Source of the DNA: Paenibacillus stellifer
GTDB lineage: Bacteria; Bacillota; Bacilli; Paenibacillales; Paenibacillaceae
NCBI RefSeq assembly: GCF_000758685.1
Contig: NZ_CP009286.1
Coordinates: 2,448,501-2,512,500 of the forward strand
Length of the DNA stretch: 64,000 nucleotides
Direction: 5' to 3'
Each line of letters begins with the position of its first letter. Position 1 is the first letter of the stretch. The notes under the pieces are model-generated. The model was not told the DNA's origin. It saw nothing but the letters and a program-made list of their open reading frames with translations, and did no database searches. The translations under genes were made by a program, and so were the position numbers. Positions 1-64,000 of the stretch are shown here, piece after piece.

Positions 1-2
1 TA

Positions 3-752
3 TGGAAATCCGAATTGTACGACAGCAAGCTGGGGTACGTATCACAATTTGGGAGAGGCGTCATTGACTTGTTGAACCCCGCAGAAGGGGAGCGAATTCT
101 GGATCTGGGCTGCGGAACCGGAGATTTGGCTTATGAATTGACCAAGGCCGGAGCAGATGTAACGGGAATGGATCTCTCCGGAGAGATGATCGGGAAAGCG
201 GCAGCGAAGTATCCCGAAATCCCGTTTGTTGCCGGCAATGCCGAGGATTTTGCGTTCGGGGAGCCGTTCGATGCGGTATTCTCCAACGCTGCACTGCATT
301 GGATGAAGAATGCGGAGAAGGTGATCTCCTGCGTATGGGACAGTCTGAAGCCTGGCGGAAGGTTCATCGCCGAATTTGGCGGCAAAGGAAATGTGGACAC
401 AGTGATCCGGTCTATTGGCGAGGTGCTGTCCGGGAAGTACGGAATCGATTCTGCTTCGCTGAATCCCTGGTATTTTCCCAGTATCGCCGAATACAGCACT
501 CTGCTGGAGCGTCAAGGCTTCCGGGTCGTTTATGCGGTTCATTTCGACCGTCCGACCCCTATGGAGGATGGGGAGAACGGGCTGTCGCACTGGCTGAACG
601 GACTTGCGGACGATTTCTTCAAGGAGATTCCAGCAAGCGAAAGAGGCCCGGTCTATGACCAAATTGCCGATAAAGCCCGAAGCAGTTTATTCCATGACGG
701 CCAGTGGGTTCTGGACTATGTAAGGCTGAGAATCGCCGCGGTCAAAATGTAG
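3..752 (+). CDS. class I SAM-dependent methyltransferase, 5' end cut by window
   Basis: Predicted small-molecule or tRNA-type methyltransferase using S-adenosylmethionine. The frame is open from the first bases of the window (codons reading W-K-S-E-L before the first possible TTG at 15), so the true start lies upstream. The Rossmann motif I ILDLGCGTGDL comes about 30 residues into the visible part, followed by the motif II acid in TGMDLSGEMI and the post-motif segment FDAVFSNAALHWM, which is typical of the UbiE/TrmB-like fold annotated as Methyltransf_11/25. About 245 residues are visible, close to the usual 250-260, so only a handful are missing. The gene converges on the next one and overlaps it by 11 bp. 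The substrate cannot be deduced from sequence. Confidence 0.85.
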   Translation, partial: WKSELYDSKLGYVSQFGRGVIDLLNPAEGERILDLGCGTGDLAYELTKAGADVTGMDLSGEMIGKAAAKYPEIPFVAGNAEDFAFGEPFDAVFSNAALHWMKNAEKVISCVWDSLKPGGRFIAEFGGKGNVDTVIRSIGEVLSGKYGIDSASLNPWYFPSIAEYSTLLERQGFRVVYAVHFDRPTPMEDGENGLSHWLNGLADDFFKEIPASERGPVYDQIADKARSSLFHDGQWVLDYVRLRIAAVKM

Positions 753-1503
753 CTCGTCCTTCGTCTGCATCCCTGATCAGTTCGCCCGGAGGAAGAACAA
801 TTTCGGTGAAGCCCGCCATTAGCCGGGTCTTGAAGACGATCGGCTTGCGCGCTCCCGCCAGAATGACGTTCTTCGGAGCCGCCGGATCGGGAGAAGGCAG
901 GATGAAGGCGAGAGAATGCGGGAACACGGAGGCCAGGGTGGAATGCACCGACCGGATCAGCCGGTCATTCTTCCCCCTGCCGGCTGCATTCATGATTAGC
1001 ATGCCCCGGTTGTTCAGCTTCTTCGCGGCAAGTGCGAACATGCCCCGGGAGATGAGATGCGGGGGAGTTCCGCTTCCGCTGAACGCATCAAGCACGATAT
1101 GATCAAAGCTTCCGTCGTCCTCCCGCTCGAGCAGCCTCCGGCCGTCTCCGATTGCGATCCGGCCTTCGGTGCTGCCGAAATAGATGCGGCTGAGATCGGC
1201 GACCGCTTGGCTAAGCTCGGCTGTTGTTACGTTTTTGCCGGATATGGCTCCAGACAAGGTTCCGATCCCGTGACCTATAATGAAGACGTCCTCGTATCCA
1301 GGGTGATTCCATTCCATCAGATGCAGAATCGCCCTAGGATATTCGAATACGATGCGGTCCGGCCGGTCGAGGTCCAGCGCTCCCTGCACCAATTCCTCCG
1401 AGAATTGAAGCACCCGAAACCTTCCTTTCTCCCCATACAGCTCATCGGTGTCCGCCACTACGATCTCACAGCCCTCATCGACTGTCTTATGCAGCACTTT
1501 CAT
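742..1503 (-). CDS. spermidine synthase-like aminopropyltransferase-fold protein
   Basis: Protein of about 253 residues with the spermidine synthase Rossmann fold: the SAM-binding loop IIGHGIGTL near residue 78, an acidic GDGRRLL segment near 121 and LDAFSGSGTPPHL near 140, where polyamine synthases carry their catalytic Asp. It lacks the long N-terminal beta domain of true SpeE, and its substrate loop is not the canonical one. It may therefore methylate or aminopropylate another acceptor, or be a non-catalytic relative. Two starts are close together. ATG at 1503 is preferred because GGGAG lies 7 bases upstream; the ATG at 1509 would leave only 2. It converges with the methyltransferase and shares 11 bp with its 3' end. 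A role in polyamine synthesis is only an inference. Confidence 0.75.
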   Translation of the reverse strand: MKVLHKTVDEGCEIVVADTDELYGEKGRFRVLQFSEELVQGALDLDRPDRIVFEYPRAILHLMEWNHPGYEDVFIIGHGIGTLSGAISGKNVTTAELSQAVADLSRIYFGSTEGRIAIGDGRRLLEREDDGSFDHIVLDAFSGSGTPPHLISRGMFALAAKKLNNRGMLIMNAAGRGKNDRLIRSVHSTLASVFPHSLAFILPSPDPAAPKNVILAGARKPIVFKTRLMAGFTEIVLPPGELIRDADEGRATF

Positions 1504-1729
1504 TGTCATGCTCCCTTTACCCGGTGATTCTTCTTATGATAAGGGATTCAGGACCGGATTCATAGAACCGGCGCTGCGCTGTCATCCTTCATCACTTCCG
1601 CAGTTTAAATGGCAGCGATCGAAATCGGCCGTTTATAAAGCACCTCAACGGGTAACTATAGATATGGGCAATCCGGAATTGATTGGTTGCCGACAGCAAT
1701 TACTAATTACTGCTGAAGGAGGGAATAGC

Positions 1730-1903
1730 ATGTCGGATTATATCCAGAACGAAGCGGACATCCGCAACCGGGAAAATAAAGACGGAGACTCTCTGGCTGA
1801 GAAGAAGAAAATGGAGAACGGGGTCGATATCGAGCCCGAGGCGGACGAATGGGAAGCCAAGCCAGCTGCAACCTCCCATCCCGATCCAGCGCCCAAGAAC
1901 TGA
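1730..1903 (+). CDS. small acidic hydrophilic protein, unknown function
   Basis: A 57-residue, strongly charged protein with no cysteine and no hydrophobic segment, ending in a Pro/Ala-rich tail. The start is well supported by GAAGGAGGG seven bases before ATG. A clean Rho-independent terminator follows 25 bp after the stop, so this is a complete monocistronic unit. I recognise no family. It shares a short motif, (D/T)GxSL(A/T)EKK, with the next small gene at 2428, and both have the same architecture: strong ribosome site, about 60 codons, own terminator. Composition suggests an intrinsically disordered protein, possibly sporulation- or stress-associated, but nothing in the sequence proves that. 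Confidence 0.6.
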   Translation: MSDYIQNEADIRNRENKDGDSLAEKKKMENGVDIEPEADEWEAKPAATSHPDPAPKN

Positions 1904-1927
1904 GGTCCTGGGCCGGACTAACGTCAA

Positions 1928-1961
1928 TAACAGGCTGTCTGAAGCGGCAGCCTGTTTTTTT
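1928..1961 (+). terminator. Rho-independent terminator
   Basis: Stem AACAGGCTG / CAGCCTGTT around a short loop, followed by seven T. It ends the transcript of the small gene at 1730. Confidence 0.85.
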
Positions 1962-2092
1962 ACGCGGATTTATATGCAGCTGTTGTTGTTTCGTGAAAGA
2001 ATCGTCATCATGGTGAATTGAAATATGGATCGAGACTGACTGGTGATGCCTCTTTAGAAGTCATACAAGATGAAGGATTCAATTCTTCGCTC

Positions 2093-2209
2093 TCAACTAC
2101 ACCCAATATGAGCAGCCTTCTCAGTTTGAATAATTCGAGACATTATAAAGTCGGAATTGTATTTCGAAATTCTTTTGCCAACTTCTTTATCGAATCTATA
2201 GAATTCCAT
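2093..2209 (-). pseudogene. 5' fragment of a cupin-like protein
   Basis: On the minus strand, ATG at 2209 is preceded by GAGGAGG at good spacing and opens a 38-codon frame beginning MEFYRFDKEVGK and containing FIMSRIIQTEKAAHIGC. From memory this matches the N-terminus of a family of small cupin proteins in Bacillales, which normally continue past IGC into the beta-barrel. Here the frame stops two codons later and the following DNA does not resume the expected sequence in any frame I followed. The surrounding 2.0-2.35 kb is more AT-rich than its neighbours. Best read as a truncated remnant; a genuine short peptide is the alternative. Confidence 0.4.
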
Positions 2210-2427
2210 AGGGTTCCTCCTCGAACTATTTCGTACTGATTTTACTATAAGAAGTAAGTATTCTACAATCGCATGAATTAACATCAGGACCTTCTAAGGA
2301 CGCCTTTAGGAGCTTTTCTTATATTTCAAATCCTGTATACTGGATGTATATACCGGTGAGAGCAGCATGCAGATTGCAGCAGTCTATGGAGAGTGCCACC
2401 CTATTGAACCTAAGGAGGAACCCGAAC

Positions 2428-2619
2428 ATGCGCGATCGAAATCGAAATGCCCGCCACCGGCTGAAGCTTCAAGAAGCCGACACGGGATCGTTGACGGAGA
2501 AGAAGAACGGCGGCTCCGGCTTCGGTGTTCACAGCGAGATGAAGCTGGAAACCTTGAGAAGGCTGAGCGAGAGCAGCATCCAGTCGCCAGGCCTGAAAGA
2601 GCAGTATCCGAAAAAATAA
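2428..2619 (+). CDS. small basic hydrophilic protein, unknown function
   Basis: A 63-residue protein starting MRDRNRNARHRL, basic at the N-terminus and at the Lys-rich end (QYPKK). ATG at 2428 has AAGGAGG upstream, which decides the frame against a longer overlapping reading in another frame. A Rho-independent terminator lies 31 bp after the stop. No recognised domain. The segment GSLTEKK parallels DSLAEKK in the small protein at 1730, and the two genes share the layout of a strong ribosome site and an individual terminator. They may be distant paralogues of one small-protein family. Function cannot be assigned. Confidence 0.6.
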   Translation: MRDRNRNARHRLKLQEADTGSLTEKKNGGSGFGVHSEMKLETLRRLSESSIQSPGLKEQYPKK

Positions 2620-2649
2620 GCCAAGCCTTCATATTTTAATTTGTTCGTG

Positions 2650-2688
2650 AAACGGGTTCCCCTTAGAAGGGGCAGCCCGTTTTTTTTC
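2650..2688 (+). terminator. Rho-independent terminator
   Basis: Hairpin with outer stem AACGGG/CCCGTT and inner stem CCCCTT/AAGGGG, followed by eight T. It closes the small gene at 2428. Confidence 0.85.
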
Positions 2689-2794
2689 TGCTTTCGGGAA
2701 CAGCGGCGTCCGCATAATGAAGGAACCCTCAAGTCATACTAATGACGCAGTAATGAGGATACGTGAGAACACTGGCCGGAAGGAGAGGAACAAC

Positions 2795-3355
2795 TTGATA
2801 TTGAACCTGCTGTCCTGGGCGCAGGAAACAGCTTACGGGCGTTCGGGCGAACTGTTCTTCTGCTTCATGATTTATTCAGTCTTGGGGTGGCTGCTGGAAG
2901 GAGCGTATAACTGGGCAACGGCCGGTACGTTCCGGAAGGACGGACTGATGCTTGGTCCTTATAAGCCAATGTACGGCCTCGCTCCGGTTCTGCTGCTAGC
3001 GCTTGGAGGGCTGCGGATGCCGCTGCCTTGGCTTCTCGCCGCCGCCCTGATTGTGCCTTCGGTAGTGGAACTCGCCAGCGGGGTTATGCTGAAGGCGCTG
3101 TTCCGGCATCAGTGGTGGGATTATTCGGCCAAGCGCTGGCAGCTCGGCGGGCATATTTGCCTGGAGTTTTCTTTGTACTGGTGGGTGCTGTCTCTCTTCA
3201 CGCTGGCGGTCATTCAGCCGCTTGTGTCGGGCCTGTACAAGCTGGCAGTGCCTGTATGGGGAGTGCTGTTCCCGGTCGTGCTTGTGCTGTTTCTAGCTGA
3301 TTTGGCGGCAACGTTCCGGTCCCGGAGAAGAGCGGCGGAGATTGCGGGAATCTAG
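2795..3355 (+). CDS. CmpB-family putative ABC-transporter membrane protein
   Basis: Integral membrane protein with about five hydrophobic segments. The motif region FCFMIYSVLGWLLEGAYNW followed by GLMLGPYKPMYGLAP matches the family annotated as putative ABC transporter permease (ABC_trans_CmpB), whose actual role is poorly defined. A later block reads HQWWDYSAKRWQLGGHICLEFS, also typical. The reading frame extends upstream to an ATG at 2717, but AAGGAGAGG seven bases before the TTG at 2795 makes TTG the likelier start, giving 186 residues. No ATPase partner is adjacent. The gene is followed by a short tandem repeat and a terminator. Confidence 0.75.
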   Translation: MILNLLSWAQETAYGRSGELFFCFMIYSVLGWLLEGAYNWATAGTFRKDGLMLGPYKPMYGLAPVLLLALGGLRMPLPWLLAAALIVPSVVELASGVMLKALFRHQWWDYSAKRWQLGGHICLEFSLYWWVLSLFTLAVIQPLVSGLYKLAVPVWGVLFPVVLVLFLADLAATFRSRRRAAEIAGI

Positions 3356-3383
3356 AGCTGCTATAGAGCGAAAGCGGAAAGAC

Positions 3384-3430
3384 GGAAGACGCAAAAACGG
3401 AAGACGCAAAAACGGAAGACGCAAAGACGG
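3384..3430 (+). repeat. three tandem copies of a 15-bp unit
   Basis: The unit GGAAGACGCAAAAAC occurs twice exactly and a third time with one change, directly after the CmpB-like gene. The last copy runs into the left arm of the terminator that follows. It is non-coding as far as I can see. Confidence 0.8.
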
Positions 3431-3452
3431 CATCCTTGGGGTGCCGTCTTTT
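3424..3452 (+). terminator. Rho-independent terminator between convergent genes
   Basis: Stem AAGACGGCA / TGCCGTCTT with a short loop and a T run on the plus strand. It ends the CmpB-like transcript and sits just before the 3' end of the convergent gene at 3470. Confidence 0.75.
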
Positions 3453-3469
3453 TCAAATCTAATGAACTT

Positions 3470-3910
3470 TTACAGCGTATTGCCTTTCAGATCCTGCTCC
3501 ATCAACGTAATATTCCGTCTCAGCTCCGTCATGGATGTTCTCGAAATCCGCCCGGTTTCAAAGGCGGCATGCGTGTAATCCCGCTCCAGCTGGATGCCGA
3601 TTCTCGCCAATTCATGAAACGCCGTCTCAAATGCTTCGCGTCCGGTTAGCGCCCCGCCGCCGGAAGCTCTTGCGATCCCCCGTTCGTAGCGCAAAATGAG
3701 AGAGCTTCTAGCCTCCAGCTCAGACGGGGCCTCCAGAAGCGCCTCATTCAGCTTGCGGACGACATACTCCCAGTTCCGGATCTGAAACTGATTCAGCTTC
3801 GGGGTTTTTCTTCTCCAGGCGCTTCCCGTTCGTCCCAGCATCCGGAACAGAAACCGGATTTGCTTGCCGGACAGCAGGTCGTTACGGTATCGTTCATGCT
3901 TCGTGTACAT
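3470..3910 (-). CDS. protein resembling the cytoplasmic tail of Na+/H+ antiporters
   Basis: A 146-residue soluble, Arg/Glu-rich, probably all-helical protein. Its last third (IQLERDYTHAAFETGRIS, then TELRRNITLMEQDL) follows the pattern seen at the C-terminal end of CPA1-type Na+/H+ antiporters: Glu-Arg, a short acidic helix, Gly-Ile/Ala-Ser, then Leu-Arg-Arg and a final acidic helix. The antiporter in this window at 45046 ends with the same pattern. Here there is no membrane domain, so it may be a detached regulatory domain or an unrelated helical protein. ATG at 3910 is favoured, with GGAGA six bases upstream. A TTG at 3928 has a ribosome site too close to work. Confidence 0.55.
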   Translation of the reverse strand: MYTKHERYRNDLLSGKQIRFLFRMLGRTGSAWRRKTPKLNQFQIRNWEYVVRKLNEALLEAPSELEARSSLILRYERGIARASGGGALTGREAFETAFHELARIGIQLERDYTHAAFETGRISRTSMTELRRNITLMEQDLKGNTL

Positions 3911-4085
3911 ATACAATCTCCGGTTCAATACTCCTTGTCTGTCGTCGCTGCGCGGCCGTTTTTCGACAGATTTCAGCGGAGGAATGTGCTACAATGTGAG
4001 ATGGATTTTTCATCCAAATCATGGAATCTCCGTCTGCGACTCTACTGTGCCGCCTGCGGAGCCGTGAATTTTGAAGGAGACCGCC

Positions 4086-4880
4086 ATGACCCAATTTCTG
4101 ATTTTTGCTGTTCTGCTTACTGTCATTATCCACACCGCCGAAACGCTGTCATACTCGGTCCGGTATGCCGGGGTGCGTATGAACAAGATTGCGATTGCCT
4201 TATCCCTGACGGGAATTATCGTACTTGTCTCCCGGACGGCCAATATGGTTCAGGGACCGCTTACCGGTCATATCGTCGATATCGCCAAGAAGGATTCCTC
4301 CATTCCGCTTCTTAACTACCTGCGAATCATTCTGCTCGGTGGTTCACTCGGTACGCTGATCGCAATCGGCCTGTTTCCGACCTTTACCGCGCTGTTCGCC
4401 CGCATCATCTCGAAGCTGGAGATTCAGGGCTCCGTTCCCCGCCTCCTCGGAAGCGTTACAATCGCCCAGCTCAAAAATACGCCGAAATATGTGAAACGTC
4501 CCAGGCTCGGGCTGCACGCCATCCGTTATCTCGATATCCCGAAGCGTCTGATTGCCACCAACATTCTGGTCACCGGGATTTATACAACGGGGGTCCTGGC
4601 TACGCTGTATGCGGGCTACAAACATCCGGAGCACGGTATGGCGATTTCGCAAGCGTCAGGGCTTATTAACGGCATCGCTACTATTTTGCTTACGGTCTTC
4701 ATCGATCCCCAGCTGGGGCTCATTACCGATAAAGCAACGGTCAGCCAGGAGCATCGCAGCCGTCTCGGCAAAGTATATATGATGCTTATGGGCTCACGGT
4801 TCGTCGGCACGCTGCTCGCTCAGTTTCTGATTGTGCCCGCCGCCTGGTTTATCAGTTTGGCTGTACGCGTAATTCTCTAA
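4086..4880 (+). CDS. amj: lipid II flippase Amj family protein
   Basis: Membrane protein of 264 residues with about six hydrophobic segments. The N-terminal region HTAETLSYSVRYAGVRMNKIA followed by ALSLTGIIVLVSRTANMVQ is characteristic of Amj (formerly YdaH, DUF2837). In B. subtilis Amj is the alternate lipid II flippase that substitutes for MurJ in peptidoglycan synthesis. The start is ATG at 4086, preceded by GAAGGAG at optimal spacing. An in-frame TTG at 4071 is part of that ribosome-site region and less likely. An extended -10 element, TGCTACAAT, lies about 90 bp upstream, leaving a leader of roughly 80 nt. In B. subtilis the gene responds to envelope stress; no sigma-factor site is certain here. 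Confidence 0.88.
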   Translation: MTQFLIFAVLLTVIIHTAETLSYSVRYAGVRMNKIAIALSLTGIIVLVSRTANMVQGPLTGHIVDIAKKDSSIPLLNYLRIILLGGSLGTLIAIGLFPTFTALFARIISKLEIQGSVPRLLGSVTIAQLKNTPKYVKRPRLGLHAIRYLDIPKRLIATNILVTGIYTTGVLATLYAGYKHPEHGMAISQASGLINGIATILLTVFIDPQLGLITDKATVSQEHRSRLGKVYMMLMGSRFVGTLLAQFLIVPAAWFISLAVRVIL

Positions 4881-4998
4881 CCGCTCCGGATTTGGGAGAC
4901 ATTTGAAATTAATCGGCAAATCTACTATGGTAGAGTAGAGAATGAGGAAGTATGAAGAAGTCATACATACGTAAAAGGAATCAACAGAGGAGGATTTG

Positions 4999-5517
4999 GT
5001 GGATATGGTGAAGTTCAAGAAACTGATAAGAGAATGGGTGCCGACCCTGCTGGTCGCGGTCCTGTTGTCGCTGCTGATCCGCAGTTATGTCGCGGAGGCC
5101 ATGAGCGTGCCAACCGATTCCATGGTGCCGACGATTCAGGTGGATGACAGACTCATTGTGGAAAAAATGCTGTGGGCTACTACTCTGAAGCATGGGGACA
5201 TCGTGGTCTTCCATCCGCCAGTTGCTGGAGAAACGAAGCTGTATGTCAAGCGCCTGATCGGCCTTCCCGGCGATACGATCGAAATCAAGGACGGCGCTTT
5301 GTACCGGAACGGAGCGAAGGTGGAAGAGCCTTATCTGAATGCCAAAATGAATTATGTGTTTGGCCCGGTCACCGTACCAACGGATCATTACTTCTTCCTG
5401 GGCGACAACCGGAATGTCAGCTATGACGCCCATTTGTGGGATACCCCGTTCGTAGAGAAGGATAAGCTGATCGGCAAGGTTGTTCTGGAGCTTCCTTTCC
5501 ATAAGCTGTTCAAGTGA
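4999..5517 (+). CDS. sipS: type I signal peptidase
   Basis: Membrane-anchored serine protease that removes signal peptides from exported proteins. It has one N-terminal transmembrane helix (VPTLLVAVLLSLLIRSYV), the catalytic serine box VPTDSMVPTI about 40 residues in, and the catalytic lysine box KLYVKRLIGLPGD about 40 residues further on. The GDNRNVSYDAHLW box near the end completes the S26 signature. With 170-174 residues it has the size of Gram-positive SipS/SipT. TTG 4996, GTG 4999 and ATG 5005 are all in frame; AGGAGG sits 5 bases before GTG and 11 before ATG, so the exact start is open. Monocistronic, followed by a hairpin shared with the convergent oxidoreductase gene. Confidence 0.92.
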   Translation: MDMVKFKKLIREWVPTLLVAVLLSLLIRSYVAEAMSVPTDSMVPTIQVDDRLIVEKMLWATTLKHGDIVVFHPPVAGETKLYVKRLIGLPGDTIEIKDGALYRNGAKVEEPYLNAKMNYVFGPVTVPTDHYFFLGDNRNVSYDAHLWDTPFVEKDKLIGKVVLELPFHKLFK

Positions 5518-5585
5518 CGGCTGGAAGAGCGTTGAAGGCGGAGTCTGGGGTCTGAGGACATCCACCGGATTGCTCTAAAAACCAT

Positions 5586-5630
5586 AAAAGCCCGCCATGC
5601 TTCTCCGGATGGATTAGCGTGGCGGGCTTT
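5586..5630. terminator. bidirectional terminator hairpin
   Basis: Long stem AAAGCCCGCCA / TGGCGGGCTTT between the convergent signal peptidase and oxidoreductase genes. The T-rich side is better on the minus strand. Confidence 0.7.
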
Positions 5631-5769
5631 GTGCTTGCTGCTGCCCGGCCGGTTTCGTTCTAGCCAAACCGCGCAGCAAGCAGCCCTATTATTTCTCGCA
5701 GGCGATCTCATGACATCACTCCCCAAAATGGATTAGCTATCATGATTATAGGGCCTCTTCCGGCAATCT

Positions 5770-6768
5770 TCAGGAAATTTTTACAAGGACCCGGCCTCGC
5801 GTCTTGGATTGTAAAATATCTGCGAGCGCCTGAGGAAGCTCATTCAGCGTAATTTCCCGGTCAACGAGCAGCTCCAGATTGTCCGGCTTCAAGTCGCCGG
5901 CCATCCGGCTCCATACCCGGCTGCGCAGCTCAGCGGGGCAGAAGACGGAGTCGATGCCGAGCAGATTCACGCCGCGCAGGATGAACGGCAGCACGGTGGC
6001 CGGTACTTTCGTACCGCCAGTAAGTCCGCTGACGGCAACTGAGCCACGGTAGGCGATCTTGCTCAGGACCGCTGCCAGCTGGTTCCCGCCGACGGGATCG
6101 ACGGCAGCCTGCCACAGCTGCTTGTCCAGCGGGCGCTGCTTGGCTTCCGGATCGTAGATGTCGGTCCGTGACACAACTTCGGAAGCGCCGAGGGACTTCA
6201 GATAATCGGTCTCCGAGATGCGGCCCGTCCCCGCTGCCACGTGGTAGCCGCGCTTTGCCAGCATGGCGACAGCGGCTCCGCCGACCCCGCCGGACGCACC
6301 GGTGACGAGCACCTTGCCATTCTCCGGTGAGGAGCCGTTATCCTCAAGCGCCTGGATGGACATGGCCGCCGTAAATCCGGCCGTTCCATAGATCATCGCT
6401 TCCTTGTGCGACAGACCGTCCGGCAGCGGAACAACCCAGTCCGCAGGAACGCGGGCATACTCGCTGTATCCGCCGTAGTGCGACACTCCGAGTCCATACC
6501 CGGTCACGAGCACGGATTGCCCCGGCTGAAACCGGCTGTCTTCCGAGCTCTCCACCACGCCCGACAGATCGATGCCGGGGATAAAAGGATAGGATTTCAC
6601 GATGTTGCCATCCGGTATAGAGGCCAGGCCATCCTTGTAATTTACACTGGAATATAAAACTTTAATGAGCACTTCTCCAGCAGGGAGATCCGATAAGGCC
6701 GCAGGCTTGACGGCCACGCTGAAGGGCTCCGCGTTGTCGACGAACAGAGCTTGAAAGGTCCGGGACAT
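5770..6768 (-). CDS. YhdH/YhfP-type NADPH-dependent quinone or acryloyl-CoA reductase
   Basis: Zinc-independent medium-chain dehydrogenase/reductase of 332 residues. The N-terminal GroES-like half contains YSSVNYKDGLA and PFIPGIDLSGVV, hallmarks of the YhdH/AcuI branch. The nucleotide-binding half carries VLVTGASGGVGGAA near residue 153, and the C-terminus has the LNELPQALADIL helix. Relatives reduce acryloyl-CoA or quinones with NADPH, so a detoxification role is plausible. It is divergent from a TetR regulator across a 140-bp intergenic region that contains a perfect TGACCGGTCA palindrome. The likely circuit is repression by the TetR protein and induction by an electrophile. Confidence 0.85.
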   Translation of the reverse strand: MSRTFQALFVDNAEPFSVAVKPAALSDLPAGEVLIKVLYSSVNYKDGLASIPDGNIVKSYPFIPGIDLSGVVESSEDSRFQPGQSVLVTGYGLGVSHYGGYSEYARVPADWVVPLPDGLSHKEAMIYGTAGFTAAMSIQALEDNGSSPENGKVLVTGASGGVGGAAVAMLAKRGYHVAAGTGRISETDYLKSLGASEVVSRTDIYDPEAKQRPLDKQLWQAAVDPVGGNQLAAVLSKIAYRGSVAVSGLTGGTKVPATVLPFILRGVNLLGIDSVFCPAELRSRVWSRMAGDLKPDNLELLVDREITLNELPQALADILQSKTRGRVLVKIS

Positions 6769-6836
6769 AATGGTACGCTCCTTTTAATGGTATGGGAACA
6801 TAATCATGCTGCCGATTTCTTGATGTCACAATTTTT

Positions 6837-6854
6837 ATTCTGACCGGTCAAAAT
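6837..6854. promoter_or_regulatory. candidate TetR-family operator
   Basis: Perfect 10-bp palindrome TGACCGGTCA flanked by ATT/AAT one base out, giving a near-perfect 18-bp inverted repeat. It lies between the divergent oxidoreductase (6768) and TetR-family gene (6910), 56 bp upstream of the regulator start. Size and symmetry fit a TetR dimer site. Confidence 0.65.
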
Positions 6855-6909
6855 AATATTGTCAATGAACAGCGGCATGTTTTGAAACTTTTTTACGGGT
6901 GGGAGAGAA

Positions 6910-7503
6910 ATGGTTCGCTACAAGAAATCCGAGGAAAAACGCAAGCTGCTTCTGCACGCATCCTTTCAGGCGCTGTCGAAGCTGGGGTATGATGCCGTGA
7001 CACTCCAGACGATTGCGGATTATGCGAAGGTGAGCAAAGGCGTCGTGCATTATTATTTTGACAATAAAGAGGCGGTGCTCGTCGATCTGCTGGATTGGCT
7101 GACCGCCAAAATCTATGACAAAGAAGCTGCGGCGGTAAGCCTTCAGTCCACGGCCCGTGGCAAAATGGACGCCTATCTCGATTCCGTCTTCGTGTCTCCG
7201 GAGAAGAACCGGGATTTCTACCGGGTGTATCTCGATTTTCTGGCCCGTGCAAGCCGCATCCCCGCCTACCGGGAGATCAACAGCCGCTTCTACGCGAACT
7301 GCGGGAGTATCAGCAGGGAGATCATGGAGCTGGGCCAGCGGGAGGGCGTATACGATCCCGGCCTGTCTCCGGCCGACACGGCGCCGGTCATTCGCTCCAT
7401 CATCGACGGCTGTCTGATCCAGTGGCTGATGTCGGAGAACGACGAGCTGCATGGCGTCTATAAAGGGCGATGCCGCGAGGCGATCGAGAGGCTGCTTTCA
7501 TGA
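6910..7503 (+). CDS. TetR/AcrR-family transcriptional regulator
   Basis: Regulator of 197 residues. The N-terminal helix-turn-helix reads LQTIADYAKVSKGVVHYYF (residues 31-49), the standard TetR recognition unit, and the rest is a helical ligand domain with no identifiable ligand. ATG at 6910 follows a GGGAGAG ribosome site. It is divergent from the YhdH-like reductase, and a palindromic site lies between them, so autoregulation and control of the reductase is the simplest reading. A hairpin follows at 7591. Confidence 0.88.
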   Translation: MVRYKKSEEKRKLLLHASFQALSKLGYDAVTLQTIADYAKVSKGVVHYYFDNKEAVLVDLLDWLTAKIYDKEAAAVSLQSTARGKMDAYLDSVFVSPEKNRDFYRVYLDFLARASRIPAYREINSRFYANCGSISREIMELGQREGVYDPGLSPADTAPVIRSIIDGCLIQWLMSENDELHGVYKGRCREAIERLLS

Positions 7504-7590
7504 TTTTTTTATAATCATGCTGCTATGCAAGGAGCAGATGATGTCCTGTATGCTGACGCAGGTCCGCAATGGACACAGCGCAGCATTCTT

Positions 7591-7620
7591 TCAGCCCGGT
7601 TCCGCAAGGAGCCGGGCTGA
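7591..7620. terminator. hairpin between convergent genes
   Basis: TCAGCCCGG / CCGGGCTGA stem with an interrupted inner part, between the TetR gene and the convergent SgrR-like gene. The T tract is poor on both sides, so terminator function is only probable. Confidence 0.5.
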
Positions 7621-7660
7621 TCTCCAATCCGGCCCGCCATTTCGTAATCGCTCCAGGCGC

Positions 7661-9328
7661 TCACAGGGGCAGTCTTGGAAACCACACATGCCGCAGATCG
7701 ATCCAGCCCTGACTGTTGAAGCTCATGCCCCGAACCGACGGCACATAAGCGGTTTCCATCGGCTTCTCGTACAAAATATGCAGATGATGGTCTGATATAA
7801 GCCGGTCTTCGATGCGCCGGAAGCTGCCGGGCCGCATTTCCGGCGAAGGCTCACGGGCTATCAGATGCAGGGCGGCCTCGATCTCCGAGCGGAGCTCAGG
7901 CGTCGTATGCTCGGCGAGCGACCGGTACAGGTCGAACCGCCGAAGCTGCTCGTCCCGGTCGCGGATGAGCGAGAACAGGATCAGATCGGCCTGCATGCGC
8001 ACCGGTCCCTTGAATTCGTCCGGCGTCACGGCGATGATCTCTGAGCTGACGCCAAGTGCTTCAAGCGCTGACGCGATATATTCGGCATCTGCGGCGTACT
8101 GGGGAATGGTCGCTATCGTCAGGTTCAATCCGGAGATCGATTCGGAACTAGTGCCGTTCTTCAGCCCTGATACCAACATGGCTCTTATGGCGGGATCGCT
8201 TAGCGGTCCCGCTTTTTTGGTGTTGAAGGTAATAAATTTCGCGATCAGCGTCTCAGGCTGGATGCGGGTCCAACCGCCTGCGTGACCGTCTTTCGGATTG
8301 GGAATGACATGGAAGGGGGAGCCGGACTCCGCAGCGGACGGTTCTGCGCTCCAGGGTATATACAAAATCTCCACACGGTCCAAATGCGCTCTCCCAAGGA
8401 AGTAAGGCGAGAAAGCTTCCAGCACACACATATCCCGGGTAAACTCCGCGACCTTGAATGGACCAGTCCCTATTGGCCTGTGGACACGGGGCGACCCCGC
8501 CGCCTGTTCCGGATCATGCGGAACGACCGCCGCCCGGCTCGTGCACAGATAAGAAAGGAACAGCTCGTTCGGCTTCCGGAGGCGGATGCGGAGAGTGAGC
8601 GGGTTCAGTACGCGGACCTCTTCGATATCCCGAAGTACGAAGCTGTACAGCCGTCCTTCCGGCGCTTCAATCAAACGCCGGAAGGAGGCGGCGACATCTT
8701 CTGCGTCCAGCATCGCTCCGTTATGCATCGGCACTTCCTTCCGCAGATGAAAGAGCCAGTCGGTGCGCCCGGCATCGGTCTCCCAGGCATGGGCAAGCCC
8801 GGGAAGAATGTCTTCGCTTCCGGGACCTCTCCGGACAAGCCCGTCGTATACATGGCTGGACACGAAGGATTCAGCCAGCAGATTCATCCGCAGCGGGTCA
8901 ATCGTCTGAATGGGCTGATTCACCGGAAGGCGCAGCGTGTCGAGCACCCGGTCATGCCGCCGCTCGACATGATGCCCGGAATACAGCGCAAGCCAGATCT
9001 GCAGAGATTCCCGGAGTGTTTCCGTTCCGGCGAGGGAGCGGATGAGCGAAGCCGTATCGGCCAGTGAGCCCCGGCCGTCCATCGATTCCCGCAGCGACTC
9101 CGCTGCCACTTCCTGAAGCGGGGCGAGCAGCCGCAGACGGGAGCGCTGTCCCCGCCCGCGGCTGGGCGTCCATTCGATCCAGCCGAGCTTTTGCATTTTG
9201 CCGATAAGATGAAGGACATTCCGGTGGGTGCATTCCAGAATCGCCGCCAGCTCATCCAGCGTGATCTGTACATCATCTCTGGAGAGGCCGGATTTCAGCC
9301 GTATATACTGTCCATGAAGCTTTGCCAT
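7661..9328 (-). CDS. SgrR-like regulator: winged helix fused to solute-binding domain
   Basis: A 555-residue chimera. Residues 1-110 form an SgrR-type winged helix (ITLDELAAILECTHRNVLHLIGKMQKLGWIEW). From about 165 on it is an SBP_bac_5 oligopeptide/sugar-binding domain (GLAHAWETDAGRTDWLFHLRK, then TGPFKVAEF). There is no signal peptide, so it is a cytoplasmic regulator that uses a transport-protein fold as its sensor, as SgrR does in enterobacteria. ATG at 9328 begins MAKLHGQY; the longer open frame upstream runs through the promoter region and is not used. The gene is divergent from the DUF4173 membrane protein at 9435. No transporter gene is adjacent, so the ligand is unknown. Confidence 0.8.
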   Translation of the reverse strand: MAKLHGQYIRLKSGLSRDDVQITLDELAAILECTHRNVLHLIGKMQKLGWIEWTPSRGRGQRSRLRLLAPLQEVAAESLRESMDGRGSLADTASLIRSLAGTETLRESLQIWLALYSGHHVERRHDRVLDTLRLPVNQPIQTIDPLRMNLLAESFVSSHVYDGLVRRGPGSEDILPGLAHAWETDAGRTDWLFHLRKEVPMHNGAMLDAEDVAASFRRLIEAPEGRLYSFVLRDIEEVRVLNPLTLRIRLRKPNELFLSYLCTSRAAVVPHDPEQAAGSPRVHRPIGTGPFKVAEFTRDMCVLEAFSPYFLGRAHLDRVEILYIPWSAEPSAAESGSPFHVIPNPKDGHAGGWTRIQPETLIAKFITFNTKKAGPLSDPAIRAMLVSGLKNGTSSESISGLNLTIATIPQYAADAEYIASALEALGVSSEIIAVTPDEFKGPVRMQADLILFSLIRDRDEQLRRFDLYRSLAEHTTPELRSEIEAALHLIAREPSPEMRPGSFRRIEDRLISDHHLHILYEKPMETAYVPSVRGMSFNSQGWIDLRHVWFPRLPL

Positions 9329-9434
9329 AGAATCCCCGCCTAAAATAGGAAATAAACGCAAGGTTATTTCACTTTTAATTCTTATTTTATCATCTATCCT
9401 AAAGAAGAAGGAAGAAGAAATGGAGGGGATTTCC

Positions 9435-10955
9435 ATGCAAGAGACGGCGGAAAGCCGAGGCGCGGTACTGAAGGTTCTGGCAGCGGCGCTGGGACTGGCG
9501 ATCATACACCAGTATTTGTTCTACGGCAACCGGTACGGGCTGTCGATTCCACTGTTCACCCTGCTGTTCTATGCCTACATGCTGATGTTCGCCAAAGACA
9601 GGCTGAGGCCGCTGAATGCGGCGTCCGCGGTCTTGGCAGCTTGTGTTCTGCTGCTGTCGCTTACCTTCGGGCTGTTCGCGAATGAATTCTTTTATATGCT
9701 TAATCAGGCGGCTGCGCCTGTGCTGATTGTGCTGCATCTGACATACATACTCAGTGATTCAAGACCCGACTGGGGCAGACCGGCGGCGCTGTCGTCCAGC
9801 GCGCTGAACCATTTGATTCCGCAGAACATCCGGCAGCTGGCGAGCCTGGCTCATTGGTTTAAGCGGAAGGAGCGCCGGGAGGGGGCAAACGCCCCAGTGC
9901 TGAGCAGAGTGCTGCTCGGACTCGCCTTGTCCGTCCCGCTGCTCGCGGTTGTACTGGTGCTGCTGTCGTCGGCTGACGGCGTGTTTCATGCCGTGCTGAC
10001 GCATATCCCGGATGTACTGGCTCGAATCTCATTGGGAGAAGGTATTGCAAGAACGTTGTGGGTGCTTCTGCTCGGCGTCTTTTTCTTCGGTTATCTTAGA
10101 GGCTTCGTGCATCCTTACCGGGAAACCGAGGTTGTACCGCTGGAGAAGACGGAGCCTGAGTATCGGGACACGCTGCCGGATTTCCGGATTGATTCGGTCG
10201 TAGCCGTGACGGTGCTGACTGCGGTTAACACGGTCTATGTTTTGTTCGTATCGGTACAGTTCTCCTATCTGTTCGGAGCCTGGCAGGGACTGCTGCCCAC
10301 TGGCGATACGTATGCGGAATACGCGCGCCGGGGGTTTTTCGAGCTTGTGCTTGTATCGGGCATCAATTTTGTGCTGCTGCTCGGAATTTTGCTGCTTGGG
10401 ATGAAGGGGAGCGATCGGTTGAACCGGGCGGTCCGGATTCTGTTGTATGTGCTGACGGTCTGCTCGGGCGCCATGCTGGTCTCTGCATATGTCCGGCTCG
10501 CGATGTATGAAGAGGCCTACGGCTACACCACAATCCGGTTTCTGGTGCACGGGTTCATGATTTTTCTCGGGGCCCTGCTGGCAGCGGCCGCTCTGCGGAT
10601 CGCGATCCCGCGCTTCCCGCTCGTCAAATGCTATCTTGTTCTCGGAATGACGGCCTATCTCATCATGAACTATATCCGGATGGACGCCGTCATCGCCTCG
10701 AACAACATCGCCCGCTATGAAGCCAGCGGCAAGTTGGATACCGACTACCTGCTCTCGCTCTCCGATGAGGCGATTCCCTTGCTGGTCGACTTCAGTGCGA
10801 AGCATAACGGCATGCTGGACAGCGGGCTGCAGGGCATATGGCAGAACGGCAGGCAGCAGAAGCAGGAATGGACGGCGCTGAACTGGTCCCGATACAGGGC
10901 GGAGGCGAAGCTTGACGACTATTTTGGCGGGCGGGAGAGCGTGAGCAGCCGATAA
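9435..10955 (+). CDS. DUF4173-family polytopic membrane protein
   Basis: About 506 residues with some twelve hydrophobic segments. Recognisable family features are the loop LSSADGVFHAVLTHI near residue 185, and near the C-terminus NNIARYEASGKLDTDYLLSLSDEAIPLL, followed by a soluble tail. This matches the DUF4153/DUF4173 membrane proteins common in Bacillales, whose function is unknown; adjacency to sensors elsewhere suggests signalling. ATG at 9435 is favoured because GGAGGGG lies seven bases before it, although ATG at 9420 is also in frame. Divergent from the SgrR-like regulator, which may control it. A terminator follows at 11009. Confidence 0.75.
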   Translation: MQETAESRGAVLKVLAAALGLAIIHQYLFYGNRYGLSIPLFTLLFYAYMLMFAKDRLRPLNAASAVLAACVLLLSLTFGLFANEFFYMLNQAAAPVLIVLHLTYILSDSRPDWGRPAALSSSALNHLIPQNIRQLASLAHWFKRKERREGANAPVLSRVLLGLALSVPLLAVVLVLLSSADGVFHAVLTHIPDVLARISLGEGIARTLWVLLLGVFFFGYLRGFVHPYRETEVVPLEKTEPEYRDTLPDFRIDSVVAVTVLTAVNTVYVLFVSVQFSYLFGAWQGLLPTGDTYAEYARRGFFELVLVSGINFVLLLGILLLGMKGSDRLNRAVRILLYVLTVCSGAMLVSAYVRLAMYEEAYGYTTIRFLVHGFMIFLGALLAAAALRIAIPRFPLVKCYLVLGMTAYLIMNYIRMDAVIASNNIARYEASGKLDTDYLLSLSDEAIPLLVDFSAKHNGMLDSGLQGIWQNGRQQKQEWTALNWSRYRAEAKLDDYFGGRESVSSR

Positions 10956-11008
10956 GTGGAATCTAGTAAGGCAGCGATGCGGCTGAACGGAACCATATTT
11001 TGAGCAAA

Positions 11009-11051
11009 AACGGCTCTCCGCCTCCAGGTGAGGATGGTGCAGCCGTTCTTA
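11009..11051 (+). terminator. probable terminator
   Basis: AACGGCT / AGCCGTT arms with an inner CCTC/GAGG stem, followed by a T-rich CTTATTTC tract, downstream of the DUF4173 gene. Confidence 0.55.
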
Positions 11052-11209
11052 TTTCATCCTAAATAATGGAAAATAAATGACATCATAGGACACCATAAGA
11101 CATTTGTCCCTGATTAAGCAAACTTTCAGGCGGATTTCAGACTAATTTAAGAACAGTCCTTTAGGATATAAGCATTAGGTAAAAAGTGCTAAGCAAGGGT
11201 GTGGAGCTG

Positions 11210-11812
11210 ATGGAAACACTGCTAAAACTGCTGGATTCGTGGAACGGCCCGTATGCCGGACATTCGGAGCGGACAAGCCGATACGCCGTCGATATTGGCA
11301 CGGAGCTGGAGCTGCCGCTTGATGAGAGGAGCGATCTGTACATAGGCGGCCTGCTGCACGACATCGGGAAACTGTCGGTACCCGAATACATACTGAACAA
11401 ACCTTCAAGCCTGGACCCGGAGGAATTCGAACTGATCAAGCAGCATCCGGCCAAGGGCTATGACCTGGCAAGCCGGTTCCCGGAGTTCGGCGAAGGCGTA
11501 CTGAACATTATTTTGCATCATCATGAACGATTTGACGGAACCGGGTATCCCTGTGGATTAAAAGGGCAGGAGATTCCCCAGTCCGCCCGCATTATAGCGG
11601 TGGCCGATTCCTTCGACGCCATGATTTCGGAAAGGGTATACCGCAAGCAGCCCCATGACCGGAAATACGCGGCGAACCAGCTGATCGAAGGAAGAGGAAC
11701 ACAGTTTGATCCGGTCATTGTCGATATTTTTTTGGAGCTGTTAACAAATCTAGAACCACCCTGCAACACCAACTATTCACAATCATGTAAAGGCGGGATG
11801 AATGATGTTTAA
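11210..11812 (+). CDS. HD-GYP domain cyclic-di-GMP phosphodiesterase-like protein
   Basis: A compact 200-residue protein consisting of the HD-GYP domain alone. All catalytic motifs are present: [23 protein letters not shown] (HD pair), [24 protein letters not shown] (HHE plus GYP) and ADSFDAM. Such enzymes hydrolyse cyclic di-GMP to GMP or pGpG. No sensor domain is attached. ATG at 11210 is taken as the start; the ribosome site (GGAG or the upstream AAGGG) is weak, and GTG at 11201 is an alternative. The 3' end overlaps the chemoreceptor start at 11802 by 11 bp, so the two are translationally coupled, which suggests that the receptor and second-messenger turnover act together in motility control. 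Confidence 0.88.
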
Positions 11813-13589
11813 AAGTATCCGGTTCAAAATCCTCTTCGGATTCACTGCGGTGATCGTTGTCTTCCTGTTGGCAATCGTTGGCAATATGTTTTTTCAAAAT
11901 AAGGTCACGATGCTGACGGATCAGGCCAACCGCAACTGGAACAAGCTGTCGACCGTGCAGAACCTGACGGATCAAATCCGGCAGGCAGATGAGGCGGGTT
12001 CGCGTTATGTCATGAGCAATACGGATGAAGACCGCAAGGCATATCTTGAGGCATACGAAGCGGAGCTTCCAGCCATTACACAGACAATCTCCGAGCTTAA
12101 GACGATGAAGTTGAGTGAAGCGGAGCTGGCCGGTATTCAGAGCCTGGAGGAGAACTGGAATACATACCTGACAGGACTGAAAGAAGCCTTTGCGCAGGCG
12201 GGTGAAGGGAATTTTCCGGAAGGGCAGCGGATTTTCATAACCTTGTCGCTGGATTCGGTCGTGAACTCCCAGACGGAATTTCAGAACATGCTGACCAAGG
12301 AAATTGCAAGCGAGCAGCAGGAAGCAGGCGAGCATCGCGGAACCGCGATGGCGCTAAGCCTGGGACTGACCGGATTTTCCATTCTGCTGGCTGCCGTTAT
12401 CGCCCTGCTGCTGGCATCGCGCATTGTGAAGCCGATCCGCGCCGTTGCGTCCCAATTGAAGGAAATCGCTGAAGGCGGAGCCGACCTGACCCGCCGGATT
12501 ACGGTGAAGAGCCGGGATGAAGCCGGTGAACTCGCCGGACATTTCAACAAGATGACCGAGAATCTGGGCGACATGATCCGGGAGGTGAAGGAGTCAGCCG
12601 AGCGGCTTGCGTCCTCGTCCATTCAGCTTAACGGCGACAGCGGCCTGACGGCGCGGGCGACAGAGCGCATCGCGGGCATCATAAGCGGGGTCGCCGAAGG
12701 CACGGAGCAGCAGATGAGCAGCTTGAAGACGAATATGACGACACTGGTGGAAATTTCGGACGGCATCGGCCAGATTGCCGAAAGCGTCCAGGACATTTCC
12801 GGGGCGTCCATTCAATCCGCAGAGGCAGCCAGCGCCGGCGATGCGTCCATCCAGAGCGCCATGCGCCAGATGAATCTGATTCATGAGTCGATCCATTCGC
12901 TTGACGGGCGTGTTTCCGGCTTCGTCAGCCGGTCCAAGGAAATCGCCAGCATGGTGGGAGCGATCAGAGGAATTGCCTCCCAGACGCAGATGCTTGCGCT
13001 GAATGCGGCGATCGAGGCGGCTAGAGCTGGCGAGCAGGGGCGCGGGTTCGCTGTCGTCGCGGACCAGGTGCGGAAGCTCGCGGAGCAATCCGACGAGTCC
13101 GCCGGGCTGATCGCAGCGCTGGCCAAGCAGATTCAATCCGACGCCGATGAAGCTGTCCGCGTCATGGGCGGAAGCACGGAGGAGGTTCGCAAGGGCGTTG
13201 ACATTCTGGGCAAGGCAGGGCAGTCTTTTGGCGATATCCGTCTCTCCGTGGATTCCTTGGCCGGTCAGATTCAGGAAGTGTCAGCCGCTATAGAGGAGAT
13301 TACCGCCGCAACCGACGAGACGGTCAAGTCGATTTCGATGGTAACCCGGATTTCCGAGGAAACGGCCGCCGGCACCAATACCGTATCCGAAGCCTCCCGC
13401 GAACAGCGGACAGCGATTCAGCAGATCGCATCTTCCGCCGGCGCGCTCAGCGAGCTGGCGGCAGGGCTGGAAGTGTTGGTGCAGCGGTTCCACGTTGGAG
13501 CGGAGGAGTCTTCGGACTCCTCCCAAGAACAGGGGTCGGCGGAACAGTCCGGAGAAGGAGCAGGAGAACGGGCAGCGCTGTCGGCTTAA
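11802..13589 (+). CDS. methyl-accepting chemotaxis protein
   Basis: Full-length transmembrane chemoreceptor of 595 residues. It has TM1 at about 8-28, a periplasmic-side four-helix-bundle sensor of roughly 150 residues, TM2 at about 185-206, a HAMP domain ([20 protein letters not shown] onward) and a long cytoplasmic hairpin. The CheA/CheW-binding tip is intact ([20 protein letters not shown], then [18 protein letters not shown]). The C-terminal tail is Ser/Glu/Gly-rich. ATG at 11802 follows GGCGGGA and overlaps the HD-GYP gene. The ligand is unknown. A terminator at 13686 closes the two-gene operon. Confidence 0.93.
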
Positions 13590-13685
13590 GGGCCGCTGCC
13601 TAGCTGCCTGCTGGTGGGCTTAAGGGCAGCAGCCTGCCGGCGGCGTGAGGGTTGAATTTCGTCATTTTGGCTGGGAGAGTTTGAA

Positions 13686-13712
13686 GGGGGAGACCGTGGA
13701 GGTCTCCTTTTT
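13686..13712 (+). terminator. Rho-independent terminator
   Basis: GGAGACC / GGTCTCC stem with a five-base loop and five T, 100 bp after the chemoreceptor gene. Confidence 0.75.
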
Positions 13713-13824
13713 CGCGTTCATAACCGGTAGGGCATGGATAAATCAGATAAGCCGGAAAATTCGACAGCGGCGCTCCGGCGAAGTACAATGATCTCCGTGA
13801 AGAGAGCATGGAGGAGGTTTATTT

Positions 13825-14760
13825 ATGCAGTCAGGTATGAGAGCGAAGGTAGTCAACCATATTACAGAGTTAATTGGAGATACGCCGGTTGTCCGGCTTA
13901 ACCGTCTGGCCGGGCCGGATGTTGCGGAGGTGTATGTGAAGCTCGAACGCTTCAATCCGAGCGGCAGCGTCAAGGACCGGGCGGCATTCAATCTGATTCT
14001 TCAGGCAGAGAAGGACGGTCTGCTGAAGCCGGGCGGCACGATCATCGAGCCAACGAGCGGCAATACCGGGATCGGCCTAGCCATGAACGCGGCCGCCAAA
14101 GGATACCGGGCGATCATGGTTATGCCCGACAATATGACGAAGGAGCGGATCAATCTGCTCAAGGCTTATGGAGCCGAGGTGGTGCTTACTCCCGCCGCGG
14201 AGCGGATGCCGGGGGCGATTGCCAAGGCAGTCGAGCTGGGAAGCGGGATCGAGGGCAGCTTCATTCCGCAGCAATTCGAGAACAAGGCCAATCCCGACAT
14301 CCACCGCACGACGACGGCGGTGGAGATACTGGAGCAGATGGAAGGGCGCCTCGATTCCTTTGTTGCGACGTCAGGAACCGGCGGTACGATTACCGGCACC
14401 GGAGAGACGCTCCGGGAGCATCTGCCGGACCTGCGGGTTCTGGTCGTCGAGCCGCAGGGCTCGCCTGTGCTCTCCGGCGGAGTACCGGGGCCGCACAAGC
14501 TGGTGGGCACGAGCCCGGGCTTCATTCCGTCCATACTCAACACGCAGGTCTACGACGAGATCATTCAGGTGGCCGATGAAGATGCCCTGACTACGGTCCG
14601 GGCTATGGCTGCCCGTGAAGGCATTCTGATCGGGCCGTCGGGCGGAGCGGCCGTATGGACAGCCTTGCAGGAAGCGGCAAGGCTGGGCCGAGGCAAGCGC
14701 GTGCTCTGCATCGCTCCGGATTCCGGCGAGCGTTACTTGAGCATGGGAATCTTCGAGTGA
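13825..14760 (+). CDS. cysK: cysteine synthase (O-acetylserine sulfhydrylase)
   Basis: PLP enzyme of 311 residues that makes L-cysteine from O-acetylserine and sulfide. The PLP lysine lies in NPSGSVKDRAAF (Lys50), the substrate loop is EPTSGNTGIGLA, the phosphate-binding loop is TSGTGGTITGTGE near 184, and GPSGGAAVW near 272 completes the fold. The usual C-terminal ending APDSGERYLS is present. The ribosome site GGAGGAGG precedes ATG at 13825. The gene stands alone between the chemotaxis operon and the convergent MFS gene. I see no T-box or S-box leader in the 110 bp upstream, so cysteine-responsive control is not visible. Confidence 0.92.
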   Translation: MQSGMRAKVVNHITELIGDTPVVRLNRLAGPDVAEVYVKLERFNPSGSVKDRAAFNLILQAEKDGLLKPGGTIIEPTSGNTGIGLAMNAAAKGYRAIMVMPDNMTKERINLLKAYGAEVVLTPAAERMPGAIAKAVELGSGIEGSFIPQQFENKANPDIHRTTTAVEILEQMEGRLDSFVATSGTGGTITGTGETLREHLPDLRVLVVEPQGSPVLSGGVPGPHKLVGTSPGFIPSILNTQVYDEIIQVADEDALTTVRAMAAREGILIGPSGGAAVWTALQEAARLGRGKRVLCIAPDSGERYLSMGIFE

Positions 14761-14907
14761 TCGGGACCGCCGGAGTCTGTTTGGAGCATCCTCAGAGAAT
14801 CCCCTGAGCATCCTTGGAGCGTCACAGACATCCTCAGAGCCTGGATCGATCGTTGCCAGACGTTCCCAGACATCCTCGGAGCGCCATTATGCGCAGCACC
14901 GTCCGCC

Positions 14908-14951
14908 AGCGGCATGTCAGCCGCCTGTCAGCGGCATGTCAGCAGCCTGTC
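14908..14951. repeat. two tandem 22-bp repeats
   Basis: Two copies differing at a single position (AGCGGCATGTCAG, then CCGCCTGTC or CAGCCTGTC), with a third partial copy running into the 3' end of the MFS gene. The region 14760-14907 before it contains loosely repeated CATCCTCAGAG-like words but no gene. Confidence 0.7.
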
Positions 14952-16221
14952 AGCGGTAATCGCGAATGACCTTGAATCCTCTCCAGGAGGCGAGGGCGAA
15001 CATCAATAGCAGCAGACCGATCACACCCATGACGGGACCGGGAGCGAACTGGTCGGACAGATAGGAGATGGCTGTCAGTCCCACCGAAGGCGCAATGCTC
15101 ATGACGGAACTGAGCACTCCGAATACCCGGCCCTGAAGCTCTTCGGACACTTCCAGTCTCAGAATGATATTGATGAGCATCGTGCAGAGCGAGAACACGA
15201 ATCCGATCAGGAGAATGACAGGGATGGCAGCGACCGCGCTGCTGCTCATGGACAGCAGCACATACAGGGGACCGAGGATCGTTAGGCCTGTCATCACGAG
15301 CAGCCCCCGTCTTTTCATTCTGGACCCCAGCAGTAGAATCATTCCGGAGCCAATCATGTAGCCAAGCGGGATGGAGGCTTCCATCAGGCCGAATTGAGAG
15401 GGACTGGCATGCCAGACCTTGACCGCCATGACCTGTGTCAGCATCATCGACGGCATGAACAGCAGCGTCAGAACGGGCAGCATGATGACGACCGAACGGG
15501 CAAAGGGGAATCTCCAAATGTATCGCACCCCATCGGCCAAATCCTGAAAGAACTTTCTCTCTTCCCGGGCCGGAGTGTTCACCCTGGCAGCCAAGGGAAT
15601 CGCCCCGACGCCGAGAATGAGGAGAAATGAGATCACAAAGGTAGCTCCGTTAAAGAGGAATGCATCCGGCGCGCCGAAGGCCGTTACGAAGACGCCGCCG
15701 GCCGAGAAGCCGATCGTACGGCAAATATTTTCCGACAAATTCAAGATTCCAACAGCTTTCTGGACATGCTCCTTACCGACGACACTGACAATAGACGACT
15801 GGTAGGCGGGGGATTGGAACAGGGAGCAGACCGTGGCGAGACAGGACATGATCACCACCACTATAAAGGGCACGCCGTGCCGGGAAATGGCGAAGGCCAG
15901 CCCAAGTACGATGCAGGCGCTAGACAGATCCGAGACAAGCATAATGGTCCTCCGGTTCCAACGGTCGGCGAACGTACCGGCTATCGATCCCAGAAATGAG
16001 CTTAACAGCAAATTGGACACCGTGATAACGGCCATCATCGTGGCGCTGCCTGTTGTCTGCAGCACCCATAAATTCAGAGCGATGCTGTGAAATGTGCTCC
16101 CGAAAATCGATACAGCAAAGGAGCCCAATAAGAACAAAAACCGGCGGTTGCGCCATAGGGCTGAAATGGGTTGACCTTCCACCGGCTGTGATTGGCTGAG
16201 TACAGGTTCGTTCATCATCAT
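14950..16221 (-). CDS. MFS transporter of the multidrug/enterobactin-exporter type
   Basis: Twelve-helix major facilitator of 423 residues. The motif A region FADRWNRRTIMLVSDLSSA between helices 2 and 3, and the family feel of FLLGSFAVSIFGSTFHSIALN with FQSPAYQSSIVSVV, place it in the MFS_3 branch (EntS and macrolide-efflux-like proteins). Three consecutive ATG codons follow GGAGGT, so the start is 16221, 16218 or 16215. It lies 43 bp downstream of a LacI-type regulator on the same strand, and a 16-bp inverted repeat sits in that gap. Export of a sugar-like or antibiotic substrate under control of the regulator is an inference. Confidence 0.82.
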   Translation of the reverse strand: MMMNEPVLSQSQPVEGQPISALWRNRRFLFLLGSFAVSIFGSTFHSIALNLWVLQTTGSATMMAVITVSNLLLSSFLGSIAGTFADRWNRRTIMLVSDLSSACIVLGLAFAISRHGVPFIVVVIMSCLATVCSLFQSPAYQSSIVSVVGKEHVQKAVGILNLSENICRTIGFSAGGVFVTAFGAPDAFLFNGATFVISFLLILGVGAIPLAARVNTPAREERKFFQDLADGVRYIWRFPFARSVVIMLPVLTLLFMPSMMLTQVMAVKVWHASPSQFGLMEASIPLGYMIGSGMILLLGSRMKRRGLLVMTGLTILGPLYVLLSMSSSAVAAIPVILLIGFVFSLCTMLINIILRLEVSEELQGRVFGVLSSVMSIAPSVGLTAISYLSDQFAPGPVMGVIGLLLLMFALASWRGFKVIRDYR

Positions 16222-16232
16222 CTACCTCCATA

Positions 16233-16248
16233 ACTTAATCGTTTAAGT
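16233..16248. promoter_or_regulatory. candidate operator between LacI-type gene and MFS gene
   Basis: Inverted repeat ACTTAA-TCGT-TTAAGT with perfect six-base arms, 12 bp upstream of the MFS start. Its length and central CG resemble LacI/GalR-family sites. It could let the regulator control the transporter separately from its own promoter. Confidence 0.5.
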
Positions 16249-16264
16249 GAGTGCTTAAAAAAAA

Positions 16265-17176
16265 TTAGCCGATATAAATACGATTTTTTTTCTTTGTGCC
16301 GCTTGACGGTTCATCCAGCAAAGAACTCATGAGATCAAAGGATGCTTGCGCTTTGTCTTCCCGAAATTCGAAAGTACGAATCCCGGCTCCCAGCAGCTCC
16401 CGGCACCCGCATGTGCACACTGCCGCCATTTCCCCGAATGCTCCCGACTTCTCCGCATAGGCCGCGATGAACTCGTTGACGATGATGGCCTGGCGGTATT
16501 TCGCAAGACTCAAGACCGAGTTGAGCTCTTCCGGATTGCGGACCTGAAAGACATTTTCACCAGAGAGAGAAACACTGTCCTGGATATAGCGGTTCAGTCC
16601 GGCATTGTTGAAGGACTCCGTAATCAGACAAGTCTCCGAATCGGCCACCGGCAGAAGCTGCTGAAACGCCGCGCTGAAATCATAGACGACCTGCTTGAAC
16701 AGCTTATCGTCGATAAGGCTGTCGATCAGGATCAGGGGAACGCCCTCCACAAAATGTCCGGAAATCGTATAGAAATATTCCTCGCGGACATCAACCAGAA
16801 ATGCCGCTTCCAGCTTCCGTTCCAGAATAATATCCAGCGAAGGCCGGTCGGCATCGAGTGAATACAGCAGCGCGTGATAACCAGCCTTTGTTAACCGACG
16901 CTCCAGCGCCTGGATAAAGGAGGAGTGCGCGTAGCGTTTCCAAAATGGCATATCGGGCGTCTCGTTGACGAGAATACCGATCAGGCCAGTCTTCTGATTG
17001 ACCAGCGAGCGGGCCGCCAAATTGGGGATGTAGTGCAGCTCTTCCGCAATCTGAAGAATTTGCAGGCGTGTCTTCTGGGGAATCGTCTGGTTGTTCACAT
17101 TGTTCAGCACATAACTGACCGTTGCAACGGAGACGTTGGCCTGGAGCGCAATATCTTTCATGGTCACTTTCTTCAA
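16265..17176 (-). CDS. LacI-family transcriptional regulator
   Basis: Regulator of 303 residues. The N-terminal LacI helix-turn-helix is VTMKDIALQANVSVATVSYVLNN, followed by the hinge ARSLVNQKTGLIGILV and a shortened periplasmic-binding-like effector domain; LacI proteins usually have 330-345 residues. The C-terminus (TKKKNRIYIG) is unusual and lacks the typical closing strand. GGAGA precedes the TTG at 17176 by nine bases; ATG at 17161 is an in-frame alternative. It probably controls the downstream MFS gene. The effector is unknown. Confidence 0.82.
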   Translation of the reverse strand: MKKVTMKDIALQANVSVATVSYVLNNVNNQTIPQKTRLQILQIAEELHYIPNLAARSLVNQKTGLIGILVNETPDMPFWKRYAHSSFIQALERRLTKAGYHALLYSLDADRPSLDIILERKLEAAFLVDVREEYFYTISGHFVEGVPLILIDSLIDDKLFKQVVYDFSAAFQQLLPVADSETCLITESFNNAGLNRYIQDSVSLSGENVFQVRNPEELNSVLSLAKYRQAIIVNEFIAAYAEKSGAFGEMAAVCTCGCRELLGAGIRTFEFREDKAQASFDLMSSLLDEPSSGTKKKNRIYIG

Positions 17177-17709
17177 AATGGAAGTCTCCTCAAAGCTCTT
17201 TTTATGGCTAAAAGATTACCATCTCCCCGGATTGCAAGTCAATAGCTGGAATTTGTCGTATAGCAAACATTGAGCATGGATAGGGTTCACAAGGAAGGCG
17301 TGCTGATTCGAAAGCCGAATAGTAAAGCTCCCCCGCAGAGGGAGAAGAGGAACATCCGGACCAGGTCCGGCCCTGCGTGAGAGCGGAGATCGCGATGCAA
17401 TCGTCCATAACCTTTGTCGGATTAGAACGACGGTTTGGCGTTGAGGCTGAAGCTTCGGGGCTTGTCTGTTCCCGCCGGCCTCGGGGTATGTTGCGCTGGA
17501 ACGGTTCCGATGCGTTAATAATAATAGATGGAGCTTATATTTTTCTTAAAATGGACTGAAGGTTGGCTGAATGTTTTGTGGCGAATCGCCGAATCCTCCC
17601 GGCCGCATGAAGGACATGCCAGTATGAAAGCGGATGCTTGAAAAAGCCTGTCCCGGTGTGCAACAATAGACGAGTCGATGATAACAGGCACAAGGAGGAT
17701 TTTGCGTTC
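17177..17709. other. intergenic region between divergent LacI and aldo/keto reductase genes
   Basis: No convincing gene is visible in 533 bp; the short frames have no ribosome sites and no protein-like composition. A possible reductase promoter is TTGAAA at 17639 with AACAAT 18 bp downstream. No operator was recognised. Confidence 0.5.
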
Positions 17710-18627
17710 ATGAGAACAATCAAGCTGGGAACGAGTAGTCTCGAAGTCCCTGTCGTTGCAGTCGGATGTATGCGCATTAACTCTCTGGACAAGTCCGGCG
17801 CTGAGGCCTTTGTGAAGACTGCTATTGAAGAAGGAGCCAATTTCTTTGATCATGCGGACATTTACGGCGCAGGGGAATGCGAGGAGATTTTCGCGGATGC
17901 GATCGGCATGAACGCCTCGGTTCGCGAGAGCATCATTCTTCAGTCCAAATGCGGGATTCGCAAGGGCATGTTCGACTTCTCCAAGGAGCATATTCTGGAC
18001 TCGGTAGACGGCATCCTGAAGCGGCTGAAGACCGACTATCTGGATGTTCTGCTGCTGCACCGTCCGGATGCATTGGTGGAGCCGGAAGAGGTGGCTGAGG
18101 CGTTCGATCAGCTGGAGCAGTCGGGCAAGGTCCGTCACTTTGGCGTATCCAACCAGAAGCCGATGCAGATCGAGCTGCTGAAGAAATACGTGAAACAGCC
18201 GCTGGTAGCGAACCAGCTTCAGCTCAGCATCACCAACGCTAAGATGATTTCACACGGCTTTAATGTCAATATGGAAAATGAAGCCGCGATCGACCGCGAC
18301 GGCAGCATTCTCGATTATTGCAGACTGCATGACATCACCGTTCAGCCCTGGTCGCCGTTCCAATACGGCTTCTTCGAGGGCGTGTTCCTCGGCAACGACA
18401 AGTTCCCCGAGCTGAACAAGGTTATTGACACGGTTGCCGCCAAATATGAGGTTACGCCGACAACGATTGCCATCGCCTGGCTGCTCCGGCATCCGGCAAA
18501 GATGCAGCCGGTAATCGGCACCATGAATCTGGAACGGCTGAAGGACTGCTGCGCAGCGGCTGAGATCACTTTGACCCGTGAGGAATGGTACGAAATTTTC
18601 CGTGCGGCGGGCAATGTGCTGCCATAA
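17710..18627 (+). CDS. aldo/keto reductase
   Basis: NADPH-dependent (beta/alpha)8 oxidoreductase of 305 residues. The catalytic tetrad is visible: Asp in FFDHADIYGAG, Tyr in the same motif, Lys in LQSKCGIRKG and His in LDVLLLHRPDAL. The cofactor-binding end is VIGTMNLERLKDC. It resembles the YdhF/YcsN-type AKRs. ATG at 17710 follows AAGGAGG, with rather long spacing of about 11 bases. The gene is single, with no functional link to its neighbours. The substrate is unknown; members reduce a wide range of aldehydes and ketones. Confidence 0.87.
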   Translation: MRTIKLGTSSLEVPVVAVGCMRINSLDKSGAEAFVKTAIEEGANFFDHADIYGAGECEEIFADAIGMNASVRESIILQSKCGIRKGMFDFSKEHILDSVDGILKRLKTDYLDVLLLHRPDALVEPEEVAEAFDQLEQSGKVRHFGVSNQKPMQIELLKKYVKQPLVANQLQLSITNAKMISHGFNVNMENEAAIDRDGSILDYCRLHDITVQPWSPFQYGFFEGVFLGNDKFPELNKVIDTVAAKYEVTPTTIAIAWLLRHPAKMQPVIGTMNLERLKDCCAAAEITLTREEWYEIFRAAGNVLP

Positions 18628-18639
18628 CGGGCGTACCCG

Positions 18640-18880
18640 TACATGCATGTATTCGCGGATAAATGAAATGATCCATACGATGAAAAATGGGTATTCGGAT
18701 TTTATTGTGGAGAATGGCTAATAATTTGCCCTTCTCCATTTTCTCAATCAAGGTGGAAATGTCGATTCCAAGAGGCTCGATACGCTCACGAACGACGCTA
18801 ATTGGGAAGTATTTTAACTTGTCGCATGAGCGGTTCAGCTCTTTATCTCGGACACCATGATGCCGTGCCAGCCGCTCACA
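18640..18880 (-). pseudogene. open, protein-like remnant without start
   Basis: The minus strand is open without a start codon for about 80 codons downstream of the reductase. It reads protein-like segments such as LARHHGVRDKELNRSCDKL and VRERIEPLGIDISTLIEKME. A stop at 18883 interrupts it upstream. I do not recognise the family. It lies in the AT-rich stretch that also holds the IS insertion and is probably a decayed gene; chance openness cannot be excluded. Confidence 0.3.
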
Positions 18881-19168
18881 TCACATTAGCCACGCTTATT
18901 CCAACCCACCATGTCTAACCTCTTTGACAACAAGTCCTATTTTATACATAAATTCATGAGGCGCTAAACCGTAGATTAATGTACGCGACAAGAAACGTTG
19001 TCAGGTATTGTGCATTAAAGCTGATTTTAATCGAGGGAGGGCATTTATGAAAACAAGACTTAATCATGTAAGAATAAATGTGTCCGATATTAATCAAGCT
19101 TTAAAATGGTATGAAGAAATTTTAGGTTTTGAATATGATAGTGGCTGGCCGCCTGAAAATCCTACTTA

Positions 19169-19175
19169 TTATGAT
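19169..19175. repeat. target-site duplication, left copy
   Basis: TTATGAT directly precedes the left end of the IS and is repeated at 20693-20699 after its right end. Confidence 0.88.
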
Positions 19176-20692
19176 CTCAACTTTCGCAGCTTGAAATCGG
19201 TAGATAAGCCTTGATGTAACTGGGCAAAGCGGCAATCCAATGCTGGAGTTGACGCCCAATCAGGGACGAAAGTTTTTTGCCCGCTTGCGAGGCCACTTCT
19301 TGAATCAACTCGAGCAACTGTTGTAAAGCGCTCACCCAATCGAGCGTTCCGACTTCGTCACATAGCAAATAAAATAAACCGCCAAACGAGCGAGAATCTG
19401 TGCTCTGCCGATGCTGCCAAGCGAGCAGAATATAGCGCGAAAATACTACAGTGGTGTGGCTGACGAGCAAATCGTACGAGCGGCCCTGAAACTCTTTTTG
19501 CAAGCGCAGTAGCGATTTCACGCACTTAAAGAAGACCTCTATGTCCCAGCGCATCCGGTAAACCCGGATGATCTCCTGAGCGGTCAAACTCAGGTCGGTC
19601 GAAAGAAGAGCCAGCCATTCATTTTTCTTGGAACGATGACGAACGAACAAGAGCCTCACCGGGATTCCCGGTGCGAGCTCCGTTTGGATTAAGCGAAGAA
19701 TGTTGCGGTTCTTTTCCTCCACACGCGGTGCAGCGGCGTACAGTTCCTTGAGGCTGAGTCGCTTTCCGTCCACGAGATAGCGCTTGTTATCGTTTTTCAC
19801 CATGCCGATGACTTGCAGCTTGCGCTGGAGAACTTCCGCAATCAGCGGCGCATGCGTGAACCAACTGTCCATCAGGACGTACGAGGCCGAAAGGCCAGCT
19901 TGTATCGTACGATCCAGCATGGCCGCGATCACTTGTGGGGCCGAGCACAGCGCTTCTTGCCGGCGCTTGTATCCGTGACTACGCTTGTCGATGTCATCCG
20001 ACATGCCGTTGATGGCGGACTTCGAGGAACTCAGCAGTGCAAAGTCCACAGGGACGAAGGAATGGCCATCGGACCAACCCATGGTCAGCATACGAAACCC
20101 TTTGTAGAACGCGCCGGTCGCATGATCCTTGAACCGCGCCAGCATCTCGACCGCTTTGCTCCGGTTACGCTCAAACATGGAATCGTCGAAGATGAACGCG
20201 GTCACGCGGTTCACCGAAGTCAAGGCTTCCATTCGCGCGATCGTTTCGCCGCTCAGCAAGAATAAAAATCGCCGCCACGCATAGCTGCTGTGATTCAAGA
20301 ATCGGTATATCGCATCCTTGGCGGGGAACGCTTCGGCTTTGTTGCTTTCTAGCAGCCGAAACCAGTTTTTCTGGTGAAAAAGCAGCAGGAACACAAGACG
20401 GAACAAGTAAGCGCAGGTAAAGCCGAACTTCTTCTTGAAACCCGCCGCACGCAAGTGTTTCAGCACGTTCAATTCCTGAAAAGCTGGCTTGATTTCATTT
20501 GGCAGTTGATCCAGTGACTGTTGTTGGTCTATCATAGAGAAGACACCTCTTCTGTGTGGTAGTGATTGCTCGTCACTCTCACTTTACCAAACGAAGGGGT
20601 GTTTTTCTATTTTCGTCAAGACGCCTATCCAAATGCGTTTAAGTCCTTGTTGTATCTGCCTTTAAAGCGATTTTGGCTCTGCGAAAGTTGAG
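19176..20692 (-). mobile_element. complete IS4-family insertion sequence, 1517 bp
   Basis: Terminal inverted repeats start with 14 identical bases, CTCAACTTTCGCAG, at 19176-19189 and, inverted, at 20679-20692; imperfect similarity (a shared AAATCG block) extends inward to about 24 bp. A 7-bp duplication TTATGAT flanks the element. One transposase fills it on the minus strand, and its stop codon lies inside the left terminal repeat. Ends, duplication and coding frame are all intact, so the element looks recent and potentially mobile. It splits a VOC gene. Confidence 0.92.
19177..20535 (-). CDS. IS4-family DDE transposase
   Basis: Transposase of 452 residues. The DDE acids are in FIFDDSMFERNRS (first Asp), SYVLMDSWFTHAP (second Asp) and the Y-(2)-R-(3)-E-(6)-K signature YRMRWDIEVFFKCVKSL, which defines IS4-type enzymes. 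An N-terminal helical region (LRAAGFKKKFGF) probably binds the ends. ATG at 20535; no internal stop or frameshift is present. The C-terminus ISSCES is encoded by the terminal repeat itself. Cut-and-paste transposition is the family mechanism. Confidence 0.92.
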   Translation of the reverse strand: MIDQQQSLDQLPNEIKPAFQELNVLKHLRAAGFKKKFGFTCAYLFRLVFLLLFHQKNWFRLLESNKAEAFPAKDAIYRFLNHSSYAWRRFLFLLSGETIARMEALTSVNRVTAFIFDDSMFERNRSKAVEMLARFKDHATGAFYKGFRMLTMGWSDGHSFVPVDFALLSSSKSAINGMSDDIDKRSHGYKRRQEALCSAPQVIAAMLDRTIQAGLSASYVLMDSWFTHAPLIAEVLQRKLQVIGMVKNDNKRYLVDGKRLSLKELYAAAPRVEEKNRNILRLIQTELAPGIPVRLLFVRHRSKKNEWLALLSTDLSLTAQEIIRVYRMRWDIEVFFKCVKSLLRLQKEFQGRSYDLLVSHTTVVFSRYILLAWQHRQSTDSRSFGGLFYLLCDEVGTLDWVSALQQLLELIQEVASQAGKKLSSLIGRQLQHWIAALPSYIKAYLPISSCES

Positions 20693-20699
20693 TTATGAT
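20693..20699. repeat. target-site duplication, right copy
   Basis: TTATGAT, matching the copy at 19169-19175 on the other side of the IS. Confidence 0.88.
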
Positions 20700-20979
20700 T
20701 TTATATCAGAGGAAGGTGCAACCTTTGCGATAATGGAAGTGAAGGGTGAAAAATCTTATGGCAGACTTAATTTTAATGTTGATGAGGTAGAGGAGCTTTG
20801 GGAAAGGCTAAAGGACAAAGTTGAGGTTATTGAACCTTTGTTTGATACACCCTGGGGCACTAAAAAATTTACAATTAAGGACTTGGACGGAAATGAATTA
20901 GGGTTTGGGCGGTGAAACTATGATCACTAAAAATCTCCCTTTGAATTCAATATTCATTGCAATGACCAATTTATATGCC

Positions 20980-21009
20980 AAAAAGCCAGCCATAATCGGC
21001 TGGCTTTTC
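20980..21009. terminator. bidirectional terminator
   Basis: AAAAGCCAGCC / GGCTGGCTTTT stem with a six-base loop between the broken VOC gene and the convergent NAD synthetase gene; usable in both directions. Confidence 0.8.
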
Positions 21010-21123
21010 TGCTAAATTAATTACCAAAATTAATTGCCAATTTGCTGCAAGAACGCTTATCGGTTGACCTCTTTGCACCTCAATACGGAATCCGTTATTC
21101 ACATGTAGGTACGGCTTGCTGCG

Positions 21124-23073
21124 TTACAGATCCTCAATCTCCTTCAGCCACAGAGCGGCGGAAGCATCGCTTGGCATGCGCCAGTCTCCGCGCGGCGACA
21201 GGCTGACCGTACCGACCTTCGGGCCGTCAGGGAGGCAGGAGCGCTTGAACTGCTGGGAGAAGAAGCGGCCGTAGAAGACGCGAATCCACTGCACCAGCTG
21301 TTCTCTGGTGAAAATGCCCTTGAAGGCGTGCTCGGCCAGATACAGAATTTTGGCCGGCGGCGCTCCAGTGCGAAGCATGTAGTACAGGTAGAAATCATGC
21401 ACATCGTACGGGCCGAGAATATTCTCCGTCAGCTGCGCGATCTCGCCGGTAGGCGAAGGCGGCAGAAGCTCGGGGCTGATTCCGGTCGCGATGATGTCAT
21501 GCAGATACTTCTGCGCGGTCTCATCCGCTTCGTGATCGGCGTACCACTGGACGACGTACTTAATGAGCGTCTTCGGAATCCCTGAGTTGACGCCGTACAT
21601 CGACATATGGTCGCCGTTATAGGTGCACCAGCCAAGCGCCAGCTCGGACAGGTCGCCCGTGCCGATGACGATGCCGCCGTTCTTGTTGGCTAGATCCATC
21701 AGAATCTGCGTGCGCTCTCTGGCCTGGACATTCTCATAGGTCAGGTCGTGAACGTCCTTGTCATGGCCGACGTCCTCAAAATGCTGCAGACACGCCGCCT
21801 TGATGTCCACGACCATCATGGTTGCGCCGAGCGCCTTGATCAAGCCGACGGCGTTGTCGTAGGTCCGGTTCGTCGTGCCGAAGCCGGGCATCGTCACGGC
21901 CAGTACGTCGCTCGCCGGACGGCCGAGCAGCTGCATGGACCGCACGGCCACGAGCAGCGCCAGCGTGGAGTCAAGACCGCCGGAGATGCCGATGACCGCC
22001 TGCTTCGTGCCGATATGGCGGATGCGTTTCATCAAGCCGGAGGTCTGGATGGACATAATCTCCTGGCAGCGCTCGTCCCGCTGCAACGGGTTGCCGGGCA
22101 CGAAAGGATTGGTGACCACCCTGCGTGCCAGCTCCCGGACTTCAACGTCCGAAGGGGCCGGATTGGAGTAGGATATTTCGCGGTAATCGCCCGCTCCCTT
22201 GCCGGCACGGAACGTGCCCATCACCATCCGGGAATACTGGATTCTCGGAATGTCGATATCGGCGTAGGTCAGCCGGGTCTCATGTGTGAACCGTTCCGAT
22301 TCCGCAATCGTTACGCCGTTCTCGGCGATGATGGAATGTCCGCCGAAGACGACATCCGTCGTGGATTCGCCCGTATTGGAGCCGGCATACACATAGGCCG
22401 CTACGCAGGAAGCGGATTGGCTCGAAACGAGCTGGCGCCGGTAGTCGGCCTTGCCGACCAGCTCGTTGCTGGCCGACGGGTTGAACAGCAGCACCGCGCC
22501 CGCCTGGGCGAGCCGGCTGCTCGGAGGTATGGGAACCCATAGGTCCTCGCAAATCTCCACGCCGAAGACCAGATTATTGCTTGCTTCGCAGACGAACATC
22601 AGGTCGGCGCCGACCGGAATCTCCGCTCCGTCAATCTTGATCGTCTTCGACTCCAGCTCCTCGGAGCCCGCGAACCAGCGGGGCTCATAGAACTCGCTAT
22701 AGCCCGGAATGCAGGTCTTGGGTACAATTCCGAGAATGCTTCCATTCTGCAGCACGGCGGCGCAGTTGAAGAGACGGCCCCGGATATCGATCGGCAGACC
22801 CGCAATGACGATTATGTCATGTCCGGTTGTATAGGCTGCGATGTCCCGCAGCGCATCCAGCGCGGAATCCAGCAGACGCCGCTGCATGAACAAATCCGCG
22901 CAGGTATAGCCTGTTATGCTCAGTTCGGGCAGCACCAGATATTCCACCTGGCTCTGACGGGCCAGGTCAATTGCTTCCTTGATCTTACCCGCATTAAACG
23001 AACAGTCGGCCACCCGCAGCTCGGGTGAGGCGGCGGCCACTCTGGAGAATCCGTATTTCTGCAATTTGTTCAC
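21124..23073 (-). CDS. nadE: glutamine-dependent NAD+ synthetase
   Basis: Two-domain enzyme of 649 residues that converts deamido-NAD+ to NAD+ with ATP and glutamine. The N-terminal nitrilase-like glutaminase has its Glu in LPELSITGYTC, its Lys in GIVPKTCIPGY and its nucleophilic Cys in GVEICEDLW. The C-terminal synthetase has the PP-loop GISGGLDSTLALL near 365, GTGDLSELALGW and the closing RSCLPDGPKVG. The full length is typical of the bacterial glutamine-dependent type (about 640-680). The start is GTG at 23073, with AGAGGA close upstream. The gene stands alone. No NiaR site was recognised. Confidence 0.93.
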   Translation of the reverse strand: MNKLQKYGFSRVAAASPELRVADCSFNAGKIKEAIDLARQSQVEYLVLPELSITGYTCADLFMQRRLLDSALDALRDIAAYTTGHDIIVIAGLPIDIRGRLFNCAAVLQNGSILGIVPKTCIPGYSEFYEPRWFAGSEELESKTIKIDGAEIPVGADLMFVCEASNNLVFGVEICEDLWVPIPPSSRLAQAGAVLLFNPSASNELVGKADYRRQLVSSQSASCVAAYVYAGSNTGESTTDVVFGGHSIIAENGVTIAESERFTHETRLTYADIDIPRIQYSRMVMGTFRAGKGAGDYREISYSNPAPSDVEVRELARRVVTNPFVPGNPLQRDERCQEIMSIQTSGLMKRIRHIGTKQAVIGISGGLDSTLALLVAVRSMQLLGRPASDVLAVTMPGFGTTNRTYDNAVGLIKALGATMMVVDIKAACLQHFEDVGHDKDVHDLTYENVQARERTQILMDLANKNGGIVIGTGDLSELALGWCTYNGDHMSMYGVNSGIPKTLIKYVVQWYADHEADETAQKYLHDIIATGISPELLPPSPTGEIAQLTENILGPYDVHDFYLYYMLRTGAPPAKILYLAEHAFKGIFTREQLVQWIRVFYGRFFSQQFKRSCLPDGPKVGTVSLSPRGDWRMPSDASAALWLKEIEDL

Positions 23074-23316
23074 CTGTCCTCTTGAAAGATATGAGTGTCG
23101 TTTCGCTTTCCTTAATTTAGCACAACCGCATCCGCTGCAACAATGGACGAAGCCGTGTCGCCCTTAAGAAGGGGTCATGATATGTAAGCAATTGTAATGT
23201 AACCCGGCCGCCGGCCGCGGTAAGACGAACGTTCCCCGAGGCAGGCTTCTTCGGGTCGATTCCCTTCTACGGATCGGTCCACGGACATAACCGAAGCATG
23301 TCTAATATAGAGGCGC

Positions 23317-23763
23317 TCATTGCTCCGGCCAGCCCGCCATAAGGATAGCGGCAATGAACAGAAGCTGGATGAGCAGGCGGATCTCAAGAGCCGGGACCGG
23401 CCGGCCGCCGATGCTCAGCCCCATCCGCGACGCATGAACGTTCGCCGGGAACATGGCGATCAGCAGAATCGCCAGACACCAGGAGGCGGACTGGGCAATC
23501 GGTGGAATGAGCAAGCCGGAGGCGCCCGCAATTTCGAGACAGCCGGTGAGCGTAACCATGAAGCCGGGTTTGTATAATGAGGGCGGCACCATCGCGACGA
23601 GATCGGCGCGCCGCCGTCCGAAGTGGGCAGAGGCGCCCGTGATCAGCATGAGCGCACAGGCGATCTGCAGCGGATGCTGCCATTCGTCCAAGTAGTCCAG
23701 GCCGAGCAGGCCCAAGAGACGGAGCAGCACGAAAGACGCAATCAGTACGATGAACGGAACCAT
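23317..23763 (-). CDS. DoxX-family membrane protein
   Basis: Four-helix membrane protein of 148 residues with the DoxX pattern: PGFMVTLTGCLEIAGASGLL in the second/third helix and a FPANVHA turn before the last segments. ATG at 23763 follows CAGGAGGG at eight bases. It lies 40 bp downstream of a LysR regulator on the same strand, so the two are probably cotranscribed. DoxX-like proteins are linked to quinone or thiosulfate oxidation and to oxidative-stress membrane complexes, but the biochemical role of this small type is unsettled. Confidence 0.78.
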   Translation of the reverse strand: MVPFIVLIASFVLLRLLGLLGLDYLDEWQHPLQIACALMLITGASAHFGRRRADLVAMVPPSLYKPGFMVTLTGCLEIAGASGLLIPPIAQSASWCLAILLIAMFPANVHASRMGLSIGGRPVPALEIRLLIQLLFIAAILMAGWPEQ

Positions 23764-23803
23764 GTGCAATCCCTCCTGATCAGCGGATTCATCCAAGACC
23801 TTT

Positions 23804-24670
23804 CTACTCTCCAAACCTCTCGAAGAAATGGTCGGCCAGCGCCGAACTGAATCTTCCTTTCATCCGTACGGCGGCAATCCGGGTCCGCAGCGAATCGCTG
23901 TTAATTACTTTATAGAGCAGATTGTCCCGGCTTACAAGTCCGAAAGCGGATCTCGGGACAATTCCGATGCCGAGGCCCGATCCGGCCCAGGTCAGTGTCG
24001 TCCGGGCATCGTCGTTCATACAGAAGATGTCCGGCTCGAAGCCGTTCTCCAGGCAGGCGTCCGTAATCAGCTGCTCGAAGCGGCGGTAAATGATAAGCGG
24101 CCGGTCCTTCAGTTCGCCGAACTCGATGGAAGAACGGCTCTCTGCGAACGCGAGCTCGCGGGTCATGACGGCGATCATCGGCTCGGATTCGGCATACCGG
24201 CATTCCAGGCTGGAAGCGTGGAAGGGGGTGCGGATTATCCCGATTTCCACGATGCCCCGGTTCAGGAGGTCGAGGATTTTGAAGGTGTTCCCCTCATGAA
24301 TGTCGAATTTCACGCCTTCGTACGCACGATGGAACTCGCTGAGCCGGTCCTGAAAAAGCGCCGAGCCGGACGATGACACCGTTCCGATCGAGAGCGTCCC
24401 CGTCATCCCTTTGACATGCTCGCCGAGCTCCCTGGCAGTCCGGTCGGCCAGCTCAAGAATCTGCCTCGCCCGGTCTCTCAACATAACTCCGGCGTCGGTC
24501 AGCCGGATGCTGCGGGGACCCCGCTGGACAAGCTGCACTCCCAGCTCTTCCTCCAGCTGCTTCAACTGCTGGCTCAGGGGAGGCTGAGCCATTTGCAGCT
24601 TGCGCGCTGCGGAGGTGATTTGTCCTTCCTCCGCGATCGTCAGGAAATATTTAAGCTGTCTCAAATCCAT
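23804..24670 (-). CDS. LysR-family transcriptional regulator
   Basis: Regulator of 288 residues. The N-terminal winged HTH is MDLRQLKYFLTIAEEGQIT followed by SAARKLQMAQPPLSQQLKQL, and the C-terminus is a LysR_substrate effector domain beginning TGTLSIGTVSSSG. ATG at 24670 matches the usual LysR beginning and has GAGAG six bases upstream; ATG at 24682 is in frame but has its purine tract too close. It is divergent from an ABC exporter operon, with an inverted repeat (AATCCA...TGGATT) between them, and probably regulates that operon and its own DoxX partner. It resembles YybE/CitR-type regulators of Bacillus; the effector is unknown. Confidence 0.88.
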   Translation of the reverse strand: MDLRQLKYFLTIAEEGQITSAARKLQMAQPPLSQQLKQLEEELGVQLVQRGPRSIRLTDAGVMLRDRARQILELADRTARELGEHVKGMTGTLSIGTVSSSGSALFQDRLSEFHRAYEGVKFDIHEGNTFKILDLLNRGIVEIGIIRTPFHASSLECRYAESEPMIAVMTRELAFAESRSSIEFGELKDRPLIIYRRFEQLITDACLENGFEPDIFCMNDDARTTLTWAGSGLGIGIVPRSAFGLVSRDNLLYKVINSDSLRTRIAAVRMKGRFSSALADHFFERFGE

Positions 24671-24724
24671 GTAATCTCTCATCCCTTGGAATTTTAGATA
24701 TGAAAAAAGTATGGAACAAATACG

Positions 24725-24748
24725 AATCCAATATTATTAATATGGATT
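24725..24748. promoter_or_regulatory. candidate LysR operator
   Basis: AATCCA and TGGATT arms 12 bp apart, with further A/T symmetry inside (ATATTA / TAATAT offset by one base). It lies between the divergent LysR gene (24670) and ABC exporter (24808), where LysR proteins normally bind. Confidence 0.5.
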
Positions 24749-24807
24749 TGGATATGTCATAATCATAACGGTGTTGAAGTGAGAATCCAATGGGTGGAGT
24801 GCAGGCA

Positions 24808-26565
24808 ATGAATAAAATATCGATCTTTCTTAAACCTTATCGCAAGCAACTGATTATCGGGCCGATCTTCAAGCTGTTCGAAGCGATTCTGGAGCTTCTG
24901 CTGCCGACAATCGTCGCGCTGATCGTCAACAAGGGAATCGGGGGCCATGATTCGTCCTATGTGTACCGGATGGGCGGCCTCATGCTGCTGATGTCCATAC
25001 TCGGCTTCGCATGCTCGATGGTGTGCCAATACTCGGCCTCCCGGGCGTCCCAGGGCTTCGGGACCCGGCTGCGGAACGCCATATTCAAGCATATTTCCTC
25101 GTTGTCCTACGCCGAGCTGGACCGATTCGGGACGCCGTCCCTGATCAACCGGATTACGAGCGACGTCAACCAGCTGCAGCTTGCGGTCGCGATGCTGATC
25201 CGGCTCGTCATCCGCGCGCCGTTCATCGTCATCGGCGCCATCATCATGGCGATGTTCCTCGACCTGCGGCTGTCGCTGATCCTGCTGGCGGCGGCGCCGG
25301 TATTCGGTGTGCTTATTTACTGGATCATCTCGCGTTCTTCTCCGCTGTACCGGCTTTACCAGCAGAAGCTGGACCGGATCGCGCAGGTGCTCAGCGAGAA
25401 CTTCTCCGGCATCCGGGTCATCCGGGCATTTGCCAAGCGGGCCAAGGAGCGTGCACGGTTCGCCGAATCCTCGGATGAGGTGATGTCCACGGCGCTGCGG
25501 GTCGGACGCATTTCGGCGCTGCTCAGTCCGTTGACCTCGCTTGTGGTCAATGCCGCCATTCTCGCCATTCTGTGGGTGGGCGGCCTGCATATTGACGCCG
25601 GCCGGCTGTCTCAGGGTGAAATCATCGCATTTATTAATTATGTTACCCAGATTCTGCTGGCGTTGATTGTCGTATCGAATCTGGTCATTATTTTCACGAA
25701 GGCGAATTCCTCGCTTGCCCGGGTGAACGAGGTTCTCTCCACGGTCAGCTCCATCGCAGACCCGCAGGAGAACTGGCAGGCGAAGCCTGCCGGCTTCCCG
25801 GTCGTCTCCGGCTCTTCCGTTCCGGCCATCGAATTTGACTGCGTATCGTTCGGGTACAGCAGAGGCAGCGAGCTTGCACTGAGTGACATTACGCTCACGA
25901 TTCGGCAGGGAGAGACGATTGGGCTGATCGGAGGCACCGGCTCCGGCAAATCGACATTCATTCAGCTGATTCCGCGCTTCTACGAGGCTTACTCGGGTGA
26001 AATTCGGGTGAACGGAGTCAATGTGAAGGATTACCCGCTCCGGCAGCTCCGGGAGCTGGTCGGTATCGTGCCGCAGAAAGCCGTGCTCTTCACAGGCAGC
26101 ATCGCGGATAATATCCGCTGGGGCAAGACTGATGCCACAGATGAGGAGATTCGGAAAGCTGCTTCCATCGCCCAGGCGGAGGAGTTCGTCTCCAGACTTC
26201 CGGAAGGGCTGGATACTCCGGTCGCAAGAGGCGGGCTGAACCTGTCCGGCGGACAGAAGCAGCGGCTGACGATCGCCAGGGCGGTTGCCGGAAATCCGGA
26301 AATTCTGATTCTTGATGATTCCTCTAGTGCTCTGGATTTCGCCACGGACGCGGCGCTCCGGCGGGCATTGAAGGAGAGCCGCGCGGGGAAGACGACGCTT
26401 GTCGTCTCCCAGCGGGTCAGCACCGTCATGCAGGCTGACCGGATTATCGTCTTCGACGACGGGGCTATCGCCGGCATGGGCCGGCATGAAGAACTGCTCG
26501 GCAGCTGCGAGATTTACCGGGAAATCTGCAATTCCCAGCTGACCGGAGAGGAGGCGGCAAGATGA
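24808..26565 (+). CDS. heterodimeric ABC exporter, subunit with degenerate catalytic site
   Basis: Half-transporter of about 585 residues: six transmembrane helices (residues 1-310), then a nucleotide-binding domain with Walker A GGTGSGKST, Q-loop VPQKAVLFTGS, signature LSGGQKQR and Walker B LILDDSSSALD. The residue after the Walker B Asp is Asp rather than the catalytic Glu, a hallmark of the degenerate site of heterodimeric exporters such as BmrC/LmrC and YfiB. ATG at 24808 follows GGTGGAG; ATG at 24790 is also possible. Its 3' end overlaps the partner gene by four bases (ATGA). Family members export drugs, lipids or peptides; the substrate here is unknown. Confidence 0.9.
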   Translation: MNKISIFLKPYRKQLIIGPIFKLFEAILELLLPTIVALIVNKGIGGHDSSYVYRMGGLMLLMSILGFACSMVCQYSASRASQGFGTRLRNAIFKHISSLSYAELDRFGTPSLINRITSDVNQLQLAVAMLIRLVIRAPFIVIGAIIMAMFLDLRLSLILLAAAPVFGVLIYWIISRSSPLYRLYQQKLDRIAQVLSENFSGIRVIRAFAKRAKERARFAESSDEVMSTALRVGRISALLSPLTSLVVNAAILAILWVGGLHIDAGRLSQGEIIAFINYVTQILLALIVVSNLVIIFTKANSSLARVNEVLSTVSSIADPQENWQAKPAGFPVVSGSSVPAIEFDCVSFGYSRGSELALSDITLTIRQGETIGLIGGTGSGKSTFIQLIPRFYEAYSGEIRVNGVNVKDYPLRQLRELVGIVPQKAVLFTGSIADNIRWGKTDATDEEIRKAASIAQAEEFVSRLPEGLDTPVARGGLNLSGGQKQRLTIARAVAGNPEILILDDSSSALDFATDAALRRALKESRAGKTTLVVSQRVSTVMQADRIIVFDDGAIAGMGRHEELLGSCEIYREICNSQLTGEEAAR

Positions 26566-28301
26566 ACGGAACACAGACTTGGAAGAGAATCATCTCATAT
26601 ACAGCCCGGTTTCGGGCGCAGGCCATACTGGCTGCGCTGTGCGCCGTACTCAGCGTCGTCGCCAGCCTTGTAGGTCCGCTTCTCATTTCGCGGGCCGTCG
26701 ATCACATGGTCGGTCCCGGGAAGGTGGACTTTCATTCGCTCCTGGCGATAATCGGCGCGCTGGCGGCAATCTATGCGGCTGGATCGCTGCTCGGCTGGCT
26801 GCTGACCTATCTCACGAACCGGATTGCCTACGAGACGGTGAACGGCCTGCGCACCGAGCTGTTCGACAAGCTGGGCGTCCTGCCGCTTAAGTTTCACGAC
26901 AATCATCCGCAGGGCGACCTGATCAGCCGGTTCGTGAACGACATGGACGCCGTCTCGGACGGACTGCTTCAGGGCTTCCAGACCTTGATCACCGGCATTG
27001 TGACCATCGCTGGCGCGGTGATTCTGATGCTGTACATCAGTCCGCTGATGACGCTGGTCGTGCTGGTGTCCGCTCCGGCTTCCTACTATATGGCGAAGTT
27101 CATCACGACCCGGTCCCAGCAGCTGTTCCGGGATCAGGCCAAAGTGCTTGGCGGTCTCAACGGTTATGTCGAGGAGATCGTCGGCGGGCAAAAAATCGTG
27201 CAGGCTTTTCATTATGAAGACCAGACCTATGAACGCTTCGAGCGGCTGAATGACGAGCTGTACGAGGCCGGGGTCAAATCCCAGTTCTACGGCTCCCTGT
27301 CGGGACCGACTACCCGGCTCGTGAATAATATTACCTTCTCCGTGATCGCGATAATCGGCAGCCTTGTTATCATCGCAGGCCGGCTCAGCGTGGGCGATCT
27401 GACGGGCTTCCTGATATACTCCAATCTGTTCGCCAAGCCCTTCAATGAAATTACGGGCGTGTTGACGCAGCTTCAGTCGGCGACTGCTTCCGCACAGCGG
27501 ATATTCGCCATTCTGGATCTGGAACCGGAGTCTCCGGATGCGGTTGACGCGCTTGACCGGGAGCCGCAGCAGGGAACGATCGCCTTCGAACGGGTCGGCT
27601 TCGCTTACGATCCGCAGCGTCCGCTGATCAAGGACTTCAGCCTGACGGTGAAGCAGGGAACCCGGGTTGCGATCGTCGGACAGACAGGCGCCGGCAAGAC
27701 GACGCTCGTCAATCTGCTGATGCGGTTCTATGATGTAGACAGAGGAAGCATTGTAATCGACGGTACGGATATCCGGGAAATGACACGGGATAGTCTGAGA
27801 CGCGGTTTCGGCATGGTGCTTCAGGATACGTGGCTGTTCGGAGGCAGCGTGAGGGACAATATTGCTTACGGCAAATCGGATGCGACGGACGAAGAGGTCA
27901 TAGCCGCAGCGAAAGCCTCGAACGCTCATGGCTTCATCAAGCGTCTGCCGGACGGCTATAATACCGTGATTGGCGGTTCCGGCGAGAGCCTGTCGCAAGG
28001 CCAGAAGCAGCTTCTGACCATCGCACGCGTCATGCTGGCCGATCCTCCGATGCTGATTCTGGATGAGGCAACCAGCAGCATCGACACCCGGACCGAGATC
28101 GTCATCCAGAAGGCGTTCCTCCGCATGATGGACGGCCGCACCAGCTTCGTGATCGCCCATCGGCTGTCCACCATACGGGAATCCGATCTGATTCTGTTCA
28201 TGAAGGACGGAGACATTGCGGAGAGCGGCACCCACGACGAACTGCTTCGTCAAGGCGGGTATTACGCACAGCTCTACAACAGCCAATTCGCAACCGCCTA
28301 G
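26562..28301 (+). CDS. heterodimeric ABC exporter, catalytic subunit
   Basis: Second half-transporter, 579 residues, with six helices and an NBD. Walker A is GQTGAGKTT, the Q-loop region is VLQDTWLFGGS, and Walker B LILDEATSSIDT has a proper catalytic Glu. The signature reads LSQGQKQ, with Gln in place of the usual Gly. That fits a heterodimer in which this degenerate signature pairs with the partner's Glu-less Walker B, leaving one full ATP site. It resembles YfiC/BmrD/LmrD. The start overlaps the previous stop, giving strict translational coupling. A strong terminator at 28347 closes the operon. Confidence 0.9.
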   Translation: MNGTQTWKRIISYTARFRAQAILAALCAVLSVVASLVGPLLISRAVDHMVGPGKVDFHSLLAIIGALAAIYAAGSLLGWLLTYLTNRIAYETVNGLRTELFDKLGVLPLKFHDNHPQGDLISRFVNDMDAVSDGLLQGFQTLITGIVTIAGAVILMLYISPLMTLVVLVSAPASYYMAKFITTRSQQLFRDQAKVLGGLNGYVEEIVGGQKIVQAFHYEDQTYERFERLNDELYEAGVKSQFYGSLSGPTTRLVNNITFSVIAIIGSLVIIAGRLSVGDLTGFLIYSNLFAKPFNEITGVLTQLQSATASAQRIFAILDLEPESPDAVDALDREPQQGTIAFERVGFAYDPQRPLIKDFSLTVKQGTRVAIVGQTGAGKTTLVNLLMRFYDVDRGSIVIDGTDIREMTRDSLRRGFGMVLQDTWLFGGSVRDNIAYGKSDATDEEVIAAAKASNAHGFIKRLPDGYNTVIGGSGESLSQGQKQLLTIARVMLADPPMLILDEATSSIDTRTEIVIQKAFLRMMDGRTSFVIAHRLSTIRESDLILFMKDGDIAESGTHDELLRQGGYYAQLYNSQFATA

Positions 28302-28346
28302 CGGCTTGTCGGCATCTGCGGATGAACGCCCGCGCCTAAATCAATT

Positions 28347-28399
28347 CACCCCCTTTCGCGGAAGCTTGTCCAAGCTCCTGCGAAAGGGGGTGTTTTTTT
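28347..28399 (+). terminator. strong Rho-independent terminator
   Basis: A 13-bp stem CACCCCCTTTCGC / GCGAAAGGGGGTG with an extra inner AGCTTG/CAAGCT hairpin and seven T. It ends the ABC exporter operon. Confidence 0.9.
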
Positions 28400-28468
28400 A
28401 CAGACATATTCGGTTAAAGCGGGTATCTGACGCATCTGGAATGAATCGAGTTCACCAGCCGCTGCTTA

Positions 28469-29101
28469 TCAGATAAAATCCACGAACTCATTAACGGGCT
28501 TGCGGTAGCCGCGGGGTCTGATTTTGCGCTGGTTATCCTTGCCGATCGTGATCAGCATAACCGGAACCTGGTTGTCCGGCAGGCCAAGCGTCTCTTTAAG
28601 CGCTTCAGGGTCGAAGCCGATCATCGGGCATGTATCCCAGCCCTTGGCTTTGGCAATCAGCATGAACTGCATGGCGGACAGAGAGGCGTTCCGGATCGCT
28701 TCATCCCGCTGGAAGGCCTCGTTGCCTTCATAGGCGTCGTTGATCGCCTTCATCGTTCCGTCGTATTCTTCAGGCGACATCGCACCCAGCAGCTTCAACC
28801 CGTCATAGATTTCCGGAGCCTGCTTGTAAGCATGCATGTCCCCGATCACGGCGATGACAGCGGAAGCGGTATGGATTTTGTATTGGCCGTAAGCACTGTC
28901 CCGGACGCGTTCCTTCGCAGCCGGATCGGATACGACGACATAACGGGCATGCTGCAGGTTATAGGCGGATGGCGCCAGTCTTGTCAGCGAGAATATTTCT
29001 TCCAGCTCCTGCTGCGGAATGGCGATGCCTTCCACGAAATTCATGGCGGAGCGGCGGGCTTGGACGATATCCAGGAAAGGGTTGGCGGCTTGCGTATTCA
29101 T
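28469..29101 (-). CDS. nitroreductase-family FMN oxidoreductase
   Basis: 210-residue flavoprotein of the nitroreductase fold: the FMN-binding ARRSAMNFVEG near the N-terminus, LAPSAYNLQHARYVVV, and MIGFDPEALKETLGLPD with a C-terminal IRPRGYRKPVNEFV. It resembles the MhqN/YodC/YdfN group, which in B. subtilis is induced by quinones and electrophiles. ATG at 29101 follows GGAGG at good spacing. An inverted repeat TACTA...TAGTA lies about 50 bp upstream and could be a MarR/DUF24-type operator. A role in quinone or nitro-compound detoxification is an inference from the family. Confidence 0.87.
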   Translation of the reverse strand: MNTQAANPFLDIVQARRSAMNFVEGIAIPQQELEEIFSLTRLAPSAYNLQHARYVVVSDPAAKERVRDSAYGQYKIHTASAVIAVIGDMHAYKQAPEIYDGLKLLGAMSPEEYDGTMKAINDAYEGNEAFQRDEAIRNASLSAMQFMLIAKAKGWDTCPMIGFDPEALKETLGLPDNQVPVMLITIGKDNQRKIRPRGYRKPVNEFVDFI

Positions 29102-29149
29102 TGATTAGGACCTCCACAAAAACTAATTTGATTTATTAAGTTAACATAC

Positions 29150-29170
29150 TTACTATTAGTTACTTAGTAA
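29150..29170. promoter_or_regulatory. candidate operator of the nitroreductase gene
   Basis: Perfect six-base arms TTACTA / TAGTAA nine bases apart, 49 bp upstream of the start and in an AT-rich promoter region. Inverted TACTA/TAGTA elements are known for the redox-sensing MarR/DUF24 repressors of quinone-response genes in Bacillus. Confidence 0.45.
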
Positions 29171-29299
29171 ACATATCACAGTGATTTGGTGTAGTCAATG
29201 ATATTTCCCGCACATCCTGCAAGTTTGTTTTTTCTATTGCCTAAATCTCCCTGGTGTCATACAGTATTTGTATTTGCATGATAAAAAAGGGGGAGTTCG

Positions 29300-30880
29300 G
29301 TGATTAAGAGAATCATAACCTGGGTGCTCTGTCTGCTTGTTGTGATGACAGGACTTGCACATGACAGCTGGGCTGCGGGAAGGGAGCAGATTTTTCGCTT
29401 TAACCTGTACGCGAATCCGATTTCACTAGACCCCGCGCTTACTGCGGAGAGCACCAGCGACGTAGTGATAAGGGGGATTATGGAGGGGCTTGTGCGAACC
29501 GGCAAGAATGGTGAAATCCAGCCGGCGGTTGCCAAATCATGGACGGTTTCCCAGGATGGGAAGACCTATACCTTCAAGCTGCGAAGCGCCGCTGTGTGGA
29601 CTAACAAACAGAAGGTGAAGGCATCTGATTTCGAGTACGCGTGGAAAAGAGTGCTGAATCCCGCTACAGGCTCGCCGCAGGCTTACATGCTTTTTTGTCT
29701 GGCGGGTGCAGAGGACTACTATAATGGCAAGCTGAAGGACAGCGGACAAATCGGCGTTAAGGCGGTGGATGATGCTACTCTTCAAGTGACGCTTCGCAGC
29801 CGTACGCCTTACTTCCTGCAGCTGGCGGCCACAAGATCGTATTTCCCGGTCAATCCGGCCGTCGTCAAGAAGAACCCGAATTGGGCGGAATCTGCCCAAA
29901 CGTTCGTCGGCAACGGCCCTTTTACACTGACCAAATGGGTGCAAGACCAAGAGATTGTGCTGACCAAGAACGTAGCGTACTTCTCCGCCGGGGATGTTCA
30001 TTTCAAGCAGGTTCGGATTGGCATACAGAATGATCCGGATAAGGAATTAGCGAGCTATAAGGACGGTTCGATCGACTGGTCGCAGGCTTCCGAATTGAAT
30101 ATCTACCCCTCCAGCCTGGATAAGACGATGAGGAATGACGCGCATACCTACAATCCGGCCAGCACGTATTATTTTGTCTTCAATGTAACCAAGCCCCCGT
30201 TTGACAATGTCAACATCCGGCGGGCCTTGGCTATGAGTATTGTCAGAGAGCAGGTTACGGGCGCTACACCAGCGTATGCTTTTGTTCCACCGGGCATCCT
30301 GGGCGCCAAGAAACCGTTCCGCGAAGAGGCCACAGCCGCATACTTCAAGGAAGACACCGCCAAAGCGCGGGAGCTGCTGAAGAAAGGTCTTCAGGAGGAG
30401 GGACTCACGAAGTTCCCTGAGACGACGCTAATCTATAATGAAGGTAATGAATATATTTCTTCTACTGTCACCAGAATGTGGGAAGAGACCCTCGGTATTG
30501 AAGTCAATATGGAGGAGCAGCCGTGGGAAGAGCTGTTAAGCAACCGCATGGCGCTGAATTACGACATTGCCAGAGCCGGCTGGTCGGCGGATTATAATGA
30601 TCCTGCCTCATTTCTGGAGATATTCACCTCATGGAGCACCGACAACGACAGCGGCTGGAGCAATCCGCAGTACGACGCCTATATGCGCTCCGCCATGCAG
30701 ACCGCCGATCCCTCGGCCCGAATGAAGCTGTACCGCCAGGCCGAACAATTGCTGATGGATCAAATGGTCATTATTCCGCTGCACTATTTCAAGACATATG
30801 CCCTTCAGAAATCTTATGTTCACGATGTTTACTATAACTATTCAGGCGGGCTCGTCTATTGGGACGGCTACTTGAAATAA
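29300..30880 (+). CDS. oligopeptide-type ABC solute-binding protein (SBP_bac_5)
   Basis: Secreted binding protein of 526 residues, OppA-like. A signal peptide of about 26 residues ends at DSWAA-G. The expected lipobox cysteine is absent: the only early Cys is inside the hydrophobic core, so it should be released or held by other means. The SBP_bac_5 core begins LYANPISLDPALTAESTSD, with WTNKQKVKASDFEYAWKRVL typical of peptide binders. The start is GTG at 29300 after AAGGGGG. No permease or ATPase genes are nearby, so it is an orphan that may share another transporter or act as a sensor. It lies 17 bp before the SGNH hydrolase gene. Confidence 0.87.
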   Translation: MIKRIITWVLCLLVVMTGLAHDSWAAGREQIFRFNLYANPISLDPALTAESTSDVVIRGIMEGLVRTGKNGEIQPAVAKSWTVSQDGKTYTFKLRSAAVWTNKQKVKASDFEYAWKRVLNPATGSPQAYMLFCLAGAEDYYNGKLKDSGQIGVKAVDDATLQVTLRSRTPYFLQLAATRSYFPVNPAVVKKNPNWAESAQTFVGNGPFTLTKWVQDQEIVLTKNVAYFSAGDVHFKQVRIGIQNDPDKELASYKDGSIDWSQASELNIYPSSLDKTMRNDAHTYNPASTYYFVFNVTKPPFDNVNIRRALAMSIVREQVTGATPAYAFVPPGILGAKKPFREEATAAYFKEDTAKARELLKKGLQEEGLTKFPETTLIYNEGNEYISSTVTRMWEETLGIEVNMEEQPWEELLSNRMALNYDIARAGWSADYNDPASFLEIFTSWSTDNDSGWSNPQYDAYMRSAMQTADPSARMKLYRQAEQLLMDQMVIIPLHYFKTYALQKSYVHDVYYNYSGGLVYWDGYLK

Positions 30881-30897
30881 CGGGGAGGAATGAAGCG

Positions 30898-31524
30898 ATG
30901 CCGTTCAAGAGCAATGATGTAATTCTGTTTATTGGCGACAGCATTACCGACGTTGGACGCGATTACCGGGATCCAGGCTCGCTGGGACACGGGTATCCGC
31001 TGATGGTGGCTGCGAAGCTGGGGATGCTGTATCCGGACAAGAACCTGACCTTCTACAACCGGGGTATCAATGGCCACCGCACAATCGATCTTGTCCGCCG
31101 ATGGGAGAAGGACTGCATCGCCCTGAAGCCGAGCTGGGTGTCGATCTACATCGGTGTTAACGACACCTGGCGCCGGTACAACTATGGCGAGGAGACGACG
31201 GCGGAAGAGTATGAACGAAACTACCGGCTGCTGCTTGACCGGACGCGCGAAGCGCTTGATGCGCAGCTTATTCTGATTGAACCCTTCGTGCTGCCGGTAG
31301 AAGGCCTGGACCGGGATTGGGGAGAGGACCTCAATCCAAAGATTGATGTTGTCCGGAAGCTTGCGCGGGAATACGGCGCACAGCTGGTGCCCCTGGATAG
31401 ACTGTTCGCAGCGGCTTCCATGAAAGCCGCTCCCGCTTACTGGGCGGGCGACGGTGTGCATCCTTCGAGCGCGGGACATGCCCTCATAACCGAAGCATGG
31501 CTTCAGGCGGCTGGTGTCCGCTAG
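30898..31524 (+). CDS. SGNH/GDSL-family hydrolase
   Basis: Cytoplasmic esterase-like protein of 208 residues. The four blocks are present: the GDS serine in ILFIGDSITDVGRDY (block I), Gly in FYNRGINGHRT (II), Asn in IYIGVNDTWRR (III) and the Asp-x-x-His pair in GDGVHPSSAGH (V). Families with this exact pattern include carbohydrate acetylesterases and lysophospholipase-like enzymes. ATG at 30898 has GGGGAGGA seven bases upstream. It directly follows the binding-protein gene (17-bp gap), so it may deacylate a substrate imported with that protein, though this is only context. Confidence 0.88.
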   Translation: MPFKSNDVILFIGDSITDVGRDYRDPGSLGHGYPLMVAAKLGMLYPDKNLTFYNRGINGHRTIDLVRRWEKDCIALKPSWVSIYIGVNDTWRRYNYGEETTAEEYERNYRLLLDRTREALDAQLILIEPFVLPVEGLDRDWGEDLNPKIDVVRKLAREYGAQLVPLDRLFAAASMKAAPAYWAGDGVHPSSAGHALITEAWLQAAGVR

Positions 31525-31543
31525 TGCTGTGATTCTTTGCTGC

Positions 31544-31577
31544 AAGTCCCCGGTTATCGTTGACAGCCGGGGACTTT
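31544..31577 (+). terminator. hairpin after SGNH hydrolase gene
   Basis: AAGTCCCCGG / CCGGGGACTT stem with a loop of about 13 bases; the T tract is short, so the terminator may be weak. Confidence 0.6.
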
Positions 31578-31705
31578 CGAAATATAAGTCATTATAAGTT
31601 GTTGCTTATAATAGGTCTTCTATTTCTCGGTAAACGCATGGCGTCTAAAGGACGCCGTCAGGCGTTTATCCTTGCATATGTGGTTTCGATTTTGACGGAA
31701 TAGAC

Positions 31706-31714
31706 TGTTATAAT
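31706..31714 (+). promoter_or_regulatory. extended -10 promoter element
   Basis: TGTTATAAT about 30 bp before the proposed TTG start of the phosphoesterase gene. The first in-frame ATG (31713) overlaps this element and is therefore unlikely to be the start. Confidence 0.45.
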
Positions 31715-31745
31715 GAAAGGTGACGTATACGGGAGGGGGAATCGG

Positions 31746-32489
31746 TTGTTGAACGGTACTCTTGCGGTCATTTCCGACATACATAGCAACTCGCCGGCTC
31801 TGAGGGCGGTACTTCAGGATGCGGAGGCTTGCGGGGCGGAGCTTGTCATCAACCTTGGCGACAGCCTCTTTGGGCCAATCGATCCGATCGGAACCTACCG
31901 GCTGCTTGCCGGGCTCGGCAGTGCCGTCCATATTATGGGGAATTGCGATGAAGCTCTGCTGGAAGAACATTCGGAGTCCCCGACCTATAGGCATGTCAAG
32001 CCGCTGCTTGATGCCGAAATGGAGGACTGGATCACGCAGCATCAGCCTTTGTGGAGACAAGACGGGCTGCTGTTCTGCCACGGAACCCCTGATGACAACA
32101 AGACATACCTTCTTGAGGAAGTAACCGAAGCCGGCGTCTCGTACAAAACAGGCCTGACTCTTCAGAATGAGCTGGTGTCCCTGGGGGATCAGGGCTTTTT
32201 CTGCGGACACAGCCACGTCTACCGCAGGATTATCATGCCGGACGGTAGATGGGCTGTCAATGCGGGAAGCGTAGGACTCCCCGCATACGAGGACGAGCTG
32301 CCGTTCCCCCATGTCATGGAATCGGGAACAACCTGCGCCAGTTACGTATTGGTCCGGAGAAATCCGGAAGCGGGCTGGGTGACGGAGCATAGACTAATTG
32401 CGTACGACTGGCAGTCGGCCGCCTGTATGGCGGAGAAGAACGGCAGACATGATTATGCCGCTGCCATTGCCACCGGGAGAGTCCGGTAA
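31746..32489 (+). CDS. calcineurin-like metallophosphoesterase (YfcE/MJ0936 type)
   Basis: Metal-dependent phosphoesterase of about 247 residues. The motifs run in order: VISDIHSNSPAL (Asp-x-His), INLGDSLFGP (Gly-Asp), MGNCDE (Gly-Asn, with Cys before the Asp), FCHGTPDD (His) and FFCGHSHVYRR (Gly-His-x-His). This matches single-domain phosphodiesterases that resemble diadenosine tetraphosphatase. TTG at 31746 is chosen because GGGAGGGGG lies at proper spacing and the upstream ATG falls in the promoter. It probably forms an operon with the methionine aminopeptidase gene 40 bp downstream. The substrate is unknown. Confidence 0.85.
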   Translation: MLNGTLAVISDIHSNSPALRAVLQDAEACGAELVINLGDSLFGPIDPIGTYRLLAGLGSAVHIMGNCDEALLEEHSESPTYRHVKPLLDAEMEDWITQHQPLWRQDGLLFCHGTPDDNKTYLLEEVTEAGVSYKTGLTLQNELVSLGDQGFFCGHSHVYRRIIMPDGRWAVNAGSVGLPAYEDELPFPHVMESGTTCASYVLVRRNPEAGWVTEHRLIAYDWQSAACMAEKNGRHDYAAAIATGRVR

Positions 32490-32529
32490 GCCGGCTGCGG
32501 CCGGCAGCAGAGTAGAAAGGATGAACACG

Positions 32530-33276
32530 ATGATAAGCGAGACAGAACAGGATTTGGAAGGACTAAAAGCGGTGGGAAGAGTGGTCGGCCACACCATCGC
32601 CGAAATGAAAAAAAGCGTCAAGCCCGGCATGACAACGCTGGAGCTTGACCAGATCGGCGCGGATATTCTGCGCAGCTTCGGAGCCAAATCAGCTCCAAGG
32701 GAAACCTATGATTTCCCGGGCGACACCTGCATCAGCGTCAATGAAGAGGTAGCGCACGGCATCCCGGGACCGAGAGTGATCCGGGCCGGTGACTTGATCA
32801 ATATCGATGTCTCCGCTGAACTGAACGGTTACTTCGGAGATTCGGGGGTGTCGTTTCAGCTTCCGCCGTACAATCAGAAGCTTCAGCATTTGTGCTCAAG
32901 CACTGAGGAGACGATGCTTGCCGTCATTTCCCATCTGCGTGCGGGCATGCGCGTGAACGAAATCGGGAAGGCGATGGAGATGGAGGCCCGCCGACGCGGC
33001 TACCGTGTCGTACGCAATCTGTGCAGCCACGGCATTGGCAAATCCCTTCACGACAAGCCCCATGAAATTCTGCCGTACTTCAATCCGCGGGAGACCACGG
33101 TATTGAAGCCGAATCAGGTTATTACAATCGAGCCGTTCCTGTCGACCGGCGCGGAATACGTGGATCAGCAGAGCGACGGATGGACACTGACCGTCCCGGA
33201 CAACAGCCGTGTCGCCCAGTTCGAGCACACGATAATTGTAACGAAAGGCCGGCCGATCATTCTGACGAAGCCTTAA
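32530..33276 (+). CDS. map: type I methionine aminopeptidase
   Basis: Removes N-terminal methionine from nascent proteins. The protein has 248 residues with the pita-bread fold and all metal ligands visible: Asp in INIDVSAELNGYFGD (two Asp), His in NLCSHGIGKSLHDKP, Glu in VITIEPFL and Glu in AQFEHTIIV. The start is ATG at 32530, where GAAAGG is nine bases upstream; an ATG at 32521 is too close to it. It is probably an additional copy beside the ribosomal-operon map, since the context is not ribosomal. The stop overlaps the 3' end of the convergent YbaK gene by four bases. Confidence 0.92.
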   Translation: MISETEQDLEGLKAVGRVVGHTIAEMKKSVKPGMTTLELDQIGADILRSFGAKSAPRETYDFPGDTCISVNEEVAHGIPGPRVIRAGDLINIDVSAELNGYFGDSGVSFQLPPYNQKLQHLCSSTEETMLAVISHLRAGMRVNEIGKAMEMEARRRGYRVVRNLCSHGIGKSLHDKPHEILPYFNPRETTVLKPNQVITIEPFLSTGAEYVDQQSDGWTLTVPDNSRVAQFEHTIIVTKGRPIILTKP

Positions 33277-33725
33277 TCGAGGTAAGCGATCACTTCGTTA
33301 AGAGTCTCCAGCGCGAGCGGGTGCAGCTTGAGGGTTGTGCCCGCCTTGCCTGTGCCGCCGTAGACGTAATCATGACGGAGCAGCTTGCGGTCCAGGATGC
33401 AGGGCAGCTGCAGCACAAAAGGAACGGAGCCGACCTCATACCCCGTAATTTCCAGCACTTCCCGGGGACTTGCCATCCGCAGCGAGGCCGCTCCGATCAG
33501 CGCTGCCGCCTCCTCCAGGTTAACCCGGCCGCGCTCGCCGGAGACGATCAGCGCCAGATACACTTCCGGCGTCTTCACAATAAGCGTCGGCGCCGTCTGG
33601 CCCAGTTCGATACCCAGCATCGCCGCCCCTTCCTGCGCGGTCCGGGCCGTATGCTCGTGGGTGAGAAGCTCATATTCCACCTCATGCTCCTCAAGCTTGT
33701 TCCGGAGTTCCTCCAGACTATCCAT
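33273..33725 (-). CDS. YbaK/EbsC-family aminoacyl-tRNA deacylase
   Basis: 150-residue editing-domain protein of the YbaK/ProX superfamily, which hydrolyses mischarged aminoacyl-tRNA (Cys-tRNA(Pro), Ala-tRNA(Pro) or similar). Characteristic elements are HTARTAQEGAAMLGIELGQ, ALIVSGERGRVNLEEAAAL with the catalytic-site Lys replaced by Arg-rich sequence, and the closing GTGKAGTTLKLHP. ATG at 33725 follows AAGGAGG at seven bases; the upstream extension of the frame is not needed. Convergent with map and divergent from the PfpI-like gene. Confidence 0.83.
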   Translation of the reverse strand: MDSLEELRNKLEEHEVEYELLTHEHTARTAQEGAAMLGIELGQTAPTLIVKTPEVYLALIVSGERGRVNLEEAAALIGAASLRMASPREVLEITGYEVGSVPFVLQLPCILDRKLLRHDYVYGGTGKAGTTLKLHPLALETLNEVIAYLD

Positions 33726-33938
33726 ACATAAGCCTCCTTGTGCGTTTACACCCAGTATTGTGTTCATGGCTCTTATTTCAGCATTTTGCATAATTCGATT
33801 ATAACCGCAGATGGAATATATAGGCAGATACAATTGTTACGGTCCATATATTCTTGGCTTTGGAATCGCTTTATTGGATAAATGCAAAATGCTCATTTGT
33901 ATATTTTTTCACCAAAAATATCAAAGGAGTTATTCGGG

Positions 33939-34538
33939 ATGAACATTGCGTTCGTGTTATTTGACGGAGTCACCTTTCTGGATTTTGCGGGTTTCTATGA
34001 TGTTGTCATCCGCTTGCGGCATTTCGAGTCCTATGCCGAACTTAAATGGGATGTCTGCGCGGCATCCGATTCGGTCAAGGATGATCAGGGGCTTGAGATC
34101 AGGCCCGGCAGGGTGCTTCCGGATCTGTCGGGGTATGATCTTGTCTTTGTGCCCGGCGGATGGGGTACCCGGAGTCTGCGCTATGATCAGGACTTCATCT
34201 CCTGGCTGAAGGGTGCCGGAGAGGCGAAATGGATCGTCTCCGTCTGCACCGGATCGCTGCTTCTCGGAGCGGCGGGACTGCTGGAGGGGAAGAAAGCGAC
34301 AACCCACCCTAACGCCTCCGAACTGCTGAAGCCGTACTGCCGGGAAGTCGGCAATGCCCGGATTGTGCATGACGGCCGTGTGATCACAGGCGGGGGCGTC
34401 TCGACTTCGATCGATCTCGGGCTGTACGTTGTTGGACTTCTCGCGGGTGAAGAGGCCGCCCGGGCTGTGAAGAAGCAGATTGATTATCCTTACGAGCTGC
34501 AGGGAGTAGACATTGTCCTCCACGGAGGAGAACAATGA
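33939..34538 (+). CDS. DJ-1/PfpI-family protein, isonitrile hydratase-like
   Basis: 199-residue class I glutamine amidotransferase-like protein. The nucleophile elbow is VSVCTGSLLLGAAGLL, with Cys near residue 103, followed by KKATTHPNASELL and a preserved VITGGGVSTSIDLGL. That combination is typical of the branch containing isonitrile hydratase and AraC-associated ThiJ domains. The Glu/Asp partner in MNIAFVLFDGVTFLDFAGFY is also present. ATG at 33939 follows AAAGGAG. Its stop overlaps the start of the HEAT-repeat gene (ATGA). Function could be isocyanide hydration or a chaperone-like role; the substrate is unproven. Confidence 0.85.
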   Translation: MNIAFVLFDGVTFLDFAGFYDVVIRLRHFESYAELKWDVCAASDSVKDDQGLEIRPGRVLPDLSGYDLVFVPGGWGTRSLRYDQDFISWLKGAGEAKWIVSVCTGSLLLGAAGLLEGKKATTHPNASELLKPYCREVGNARIVHDGRVITGGGVSTSIDLGLYVVGLLAGEEAARAVKKQIDYPYELQGVDIVLHGGEQ

Positions 34539-35362
34539 GCCGGGCGGAGCGCAAGTCTGGCGAAGAGTTCATGACGCTGGAGATGTCCCCTGGGCCGGAT
34601 GATCGGAAGAAGCTGGAGGCTTATCTGACCGCTGAAAGCCGCCTGCCCGGCCCCAGAGGCAACTTGGAGCTTGCGGGGCGCTTCGCGTCGGGGTTTGCTC
34701 ACAGCGGCATGTCTGGCGAATGGTGGGACATGCTGACCGATTGGGCGCGGCTGCCATCTGCGGAGGCTGGGACCGGCGATCCGCGCGAATTCCTGCCGTT
34801 CTGCGCCTGTCTTACGCTCGGCGCTCATTACAGCTTCGCGTCTCCAGCACAGAGGCAGGAGATCGCCTCCATTCTTCGCGCTGCTGCGAATGATTCCCGC
34901 TGGAGAACGCGGGAGGCGGCGGCCATGGGCCTTCAGTGCATCGGCGAGGCGGATTTCGGGCTGCTCGCCGATGTGCTTGCGCAGTGGAAGAGCGGTGCGA
35001 GCTTGCTGGAGCAGCGTGCGATCGTTGCGGCTCTTGCCCATCCGCCGCTCCTTAAGGACCGGGAGGCGGCGGTCTATGCGCTGGGGTTGGCGGGCGAAAT
35101 CACGGAGAGCATTGTGGAGGTAACCGGACCGGAGCGCAAAGCGGAACCCTTCCGCGTACTGTGCAAGGGGCTGGAATATGCGCTGAGCGTAATGGCAGCC
35201 GCCGAGCCGGGAGCGGGCTTTGAGCTGCTGTCCCGGCTGGCTTCGCTGGATGATCCCGCCGTTATCCGGATTGTGAAATCCAATCTCGGCAAATCGCGTC
35301 TATCCCGCAAATACGGACCCCAGACGGCTGCGATCCTCGCCGGGATTGACAACAAATCTTAA
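34535..35362 (+). CDS. HEAT-repeat-like DNA/protein-interaction protein
   Basis: 275-residue all-helical protein with two to four degenerate HEAT/ARM units, the clearest being NDSRWRTREAAAMGLQCIGE (near residue 125) and LKDREAAVYALGLAGEI (near 180). A later helix pair LLSRLASLDDPAVIRIVKSNL is of the same type. There is no catalytic motif. The start codon overlaps the preceding stop, so translation is coupled to the PfpI-like gene. It resembles HEAT-repeat proteins annotated as DNA alkylation repair-like in Bacillales, but lacks enough of the AlkD signature to assign that role. Confidence 0.7.
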   Translation: MSRAERKSGEEFMTLEMSPGPDDRKKLEAYLTAESRLPGPRGNLELAGRFASGFAHSGMSGEWWDMLTDWARLPSAEAGTGDPREFLPFCACLTLGAHYSFASPAQRQEIASILRAAANDSRWRTREAAAMGLQCIGEADFGLLADVLAQWKSGASLLEQRAIVAALAHPPLLKDREAAVYALGLAGEITESIVEVTGPERKAEPFRVLCKGLEYALSVMAAAEPGAGFELLSRLASLDDPAVIRIVKSNLGKSRLSRKYGPQTAAILAGIDNKS

Positions 35363-35412
35363 CGTAACTATGATGGTTTCAAATGATTGACTAGGCAAAG
35401 GAGAAGTTTGTT

Positions 35413-35832
35413 ATGAATATCAGCACCCGATTTGCGGTCGCCATCCACATCTTGGCCCTGATTGACACCAACAGGGAAGGGCGGAACACCTCGGACTGGA
35501 TCGCCGGAAGCGTCGGCACCAATCCGGTCGTTATCCGCCGGATCAGCAGCATGCTCGGCAAAGCGGGACTGATCGAAGTGAAGCCGGGAATTGCGGGAGC
35601 GAAGCTGGCCAGGCCGGCGGAACAGATAACACTGCTGGAAATTTACCAGGCGGTGGATGCCGTTGGCGAAGGGTCGCTGTTCGCTGTGCACGAGCACCCA
35701 AGCCCGGAATGTCCGGTTGGCCAAAATATAGCAGGGGCGATTATCCCGGTGTTCCTTATGGCCCAGCAGGCGATGGAGGATGTGCTGCAGCAGGTAACGC
35801 TCGCCCAAATCTCGTCGCAGCTTCCTGTATGA
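35413..35832 (+). CDS. Rrf2-family transcriptional regulator, YwnA-like
   Basis: 139-residue winged-helix regulator: MNISTRFAVAIHILALID, then TSDWIAGSVGTNPVVIRRISSMLGKAGLIEVKPG. Only one Cys occurs (SPECPVGQNI), so it lacks the three-cysteine cluster of IscR and should not bind Fe-S; it fits the YwnA type. ATG at 35413 follows AAGGAGAAG. The downstream terminator at 35843 makes it monocistronic. In B. subtilis ywnA is adjacent to ywnB; here a YwnB-like gene is 4.3 kb away, suggesting the pair was separated by rearrangement or regulates across a distance. Confidence 0.83.
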   Translation: MNISTRFAVAIHILALIDTNREGRNTSDWIAGSVGTNPVVIRRISSMLGKAGLIEVKPGIAGAKLARPAEQITLLEIYQAVDAVGEGSLFAVHEHPSPECPVGQNIAGAIIPVFLMAQQAMEDVLQQVTLAQISSQLPV

Positions 35833-35842
35833 AGATCAACAT

Positions 35843-35881
35843 GAAGCATCCATTCCGGCATACGGAGCGGATGCTTTTTTT
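35843..35881 (+). terminator. Rho-independent terminator
   Basis: AAGCATCC / GGATGCTT stem followed by seven T, after the Rrf2 gene. Confidence 0.85.
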
Positions 35882-35890
35882 CGTAACAGC

Positions 35891-36727
35891 TTAACGATGA
35901 AGAGAACGGTAAGCAAGCGGGGTCAGTCCGTATTCCTTTTTGAACAAATGATAGTAATGGCTAAGGTTATTAAATCCGGCTGAGAGCGCGATGTCCATAA
36001 TACCGAGATCGGTGGTGGCCAGCATGTACTTGGCGTAGTCCAGCCGAAGCTGATTGATATACAGAACCGGCGTAGTGTGAAGCAGTGACCGGAATACCCG
36101 GCTCAGGTGTCCGGGGCTGCGTCCCGATAGCTCATACATCCGCTGAACCCCCTCGACGAAATTCTCCTTCCGCTGCATTTGCAGCAGCAGATCTTCCAGC
36201 CAGGGCGGAATCGCATCTTCCCTCGTACGCTGCTGCTTCCAGAAGAACAGCGTGAGCAGCTCGGCCAGCATAGCCCGCAGCAGTCCCGCAGCCTGTGGCT
36301 TGTCCGGAACAAGGCGAATCCGTTCAAGCCGGTCTTTCAGACGTTCCGTTTCGCTCGCCGGAAGAACGGTAACAGGGGGCAGCACAGTGGCCAACAGATT
36401 TTGGGGATCAATAGCTTTTTCCAGAAAAGTAAAAACATGATTCATCGCTTCCCGGGTATAACATATATTGATGAATTCGCAGTCATGGTCTCCATCCCGT
36501 TCATAATAATGAATATCTTCCGGACGAATAAAGACAAGCGTGCCTACGGTTACCGGCTGGCAGGCATCATTCACGATATGGCGGGCTTTCCCCTGGGTCA
36601 CCAGGAACAGCTCAAAGAAATCATGGGTGTGGATGGGAGAGGCATAGCTGAGCGAAGGAACGGTGAACAGATGGGATTCGGTATTCGGACCCATGTGGGA
36701 TGCAGCGGTGTATGTGTAGATTTCCAT
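35891..36727 (-). CDS. AraC-family regulator with cupin sensor domain
   Basis: 278-residue regulator. The N-terminal sugar-binding cupin includes IHTHDFFELFLVTQGKARH and LVFIRPEDIHYYER. The C-terminal two-HTH AraC domain includes LSRVFRSLLHTTPVLYINQLRL and IALSAGFNNLSHYYHLFKKE. It is divergent from the beta-mannosidase gene with a 66-bp spacer, so control of that gene by a mannose-type sugar is likely. The start is uncertain: the ATG at 36727 lacks a ribosome site and overlaps a TATAAT-like sequence, so either translation begins internally or the promoter is elsewhere. The longer open frame upstream is antisense to the mannosidase gene and not coding. Confidence 0.83.
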   Translation of the reverse strand: MEIYTYTAASHMGPNTESHLFTVPSLSYASPIHTHDFFELFLVTQGKARHIVNDACQPVTVGTLVFIRPEDIHYYERDGDHDCEFINICYTREAMNHVFTFLEKAIDPQNLLATVLPPVTVLPASETERLKDRLERIRLVPDKPQAAGLLRAMLAELLTLFFWKQQRTREDAIPPWLEDLLLQMQRKENFVEGVQRMYELSGRSPGHLSRVFRSLLHTTPVLYINQLRLDYAKYMLATTDLGIMDIALSAGFNNLSHYYHLFKKEYGLTPLAYRSLHR

Positions 36728-36793
36728 TATATGAGCGTTCAAGACAAGTATTTCATATGATTCTCTGATAGACTGTTGCTGAAAGAGGTTAAA

Positions 36794-38877
36794 ATGATAC
36801 ATTGCGATCCAGGAGTGACATTCGAGATGAATATTTTGGATTTGAACGGAGCCTGGTCGATGAAGCGGCTTGACCAGAGCGAGTGGACGGAAGCTTCCGT
36901 TCCGGGCTCGGTCTATAGTGATTTGTTGAACGCCGGACAGATGGAAGATCCTTTCTACCGGGAGAATGACCAGGAAGCGGTCAAGCTGTCCGAGTATGAT
37001 TACGAGTATGAGAAGCGCTTTATGATTGGCGCCGAATTCCTGACCGAAGAGCGGATCGTTCTTCGCTTCGAAGGGCTTGATACACTGGCTGAAATCCGGC
37101 TCAACGGCCGGGAAATCGCCCGGACGGATAACATGCACAGAACCTACGAGTTTGACGTTAAGCCATTCATCTGCGAGGGCGAGAACACTATTGGCGTCAT
37201 CTTTCGTTCGCCGCTGAAGTATATCCGTGAGAAATCGAAAGCCCAGCCGATCTGGTCCGTCAATGGCTCTCCGGGATTTCCTTATTTGCGCAAAGCTCAC
37301 TTCATGTTCGGGTGGGATTGGGGTCCCAGTCTGCCAGACATGGGGATTTGGCGGCCGGTGAAGCTGATTGCCCTGTCCCATACCCGTATTGATGAAGTCT
37401 ATGTAACACAGCAGCATAAGGGGGACCAGGGTGTAGACCTGAATGTTAAAGTGGGGCTGGAGTACAAGCCGGAGAGCCCGGTCGAGGTGCGTTTTGAATT
37501 GACCGATCCGGATGGTGCGCGTTTGTCTTCATGTCAGTTCCCCATGTCGGAAACGACCGGGTATCTGGATCTCCATGTTGCGCAGCCGCAGTTGTGGTGG
37601 CCGAGCGGGTTCGGGAAACAGCCGCTTTATCAGATCCGGGTTCAAATTTGCAGCGATGGCGCCATTCTGGATGAACGTGCGTTTAGAATCGGGCTTCGCA
37701 CCGTTACGGTCAACCAGCAGAGAGACGAATGGGGCAAATCCTTCGCTTACTGCGTGAACGGGCTTGAAATTTTCGCTATGGGCGGCAATTACGTACCAGA
37801 GGACTCGCTTCCCCTTCTTCTTTCGGCGGATTTGACCGTCCGAACAGCCAGGACTTCGGGGATATGCATGATTGGAGCATTTGGCATGGGCGCGAGCCGT
37901 TCACCGATTTCCGCAAACGGAATCCGCGGTTCATGTCCGAATTCGGGCTGCAATCCTTCCCGTCCATCAAGACGGTCGAAGCTTTCTCGCTTCCGGAGGA
38001 CCGGAACGTCTTCTCAGCTGTAATGGAAAATCACCAGAAGCATGAAGACGGCCTGTCGCCGATGATTCATTATGTGTCCCAGTATTTTAAAATGCCAAAG
38101 GATTTTCAATCCTTTCTGTATGTATCTCAGCTCATTCAGGCCGAAGGCGTCCGCTACGGGGTTGAACACTGGAGACGGAACCGGGGCAGATGCATGGGGG
38201 CCATCTACTGGCAGCTGAATGATTCCTGGCCGGTCGCTTCATGGGCCAGCGTCGATTATCACGGAAGATGGAAGGCGCTGCACTATACGGCCAAACGCTT
38301 CTACTCCCCGGTGCTGATCTCTGCGGAGGAAGAAGGAAGCCGGGTCTCTCTACATATTAACAATGAAACACTGGACGATGTGGCGGGCAAAGTGGTCTGG
38401 AAGCTTCGCGATTCAGCCTCCTCTGTCATTCAATCGGGAGAGATCGGGGCAACAGCGGCCGGACTGTCCGCAGCCGCCTGCCAAACGCTCGATTTCAGCG
38501 ATGTGCTGAGCTCGGTCGATCAACTGAGATCCCACTACCTGGAATATGCATTCGAATCGGACGGGCATACGCTTAGCGCGGGCAAGACCATTTTTGTACC
38601 GGCCAAGCATTTCAAGCTTCAACCCGCCAAATTGTCTGTTAGCGTCAAAGAGGAAGAGGAGCATTTTGAGCTGATTGTCGGCTCCACAGCCTTTGCGATG
38701 TTCATTGAGCTCGATCTGAACGGCAGCGATGCGATATTTGACGACAACTATTTTCACTTGTCTGCGAATGAGCAGAAGATCGTGATCGTTAGAAAAGAAG
38801 ACCTCTCCGATTCGTTAACTCTTGAAGAATTCAGAGAACAGCTTGTGTTCCGCAGTCTGGCTGACAGCTTTATTTAG
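36794..38877 (+). pseudogene. beta-mannosidase (GH2) with internal deletion and frameshift
   Basis: The first part (36794 to about 37812) is the N-terminal half of a family 2 beta-mannosidase: LNGAWSMKRLDQSEW, HFMFGWDWGPSLPDMG and MGGNYVPEDSL. The second part, in another frame, runs from about 37813 (PSSSFGGFDRPN, FGDMHDWSIWHGREPF, MSEFGLQSFPS) to the normal C-terminus. Intact enzymes have about 130-150 more residues between these points, including the WCGNNE acid/base Glu, so the catalytic acid is missing while the nucleophile Glu in MSEFGLQS remains. A CTTCC/CCTTC-rich junction suggests deletion between short repeats. ATG at 36794 follows AGAGG. It should be inactive. Confidence 0.85.
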
Positions 38878-39055
38878 TTGGCGGCCAATGGGCGGCAGGT
38901 ATGCCGCGCAATCGAGCTTCAGAGACAGTTTCCCAGCCATGCTGCTGCTGCCGGAGGCTGAGCCCGATTCAGATCATCTGTAGTCGCCGGTAAGCCCGGG
39001 CAGATGTCGAATACGACCCGAGAAATAGCTGGCCCCAGCAGTCTTAACAATCTTT

Positions 39056-39090
39056 GACCCCTCCCTTCAAGCTGAAGGAGGGGTCTTTTG
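39056..39090 (+). terminator. Rho-independent terminator
   Basis: GACCCCTC / GAGGGGTC with inner CTTCAAGCTGAAG stem and four T, downstream of the mannosidase remnant. Confidence 0.8.
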
Positions 39091-39168
39091 CTGCGCATTT
39101 ATGCTACTCTCCAGAGGCAGCAGACTGTATTAAGAATTCGACTATACAAACTTTAGGATACCTGCTAT

Positions 39169-39184
39169 ACTAATTATAGTTAGT
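39169..39184. promoter_or_regulatory. candidate operator of the VOC dioxygenase-like gene
   Basis: ACTAA-TTATAG-TTAGT inverted repeat about 80 bp upstream of the start, in the presumed promoter. It is similar in flavour to the TACTA/TAGTA site before the nitroreductase gene. Confidence 0.4.
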
Positions 39185-39265
39185 TTGTAACTATGTTTGT
39201 TACATGATGATGCGGCATGCAATTGGAGAAGCTATGATACAACGACACATGAAGGAGGAAGCGTA

Positions 39266-40129
39266 ATGCATACAACGGAAGTTCTGCCGAAGGGGCTGAA
39301 ACTGGGAGCGGTACAGCTTCGGGTAAGCCATTTGGAGCGCTCGTTGGCTTTTTATCAGGATACTGTCGGATTTCGGGTGCTGCGGAGAGAGGAAGGAAGA
39401 GCTGAGCTGACAGCAGACGGCGTCTCGCCGCTGTTGATCCTACGGGAAGTCGGGGAAGGCGAGGGACAGCGCCGCCGTTCGGCAGCGGGCTTATATCATT
39501 TCGCCATCCTGCTGCCGGATCGTCCATCCCTTGGGCTTGTGCTGCGCAATCTTATTGCTTCTGGAATCGAGATCGGCCAGGGCGATCATCTCGTCAGCGA
39601 GGCGCTGTATATTCAGGACCCCGACAACAACGGCATCGAGCTGTACCGGGACCGCCCGCGCGATACATGGCAGTATGATCTGGAGGGGCATGTGGTGATG
39701 GGAACCGACCCGGTGGACGTGGAGGGGTTGCTTGCCGATTCCGAGGGACTCCAGTGGAACGGTCTTCCGGCGGGTACAGTTATCGGGCATGTGCATTTCC
39801 ATGTTGGCAATCTTAAGAAAGCCCAAGACTTCTACTGCGGAGTTCTCGGGTTCGAGCTTGTCGCCCGGTACGGCGGCTCTGCGCTGTTCGTATCGGCGGG
39901 AGGATACCATCATCACATAGGTCTTAACGTATGGGCCGGAGAGGGAGCGAAGCCGGCATCGCCGAATGCACCGGGCATCGACTATTTCACGATTCAGCTT
40001 CCAAGTGAAGAGGATCGCAGCCTGGTGCTGCGGCGGCTGGTGGATGCCGGCTTCGAGCTCACGGAATTTGAAGGAGAACCAGGGGTTTACGATCCGTGGC
40101 ATATCGGAATACGGCTGGTCGCAGCATAA
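39266..40129 (+). CDS. VOC-family protein, catechol-2,3-dioxygenase-like (CatE/YfiE type)
   Basis: 287-residue protein with two VOC modules. The first starts LGAVQLRVSHLERSLAFYQD and includes LYHFAILLPDR; the second has GHVHFHVGNLKKAQDFYCGV. Metal-ligand candidates are His in YHFAILLP, Glu in NGIELYRDRP and His in VIGHVHFHV; the C-terminal YHHHIGLNVW is another conserved block. B. subtilis CatE is an extradiol catechol dioxygenase in the quinone response, which fits this layout and length. ATG at 39266 follows GAAGGAGG. The next gene (YwnB-like) starts 42 bp downstream, so an operon is likely. Confidence 0.83.
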   Translation: MHTTEVLPKGLKLGAVQLRVSHLERSLAFYQDTVGFRVLRREEGRAELTADGVSPLLILREVGEGEGQRRRSAAGLYHFAILLPDRPSLGLVLRNLIASGIEIGQGDHLVSEALYIQDPDNNGIELYRDRPRDTWQYDLEGHVVMGTDPVDVEGLLADSEGLQWNGLPAGTVIGHVHFHVGNLKKAQDFYCGVLGFELVARYGGSALFVSAGGYHHHIGLNVWAGEGAKPASPNAPGIDYFTIQLPSEEDRSLVLRRLVDAGFELTEFEGEPGVYDPWHIGIRLVAA

Positions 40130-40171
40130 GGCTTGCAGGCTTAATCACGAGTAAAGGGGACAATTATAATT

Positions 40172-40807
40172 ATGAAGGTAGCAGTAATCGGAGGAAATGG
40201 TAAGGCAGGAAGTCGGATTGTAAAAGAGGTATTGGAACGGGGGCATGACGTAACGGCAATTGTACGCAAAGCCGGCAGCGCCGCAGACAGCGGGGCGGGG
40301 GTTATCATGAAGGACGTTTTTGACTTGACCGCGGAAGACCTCACCCCATTTGATGCCGTTGTCAACGCCTTTGGCGCGCCTCTGGGGCAGGAACATCTTC
40401 ACGTGGAGGCCGGCAACGTTTTGATCGGGGCGCTAAAGGATGCGCCGAATATCCGGCTAATCGTGGTAGGCGGAGCCGGAAGTCTATATGCCGACGAAGC
40501 ACAGACAATCCGTGTAGTTGATACGCCCGGGTTCCCGGATTTCGTCAAGCCGATAGCGCTGAACCAGGCCAAGAATCTGGATATTCTGCGGGGAACTGAG
40601 GGCCTGAATTGGACGTTTATCAGTCCATCGGCTAATTTTGCCCTTGGACGCCGGACCGGCGCTTACGAGACGGGGAAGGACCGGCTGCTGCTCAATTCCG
40701 AGGGAGAAAGTTATGTAAGCTATGAGGATTATGCGGTTGCCGTGGCCGACGAAATCGAGCGTCCGGCGCATATTCGCGAACGGTTCACTGTCGGGTCCGA
40801 ACGCTGA
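40172..40807 (+). CDS. NAD(P)-binding oxidoreductase, YwnB-like
   Basis: 211-residue atypical short-chain dehydrogenase of the NAD(P)H-binding (NmrA/YwnB) group. The Rossmann loop is MKVAVIGGNGKAGSRIVKE, the second motif is DVTAIVRKAG, and RLIVVGGAGSLYADE is a clear family marker. The classical Tyr-x-x-x-Lys dyad is missing, as usual in this branch. It lies 42 bp after the VOC gene, probably in one operon, and a strong terminator follows at 40909. A role in redox or electrophile stress is inferred from context only. Confidence 0.83.
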   Translation: MKVAVIGGNGKAGSRIVKEVLERGHDVTAIVRKAGSAADSGAGVIMKDVFDLTAEDLTPFDAVVNAFGAPLGQEHLHVEAGNVLIGALKDAPNIRLIVVGGAGSLYADEAQTIRVVDTPGFPDFVKPIALNQAKNLDILRGTEGLNWTFISPSANFALGRRTGAYETGKDRLLLNSEGESYVSYEDYAVAVADEIERPAHIRERFTVGSER

Positions 40808-40908
40808 ACACGGATGAACGGGACGTCGGTAAACGAGTCATTTGAATGAGGAAGCGGCTGCCGAACGGGTTCGGGCCGCTCGCCAGACAGCTCATATTAC
40901 ATTTGCGC

Positions 40909-40957
40909 AAACACCGGGCGATCCATGGAGCAATCCATGGATCGCATCGGTGTTTTT
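40909..40957 (+). terminator. strong Rho-independent terminator
   Basis: AAACACCG / CGGTGTTT outer stem and GCGATCCATGGA / TCCATGGATCGC inner stem, followed by T. It ends the VOC-YwnB unit. Confidence 0.88.
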
Positions 40958-41102
40958 GTGCATCTGCCGCAGTCCTAATACTGATGGAGCAAAGAAACGC
41001 AACAGAGGACTAGAAATTTACAATATAGGACTATTGAATCAGAATACTTGGAAGCCGATAAAGAAACAACACAGAGTTTTATAGAAAATAAGGGGGGCAA
41101 AT

Positions 41103-42640
41103 ATGAAGAGACATGAGGGAATGATTGAAACGAAAAAGGGATGGACGAGCATAGTTAGACGCTTTAATCCCAGGAAGAGCATAGGGATCAAGCTGTTCCT
41201 GTTCTTTTTCACATCGGTATTTATCATTGTCAGCGTCTTGGGGTGGAATGCTTACCGGATTTCCAAAAATGCCATTGTGGAAGAAGTATCGGATTCCGCT
41301 GAACAAACATTGAATGAGACCAGGAAGAACGTGGATCTGATTTTGGGCGGATACCGCGATTTTTCGGTGCAATTTATTGCCGATGCGGATTTTCTGGGCC
41401 AGCTGCGGGCTTTTGTATCATCAGGCTCCAACTCTCTGGATTATCTGGATCAGCAGAAGGCTATTACCTCCTACTTACAGCATACAGCTTCTTCCAACGA
41501 GATGGTTCGCTCAGTGACGCTGTTCACTCTGGATGGCAAGGCTGTCGCATCGTCTGTTGACAAAACTTTAAGCTCTATTCCGAAGCAGAGTTGGCTCAAG
41601 GAGGCGGTCAAGACCAAAGGCGAAGCCATCTGGCTCCCTGCTTCCTCCACGTTTGTAACCGGACAGTCCAGCATCGGGCATGCCCGGGTGCTGAGGGATT
41701 ATTCGGGGCCAATCGCGATCGTGCTTGTGGAAATTAACTCGGATGCCCTGTCCAAACCGCTTGGTGAAGTGAAGCTGATGTCTTCCAAGAGTAGTCCCGA
41801 TATAACGGTATTCGATCCTGAGACCCGGCAGGTGGTCTATTCAAGCTTGGCCGAAGAAGTCGGCAAACCCACTTCTTTTGTGCTGCCGGAGGCTGAAGGC
41901 GGTAACAGCGCCTTGCAAGGAGCATTCACAATGGAACACACGGCGGGACAAGATAATCTGAATATTTACAGCCAATCAAGTGTAACAGGCTGGTATTTGA
42001 CCGGGCAGATGCCGATTCGCGATCTGTTGAGCCTCGCCAACCGGATTCTGGTGTTCGTCTATATCGCGCTTGCCGCTTCTGCGGTAATTGCCATTATTCT
42101 CGGTTATATTATGGTCCGGCTGTTCGCCAAACCTCTGGTTCGGCTTAAAGACAGGCTCAATGAAGCGTCGATGGGACCGTCCGTGTTCCCGTACATAGCC
42201 AGGACGAGATTCGCCATCTGGCCGAGCAGACCAAGCGGTCGATTGAAGTGGCCGGGACCATTACACATAAAATCCAGGAAGAGGTTGGCGCAACCGTCAA
42301 CACTCTAACCGGCCTGTATCCGCTGTACCAGTCGCAGGTGGAGACCGTCAATGAGACCTCATCGATCCTGTCGCAGGTCAAGGAACGAATGAAGGAGCTC
42401 AACAACCGGTCCGCTCAAGTAGCCGATACGGTGTCTGAGCTGAACGGGGCGCAGCGGAAACTCAATGAGACCATTCTGAATGTAAGCTCCGTGTCGGAGC
42501 AGACAGCCGCGTCCTCCCAGCAGGTGGCGACGGTCTGCGAGGAACAGGTGGGCATGAACGCCCGCCTTGTAGAGCTCTCAGCAGAGCTGGATCAGTTGTC
42601 CGTCTACCTGAAGGAACCACTGGTGTCCTTCCGGGTGTGA
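41103..42640 (+). pseudogene. chemoreceptor-like protein, frameshifted and lacking signalling tip
   Basis: The N-terminal part has TM1 (LFLFFFTSVFIIVSVLGW), a Cache-like extracellular domain of about 270 residues, TM2 (ILVFVYIALAASAVIAIILG) and the beginning of a HAMP (FAKPLVRLKDRLNEASMG). The frame then breaks at about 42175; inserting one base after ATGGG restores TVRVPVHSQDEIRHLAEQTK and the continuation to VSFRV at 42640. The coiled coil after HAMP is only about 145 residues and goes directly from the descending to the ascending arm (VSSVSEQTAASSQQVA), with no [24 protein letters not shown] tip. Even without the frameshift it could not engage CheA/CheW normally. ATG at 41103 follows AAGGGGGG. 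Confidence 0.8.
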
Positions 42641-42648
42641 CCGCATGA

Positions 42649-43899
42649 TTGACAATAAGCGGATGTGATGGCAATACGACAACCGTAACTAAGCAGCAGG
42701 AGACAACCGGGACTTCGGCAGAAGTCGGCGGCAGCATTACTTTTATCACGAACCGGCAGGAAATGGTGGACTCCGGGATGATGGACCGCTATATTGAAGG
42801 ATTCAAGAAGAAATATCCGGCGGTTACGGATGTGAAAGTATCGGTGATGAAGAATTATGATACGGATATCCGGATCAAAATACTGACGAATGATTATGGA
42901 GATGTGCTGCTTCTCCCGGGAGATCTGGAAGACAAGAATTTGCCCGAATATTTTGAGCCCATCGATGATTTGGGACTGACGGACAAGCTCTACTATAATA
43001 ATAGAAAGACGTTCGAGGATAAGCATTATGCGGCTACGGTCGGTGTCTCGGCACTCGGACTCGTATATAACAAGACGGCTTTCGAGAAGGCGGGCATCAA
43101 GGAATTCCCGGCGACGCCTACCGCCTTCTATGAAGCCTGTGAGAAGCTGAAGCAGGCCGGCATCACTCCGGTATACGTGAATTACGCATCGGGCTGGACA
43201 TTGCCGCAGTGGGGCGTCAATATGGCGCCTGTCATTCAGGGAGATGCCAAGGTGCTGAATTTCATGACCACATCCGATTCCCCGTTCCAGGAGGACAATC
43301 CGGTCGGACAATCTTACGGCATAATCCGGCATCTGATCCAGAAGGGTTATACGGAATCGGATCTTTATACGAACCATTGGGAGGAATCCAAGAAGGAGCT
43401 TGCCGAAGGAAAAGCGGCGATGATGTATTTGGGGAATTGGGTCATTCCGCAGATCCTGAGCACATCCGGCACGAATGTAAAATCGGAGGACATCGGGTTC
43501 AAGCCGTTTCCGACATCGGACAGCGGGAAACTGAGCGCGTTGATGAGTTCCGACGCCTGGTTTGTAATCAACAAGAACAGCAAGAACATGAAGACCGCAA
43601 AAGCCTGGTTCAAGTATTTGCTGGAGGAGTCGGGCTACGCCGACGATAACGGATTCATCCCGACGGTTAAGACGAGAGAGCCGTCCCTTCCTCAACTGAA
43701 GGAGTTCCTCGCCGCCAAACCCGCTTTAATGGAGAACATCGAGCTGGACAGCGATTAATATACGATTGCTTCCAAAGCGGGCTTCGATTTATGGAGCGGG
43801 GATATCGTGCAGAAGCTGGCGGTCGCCAGGAACCTGCAGGGTGAATTCGATCATTGGAATGACAAATGGCGCCAAGCCAGACAGGAGATTCAACCTTAA
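42649..43899 (+). pseudogene. family 1 ABC solute-binding lipoprotein without signal peptide, internal stop
   Basis: The body is a normal carbohydrate-type binding protein (GGSITFITNRQEMVDSG, LYYNNRKTFEDKHYA, GKAAMMYLGNWVIPQI). It begins at the lipobox remainder TISGCDGN, eight bases after the previous gene, with an in-frame stop before it, so the hydrophobic signal sequence is gone. At 43756 an in-frame TAA interrupts ELDSD; the frame continues with YTIASKAGFDLWSGDIVQ to a second stop at 43897, the true end of the family. A single A-to-T change in a Lys codon would explain the stop. No permease genes remain nearby. Export and function should be lost. Confidence 0.8.
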
Positions 43900-43926
43900 C
43901 TTATCTGCGGATTTTATATAAATGCG

Positions 43927-43960
43927 GCCATTTCCCGGTACTGCCGGGAAATGGCTGTTT
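43927..43960. terminator. hairpin between convergent genes
   Basis: GCCATTTCCCGG / CCGGGAAATGGC stem of 12 bp between the binding-protein remnant and the MBL-fold gene. Confidence 0.7.
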
Positions 43961-44097
43961 GGCTTTGGTTTGACATTGCCTTGGCATTGATATGATGTCG
44001 GCATTGGTTTGGTATTCGCATCGGCTGGAGCGCTTGGGCGACCTCGACTTATATGGATGAAGTTCTTCGCGCCGTGTGGCCGTTGGCGGCCGATTCC

Positions 44098-44847
44098 CTA
44101 CTTGCCCTCCGCCAGCTCGGCGATTCGCTTCCCGGCATCTCCCCGGTAGAGGCCGCCGTGATAGCATATGACCGTATGGATGGTCAGTCCGGCATATCGC
44201 CGCAAGCTGGCCAGCGCCGCCGGCATGTCCGGTGTGGCCCGCGGATCGGGGCCATGCAGCTCGCCGTCCTTAACGGTCAGGCTGTCGCCGGCGACCAGCG
44301 TTCCGCTTGCGTCGTGGTACAGGCTGACATGCCCGGGGCTGTGCCCTGGAGTCGTGATCACGGTGACGCCGCCGGCCACCTGCAGAACCTCACCGTCTGT
44401 CAGCTCCGCGTCGACTCTGGCCCGCGGCGGATGGGAGAGCACATGCAGGAACGCCCGCCGCCATTCCGCTGGCACATTCGGAGGGAGCATGGCCTCCGCC
44501 GCCGCAATCGCTTCGGGCGTATGCTTCAGCAGCATCCGTTCGCCTTCGATATAAGGGCGTTCCAGGGGATGGGCCAGCACCCGTATGGAAGGCCGCTGCT
44601 CCAATATAGCGGGTAAGCCGCCGATGTGGTCCAGATCCTGATGGGTAATCAGGACGGTATCCAGCCTGTCCCAGGCCACTCCTGCTTCGGCAAATCCCGC
44701 CTGGAAGGTCTCTGTTATGCCCGGATATCCGGTATCGACGAGCATGACATGCTCGTCGTCCCACATCAGCACGGGATAAATCCGCTCGCTTCCGCCCATA
44801 ATCTGCGCTTCAATCTCCAGCATCTCCAGCCCTTCGGCAATTCTCAT
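44098..44847 (-). CDS. MBL-fold metallo-hydrolase
   Basis: 249-residue metallo-beta-lactamase-fold protein. The metal motif reads LITHQDLDHIGG: the usual second His of HxHxDH is Asp, a variant common in one Bacillales subgroup. Further ligands are His in ITTPGHSPGHVSLY, Asp in LVAGDSL and His in VICYHGGLYRG. It resembles hydroxyacylglutathione-hydrolase or lactonase-like enzymes; the substrate is unknown. ATG at 44847 follows GGGAGGA. A perfect 12-bp inverted repeat lies 19 bp upstream and may be its operator. Divergent from the Na+/H+ antiporter gene. Confidence 0.85.
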   Translation of the reverse strand: MRIAEGLEMLEIEAQIMGGSERIYPVLMWDDEHVMLVDTGYPGITETFQAGFAEAGVAWDRLDTVLITHQDLDHIGGLPAILEQRPSIRVLAHPLERPYIEGERMLLKHTPEAIAAAEAMLPPNVPAEWRRAFLHVLSHPPRARVDAELTDGEVLQVAGGVTVITTPGHSPGHVSLYHDASGTLVAGDSLTVKDGELHGPDPRATPDMPAALASLRRYAGLTIHTVICYHGGLYRGDAGKRIAELAEGK

Positions 44848-44865
44848 TCTTCATCCTCCCGTAAA

Positions 44866-44896
44866 CGTTAAGATAAAAGCAGAGTTTATCTTAACG
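44866..44896. promoter_or_regulatory. perfect 12-bp inverted repeat upstream of MBL gene
   Basis: CGTTAAGATAAA and TTTATCTTAACG separated by 7 bp, just upstream of the MBL-fold gene ribosome site. Symmetry and position suggest a repressor operator (TetR or MarR size); no regulator gene is next to it. Confidence 0.55.
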
Positions 44897-45045
44897 GAAT
44901 CGGAGGGTTAAATCAATAGATAAATTATATATTATAACACAAATATATAATTTTGTCAAGGAATAAATTTGCCTGATTTTCTGGATACATTAGCTTGGTG
45001 TATTATTAATACAAACAATCTATAGATGGAGATGGAGATGGTGAT

Positions 45046-47259
45046 GTGGAACTATTCAGCTTAGTGCTGCTTCTTCTTGTCCTGATCGGTCTGTCGAAGA
45101 TTATCAACCGATTCGTTCCTTTTGTGCCTGTTCCGCTGATCCAGATCGGGCTCGGGGCGCTCGCAGCGGCGGCGCCGGTGGGCATACATCTGTCGCTGGA
45201 GCCGGAGCTGTTCTTCGTGCTCTTCATCGCTCCGCTGCTGTACAATGACGGCAGAAGGACGCCCCGGGACGAGCTGTGGAACCTGCGGGCCCAGATTCTG
45301 CTGCTGGCATTGGGTCTTGTCTTCGCGACCGTTGTCGTCGCGGGCTATGCGATTCACTGGATGATCCCGTCCATTCCGCTTGCGGCAGCTTTCGCCCTTG
45401 CGGCGATCCTGTCTCCGACCGATGCGGTGGCGGTAAGCGCCTTGGCCGGCAGAGTGCATCTTCCCAAAGGGACGCACCGGCTTCTCGAGGGCGAGTCCCT
45501 GATGAACGACGCTTCCGGCCTGGTGGCGTTCAAGTTCGCCGTGGCTGCTGCCGTAACCGGCGTGTTCTCCTTCTCTCATGCGGTGGGGAGTTTTATTCTC
45601 ATCGCAGCCGGCGGGCTGCTGGCGGGAGCGGTGCTGTCTTTTCTGCTAATACGCCTGAGCGTATTGCTCCAGCGCCTCGGCATGGAGGATGTCACGATGC
45701 ATGTGCTTCTCCAGATTTTGACCCCTTTCCTGATCTATCTCGTCAGCGAGGAAATCGGCGTTTCGGGCATTTTGGCCGTTGTGGCCGGGGGAATCGTGCA
45801 TGCGGTGGAGAAGGACCGTACCACCTCGCCTCAGTACAAGCTGCAGCTCGTGTCGGCCAGCATCTGGTCCATGCTGCTGTTTGTTCTCAATGGCCTGGTG
45901 TTTCTCATTCTGGGCGTTTCCCTGCCGGATGTGGCGTCGGTTATTCTCCGGGATGAAGCCTTCGACAACACGACGGTCCTCCTGTATGTGCTGGCGATTA
46001 CGGCGCTGCTGATCGTGCTGCGCTTCTTGTGGGTATACGCGTTCGCCGTCATGAACAACGCCAAGAACGGCAAGCGAAGCCGGCCTCAGCTTAAGGGGCT
46101 CGCGCTTCTCTCCGTATCTGGCGTCCGGGGAGCCGTGACTTTGGCGGGCGCCTTCTCGATTCCGCTCTATCTGGATGACGGCTCGCGCTTTCCCGAGCGC
46201 GACCTCATTATCTTCCTCGCCGCAGGTGTCATCCTGGCGACGCTGCTGCTCGCAAGCATTGCGCTTCCGCTGATGGCAGGCAAGGAGGAAGAAGTGCAGG
46301 AGGAGAGCGACCAGGTAATCAGCTCGCAGATCAAGAAGAAATGCGTTGCCATTCTCAAGGGGGAAGAGGGCGGCTCGGCAGCAGCTGCCGCAGCCGGAAT
46401 GGCGGCGATAGCGGGTATGGCTGGGCTGGCGGCCCGCAGTCTCGGTCCCGGCATCCCGGCGCTGAGCGGGGCTGCGGTGGCTGAGAATGGCGCCTTGGAG
46501 AACGGCGCGTATTCTCCTTCACCCGCGATGAGCAGCGGACCTGCTGGAGAGCAGGGGTCCGGCACGCCTGTCCCGTCAGTGCAGGGCGACGCGGCCAGCG
46601 TCTACGCCGGGCTGCTTGGGTCCGGCGGGCTTCCGGTTCTCTCCCCGGAGGCGGAGAAACACGCGCGTCAGCGCGCCAAAGCGAAGCTGACGGGACTTCA
46701 GGCCGAGCGGAGCAAGCTCCTCGCGATGATGGAGGAGGGGAGCGTTCCCGCCGACACGGGCCGGGCAATGCTCGAATTCCTGGACCGGAAGGAAGCGTTC
46801 CTGGCCCGGGATGCCGATTCGCAGTTCCGGCAGTCGCTTGGGGAGCTCGGCCGGATGTTCGCACGCCTGTTCACGAAGGCGCCGGAGGCCAAAGGAGAGG
46901 GCGCCGGAGAAGGCAGCGGCGCCATCGCTTCGTCCGCCGAATGTGTGCGCCGCGCCCGGATCGAGATGTGCCGGGCTGCGGTCGATGCCGTCAAGCGGGA
47001 GGACGACCCGGAGATCCGGGGAGACTCCGAGATCGTGGCGGCCAAGTACGGGCAGATGATCGACCGCCTGGAGAGCGTGCCGGCGGCAGGGCTGGCGGAA
47101 CTGGAGGAAAGCCGCAAGTTTCTCGGGAAGCTGGAGGCTTTCCAGGAGCAGCGCGACAGCGTGCAGCGGATGTTCGAGGACGGAGCGCTAAGCTTCAAAG
47201 CGGCCGCCGGATTGCGGCGCTTCATGGATCAGCTAGAAACATCCATTTGGGAGGATTAG
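45046..47259 (+). CDS. CPA1-family Na+/H+ antiporter with long cytoplasmic tail
   Basis: Cation/proton antiporter of 737 residues. The membrane domain (about 1-415) holds the CPA1 markers LLYNDGRRTPRDEL, AILSPTDAVAVSAL (TDA ion motif) and LEGESLMNDASGLVAFKFA (ND motif). The tail is unusually long: a 90-residue Ala/Gly/Ser/Pro-rich, probably disordered linker (LAARSLGPGIPALSGAAVAE) followed by charged helices to the end (LEAFQEQRDSVQRMF). Similar shorter tails regulate NhaP-type activity. The start is GTG at 45046 after GGAG; a GATGGA hexamer repeat precedes it. The GNAT gene starts three bases after its stop. Confidence 0.88.
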   Translation: MELFSLVLLLLVLIGLSKIINRFVPFVPVPLIQIGLGALAAAAPVGIHLSLEPELFFVLFIAPLLYNDGRRTPRDELWNLRAQILLLALGLVFATVVVAGYAIHWMIPSIPLAAAFALAAILSPTDAVAVSALAGRVHLPKGTHRLLEGESLMNDASGLVAFKFAVAAAVTGVFSFSHAVGSFILIAAGGLLAGAVLSFLLIRLSVLLQRLGMEDVTMHVLLQILTPFLIYLVSEEIGVSGILAVVAGGIVHAVEKDRTTSPQYKLQLVSASIWSMLLFVLNGLVFLILGVSLPDVASVILRDEAFDNTTVLLYVLAITALLIVLRFLWVYAFAVMNNAKNGKRSRPQLKGLALLSVSGVRGAVTLAGAFSIPLYLDDGSRFPERDLIIFLAAGVILATLLLASIALPLMAGKEEEVQEESDQVISSQIKKKCVAILKGEEGGSAAAAAAGMAAIAGMAGLAARSLGPGIPALSGAAVAENGALENGAYSPSPAMSSGPAGEQGSGTPVPSVQGDAASVYAGLLGSGGLPVLSPEAEKHARQRAKAKLTGLQAERSKLLAMMEEGSVPADTGRAMLEFLDRKEAFLARDADSQFRQSLGELGRMFARLFTKAPEAKGEGAGEGSGAIASSAECVRRARIEMCRAAVDAVKREDDPEIRGDSEIVAAKYGQMIDRLESVPAAGLAELEESRKFLGKLEAFQEQRDSVQRMFEDGALSFKAAAGLRRFMDQLETSIWED

Positions 47260-47262
47260 AGG

Positions 47263-47775
47263 ATGGAACCCGAAGAACTGTCTTTTGTCACAATCGGCCC
47301 CGAACATATGGCCGAGGCGACCGAAATTTACAATCATTATGTAAAGCATACGACCGTTTCTTTTCATACGGAGCCTTTGACGGTGGAGGAGATGACGCGG
47401 AACACCCTGCACGGCGATTCGCGTTTCGCCTCTTATGCGGTCATGCAGGACGAAAGAATGCAGGGCTATATTCTGATCACCCGGCACAAAAACAAACAGG
47501 CTTACGACGTCACCGGGGAGATCAGCGTGTATCTGAAGCCGGAGGCGACGGGGCGGCGAATCGGCCGCCCCGCCCTTCAATTTATCGAGCAGAAGGCCGC
47601 CGAGAACGGCTTTCATTCCCTTGTGGCCACCATCTGCTCAGAGAATGGGCCGAGCCGGCAGTTTTTTGAACGAAACGGATATGAGCAAAGCGCGTATTAC
47701 CGGGAGATCGGCCAAAAGTTCGGCCGGTGGCTCGACATCGTCGTCTACCAGAAGCTGGTGGCCGGCGGCCATTAA
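47263..47775 (+). CDS. GNAT-family N-acetyltransferase, phosphinothricin-acetyltransferase-like
   Basis: 170-residue GNAT enzyme. The N-terminal IYNHYVKHTTVSFHTEPLTVEE is typical of the Pat/MddA group that acetylates phosphinothricin or methionine sulfone. Acetyl-CoA motif A is GEISVYLKPEATGRRIGRPAL, and ENGPSRQFFERNGYE is motif B. The C-terminus YREIGQKFGRWLDIVVYQK also matches this group. It begins three bases after the antiporter stop with a GGAGG-containing end of that gene as ribosome site, so the two are cotranscribed. The natural substrate is unknown. Confidence 0.83.
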   Translation: MEPEELSFVTIGPEHMAEATEIYNHYVKHTTVSFHTEPLTVEEMTRNTLHGDSRFASYAVMQDERMQGYILITRHKNKQAYDVTGEISVYLKPEATGRRIGRPALQFIEQKAAENGFHSLVATICSENGPSRQFFERNGYEQSAYYREIGQKFGRWLDIVVYQKLVAGGH

Positions 47776-47932
47776 CGAACCGCCCCGAACGGCCGCATCC
47801 GCACCTTTCGTTTTGGCTCAGCTAAAGCGGTTTCTGCGGATAAGGTAAGCGCGTACTCTGGTGTCTGTTGTTGTCACCGGCTTCTCGTGCATGCCATGAT
47901 CCGACTCCAAGAAGAGAGAAGTGAGGTTACGA

Positions 47933-48784
47933 ATGACATCCATCGCCTGGGTAACAGACAGCACCAGCACGCTTCATCCCGATTTTGCCAAGGACAATCA
48001 TGTCTATGTAGTCCCGCTGCGCCTGATTGTCGGCGGCGAGTGCTACAAGGAGAATATCGATATTACGGCAGAGCAGTTCTATGACCGGATGCGCCATCAT
48101 GAGCAGGCGGGCAGCTCGCAGCCTCCCATCGGAGAATTTATCGAGCTGTACGAATCGCTGAAGGATAAATACGATCAAATCATCGCCATTCACTGCTCCT
48201 CCGAGCTGAGCGGCACCTTTAATACTTCGATGCAGGCTGCTGAAATCGCGGAGGCCCCGGTCACGGGGATCGACTCGAAGGTCGGTGCTTACCCGCTGCG
48301 CGAAATGATCACGAGCGGTGTGCATTGGCATCAAATGGGCCTGAATGTCAGAGAGATTAAGGATCGTATCGAGCAGTTGATCCACAATATGTCATTCTAT
48401 ATGCTGCCGTCCAGCTTGACCCGGCTGCATCGCAGCGGACGGGTGTCCGGTCCCCAGCTTGTGCTGGGGCAGCTGCTGCGCATTCATTTGCTCCTGAAGT
48501 TTGACGGCGGCAAAGTGTTTGTAGAAGAGAAAATCCGCACATTTAAGAAAGCGAAGAACAGGCTCCTCGATATTTTAAAGAAAGACGCCGCATTGATCCG
48601 GGAGGTCTGCATCATGCACGCAGGCAACGTCGAAGAGGCGCAGCGGCTTGATGAAGAGATCCGGGAGATGGCGCCGGGCATGGCGACGGAGATTATGCCG
48701 TTCATTCCGGTCGCGGGCATTCATGCCGGCGAGGGAACGCTCGCGCTGTCCTGGATTCGCCATCACGCCACCGCCAAAGCCTAA
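47933..48784 (+). CDS. DegV-family fatty-acid-binding protein (FakB-like)
   Basis: 283-residue DegV protein. Family blocks are AWVTDSTSTLHPDF, QPPIGEFIELYESL, IHCSSELSGTFNTSMQAA with the fatty-acid-binding Ser-Ser pair, and LTRLHRSGRVSGPQLVLG. In Firmicutes FakB proteins present fatty acids to the kinase FakA for incorporation into phospholipids. ATG at 47933 follows GTGAGG. DinB starts 26 bp downstream, so the genes may be in one transcript ending at the terminator at 49298. Which fatty acid is bound cannot be deduced. Confidence 0.88.
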   Translation: MTSIAWVTDSTSTLHPDFAKDNHVYVVPLRLIVGGECYKENIDITAEQFYDRMRHHEQAGSSQPPIGEFIELYESLKDKYDQIIAIHCSSELSGTFNTSMQAAEIAEAPVTGIDSKVGAYPLREMITSGVHWHQMGLNVREIKDRIEQLIHNMSFYMLPSSLTRLHRSGRVSGPQLVLGQLLRIHLLLKFDGGKVFVEEKIRTFKKAKNRLLDILKKDAALIREVCIMHAGNVEEAQRLDEEIREMAPGMATEIMPFIPVAGIHAGEGTLALSWIRHHATAKA

Positions 48785-48809
48785 GCCTGAACAACACGGA
48801 GGGATAGAC

Positions 48810-49292
48810 ATGGAAGTGATGTTTCGTTATAACTGGATGGTCCGGGAGCAGTGGTACCAGTGGTGCGAGGAGGTTGCCGAAGCTGAGCTTCTTCGCCGCC
48901 GGACAGGCGGTGTCGGAAGCATTCTTCAGACTCTTTTTCACGTTGTCGATGTGGAGTGGAGCTGGGTTCGCGTCCTGCAGGGCAAGCCGGATTTTCAGGA
49001 GAGCTTTGATGGCTACAGCACGCTGGAGAAGGTCCGTCAGCTGGACCGCGAGTTTCGTCCGGAAGTCGAGTCGTTTGTATACGCCTGGAATGACAGTCTG
49101 GAGAGCCACCCGTTTCATGATCCTCAGCCGGATGGAACGGTTGCGGTGGACACCTGGGGCGAGGTTATGCGCCATATGATTGCTCACCAGATTCACCATA
49201 TGGGGCAATTATCCGTCTGGTCCAGAGAAATCGGCAAAAAGCCGGTGTCGGCGAACGTTATCGGCAAAGGTCTTATTCCTCCGAATCTATGA
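48810..49292 (+). CDS. DinB-family protein
   Basis: 160-residue four-helix-bundle protein of the DinB/YfiT superfamily. The three metal-binding His are visible in LQTLFHVVDVEW and MIAHQIHHMGQLSVW. ATG at 48810 follows CGGAGGG. Members act as metal-dependent thiol transferases or hydrolases, or have unknown stress roles; despite the name, no LexA site was seen upstream. It sits 26 bp after the DegV gene, and an excellent terminator follows. Confidence 0.85.
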   Translation: MEVMFRYNWMVREQWYQWCEEVAEAELLRRRTGGVGSILQTLFHVVDVEWSWVRVLQGKPDFQESFDGYSTLEKVRQLDREFRPEVESFVYAWNDSLESHPFHDPQPDGTVAVDTWGEVMRHMIAHQIHHMGQLSVWSREIGKKPVSANVIGKGLIPPNL

Positions 49293-49297
49293 TCAAT

Positions 49298-49338
49298 AAA
49301 GGCAGTCACAGGCTTGTAACAAGCCTTGACTGCCTTTT
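49298..49338 (+). terminator. strong Rho-independent terminator
   Basis: AAAGGCAGTCA / TGACTGCCTTT outer stem with an inner AGGCTTG/CAAGCCT stem, followed by T, after the DinB gene. Confidence 0.88.
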
Positions 49339-49446
49339 GTTCGCCGAGGAGCCTTGTCTTCTGTTGAGCACACCGAATGAGCCGACTGGACGGTCCAACC
49401 GCATGAGCCAGCCGCATTGGGCCGGTTCCGGTGCGTTAACGCTATT

Positions 49447-50020
49447 TCAGCGAACGGACGTAATCGAGCTGACGAGATGAATGATGCTGTTCAGCACAAG
49501 CGCCGCAGCGGCGATAAGCGTGAGAGAAATTACGAACTCGGCCGATTTCCCTCCGCCGAATAGTGTATTGTAATCCAGCTGAACCGAATAATACATAGGC
49601 GAAATATAGCTGATGAACTTGTAATATCCCGGCATGATGTCCCGTGTCATGACCGAACCGGCACTGATCGACTGGGTCAGCAGCAGAGGCATGTTGAGCA
49701 GCATGCCCCCCTGGCCGGCCAGCATGCAGAAGATGATGGTGAATTCGATGGCTGTGAACATTTCCAGCGAATGAGTCATCCAGACCTTGAAGAACGCTTC
49801 CGCTCCATAGCCATGTACCGCAAAATAAATGCTAACCCCGACCAGCGGAGCAATCAGAGAGATAATCAGATTGATGCCCTGAAGGGGGCCGAACGCTTTC
49901 CATTTGCCGTACCTGCTTGGCAAGGCTCTCCGAGAAGTCCTGTGGAATATGCATCACGAACTGAACGTCCCGGTCGTTCAGGGCTTGCTTGGAGGAGCGG
50001 TCATCTGCGCGGTGGCGGTC
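49447..50020 (-). pseudogene. remnants of a YhgE/Pip-like membrane protein
   Basis: Two fragments in different frames. The upstream piece (about 50020 to 49916) reads SSKQALNDRDVQFVMHIPQD followed by FSESLAKQ, resembling the extracellular region near the start of YhgE/Pip or DUF3533 proteins. The downstream piece (to 49447) has about four membrane segments (NLIISLIAPLVGVSIYFA, YKFISYISPMYYSVQLDYN) and the normal C-terminus. The large central part and the first transmembrane helix are missing, so this is a deletion derivative. It follows the ThrE genes on the same strand. Confidence 0.65.
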
Positions 50021-50103
50021 AAATAAGCTGCTGTATTGCTATTGCTCTATGATGAAAAAAAAAGAAGCATGGCGGCCGTCCGTCCGTTCTGCTTCTTCTT
50101 GGT

Positions 50104-50532
50104 TTATACTCTTCTGCGCCGGAACATTTGCCCCAGCACCTCGCTGAGCACAAGGCCGGCGGCAATGGCTCCCGAGAGCAGCAGCGCCTGAACGGCAACC
50201 TGCAGGGCGGTGATGTAATCGTCTTCGACGAACCGGCGCATGGCGTCGTAGGCAAGACCGCCGGGAACGAGCGGGATGATGCCGCCGACGCTGAAGATAA
50301 TAACGGGCATTTTGAAGACCCGTGCGAAAATCTGGCTCACAGCTCCCACGATGACCGTGGCGAAGAAGGTCGCCACCACGGGCTTCCAATCGGGACTTAG
50401 CAGCAGGTAGACCATCCAGCCCAGCATGCCCGCCAGACCGCAAGGAAGCAGCATGCGTCTTGGCGTGTTGAAGAGAATGCAGAAGGTGGCGGAAGCGATA
50501 AAGCTGGTCAGGAGCTGAACGATCATAATCAT
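50104..50532 (-). CDS. threonine/serine exporter, small (YjjB-like) subunit
   Basis: 142-residue membrane protein with four helices: the C-terminal domain of ThrE-type exporters (ThrE_2/YjjB). Markers are FCILFNTPRRMLLPCGLAGM near the N-terminus and VIIFSVGGIIPLVPGGLAYD. ATG at 50532 follows AGAGGA. It lies 25 bp after the large subunit on the same strand; together they rebuild one ThrE exporter as two polypeptides, as in many Firmicutes. The substrate could be threonine, serine or another metabolite; in E. coli the YjjPB pair exports succinate. Confidence 0.85.
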   Translation of the reverse strand: MIMIVQLLTSFIASATFCILFNTPRRMLLPCGLAGMLGWMVYLLLSPDWKPVVATFFATVIVGAVSQIFARVFKMPVIIFSVGGIIPLVPGGLAYDAMRRFVEDDYITALQVAVQALLLSGAIAAGLVLSEVLGQMFRRRRV

Positions 50533-50557
50533 AAGAATATTCCTCTTTCCATAAAGC

Positions 50558-51331
50558 TTAAGCAACAAAGGACAGCACGAGGCCAATCCCGGTTCCAATG
50601 GCAAAAGCGGTCAGAAACGCCTCCGCACCCTTGGATAGCCCTGAAATAAGATGGCCGGCCATGAGATCGCGGACCGCGTTCGTAATGAGCAGCCCCGGCA
50701 CGAGCGGCATAACGGAGCCGATAATAATTTTGTCCGTCTCCGCGCCGATGCCGGCCTGAACGGCGAGATAAGAGAGGAGACCGATCAGAATCGAAGCGGT
50801 CAGCTCCGCGAAGAACCGGATCTGCGCCAGCCTCTGCAGATAGGCCGCCGCCGCGTAGCCGATGCCCGACACGAACAGGGCGGGCAGAGCGTCACTGTAC
50901 CGGCCATTGAACATGATGGTGAAGCAGCCGCCCGCAAGCGCGGCCGCGGCGACCCGAAGCCAGGCCGGATAGGCATGCGCCGAATCATCGACCGCCGCCA
51001 GCTCCTCCCGCGCCTGCGCCGAGGTCAGCTTCCGCTGGCTCAGCCGGCGCGAGATGTCGTTGACCTGGGCGACCTTCTGCAGATCGGTCGTGCGCTCGGC
51101 GATGCGGAACAGCTTCGGCTGCTCCGTCCGGCTCGTGGTGAACAGGATGACTGTCGGCGTCACATAGCTGTGCGCTCCGGGAAAGCCGAGAGCCGCGGCC
51201 ATGCGCGTCATCGTGTCCTCCACGCGGTAGGTCTCCGCGCCGTTTTGCAGCATGATTTTGCCGGCGAGCAGGCATAAATCTATAATTTCATAGATGTTGT
51301 TGTTTTCGGTGTTGTTCTCGGGACTGTCCAA
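50558..51331 (-). CDS. threonine/serine exporter, large (YjjP-like) subunit
   Basis: 257-residue ThrE_1 domain protein. It begins with a soluble region (LLAGKIMLQNGAETYRVEDT, then ILFTTSRTEQPKLFRI) and continues with about five membrane helices, including IIIGSVMPLVPGLLITNAVRD. The start is TTG at 51331, with GGGGAGGA about ten bases upstream. It is cotranscribed with the small subunit 25 bp downstream. No regulator is adjacent. Confidence 0.85.
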   Translation of the reverse strand: MDSPENNTENNNIYEIIDLCLLAGKIMLQNGAETYRVEDTMTRMAAALGFPGAHSYVTPTVILFTTSRTEQPKLFRIAERTTDLQKVAQVNDISRRLSQRKLTSAQAREELAAVDDSAHAYPAWLRVAAAALAGGCFTIMFNGRYSDALPALFVSGIGYAAAAYLQRLAQIRFFAELTASILIGLLSYLAVQAGIGAETDKIIIGSVMPLVPGLLITNAVRDLMAGHLISGLSKGAEAFLTAFAIGTGIGLVLSFVA

Positions 51332-51425
51332 GCCTTCTTAATCCTCCCCTTGGGTGTTATATATTGATTGTGCCCGGAGGAGCTCAAAAGATCAAGTCGA
51401 AGTTCGAAAATTCGCCTTTTTTTCA

Positions 51426-52685
51426 TCATTTATAGTGTCCGCCGATTTTGCCGGCCCGGTCCCTGAGCTGCCCCGAATCGGTGAAGGAGGAAGCTCTGCC
51501 GATAATGGCGTCTCCGTATTTGCTCTTCAGGAGATCGGTTGCCCGCTCGAGCTCGCGGTACTTCGGCCTGGATTCGAACAGGGTGAGCTGGTATTCCATC
51601 TCGCTGGACAGTCCCGACAGCGTGACGCTGACCCGGCGCACCGGCTGGTCGTCCCAGTGCAGCCGGAACAGCCGGATGGCGGCCTCGTAGACAAGGTTCG
51701 TGGCGTTGCAGGGATCGGGCAGGGTGGTCTGCCTGGAGAAGCCGGTCGGCTCCTCGAAGCTTGCGCCCTGGCACCCGACGGACACGACGGAGCCGTTCAT
51801 GCCGAGGCTCCGGCAGCGCCGGCAGACGAGCTCGCAGAGCTCCAGCAGCACCACCTTGATCTCGGCGAAGCTGCGGTAGTCGCGGGGCAGCGTCATCTGG
51901 TGGCCGACGCTCTTCGGCGGCGCGTCGTACGTGTCCGTATGTACGGGGCTGTCGTCGATGCCGTTCGCGATCCGCCAGTAGAGCTCGGCGTCGATGTCGC
52001 ACCGCTTGCGGAATTTCTCGCGCATCTTCCATTTCAGCTCGGCCAGCGGCATTTCGGCCAGCTGGCCGATCGTTAAGATGCCCATGCTGTCGAAGTGGGC
52101 CGCCATGCGGCGCCCGACCATGAACAGGTCTCCGATAGGCCGGGGCCACAGCCGGGAGGGCAGCAGGTCCCGGGACAGGGTGAACAGCCCGTTGTCCGAC
52201 TTCTTGGCCCACAGATCGCAGGCCATCTTGGCCGTCACCTTGGAGTAGCCGATGCCGATCCGGGCATAGACGCCGGTCTCGGTGCGGATCTGCTCCTGCA
52301 TGGCGGCGGCGATCTCCTCCGCGCTTCCGAAGAGCGCGAGGCTGCCGGTTATATCGACGAACTGCTCGTCGATCGAGTAGGGCTCCACCATGTCGCTGAA
52401 GGTGCGCAGAATGGCGGTGATCTGGGCGGAGACGTCGATGTATTGCTGCATCCGCGGCCGGACGACGACGAGGTCCGGGCATTTGGCCAGCGCTTCGCCG
52501 AGCGCCTCCGCCGTAGTGACGCCGCGCGCCTTGGCCAGCGGGCATGCGGCCAGCACGATGCCGCTGCGGCGGGCGGGATCGCCGGCGACGACGAGCGGCC
52601 GGCCGAGGTAGGCGGGCTGGGAGGCTTTTTCCACGGAGGCGTAGAAGCTCTGGCAGTCCGATAGCACAATGATGCGTTCTTTCAT
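51426..52685 (-). CDS. Y-family DNA polymerase of the UvrX/YqjW type
   Basis: 419-residue translesion polymerase. Catalytic acids lie in VLSDCQSFYASVEKA (first Asp, with Phe-Tyr steric gate region) and YSIDEQFVDIT (Asp-Glu), followed by a little-finger domain (VSVGCQGASFEEPTGFSR). It ends without a typical clamp-binding tail. The YSIDEQ variant and length match the Bacillus UvrX/YqjW group, which belongs to the SOS regulon, rather than DinB2/YqjH. ATG at 52685 follows GAGGAG. A LexA-like site with two mismatches lies 44 bp upstream, next to a TATAAT box. Confidence 0.88.
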   Translation of the reverse strand: MKERIIVLSDCQSFYASVEKASQPAYLGRPLVVAGDPARRSGIVLAACPLAKARGVTTAEALGEALAKCPDLVVVRPRMQQYIDVSAQITAILRTFSDMVEPYSIDEQFVDITGSLALFGSAEEIAAAMQEQIRTETGVYARIGIGYSKVTAKMACDLWAKKSDNGLFTLSRDLLPSRLWPRPIGDLFMVGRRMAAHFDSMGILTIGQLAEMPLAELKWKMREKFRKRCDIDAELYWRIANGIDDSPVHTDTYDAPPKSVGHQMTLPRDYRSFAEIKVVLLELCELVCRRCRSLGMNGSVVSVGCQGASFEEPTGFSRQTTLPDPCNATNLVYEAAIRLFRLHWDDQPVRRVSVTLSGLSSEMEYQLTLFESRPKYRELERATDLLKSKYGDAIIGRASSFTDSGQLRDRAGKIGGHYK

Positions 52686-52728
52686 GAGGGTCACGCTCCT
52701 CTTGGAGTAGTCTGCTCTCATTATAATG

Positions 52729-52742
52729 CGAACGTATGACCG
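52729..52742. promoter_or_regulatory. imperfect LexA-like box before Y-family polymerase gene
   Basis: CGAACGTATGACCG matches the Bacillus LexA consensus CGAACRNRYGTTYG at 12 of 14 positions and lies immediately upstream of a TATAAT sequence on the minus strand. Known SOS control of this polymerase group supports it. Confidence 0.45.
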
Positions 52743-52789
52743 TGTATATGTATATTCATTACCACTTGCTTATGCATTCTTCGTATTGC

Positions 52790-52816
52790 AAAAAAACCGC
52801 CGGAATTCCGGCGGCC
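52790..52816 (-). terminator. Rho-independent terminator of cellobiose phosphorylase gene
   Basis: Perfect palindrome CCGCCGGAATTCCGGCGG followed on the minus strand by seven T, 44 bp after the phosphorylase stop. Confidence 0.88.
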
Positions 52817-52859
52817 TCCTTGGCACAAGCTATAGGTAATAGGTGCAGAAATGCTGCGA

Positions 52860-55295
52860 TCAGCCGAGCTCTACGACGACCTGGTGAACGCCGCCGTCAA
52901 GCACCGGAGCGATAATGTTGCCTTCCACAGCCGCGCCGTCAAGCGTCAGGCTAGCCACGCCTTTGGAGACATGGTTAGGGTTCTTGATCTGGATGACGTA
53001 CGTATCACCGCGGAAGACGCGGGTGATTTCGAAGCAGTCCCACTCGGCCGGGATGCAAGGATCGACCTTCAGGCCGTCAAAGTCCGGCTGGATGCCGAGG
53101 ATGGCCTGAGTGATGGCAACATAGTTCCAGGCGGCCGTTCCGGTCAGCCAGGAGTTCTTCGCTTCGCCGTGGCGCACAGCGTCCTTGCCGGCGATCATCT
53201 GCGAGTAAACGTAAGGCTCGGTGCGATGAAGATCGCTGATGTCCTCCAGGTAGGCCGGAGCGATTTTAGAATAGATCTCGAATGCCCGGTCGCCATGTCC
53301 CAGAACGGTTTCGGCGATCATGATCCACGGATTGTTGTGGCAGAAAATGCCCGCGTTCTCCTTGTAGCCCGGCGGGTAGGTGGAGATTTCGCCAAGGTTC
53401 AGGTAGTACTTGGAATATGGCGGCTGCTGAAGCACGATGCCGTATTTGGTGTCGAGGCGCTCCTGTACGGAGGTCATCGACTTCTCGGCCTGGCCGCCCT
53501 CCACGCCGATTCCGGCCATAACGCAGATGCCCTGCGGCTCGATGAAGATCTGGCCTTCTTCGTTCTCCTTGCTGCCGATCTTCTCGCCATAGTGGTCATA
53601 GGCGCGCAGGAACCAGTCGCCGTCGAAGCCGTGGGTCAGCGTCGTCTGCCGCATATCTTCGATCTTCGCTTCGGCGTCCGTCGCCAGAGCCTCTTGGCCG
53701 CGCATCCGGCAGATCCGGGCATAGTCCGGTCCGACAAAGACGAAGAGGCCGGCGATGAATACGGATTCCGCTACGCGTCCTTCGATGTTCGCAGTCGTCT
53801 GGAACGATTCGCCCGGTTCCTTCGAGAAGCAGTTCAGGTTGAGGCAGTCATTCCAGTCGGCGCGTCCGATGAGCGGCAGGCCGTGCGGCCCCAGGTTGTT
53901 CGTAACATGCTCGAAGGAGACCTTCAGATGCTGGAACAGGGTAGCCGTGTTGTCCGGATTGCTGTCGAACGATACCTGCTCATCGAGAATGCTGACATCG
54001 CCGGTCTCCTTGATGTACGCAGCGGTGCCCAGAATCAGCCAGAGCGGGTCGTCGTTGAAGCCGGTGCCGACCTCGTTGTTGCCTTTCTTCGTGAGCGGCT
54101 GGTACTGGTGATAGGCGCTGCCGTCCTCGAACTGGGTGGCGGCGATGTCGAGAATGCGTTCCCGCGCGCGTTCCGGAATCTGGTGCACGAAGCCGAGCAG
54201 ATCCTGGTTGGAGTCGCGGAAGCCCATGCCGCGGCCGATGCCGGATTCGAAGTAGGAGGCGGAGCGGGACATGTTGAAGGTGACCATGCACTGGTACGGG
54301 TTCCAGATGTTGACCATGCGGTTCAGCTTGTCGTCGCCGCTCTGGATCTGGTACTTGGACAGCAGGCCGTCCCAATGGGCGGCGAGGGTTGCCAGAGCCA
54401 CGTCAACCTGCTCGTCGGTGGCGAACTGCTCGATCATGGCAAGCGCCGGCTTCTTGTTGATGACGTTCAGCGCTTCCCACTTGTCTTCTTCCTCGTTCTC
54501 GATGTAGCCGAGCACGAAGATCAGGCTCTGCTCTTCTCCCGGAGCCAATGTCAGATTCAGGGCATGGGAGCCGATCGGCGACCAGCCGCTGGCGACGGAG
54601 TTCGAGGCTTCGCCGTTTGCGACAACCTGCGGCGCATCCAGGCCATTGTACATGCCGAGGAAGGACTCGCGGTCCGTATCGAACCCGTCGAGCGGGCGGT
54701 TGACAGAGTAGAAGGCGTAGTGGTTGCGGCGCTCGCGGTACTCGGTCTTGTGGTAGATGACGGAATCCTTGACTTCAACTTCGCCGGTGCTGAGGTTGCG
54801 CTGGAAGTTGGTCATGTCGTCCTGGGCGTTCCAGAGACAGAATTCGGCGAAGGAGAACAGCTTAACCGATTTCTCCACAGATCCTGTATTCTTGACGACG
54901 AGACGGTGAACTTCCGCATTGTAGCCCATCGGGACAAAAGCCAGCTGGGTCACGGAAATGCCGTTCCGCTCACCGGTAATGGAGGTGTAGCCGAGGCCGT
55001 GGCGGCATTCGTAGAAGTCGAGATCGCGCTTGACCGGCATCCAGCCCGGAGTCCAGAAATCGCCGTTGTCATACAGGTAATAGTAGCGTCCGCCTGTATC
55101 GAGCGGAATGTTGTTGTAGCGGTAGCGGGTCAGTCTTCTCAGGCGGGCGTCGCGATAGAAGGTGTAGCCGCCGGCGGTATTGGAAATCAGGCCGAAAAAC
55201 TGCTCGTTGCCCAGGTAATTGATCCAGGGATAAGGCGTTTTGGGCGTGTTGATTACGTATTCCTTGCGATTGTCGTCAAAGGTTCCGAATTTCAT
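52860..55295 (-). CDS. cellobiose phosphorylase (GH94)
   Basis: 811-residue enzyme of the same length as characterised clostridial cellobiose phosphorylases. It phosphorolyses cellobiose to glucose 1-phosphate and glucose in the cytoplasm. The N-terminal beta-domain starts [20 protein letters not shown]; the (alpha/alpha)6 barrel includes [35 protein letters not shown] (catalytic Asp near residue 480) and [16 protein letters not shown]. The C-terminal [12 protein letters not shown] and DPCIPAEW are conserved. ATG at 55295 follows AAGGGGA. A LacI-type operator (AACGCGCGTT) lies 25 bp before the start, and its regulator gene is upstream on the same strand. No cellobiose transporter is in the window. 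Confidence 0.92.
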
Positions 55296-55319
55296 CAGAA
55301 GAATCCCCTTTCATTTGTG

Positions 55320-55329
55320 AACGCGCGTT
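55320..55329. promoter_or_regulatory. LacI-type operator before cellobiose phosphorylase
   Basis: Core AACGCGCGTT followed by TAT, matching the central part of the 20-bp palindrome before the LacI gene at 56567. It is placed to block transcription of the phosphorylase gene. Confidence 0.65.
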
Positions 55330-55387
55330 TATTTTGAGGTGAAAAAGTTCCCGAAAGTTAAAGGGGTGGCGGTACACCCCCTGCGCC

Positions 55388-55427
55388 GGAAATCCGGCCA
55401 CCCGGTCTTCCGGGTGGCCGGATTTCC
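55388..55427. other. perfect 18-bp hairpin between regulator and phosphorylase genes
   Basis: GGAAATCCGGCCACCCGG and its exact complement around a four-base loop. On the minus strand it follows the LacI stop by 44 bp but has no U tract, so it is not a standard terminator; it may be an attenuating or mRNA-stabilising structure, or a weak terminator. Confidence 0.7.
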
Positions 55428-55470
55428 TTTCGGTACTGCGGTCATCAAGTGATCAACCGTATCGCTTAGC

Positions 55471-56553
55471 TTAAGCCAGTTCGTCATCCTGCGTGCGGTC
55501 CACGAAGGGGCGGGCGCAGGAATCCCGCTCGATCAGACGCGCCGGGAAGCTGAAGGTGCTGAAGGTTGGCTGCCGGGAATCGCACAGCTCCATTACCTTG
55601 TCTACCGCCGCCTTGGACATTTCAAAGATCGGCAGGCGGACGGAGGTGAGCTTCGGGTGAATGCGGGCGGCGAGCTGGACGTCGTCGAAGCCGATGACGG
55701 ACATTTGCTCGGGCACGGAGATGCCGCGCTCGGCAAGCGCTTCAATGGCTGAGATCGCCATATCATCGTTGCTGCTGAAGATCGCCGTCGGCAGCGGTTC
55801 GCCCGAATCCAGCAGCTTGACGACCTCCGCGTAAGCCCTTTCCTTCAGGAATTCGCCGGGAAGAATGAACCGCTCGTTCACGGCGAGGCCGTGCCTGCCC
55901 AGCGTATCGCTGTAGGCCGCGAACCGCTCCCGTCCGGAGTAGGTGCTCATGCTGCCCTGAATAATGCCGATATCCCGGTGGCCGAGAGCGATCAAATACT
56001 CGATCGCTTCCGTGGTGCCCTCATAATCCTTGGAGTTGACGATGGCCAGATGATTCTTGTCAAGATGCTCCGCCATAATCTCCGAGATATCATAATCGAT
56101 CAGGACGAGCGGCGCCTCAAGCGAGACCATTTCCTTGACGATATCGATGTCCTTCTGCGTTCCGACGATAATGCCGCCGTCGATACGCTTCTGGAGAAAC
56201 GCCTGCTTGACCTTGAGAAAGTCGCCTGGCGCATACACGGTATGGATCAGCACATAGCATCCCCGCGAGTTGGAGATATCGACTACCGCGTCGATAAAGG
56301 GCGCGAAATAGCTGTTCTGATAAATCCGCGTCGCGTTCTCCTTCTCGTTCATGCTGATGGCGAACAGGCCGATGGTGTCGGTCTTCTTGCCGGCAAGCGC
56401 GCGGGCGAAGCTGTTCGGCTCGTACTGATGCTGCTCGATTACCTTCAGAACCTTGATCCGTGTCTCTTCAGGGACATTCGGATAGTTGTTGATGACGCGG
56501 GATACCGTGCTGCGTGAGACTCCCGCCAGTTTGGCAATATCTTCGCTGCGCAT
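55471..56553 (-). CDS. LacI-family repressor of the cellobiose phosphorylase gene
   Basis: 360-residue LacI protein. The HTH is MRSEDIAKLAGVSRSTVSRV, followed by the hinge NSFARALAGKKTDTIGL and a periplasmic-binding-like effector domain (LVLIDYDISEIMAEH, SSNDDMAISAIEAL, VIGFDDVQLAAR). ATG at 56553 follows AAGGGGGG. A 20-bp perfect palindrome 14 bp upstream matches the operator core before the phosphorylase gene, so it should repress both itself and that gene, with a beta-glucoside as inducer (inference). It is similar in role to CelR/BglR regulators. Confidence 0.9.
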   Translation of the reverse strand: MRSEDIAKLAGVSRSTVSRVINNYPNVPEETRIKVLKVIEQHQYEPNSFARALAGKKTDTIGLFAISMNEKENATRIYQNSYFAPFIDAVVDISNSRGCYVLIHTVYAPGDFLKVKQAFLQKRIDGGIIVGTQKDIDIVKEMVSLEAPLVLIDYDISEIMAEHLDKNHLAIVNSKDYEGTTEAIEYLIALGHRDIGIIQGSMSTYSGRERFAAYSDTLGRHGLAVNERFILPGEFLKERAYAEVVKLLDSGEPLPTAIFSSNDDMAISAIEALAERGISVPEQMSVIGFDDVQLAARIHPKLTSVRLPIFEMSKAAVDKVMELCDSRQPTFSTFSFPARLIERDSCARPFVDRTQDDELA

Positions 56554-56566
56554 GACATCCCCCCTT

Positions 56567-56586
56567 TCATAAACGCGCGTTTATGA
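56567..56586. promoter_or_regulatory. 20-bp palindromic LacI operator
   Basis: TCATAAACGCGCGTTTATGA, perfectly symmetrical, 14 bp before the LacI start. Its core recurs at 55320 before the phosphorylase gene. Symmetry, central CG and location are typical of LacI/GalR sites. Confidence 0.85.
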
Positions 56587-56690
56587 GTTCATTGTAAGGG
56601 AAGACCGGGGATATTTCAACGGGGATTTTTCAGGTTAGCATTGAGGCATCAGGCGTAGGCGCTTCGGTTAAACGCATAGGTGCTTGCCGC

Positions 56691-57167
56691 CTAGCTCTGT
56701 CTTTTTTGAATGGCATGCACGCCCATAATGACCGCTACAAGTTCATACGAATCCAGCTTCATGCTTGAATTCTCAAGCAGATAGGCGCCCGAGGAGAACC
56801 AGCCGTTCAACTGTGTGAAGGAAGCGACGGCACCGGATTCGTCCGTGACTTCATACTCTCTGGAGAAGACCGGAGAATCAATGTCGTAAATCCCGCGTCC
56901 TTCGGTTTCGTAGGTGAATTTCTTGCCGGACCATGAGAAACGGTCTCTAAGCACCCCGGCGCATCCTCCTTCCGGAGAAGTCACCTCCCATTTGTTCGAG
57001 AAGAAGCGGAAGCTTCCCGCATAGAGCTGCTGGCCCTGCGGGCCGGACACCTCAACCAAAGAATTCAATGCGCTCTTCAAATCAAGAAATCCGATATTCT
57101 CTTCCTGCTCGTTCAGGATTTCCGTAATGCCGGCGCTAAAAAAATTGTCGCGAAAATATAAGTTCAT
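56691..57167 (-). CDS. LURP-one-related/tubby-like beta-barrel protein
   Basis: 158-residue mostly beta protein that starts MNLYFRDNFFSAGITEILN and contains RFFSNKWEVTSPEG, FSWSGKKFTYETEGRGIYD and LDSYELVAVIMGVHAIQK. The pattern of short aromatic strands ending in a single hydrophobic helix fits LURP-one/YxjI-like (tubby-fold) proteins of Bacillales, which have no assigned function. The start is ATG at 57167, with GGGGGG upstream. It is divergent from the SOS-box promoter of the WYL gene; 280 bp separate the two starts, so control by the same boxes is less likely. Confidence 0.6.
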   Translation of the reverse strand: MNLYFRDNFFSAGITEILNEQEENIGFLDLKSALNSLVEVSGPQGQQLYAGSFRFFSNKWEVTSPEGGCAGVLRDRFSWSGKKFTYETEGRGIYDIDSPVFSREYEVTDESGAVASFTQLNGWFSSGAYLLENSSMKLDSYELVAVIMGVHAIQKRQS

Positions 57168-57376
57168 CAAATCGCCCCCCAAGCTGTGGTCCTGTAGTGT
57201 GATACGGCGAAACGAGGTGTGAGGTTGCATGATGCTTCCAAAAGATGGATGATGAAAATGAGGCAGCGTTCCGCCTTCGCTTGAAGCGTAAGAAAGGCGC
57301 AAGCTGCAAGATAATCAGGGTCTTCGGCTTCTCGGTAAACACCCGGAGAATTTTGGAAAATGGCGGCGTCTTACTC

Positions 57377-57434
57377 TTGATTTACGAACAAATGTTTGCC
57401 ATAATGAAGATGTTGATAAGCAAACATTTGTTCG
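57377..57434 (+). promoter_or_regulatory. promoter with two perfect LexA boxes in inverted orientation
   Basis: -35 TTGATT (57377) and -10 CATAAT (57400) are 17 bp apart, and CGAACAAATGTTTG (57385-57398) fills the spacer. A second copy on the opposite strand (57421-57434) lies after the expected transcription start. Both match the Bacillus LexA consensus CGAACRNRYGTTYG at every position. Each is embedded in one arm of a perfect 15-bp inverted repeat (57385-57399 and 57420-57434). The ribosome site GGAGGTG begins immediately after. This should give tight SOS repression of the WYL gene. Confidence 0.85.
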
Positions 57435-57446
57435 GAGGTGCGTTGC

Positions 57447-57647
57447 ATGCCGAGAAAATATATAGGACATACCGTGGAAATCGTATATCTGGACAGTAAG
57501 GGCAAGTTAACCCAGCGGGTCATCACTGTCAACGATATCCGGGGTGGCCTCGTCCGGGCCTCATGCCTGGCTTCGGGAAGTCCACGGTCCTTTCGTCTGG
57601 ACCGGATTTTGGCCTGGCGGCTGGTGAATGGGGCGAAGGCCTCGTGA
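57447..57647 (+). CDS. small WYL-domain protein under SOS control
   Basis: 66-residue protein resembling an isolated WYL domain: a short beta strand IGHTVEIVYLDSKGKLTQR, the ITVNDIRGGLVRASCLA segment and an Arg-rich end SPRSFRLDRILAWRLV. WYL modules bind nucleic acid or signal ligands and often occur in CRISPR and phage-defence regulators; a stand-alone copy has no assigned role. ATG at 57447 follows GGAGGTG. The promoter carries two perfect LexA boxes, so the gene should be induced by DNA damage. No other SOS gene is cotranscribed. Confidence 0.8.
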   Translation: MPRKYIGHTVEIVYLDSKGKLTQRVITVNDIRGGLVRASCLASGSPRSFRLDRILAWRLVNGAKAS

Positions 57648-57736
57648 GCTAAAGATTCTGCGGCTCTCCGGTTTTCTTTGATATCCCGTCAGCTTACAAT
57701 AGGTAGCAGCGGAAGACTGGAGAAGGAGGTACGCTA

Positions 57737-58198
57737 ATGGACATTCGAGTTCTGGAAGGGGCCGAACGGGCGGAGGCAGCCCGGGAAGCCGGGTCTGTCA
57801 TGGTGTCCCGGGGACAACTGCATGTTCTGGAGCATCTGCCGGGTTACTATGCGGCCGACGAGGATGGAAACACGGTGGGAGAAGTCTTTTACCATATTGA
57901 GAACAGGGAGTGCGAAGTTGTGTCGCTGGAGAGCCGGCGGGAGAACAGGGGAGCAGGCACGGAACTGATCGGCGCCGTAGTAAGGCGGGCAAGGGATGAA
58001 GGCTGCACCCGAGTGTGGCTGATCACCTCGAACGACAATACGAGGGCTATCCGGTTCTATCAGAAGAGAGGGCTTGATCTGAAGGCGGTTCACCGGGACG
58101 CTATAACGGAAGCCCGAAAGCTGAAGCCGTCCATTCCCCTTATCGGCATGGATGGTATCCCCATCCGCCATGAGCTTGAATTTGAGCTGACACTGTAG
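57737..58198 (+). CDS. GNAT-family N-acetyltransferase
   Basis: 153-residue GNAT enzyme. It starts MDIRVLEGAERAEAAREAG. Acetyl-CoA motif A is CEVVSLESRRENRGAGTELI, and NDNTRAIRFYQKRGLDLKAV is the motif B helix. The C-terminal ARKLKPSIPLIGMDGIPIRH identifies a common Bacillales subgroup of unknown substrate. ATG at 57737 follows GAAGGAGG. It lies 89 bp after the WYL gene, with no terminator seen between them, so read-through from the SOS promoter is possible. Confidence 0.85.
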   Translation: MDIRVLEGAERAEAAREAGSVMVSRGQLHVLEHLPGYYAADEDGNTVGEVFYHIENRECEVVSLESRRENRGAGTELIGAVVRRARDEGCTRVWLITSNDNTRAIRFYQKRGLDLKAVHRDAITEARKLKPSIPLIGMDGIPIRHELEFELTL

Positions 58199-58281
58199 AA
58201 GGAACTGTCCGCAGAGGCAGGAATATCCAGGGAGGGAGAGAATAGTTTCAAGGAGAACGCTGGCAGGAAAGGAGAGGACAT

Positions 58282-58803
58282 ATGAAGCAAACGGACATCA
58301 GCAGGGCGGATTTCGATGCCGTCCGGGATTATGATTTGGGACGAGCTTGTGTGGAACCGGTATTCCGTCAGATCCGCGGAAAGAGTATGGCGGTTAAGGC
58401 TGAGGCTCTTGCGCAACTAAATGAAGGACAGCGGGCGGTGTGTATGTTCGAGATTCTATACCGCCATGCCGTGAACTCTCCGGAGGAGTATTACGGATGG
58501 ATATCCCATCTGCTGGGTCAGCCCAATATGTGGCAGGAGGTGCTGCAGGGGCTGGAGTTCTTTGCGGATACTACCCTGATTCCGGTGCTGGAGAGAAGCG
58601 AGATCTATCTTCGGGAACGTAATTTACGGCTTGGACGTTCATGGGAGGACAATAAGCTGACCGAACTTGCGCGCGACAATGAATTGAGAAATGCAGTAGG
58701 GGAGCAGCACCGCGAATTCCAGGCCGCCGCCTTGCAATTGCTGGAGACCATCGCGGCGTATATCCGAAGAAAACCGGACGAATTTGTTCGCTTTGTGGAC
58801 TAA
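58282..58803 (+). CDS. conserved hypothetical protein, possibly DUF4375/DMP19-like
   Basis: 173-residue soluble, helical protein. Identifiable segments are RAVCMFEILYRHAVNSPEEY, YGWISHLLGQPNMWQEVLQG and, near the C-terminus, LQLLETIAAYIRRKPDEFVR. The helical layout and the central YYGWISHL block recall DMP19/DUF4375-like immunity-type proteins, but I am not confident. ATG at 58282 has an AGGAAAGGAGAGG tract upstream. It is single, 83 bp after the GNAT gene, and may share its transcript. Confidence 0.55.
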   Translation: MKQTDISRADFDAVRDYDLGRACVEPVFRQIRGKSMAVKAEALAQLNEGQRAVCMFEILYRHAVNSPEEYYGWISHLLGQPNMWQEVLQGLEFFADTTLIPVLERSEIYLRERNLRLGRSWEDNKLTELARDNELRNAVGEQHREFQAAALQLLETIAAYIRRKPDEFVRFVD

Positions 58804-58911
58804 ATCATCCCTATGAAACCTTGGTCCTGTTTTTCTGCATATTGTGACATTTGTCTTAGGATAAAAATACTAGAAAATGCATAATAAACAGAGAATATTG
58901 GAAAAGGGTGG

Positions 58912-59259
58912 ATGATGTTGGGGACTGGAATCAATGTGAATGTTAATGTGCCAGGGCAAAATGGAGCCTCCTATTTCGACGGAGGACTGCTGGAGTATAT
59001 CGGCTGGGCTCTTGTCGGATGGCTCGTAACGGTCTGCACGATCGGAATCTGTTATCCTTGGGCGGTTGTTGTGCTGTACCGCTGGAAAATCGAGCACACC
59101 GTAATCAATGGACAGCGGCTCCGCTTCGACGGAACGGCCATGCAGTTGTTCGGCAACTGGATCAAATGGTGGCTGCTGTGCATCATTACCCTCGGCATTT
59201 ACTCGTTCTGGCTCTCGATTAAGCTGGAACAGTGGAGAGTCAAGCATACATACTTCTAA
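58912..59259 (+). CDS. DUF898-like small membrane protein
   Basis: 115-residue protein with two long hydrophobic segments (IGWALVGWLVTVCTIGICYP and IKWWLLCIITLGIYSFWL). The repeated theme WVVLYRWKIEHT and LEQWRVKHT, with RLRFDGTAMQLFGNW between, matches the DUF898/YjgN family of inner-membrane proteins of unknown function, here as a single short unit. ATG at 58912 follows AAAAGGG. An excellent terminator follows the stop. Confidence 0.75.
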   Translation: MMLGTGINVNVNVPGQNGASYFDGGLLEYIGWALVGWLVTVCTIGICYPWAVVVLYRWKIEHTVINGQRLRFDGTAMQLFGNWIKWWLLCIITLGIYSFWLSIKLEQWRVKHTYF

Positions 59260-59273
59260 TCGCCGGGAACATG

Positions 59274-59311
59274 AAAAGCCCTTCTTCGCAGATGTGCGAA
59301 GAAGGGCTTTT
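59274..59311. terminator. bidirectional terminator
   Basis: Perfect 17-bp stem AAAAGCCCTTCTTCGCA / TGCGAAGAAGGGCTTTT around GATG, between the DUF898 gene and the convergent sugar porter gene. Confidence 0.9.
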
Positions 59312-59375
59312 GGCATGAGCATTTTGCATAAAAATCCACAGGGGAATTTCAAACCAACAATAGATCAGAGTGAAT

Positions 59376-60782
59376 TTATTTCGCCATCCACATCTTTTCC
59401 ATTTCTTCAAGCGATCTTCCCTTCGTCTCGGGAACGGCCCGCCATACGAACAGAAAAGAGAGCAGAGAGGCGATTCCGAAAATCCAGAAGGTATGGGCTG
59501 GACCGGCCGAACCCAGCAATGGCGGAAACAACTGGGATACAAGATAATCACCCGCCCAGAGGGCCATTGAAGCGATTGCGACAGCTTTGCCCCGGATGCG
59601 GTTCGGAAAAATCTCCGACAGCATAACCCATACGACCGGCCCGAGCGATATGGCGAAAGAGGCGACATAAACGAGAATCACGATCAGCACAAGCGGACCG
59701 GAGGTCAAGTCCATTTGAAAAGCGATTCCGATTACAGCCAGGCAGAGGGTCATCAGGGAAGTACCAGTCAGAAGCAGCGCTTTCCGGCCAACCTTGTCAA
59801 TGAGCCATACCGATAAAATGGTGAACAGCACGTTGATTAGTCCGATCCAGATGGTCTGTGTGAGAGAGGCATCTGTACCGAGTCCCATGCCTTTAAATAT
59901 TTCTGGCGCATAATACAGAATGGCGTTGATACCGGTAATATGCTGCATGACAGCAAGTGCGACACCGATGAAGAGGGCTTTCCGAATGCCGGGTTTGAAC
60001 AATTGCTTGAACGAATCGCTCTCGCTCTTGAAAGATTCCTTGATATCGAGAACTTCCTGCTTGGCAGCTTCTTCTCCATGAATCTTAATCAGAATTGGCA
60101 GCGCTTCATACGGCCGGTTCCGCTTGATGAGCCATCTCGGGCTTTCGGGAATGAACAGCATCAGGACCATGAACAGCAGTCCCGGAACGGCCCCGATACC
60201 GAACATCCAGCGCCACGCGGTGGATACGTCCCAAGCGTCGTCACCCATGCCGACAATCCATAGGTTCAAGAAGTACACCAGGAAAATCCCTGTAACAATA
60301 GCCAACTGGTTCAGGGCAACCAGGCGTCCCCGATATTTAGCCGGCGCGATTTCCGCATTATACACAGGGCAGATCGTCGAGGTAATGCCGATGCCGATGC
60401 CGCCAATCATGCGGGCGATAATGTATCCGGTAAAAGTGTCCTGCACTGCAGAGCCGATTGAACCGACAATGAACAGGAAGGCGGCAACGAGCAGCACCTT
60501 TTTTCTCCCGAACCTTTCACTTATATAACCGGAGAGCGCAGCACCTGTGACGCTCCCTACGATTAAGCTGGATACTGCCCAACCCACTTGAAATTCGCTG
60601 AGGGCAAAACGCTGCTGCAGCAGACCGACCGCTCCTGAGACGACTGCAATATCAAAACCGAACAAGATGCCTCCAAGCGCCGCAACGATAGATACCAATG
60701 TAACAAAGAGCATATTGGGTTTATCGTTCTGAAGCGCTTTCGATTGAGGCGTCTCTTTATTGATGACAATAGCCATTTTCAT
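59376..60782 (-). CDS. sugar porter family MFS transporter (XylE/AraE/GalP type)
   Basis: 468-residue twelve-helix sugar/H+ symporter. Hallmarks in order are GGILFGFDIAVVSGAV, SGYISERFGRKKVLLV, RMIGGIGIGITSTICPVYNA with AEIAPAKYRGRL, FIPESPRWLIKR, QHITGINAILYYAPEI and VPETKGRSLEEME. These fit pentose/hexose importers. The start is ATG at 60782 after GGAAGGGAG (an in-frame ATG at 60776 is possible). It lies 230 bp after the response regulator on the same strand, behind a terminator, so it has its own promoter and is the likely target of that two-component system. Confidence 0.9.
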   Translation of the reverse strand: MKMAIVINKETPQSKALQNDKPNMLFVTLVSIVAALGGILFGFDIAVVSGAVGLLQQRFALSEFQVGWAVSSLIVGSVTGAALSGYISERFGRKKVLLVAAFLFIVGSIGSAVQDTFTGYIIARMIGGIGIGITSTICPVYNAEIAPAKYRGRLVALNQLAIVTGIFLVYFLNLWIVGMGDDAWDVSTAWRWMFGIGAVPGLLFMVLMLFIPESPRWLIKRNRPYEALPILIKIHGEEAAKQEVLDIKESFKSESDSFKQLFKPGIRKALFIGVALAVMQHITGINAILYYAPEIFKGMGLGTDASLTQTIWIGLINVLFTILSVWLIDKVGRKALLLTGTSLMTLCLAVIGIAFQMDLTSGPLVLIVILVYVASFAISLGPVVWVMLSEIFPNRIRGKAVAIASMALWAGDYLVSQLFPPLLGSAGPAHTFWIFGIASLLSFLFVWRAVPETKGRSLEEMEKMWMAK

Positions 60783-60977
60783 CAGACTCCCTTCCATTAA
60801 CCTGTCTCTCGAACCTTTCAAGTTGTTCTTGAGATGAAGTATAGCATGCGTGCTGCCTGCGGAAGCTGGCTATCGTCTTCACTAAACGGGTAAATGTAAG
60901 CACTATCTTGACCTCAAGCAGTGAAGCTGAGGGAACGGAGGTGCGGCTAGCATTTTATTATCATGACGGCACATAAA

Positions 60978-61007
60978 AGTCCATGCCGTATGAGCTTGAC
61001 ATGGACT
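60978..61007 (-). terminator. terminator of the sensor operon
   Basis: AGTCCATG / CATGGACT stem followed by four T on the minus strand, just after the response regulator stop. Confidence 0.7.
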
Positions 61008-61015
61008 AGTGCATG

Positions 61016-62338
61016 CTATTGGTTCTGAACCTTGAACTCGGTGGGCGAGACACCGGTGATTTTTTTGAAGACCCGGCTGAAATAATTTGGGTCTTTGTAA
61101 CCCGCTTCGAAGCTGACCTCCTTCAGGGTCAAACGACCTTCGCTTATTAGCGAGATCGCCTTGCCGATCCTCAGACGGGTTACGAAATCAATGAACGTTT
61201 CCCCGTATTCCTGCTTGAATATTTTGCTGAAGTAATGGGGATTCAAATGGACATAATCAGCGACCTCCTCCAGCGAAAGATCATCCGTGTAACGCTCTTC
61301 GATATACTTTTTGGCTCTGCCCAGCACAGTCATCGTCTGTTCCTCGCGCTGCTCGCGAATCCGGTTAAGAGCCGAAATGACGTAAGGCTGCTCCTGGCTG
61401 GCCTTTGATTTTCCAATGTCGTGCTGTGTTCGCTTCAACTCGTCAAAGAAACAATAGGCGCTGCCGGGCTCCGGCAGAGTTGAGGCAAACACCGCTTCGA
61501 AATACGATTCGCGAAATCCGTCTTCCCCCTTTCTCAGAGAACCGATTCCGACGAAAGCCTGAATCTCCATCTGCTGGACAGCAAGCTCGGAGAGCTGCCG
61601 GGCAAGCTCCTTGTTCTCTTCCCGCCAGTCATTCTCGCGGGTGGATAGAGGCTTCCTTGCAAAAATGGCGAGATGGTGGTCGATCAAGGAGCTTACAATA
61701 GTGGCAGGACTATGGATTTTGACAAAGCTGCGGTAACGATCATAAATTCTCTTCTTATCCTGCGCGGAGAGATGTCCATCGAAGGCGACTACAATCGCAT
61801 TCCCCTGATCTAGCGGGAAATCCAGCCACTCCGATAACTGGGAGGCGGTGGAGTCCGCCGTCTGATCAACCATCAGGATGAGCGCCAGCTCATTTTCAAC
61901 GAGAGGCAGCAGTTGGGATACTTTGTGGCGAAGCTCCAATTCCTCTGTGCGCTGCTGCTTCTCGCGCTCGATCTCCGAGATCAACCTTTTCAGCGTTCCG
62001 ACAATTTGATCGCGCTTCGCGGGCTTCAGGATATATTCTTTTACCCCCAAAGAGAGTGCCTCCTGGGCATAGGCAAAATAATCGTACGCTGTCACAAGCA
62101 CGAACCGGGTGTCCGGCAGCCGCTCCCGCAGCTCACGCAGCGCTTCAAGTCCGCCGATTCCGGGCATATTGATGTCCAGAAACACAATATGAGGACGATG
62201 CTCTTCTGCGCATTCGATTGCTGTACGTCCATTCCCGGCATGGATGAAGCGGAATATGCCCGGCATGGACCGCTCCACGGTCAATTCCAGGCCTTCTCTT
62301 TCCAGTGGCTCGTCATCCGCGATCAGCAGTCTGTACAT
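61016..62338 (-). CDS. AraC-type response regulator (YesN family)
   Basis: About 440 residues. The N-terminal receiver starts MYRLLIADDEPLEREGLE, with the phosphorylated Asp in HIVFLDINMPGIGG (Asp55) and the Lys in YILKPAKRDQI. A linker of about 200 residues follows, then a C-terminal AraC HTH (LSLEEVADYVHLNPHYFSKI and VSFEAGYKDPNYFSRVFKK). ATG at 62338 is favoured; an ATG at 62350 abuts the AAAAGGAG tract. It overlaps the kinase gene by 26 bp and is coupled to it. It probably activates the sugar porter gene downstream. Confidence 0.9.
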   Translation of the reverse strand: MYRLLIADDEPLEREGLELTVERSMPGIFRFIHAGNGRTAIECAEEHRPHIVFLDINMPGIGGLEALRELRERLPDTRFVLVTAYDYFAYAQEALSLGVKEYILKPAKRDQIVGTLKRLISEIEREKQQRTEELELRHKVSQLLPLVENELALILMVDQTADSTASQLSEWLDFPLDQGNAIVVAFDGHLSAQDKKRIYDRYRSFVKIHSPATIVSSLIDHHLAIFARKPLSTRENDWREENKELARQLSELAVQQMEIQAFVGIGSLRKGEDGFRESYFEAVFASTLPEPGSAYCFFDELKRTQHDIGKSKASQEQPYVISALNRIREQREEQTMTVLGRAKKYIEERYTDDLSLEEVADYVHLNPHYFSKIFKQEYGETFIDFVTRLRIGKAISLISEGRLTLKEVSFEAGYKDPNYFSRVFKKITGVSPTEFKVQNQ

Positions 62339-63758
62339 GTATCTGTTCATCTCCTTTTTTGGCAGGAATTCTAATGGTTATGGTTGTTCCTTGGCCAAGC
62401 CCGCTGCGGATTTGGACCAGGTCATCCTCCCCGTAGAACAGCTGAAGCCGCTTCAGAACATTGCGTGTGCCAAGCCCGGTGGACTTGCCGCTATCGCTGC
62501 TTGCTTCAAGCCGCATAATAGCCTGCAGGGTCTCCTCCGGTATTCCGGTCCCGTTGTCCGAAATCTCGATCAGTACCCCGGCTTCTGCTTTCAACACCTT
62601 CAGACTGATGACGGCACCGCTCTCCATATTGGAAACTCCGTGGTGGTAAGCGTTCTCGACAAGAGGCTGAAGCGTCAGCGCCGGAATTTCCACTTGAAGC
62701 ACGGCTGGATCAGCGTCGAGTTCAAAACGGATGCGTTCCCGAAAGCGCGCCTGCTGAATGGCGGCGTATTCCTTGATATGGGTGATTTCTTCCTGCAGCG
62801 TAACCGGAGTGTCCAGTCTCTGCAGGCTGTATCTTAGCAAATTCGACATGGAGATGATCAAATCGCTCGTCTTGTCGGCCCCTTCCAGCAGTGCCAATCT
62901 GGAGAGAACATTCAGGGTGTTGAATAAAAAATGAGGGTTAATCTGGCTCTGGAGGGCCTGAAGCTCCAGCTCTTTCACAAGACGCTGCATTTCCAGACTC
63001 TTTTTATCACGTTCAATGAGCACGCTGAGGTCTGACGACATTTGGTAAATTGCGCTTGACAGGATGCCGAGCTCGTCGTCTCTTCTTGGCTGGAGAGCGA
63101 TGTCCAGATTGCCGGTCGCGATTTGATTGGCCAGACGTACCAGTCTGCCGACAGGTCCCGTTATACTGCGCGAAGCCCAGACCGCAAACAGCAGGCCCAT
63201 CAGCGCGTTCATTCCGAACAACGCCGCGCCGAGCCGGTTCATCCGCTCGTTCTCCTCCCGGATATTATTGATGATCGGACGGTAAAAAGCCAGCTCCGCA
63301 TCAACCAGCCGCTGCCCTTCCTCCCGGATATAACCGGCTGTATTCTCGGCTTCCACATAATGATTAAAGGCGATCTGAGGCTGTTCGGAAGCGGACGCCT
63401 GAATAGCAGCCTGCTTCTGTTCAAGAAAAGTAGCTGTCAGATTAACGTAATCCTCCAGTGTGAAGGAAGCATCTCTCTGATTGCCTTCCTGACGGATTTC
63501 GCCGCTCAGCCGCTCCAGTTGTGCGCCCGCCGAATTCATCTCGGCCTGGTCTGTTCTCGGATCAAGCAGAAAGGCATAGAGGAGCTTTAAATTGGTGTCT
63601 GCGGATTCAGTATTCTGCTCAATCAGAAGAATCCGTCCCAGCATTTCATCGTAGCTTCGCTGTACAACCTTTCCGCTCTGGAATACGAAGAAAGCAACGG
63701 TATTGGCGAACACGACAAGAAGAGGGATAAAGATCAACAGCTTGGCCCGTATTGTCAT
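62313..63758 (-). CDS. sensor histidine kinase (YesM family)
   Basis: 481-residue membrane kinase. It has TM1 at 5-25, an extracellular helical sensor (25-185), TM2 at about 186-205, HAMP (ASRSITGPVGRLVRLANQIA) and the YesM-type His-kinase domain with SQINPHFLFNTLNVLSRLAL (phosphorylated His), followed by HATPase motifs NAYHHGVSNM and DNGTGIPEET and GLGTRNVLKRLQ. ATG at 63758 follows GGAGGCG and overlaps the upstream sugar-binding gene by four bases (ATGA). It probably senses the sugar through that protein. The response regulator overlaps its 3' end. Confidence 0.92.
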   Translation of the reverse strand: MTIRAKLLIFIPLLVVFANTVAFFVFQSGKVVQRSYDEMLGRILLIEQNTESADTNLKLLYAFLLDPRTDQAEMNSAGAQLERLSGEIRQEGNQRDASFTLEDYVNLTATFLEQKQAAIQASASEQPQIAFNHYVEAENTAGYIREEGQRLVDAELAFYRPIINNIREENERMNRLGAALFGMNALMGLLFAVWASRSITGPVGRLVRLANQIATGNLDIALQPRRDDELGILSSAIYQMSSDLSVLIERDKKSLEMQRLVKELELQALQSQINPHFLFNTLNVLSRLALLEGADKTSDLIISMSNLLRYSLQRLDTPVTLQEEITHIKEYAAIQQARFRERIRFELDADPAVLQVEIPALTLQPLVENAYHHGVSNMESGAVISLKVLKAEAGVLIEISDNGTGIPEETLQAIMRLEASSDSGKSTGLGTRNVLKRLQLFYGEDDLVQIRSGLGQGTTITIRIPAKKGDEQIHVQTADRG

Positions 63759-64000
63759 GGCGTTTCGCCTCCGTCATTCTGACCCGTTGACCCTTTGCCG
63801 ATTATGTAGGTTCTCGTATAGGTCATACTTGGCGGAGTGCTTCCGCTGAAGTAATCGTGCAGCCGCTCAATGGCCTGCGCACCCATTTCCACGGGCTGCT
63901 GCACGATGGCCGATTCAATCTCCGACTGGCGAATCGCTGCCACCGTCTCCTCCATATCGTCAAAAGCGAAAATATGCAGGCCGCTTGTGCCAACCCGCTG
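63755..64000 (-). CDS. sugar-binding protein (RbsB/XylF type), C-terminal end only
   Basis: The last 81 codons are visible; the gene continues beyond the window. The segment LHIFAFDDMEETVAAIRQSE is followed by ESAIVQQPVEMGAQAIERL and SMTYTRTYIIG, the closing part of a periplasmic-binding (Peripla_BP_4) domain as in ribose or xylose binders. It overlaps the kinase start by four bases. In Bacillales and Clostridia such proteins form three-gene sensors with YesM/YesN-type kinases. Whether it has a membrane anchor cannot be seen. Confidence 0.8.
   Translation of the reverse strand, partial: QRVGTSGLHIFAFDDMEETVAAIRQSEIESAIVQQPVEMGAQAIERLHDYFSGSTPPSMTYTRTYIIGKGSTGQNDGGETP

Follow-up and report, generated by a model that had tools for sequence, protein, structure and literature searches.

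A solitary WYL-domain gene behind paired LexA-type boxes in Paenibacillus stellifer, probably part of the SOS regulon

A WYL gene and its promoter

The window, that is, the whole stretch of 64,000 nucleotides of Paenibacillus stellifer DNA that was analysed, carries a short WYL-domain gene behind a compact promoter, followed by a gene for a GNAT acetyltransferase. The elements are given below in window coordinates; the near clade comprises the window copy (L076) and its relatives L077-L080.

57377..57382, plus strand: -35 hexamer TTGATT, from a promoter scan; kept as TTGA(T/A)TT in L076-L080
57385..57398, plus strand: LexA box 1, CGAACAAATGTTTG, 0 mismatches; the same in 5/5 near-clade members
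57400..57405, plus strand: -10 hexamer CATAAT, from the promoter scan; ATAAT is common to L076-L080
57421..57434, minus strand: LexA box 2, inverted, adjoining the ribosome site; at most one mismatch in L077-L080
57435..57439, plus strand: Shine-Dalgarno GGAGG, read from the sequence
57447..57647, plus strand: stand-alone WYL-domain gene of 66 aa, ATG at 57447, supported by hhalign, a predicted (AF2) barrel and dN/dS
57737..58198, plus strand: GNAT acetyltransferase gene, possibly cotranscribed, with no terminator-like site ahead of it

The initial annotation had singled out this promoter for two perfect, inverted LexA boxes, and the sequence agrees: 57385-57398 and 57421-57434 each correspond, with 0 mismatches, to CGAACNNNNGTTYG, the 14-mer LexA consensus of the B. 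subtilis literature, and the arms at 57385-57399 and 57420-57434 are exact reverse complements that form a perfect 15-bp inverted repeat. The promoter scan likewise recovers the spacing described, with TTGATT (57377-57382) and CATAAT (57400-57405) separated by 17 bp between 57382 and 57400, so that box 1 lies wholly within the spacer; box 2 is located between the -10 hexamer and the ribosome site, shortly after the position where transcription is expected to start. Note that the inverted orientation of box 2 carries little weight, each box being close to a palindrome. The WYL gene had also been presented as the only gene behind this promoter. We found no terminator-like site in 57300-58950, so that transcription could run on from the WYL gene into the GNAT gene at 57737. 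Among 12 other loci compared, the GNAT gene and the ORF next to it accompany the WYL gene at L077 only.

Across the genome (5,658,798 bp searched), the perfect pattern is matched 15 times, at 14 sites, and the sole pair of perfect boxes within 100 bp of one another is that of the WYL promoter. The reversed control pattern, with 45 and 47 matches over the whole genome, is commoner than the consensus, so that composition does not favour the latter. One-mismatch sites in the window number 14 against a mean of 8.5, a count reached by 11/100 shuffles and thus not clearly above chance; the evidence therefore lies in the perfect pair and its conservation. Elsewhere in the genome, the single-copy lexA has two boxes upstream, with one mismatch each, and three further boxes lie beside an ORF divergent from lexA that is of LysM type by eye. 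The box upstream of recA reads CGAATGTATGTTCG and that upstream of a full-length YolD gene CAAACATACGTTCC; the boxes at lexA, recA and YolD resemble the SOS arrangement of Bacillus.

Some other sites in this genome are worth recording in their own right. At C1:2254550 (L006), a perfect CGAACAAATGTTTG lies ~0.1-0.2 kb before an ORF that looks by eye like a deoxynucleoside kinase, a possible candidate for an SOS-controlled nucleotide salvage gene, and at C1:267169 and C1:268627 (L001, L002) perfect LexA-like boxes flank a minus-strand ORF, by eye an APC-type permease, at both ends.

Conservation of the boxes in relatives

A search of related genomes for the WYL protein and its double box had been proposed as a check, with the absence of boxes upstream of orthologues named as a result that would count against the idea; the relatives in fact carry single or double boxes. 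Calling a box at up to one mismatch within 250 bp upstream of the WYL ORF, we find at least one upstream of 104 of 119 WYL ORFs, at least two upstream of 54 and at least one perfect box upstream of 21. The 119 ORF matches derive from 117 regions fetched, L118 and L162 contributing two rows each (at L162, one of the rows reads the same gene in a broken frame), and several weak, partial or short-contig matches were left out. By comparison, random stretches of the same regions contain at least one box in 158/5224 cases and at least two in 28, while the corresponding figures for control ORFs (open frames of at least 250 aa, taken as frames rather than verified genes) are 12/484 and 0/484. The full-length WYL regulators of this genome have a box upstream in 0/11 cases, 11 of the 12 matches over the cut-off having been used and one short ORF left out. 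A box precedes the gene at all 27 proviral loci, with two boxes at 12 of these, and at 20 of 40 more distant Bacilli loci, with two at five; the latter were hand-picked across families from a wider search and their regions come without a control. Universal LexA control is contradicted by the 15 copies that lack a box, most of which are distant, and by phage Fern, where the 6.2 kb examined contain none at up to one mismatch.

The design of the promoter recurs as well. Of the 54 multi-box loci, 41 have a distance of 23 bp between their last two boxes, and in 40 of the 41 a perfect TATAAT separates the pair; in the window clade the boxes are further apart, at 34-36 bp. Sequence from -160 to -80 has 26-35% identity in the near clade, counted by position and ungapped, while box 1 is the same in each of its five members. 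With the -10 element between paired LexA boxes, the promoter would also represent a naturally compact way of keeping a gene under tight SOS control.

Might the boxes nevertheless have arisen by chance, or belong to another repressor, with the WYL gene outside SOS control? Counted over the whole window, one-mismatch sites are not in clear excess, as this scenario would have it, but conservation, the controls and the presence of the same motif type at lexA all argue against it, and we consider it very improbable. Because the boxes are conserved in relatives, LexA control of the window gene through these predicted operators is, to our mind, very likely. We infer that LexA binds both operators and clamps the promoter, with box 1 between the -35 and -10 hexamers and box 2 just past the -10, so that tight repression and strong induction would be expected; RecA-ssDNA would then trigger LexA cleavage and thereby strong induction of the WYL gene.

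The WYL family and its gene company

Relatives of the WYL protein are found in 82/100 related genomes, and the family is present in 143/299 Bacilli genomes; searching with the family alignment, 63/65 named loci carry the label Paenibacillus. Where the sources give a name, it is hypothetical, WYL domain-containing, or YafY-like or other transcriptional regulator. There is a match to phrog_6785 in PHROGs (E 1e-12), a family without assigned function, and PADLOC returns a reverse-transcriptase-associated WYL profile (E 3e-6) as well as a generic CRISPR-associated one. The assignment to WYL holds up in profile comparison, with an hhalign probability of 93% over residues 7-58 against the WYL domains of the genome's own regulators, and the fold agrees: AF2 predicts an Sm/SH3-like barrel (pLDDT 90) whose best matches, by Foldseek and VIA, include BrxR, PafBC, DriD and CapW. 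At 18.7 versus 21.8 bits, the window protein stays below the curated cut-off of Pfam PF13280, and a Pfam WYL match at E <=0.1 is seen in 36/82 family members. The membership we propose is in the WYL superfamily rather than the Pfam model, as judged from profile comparison and predicted fold. The 66-aa ORF encodes the barrel only, with no wHTH in the same chain.

The WYL groove pattern, as given in excerpts of PMC4012209, consists of four conserved basic residues and a Cys. Among 114 relatives (five of the 119 copies were left out of the residue counts, and alignment A1 was built on 82 sequences), R24 is found in 113, R37 in 94 (K in 13), C40 in 111 and R47 in 114, which amounts to three conserved basic positions and a variable fourth, on a numbering separate from the alignment of PMC4012209. 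R50 and R53 are present in the window protein, and arginine occupies these positions in 36 and 20 of the 114 relatives. The gene is under purifying selection, with dN/dS of 0.05-0.22 for the window copy versus L077-L080 and 0.05-0.27 across all pairs of the near clade. We infer that the product forms a small Sm/SH3-like barrel whose groove probably has the basic character conserved among WYL domains, and that its most likely ligand is ssDNA, or else another nucleic acid, at damaged forks.

The initial annotation had described an isolated single gene. The window copy is solo, but for the family this picture does not hold: 82 of the 119 copies are followed, within 2.6 kb, by a gene for a wHTH protein, a polymerase, a YhjD-like protein or YolD, so that the WYL gene often heads an SOS operon. 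The most frequent arrangements are WYL>PolY>YhjD (23), WYL>wHTH (22), WYL>wHTH>YolD (11), WYL>wHTH>YhjD (11), WYL>YhjD (6) and WYL>YolD (3), where PolY denotes the UvrX/YqjW type (NF002848) and the YhjD-like label reflects an arm seen by eye and operon position rather than comparison to the Cohnella protein. In 30 copies none of the four genes lies on either side within ~2.5 kb, and the remaining 13 represent twelve rarer arrangements, including two divergent PolY-YhjD neighbours. Counting downstream genes only, PolY, YhjD or YolD follow 60 copies, wHTH follows 45 and none of the four follows 37 (profiles at E 1e-4, polymerase by phmmer). Where PolY comes next, its start typically overlaps the end of the WYL gene by 8 nt. 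The two divergent loci, L078 and L079, encode proteins 80% and 75% identical to the window protein, and the window gene may therefore be the solo remnant of such an arrangement. Separately, at L060 what looks by eye like a shortened WYL remnant reads in frame into a YolD ORF.

The wHTH protein (wHTH99) was considered as an ordinary Pfam family and set aside as such: a single sequence matched nothing, the set gave weak matches only (LexA_DNA_bind in 6/24 members, and HTH_36), and the fold leads to LexA DNA-binding domains, which make up 9/11 of the best PDB rows (lowest E 0.0017). The protein is LexA-DBD-like but lacks the peptidase part, and might either rival LexA at its operators or form a pair with the WYL protein. 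A DYWxxY-like tail is frequent at its end (L081, L095, L125 and others). At L125 (C1:3274054), the genome's second mini-WYL gene is followed by a gene for such a LexA-DBD-like wHTH protein and lies ~0.5 kb before an ORF that is Hfq-like by eye.

One scenario that might explain this company is a split regulator, in which the WYL protein senses ssDNA or a nucleotide and a separate DNA-binding partner, either wHTH99 or a full-length WYL regulator, tunes SOS or prophage genes. wHTH99 lies downstream of 45/119 copies and at 19/27 proviral loci, including the genome's second copy, its predicted fold and LexA_DNA_bind matches are those just described, and wHTH domains are the most frequent fusion partners of WYL domains (PMC4012209, in excerpt). 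However, wHTH99 does not intervene in the WYL>PolY>YhjD operons and was not seen up to 2.5 kb from the window gene, and we regard a split regulator as rather unlikely.

A second scenario is that the WYL gene is prophage or mobile cargo without a role in host repair, for example one that modulates prophage induction. It is found at 27 IMG/VR loci, where wHTH lies downstream in 19, YolD in 12, YhjD in six and a polymerase in none, as well as in 20 phage records, each of which lists P. larvae as host, and in seven records of a plasmid collection; the temperate P. larvae phage Fern (L365, NC_028851) has YolD, mini-WYL and wHTH in a row near its integrase. Three observations argue against this scenario for the window gene. 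None of the window genes examined nearby (LacI regulator, GNAT, polymerase, DUF898) is a phage gene, the L080 WYL gene is also near a LacI relative and an ORF that by eye resembles the window's 52860-55295, and the protein is under purifying selection. Mobile cargo therefore strikes us as improbable.

Translesion polymerases and known relatives

Apart from the WYL gene itself, the window contains a further element of interest to damage tolerance.

51426..52721, minus strand: UvrX/YqjW-type Y-family DNA polymerase, likely start 52685 (NF002848, 595 bits)
52729..52742, minus strand: weak LexA-like site (L209) with two mismatches, upstream of this polymerase

No YolD/YhjD partner was found within 600 bp of the polymerase and no WYL gene within 2 kb; it is a functional relative that lies outside the WYL operon. 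To see how the WYL gene is distributed over polymerases more generally, consider the best 111 UvrX/YqjW-type places in 100 genomes, a set from which lower-scoring places, this genome's second polymerase among them, were left out. Their partners are YhjD-like in 55 cases and YolD in 36, with none found in 20, YolD being taken from the best 108 among the matches listed (42 more places shifted one polymerase from no partner to YolD). A WYL gene is present at 32/55 YhjD-type polymerases, upstream of 29 and near three, versus near 2/36 YolD-type polymerases and directly upstream of none, again with YolD among the matches listed (Fisher P 1.4e-7, relatedness ignored). The two exceptions, G063 and G074, also have a loose YhjD-like match in their neighbourhood, and none of the 20 polymerases without partner has a WYL gene within 2 kb. 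Within the genus, the comparison is 29/40 versus 0/14 (Fisher P 1.4e-6, relatedness ignored).

Since the WYL gene keeps company with YhjD-type and rarely with YolD-type polymerases, the WYL protein may supply the barrel that YhjD lacks. YolD has been proposed as the UmuD counterpart in Gram-positive Pol V-like complexes, and YolD variants have been described that are arm only or have the arm fused to another domain (excerpts of PMC6511836 and PMC12926913 for both). An arm-only form is also encoded in the present genome, at L194:5962-6180 (C1:531873), where a 72-aa YolD-like ORF ends early in the barrel region. We raise tentatively, as possible though on balance doubtful, a split Pol V-like mutasome in which the WYL protein provides in trans the SH3/WYL barrel absent from the YhjD-type subunit, along with a basic ssDNA groove, the window gene being a solo SOS-induced copy that serves a polymerase encoded elsewhere. 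Against such a split barrel, the WYL gene lies upstream of 12/108 best YolD genes in operons without a polymerase, and 23/55 YhjD-type polymerases have no WYL gene. If the barrel does act in trans, the assembly of Gram-positive mutasomes whose small subunits lack a barrel would become easier to explain, and the ssDNA-sensing WYL fold would gain a role as a protein on its own.

Taken together, we lean towards a broader reading, in which a solo WYL barrel of the SOS regulon binds nucleic acid and assists translesion synthesis or damage tolerance. The protein would aid UvrX/YqjW-type polymerases and their YolD/YhjD partners, or damage tolerance generally; for this accessory role taken by itself, we see the balance as about even. 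The stand-alone WYL barrel family probably belongs to the SOS regulon in Paenibacillus and in many other Bacilli, and would thus be an uncharacterised, probably SOS-controlled gene family that is widespread in Bacilli and often comes first in operons that encode error-prone polymerases or their small subunits, the composition of which is under debate. We came across no account of a stand-alone WYL protein controlled by LexA in the PMC literature searched.

How does the protein compare to known systems? It resembles YolD/YqjX (PF08863) in being small, LexA-linked and associated with the same kind of polymerase (UvrX/YqjW), and differs in having neither the N-terminal arm nor a PF08863 match at E <=1. 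A diverged YolD was rejected as a candidate given the missing PF08863 match and an hhalign probability of 2.3% against verified YolD sequences, which is a weak test because YolD versus the genome's own WYL regulators also fails (0.2%) and because YolD is placed, with its SH3-like barrel, in the same WYL superfamily (PMC4012209, PMC6511836, both in excerpt). The YhjD-type small subunit (PMC12926913, in excerpt) shares the same operons, WYL>PolY>YhjD-like, but has an arm and no YolD barrel, whereas the WYL protein has the barrel only. Hfq/Sm proteins differ, with 11% identity in the match. PafBC and DriD, finally, have the same domain fold, and the ssDNA-binding arginines of PafC align to R50/R53; however, PafBC and DriD are complete transcription factors that bind DNA through a wHTH, whereas the window protein is a bare 66-aa barrel whose gene itself sits behind predicted LexA operators.
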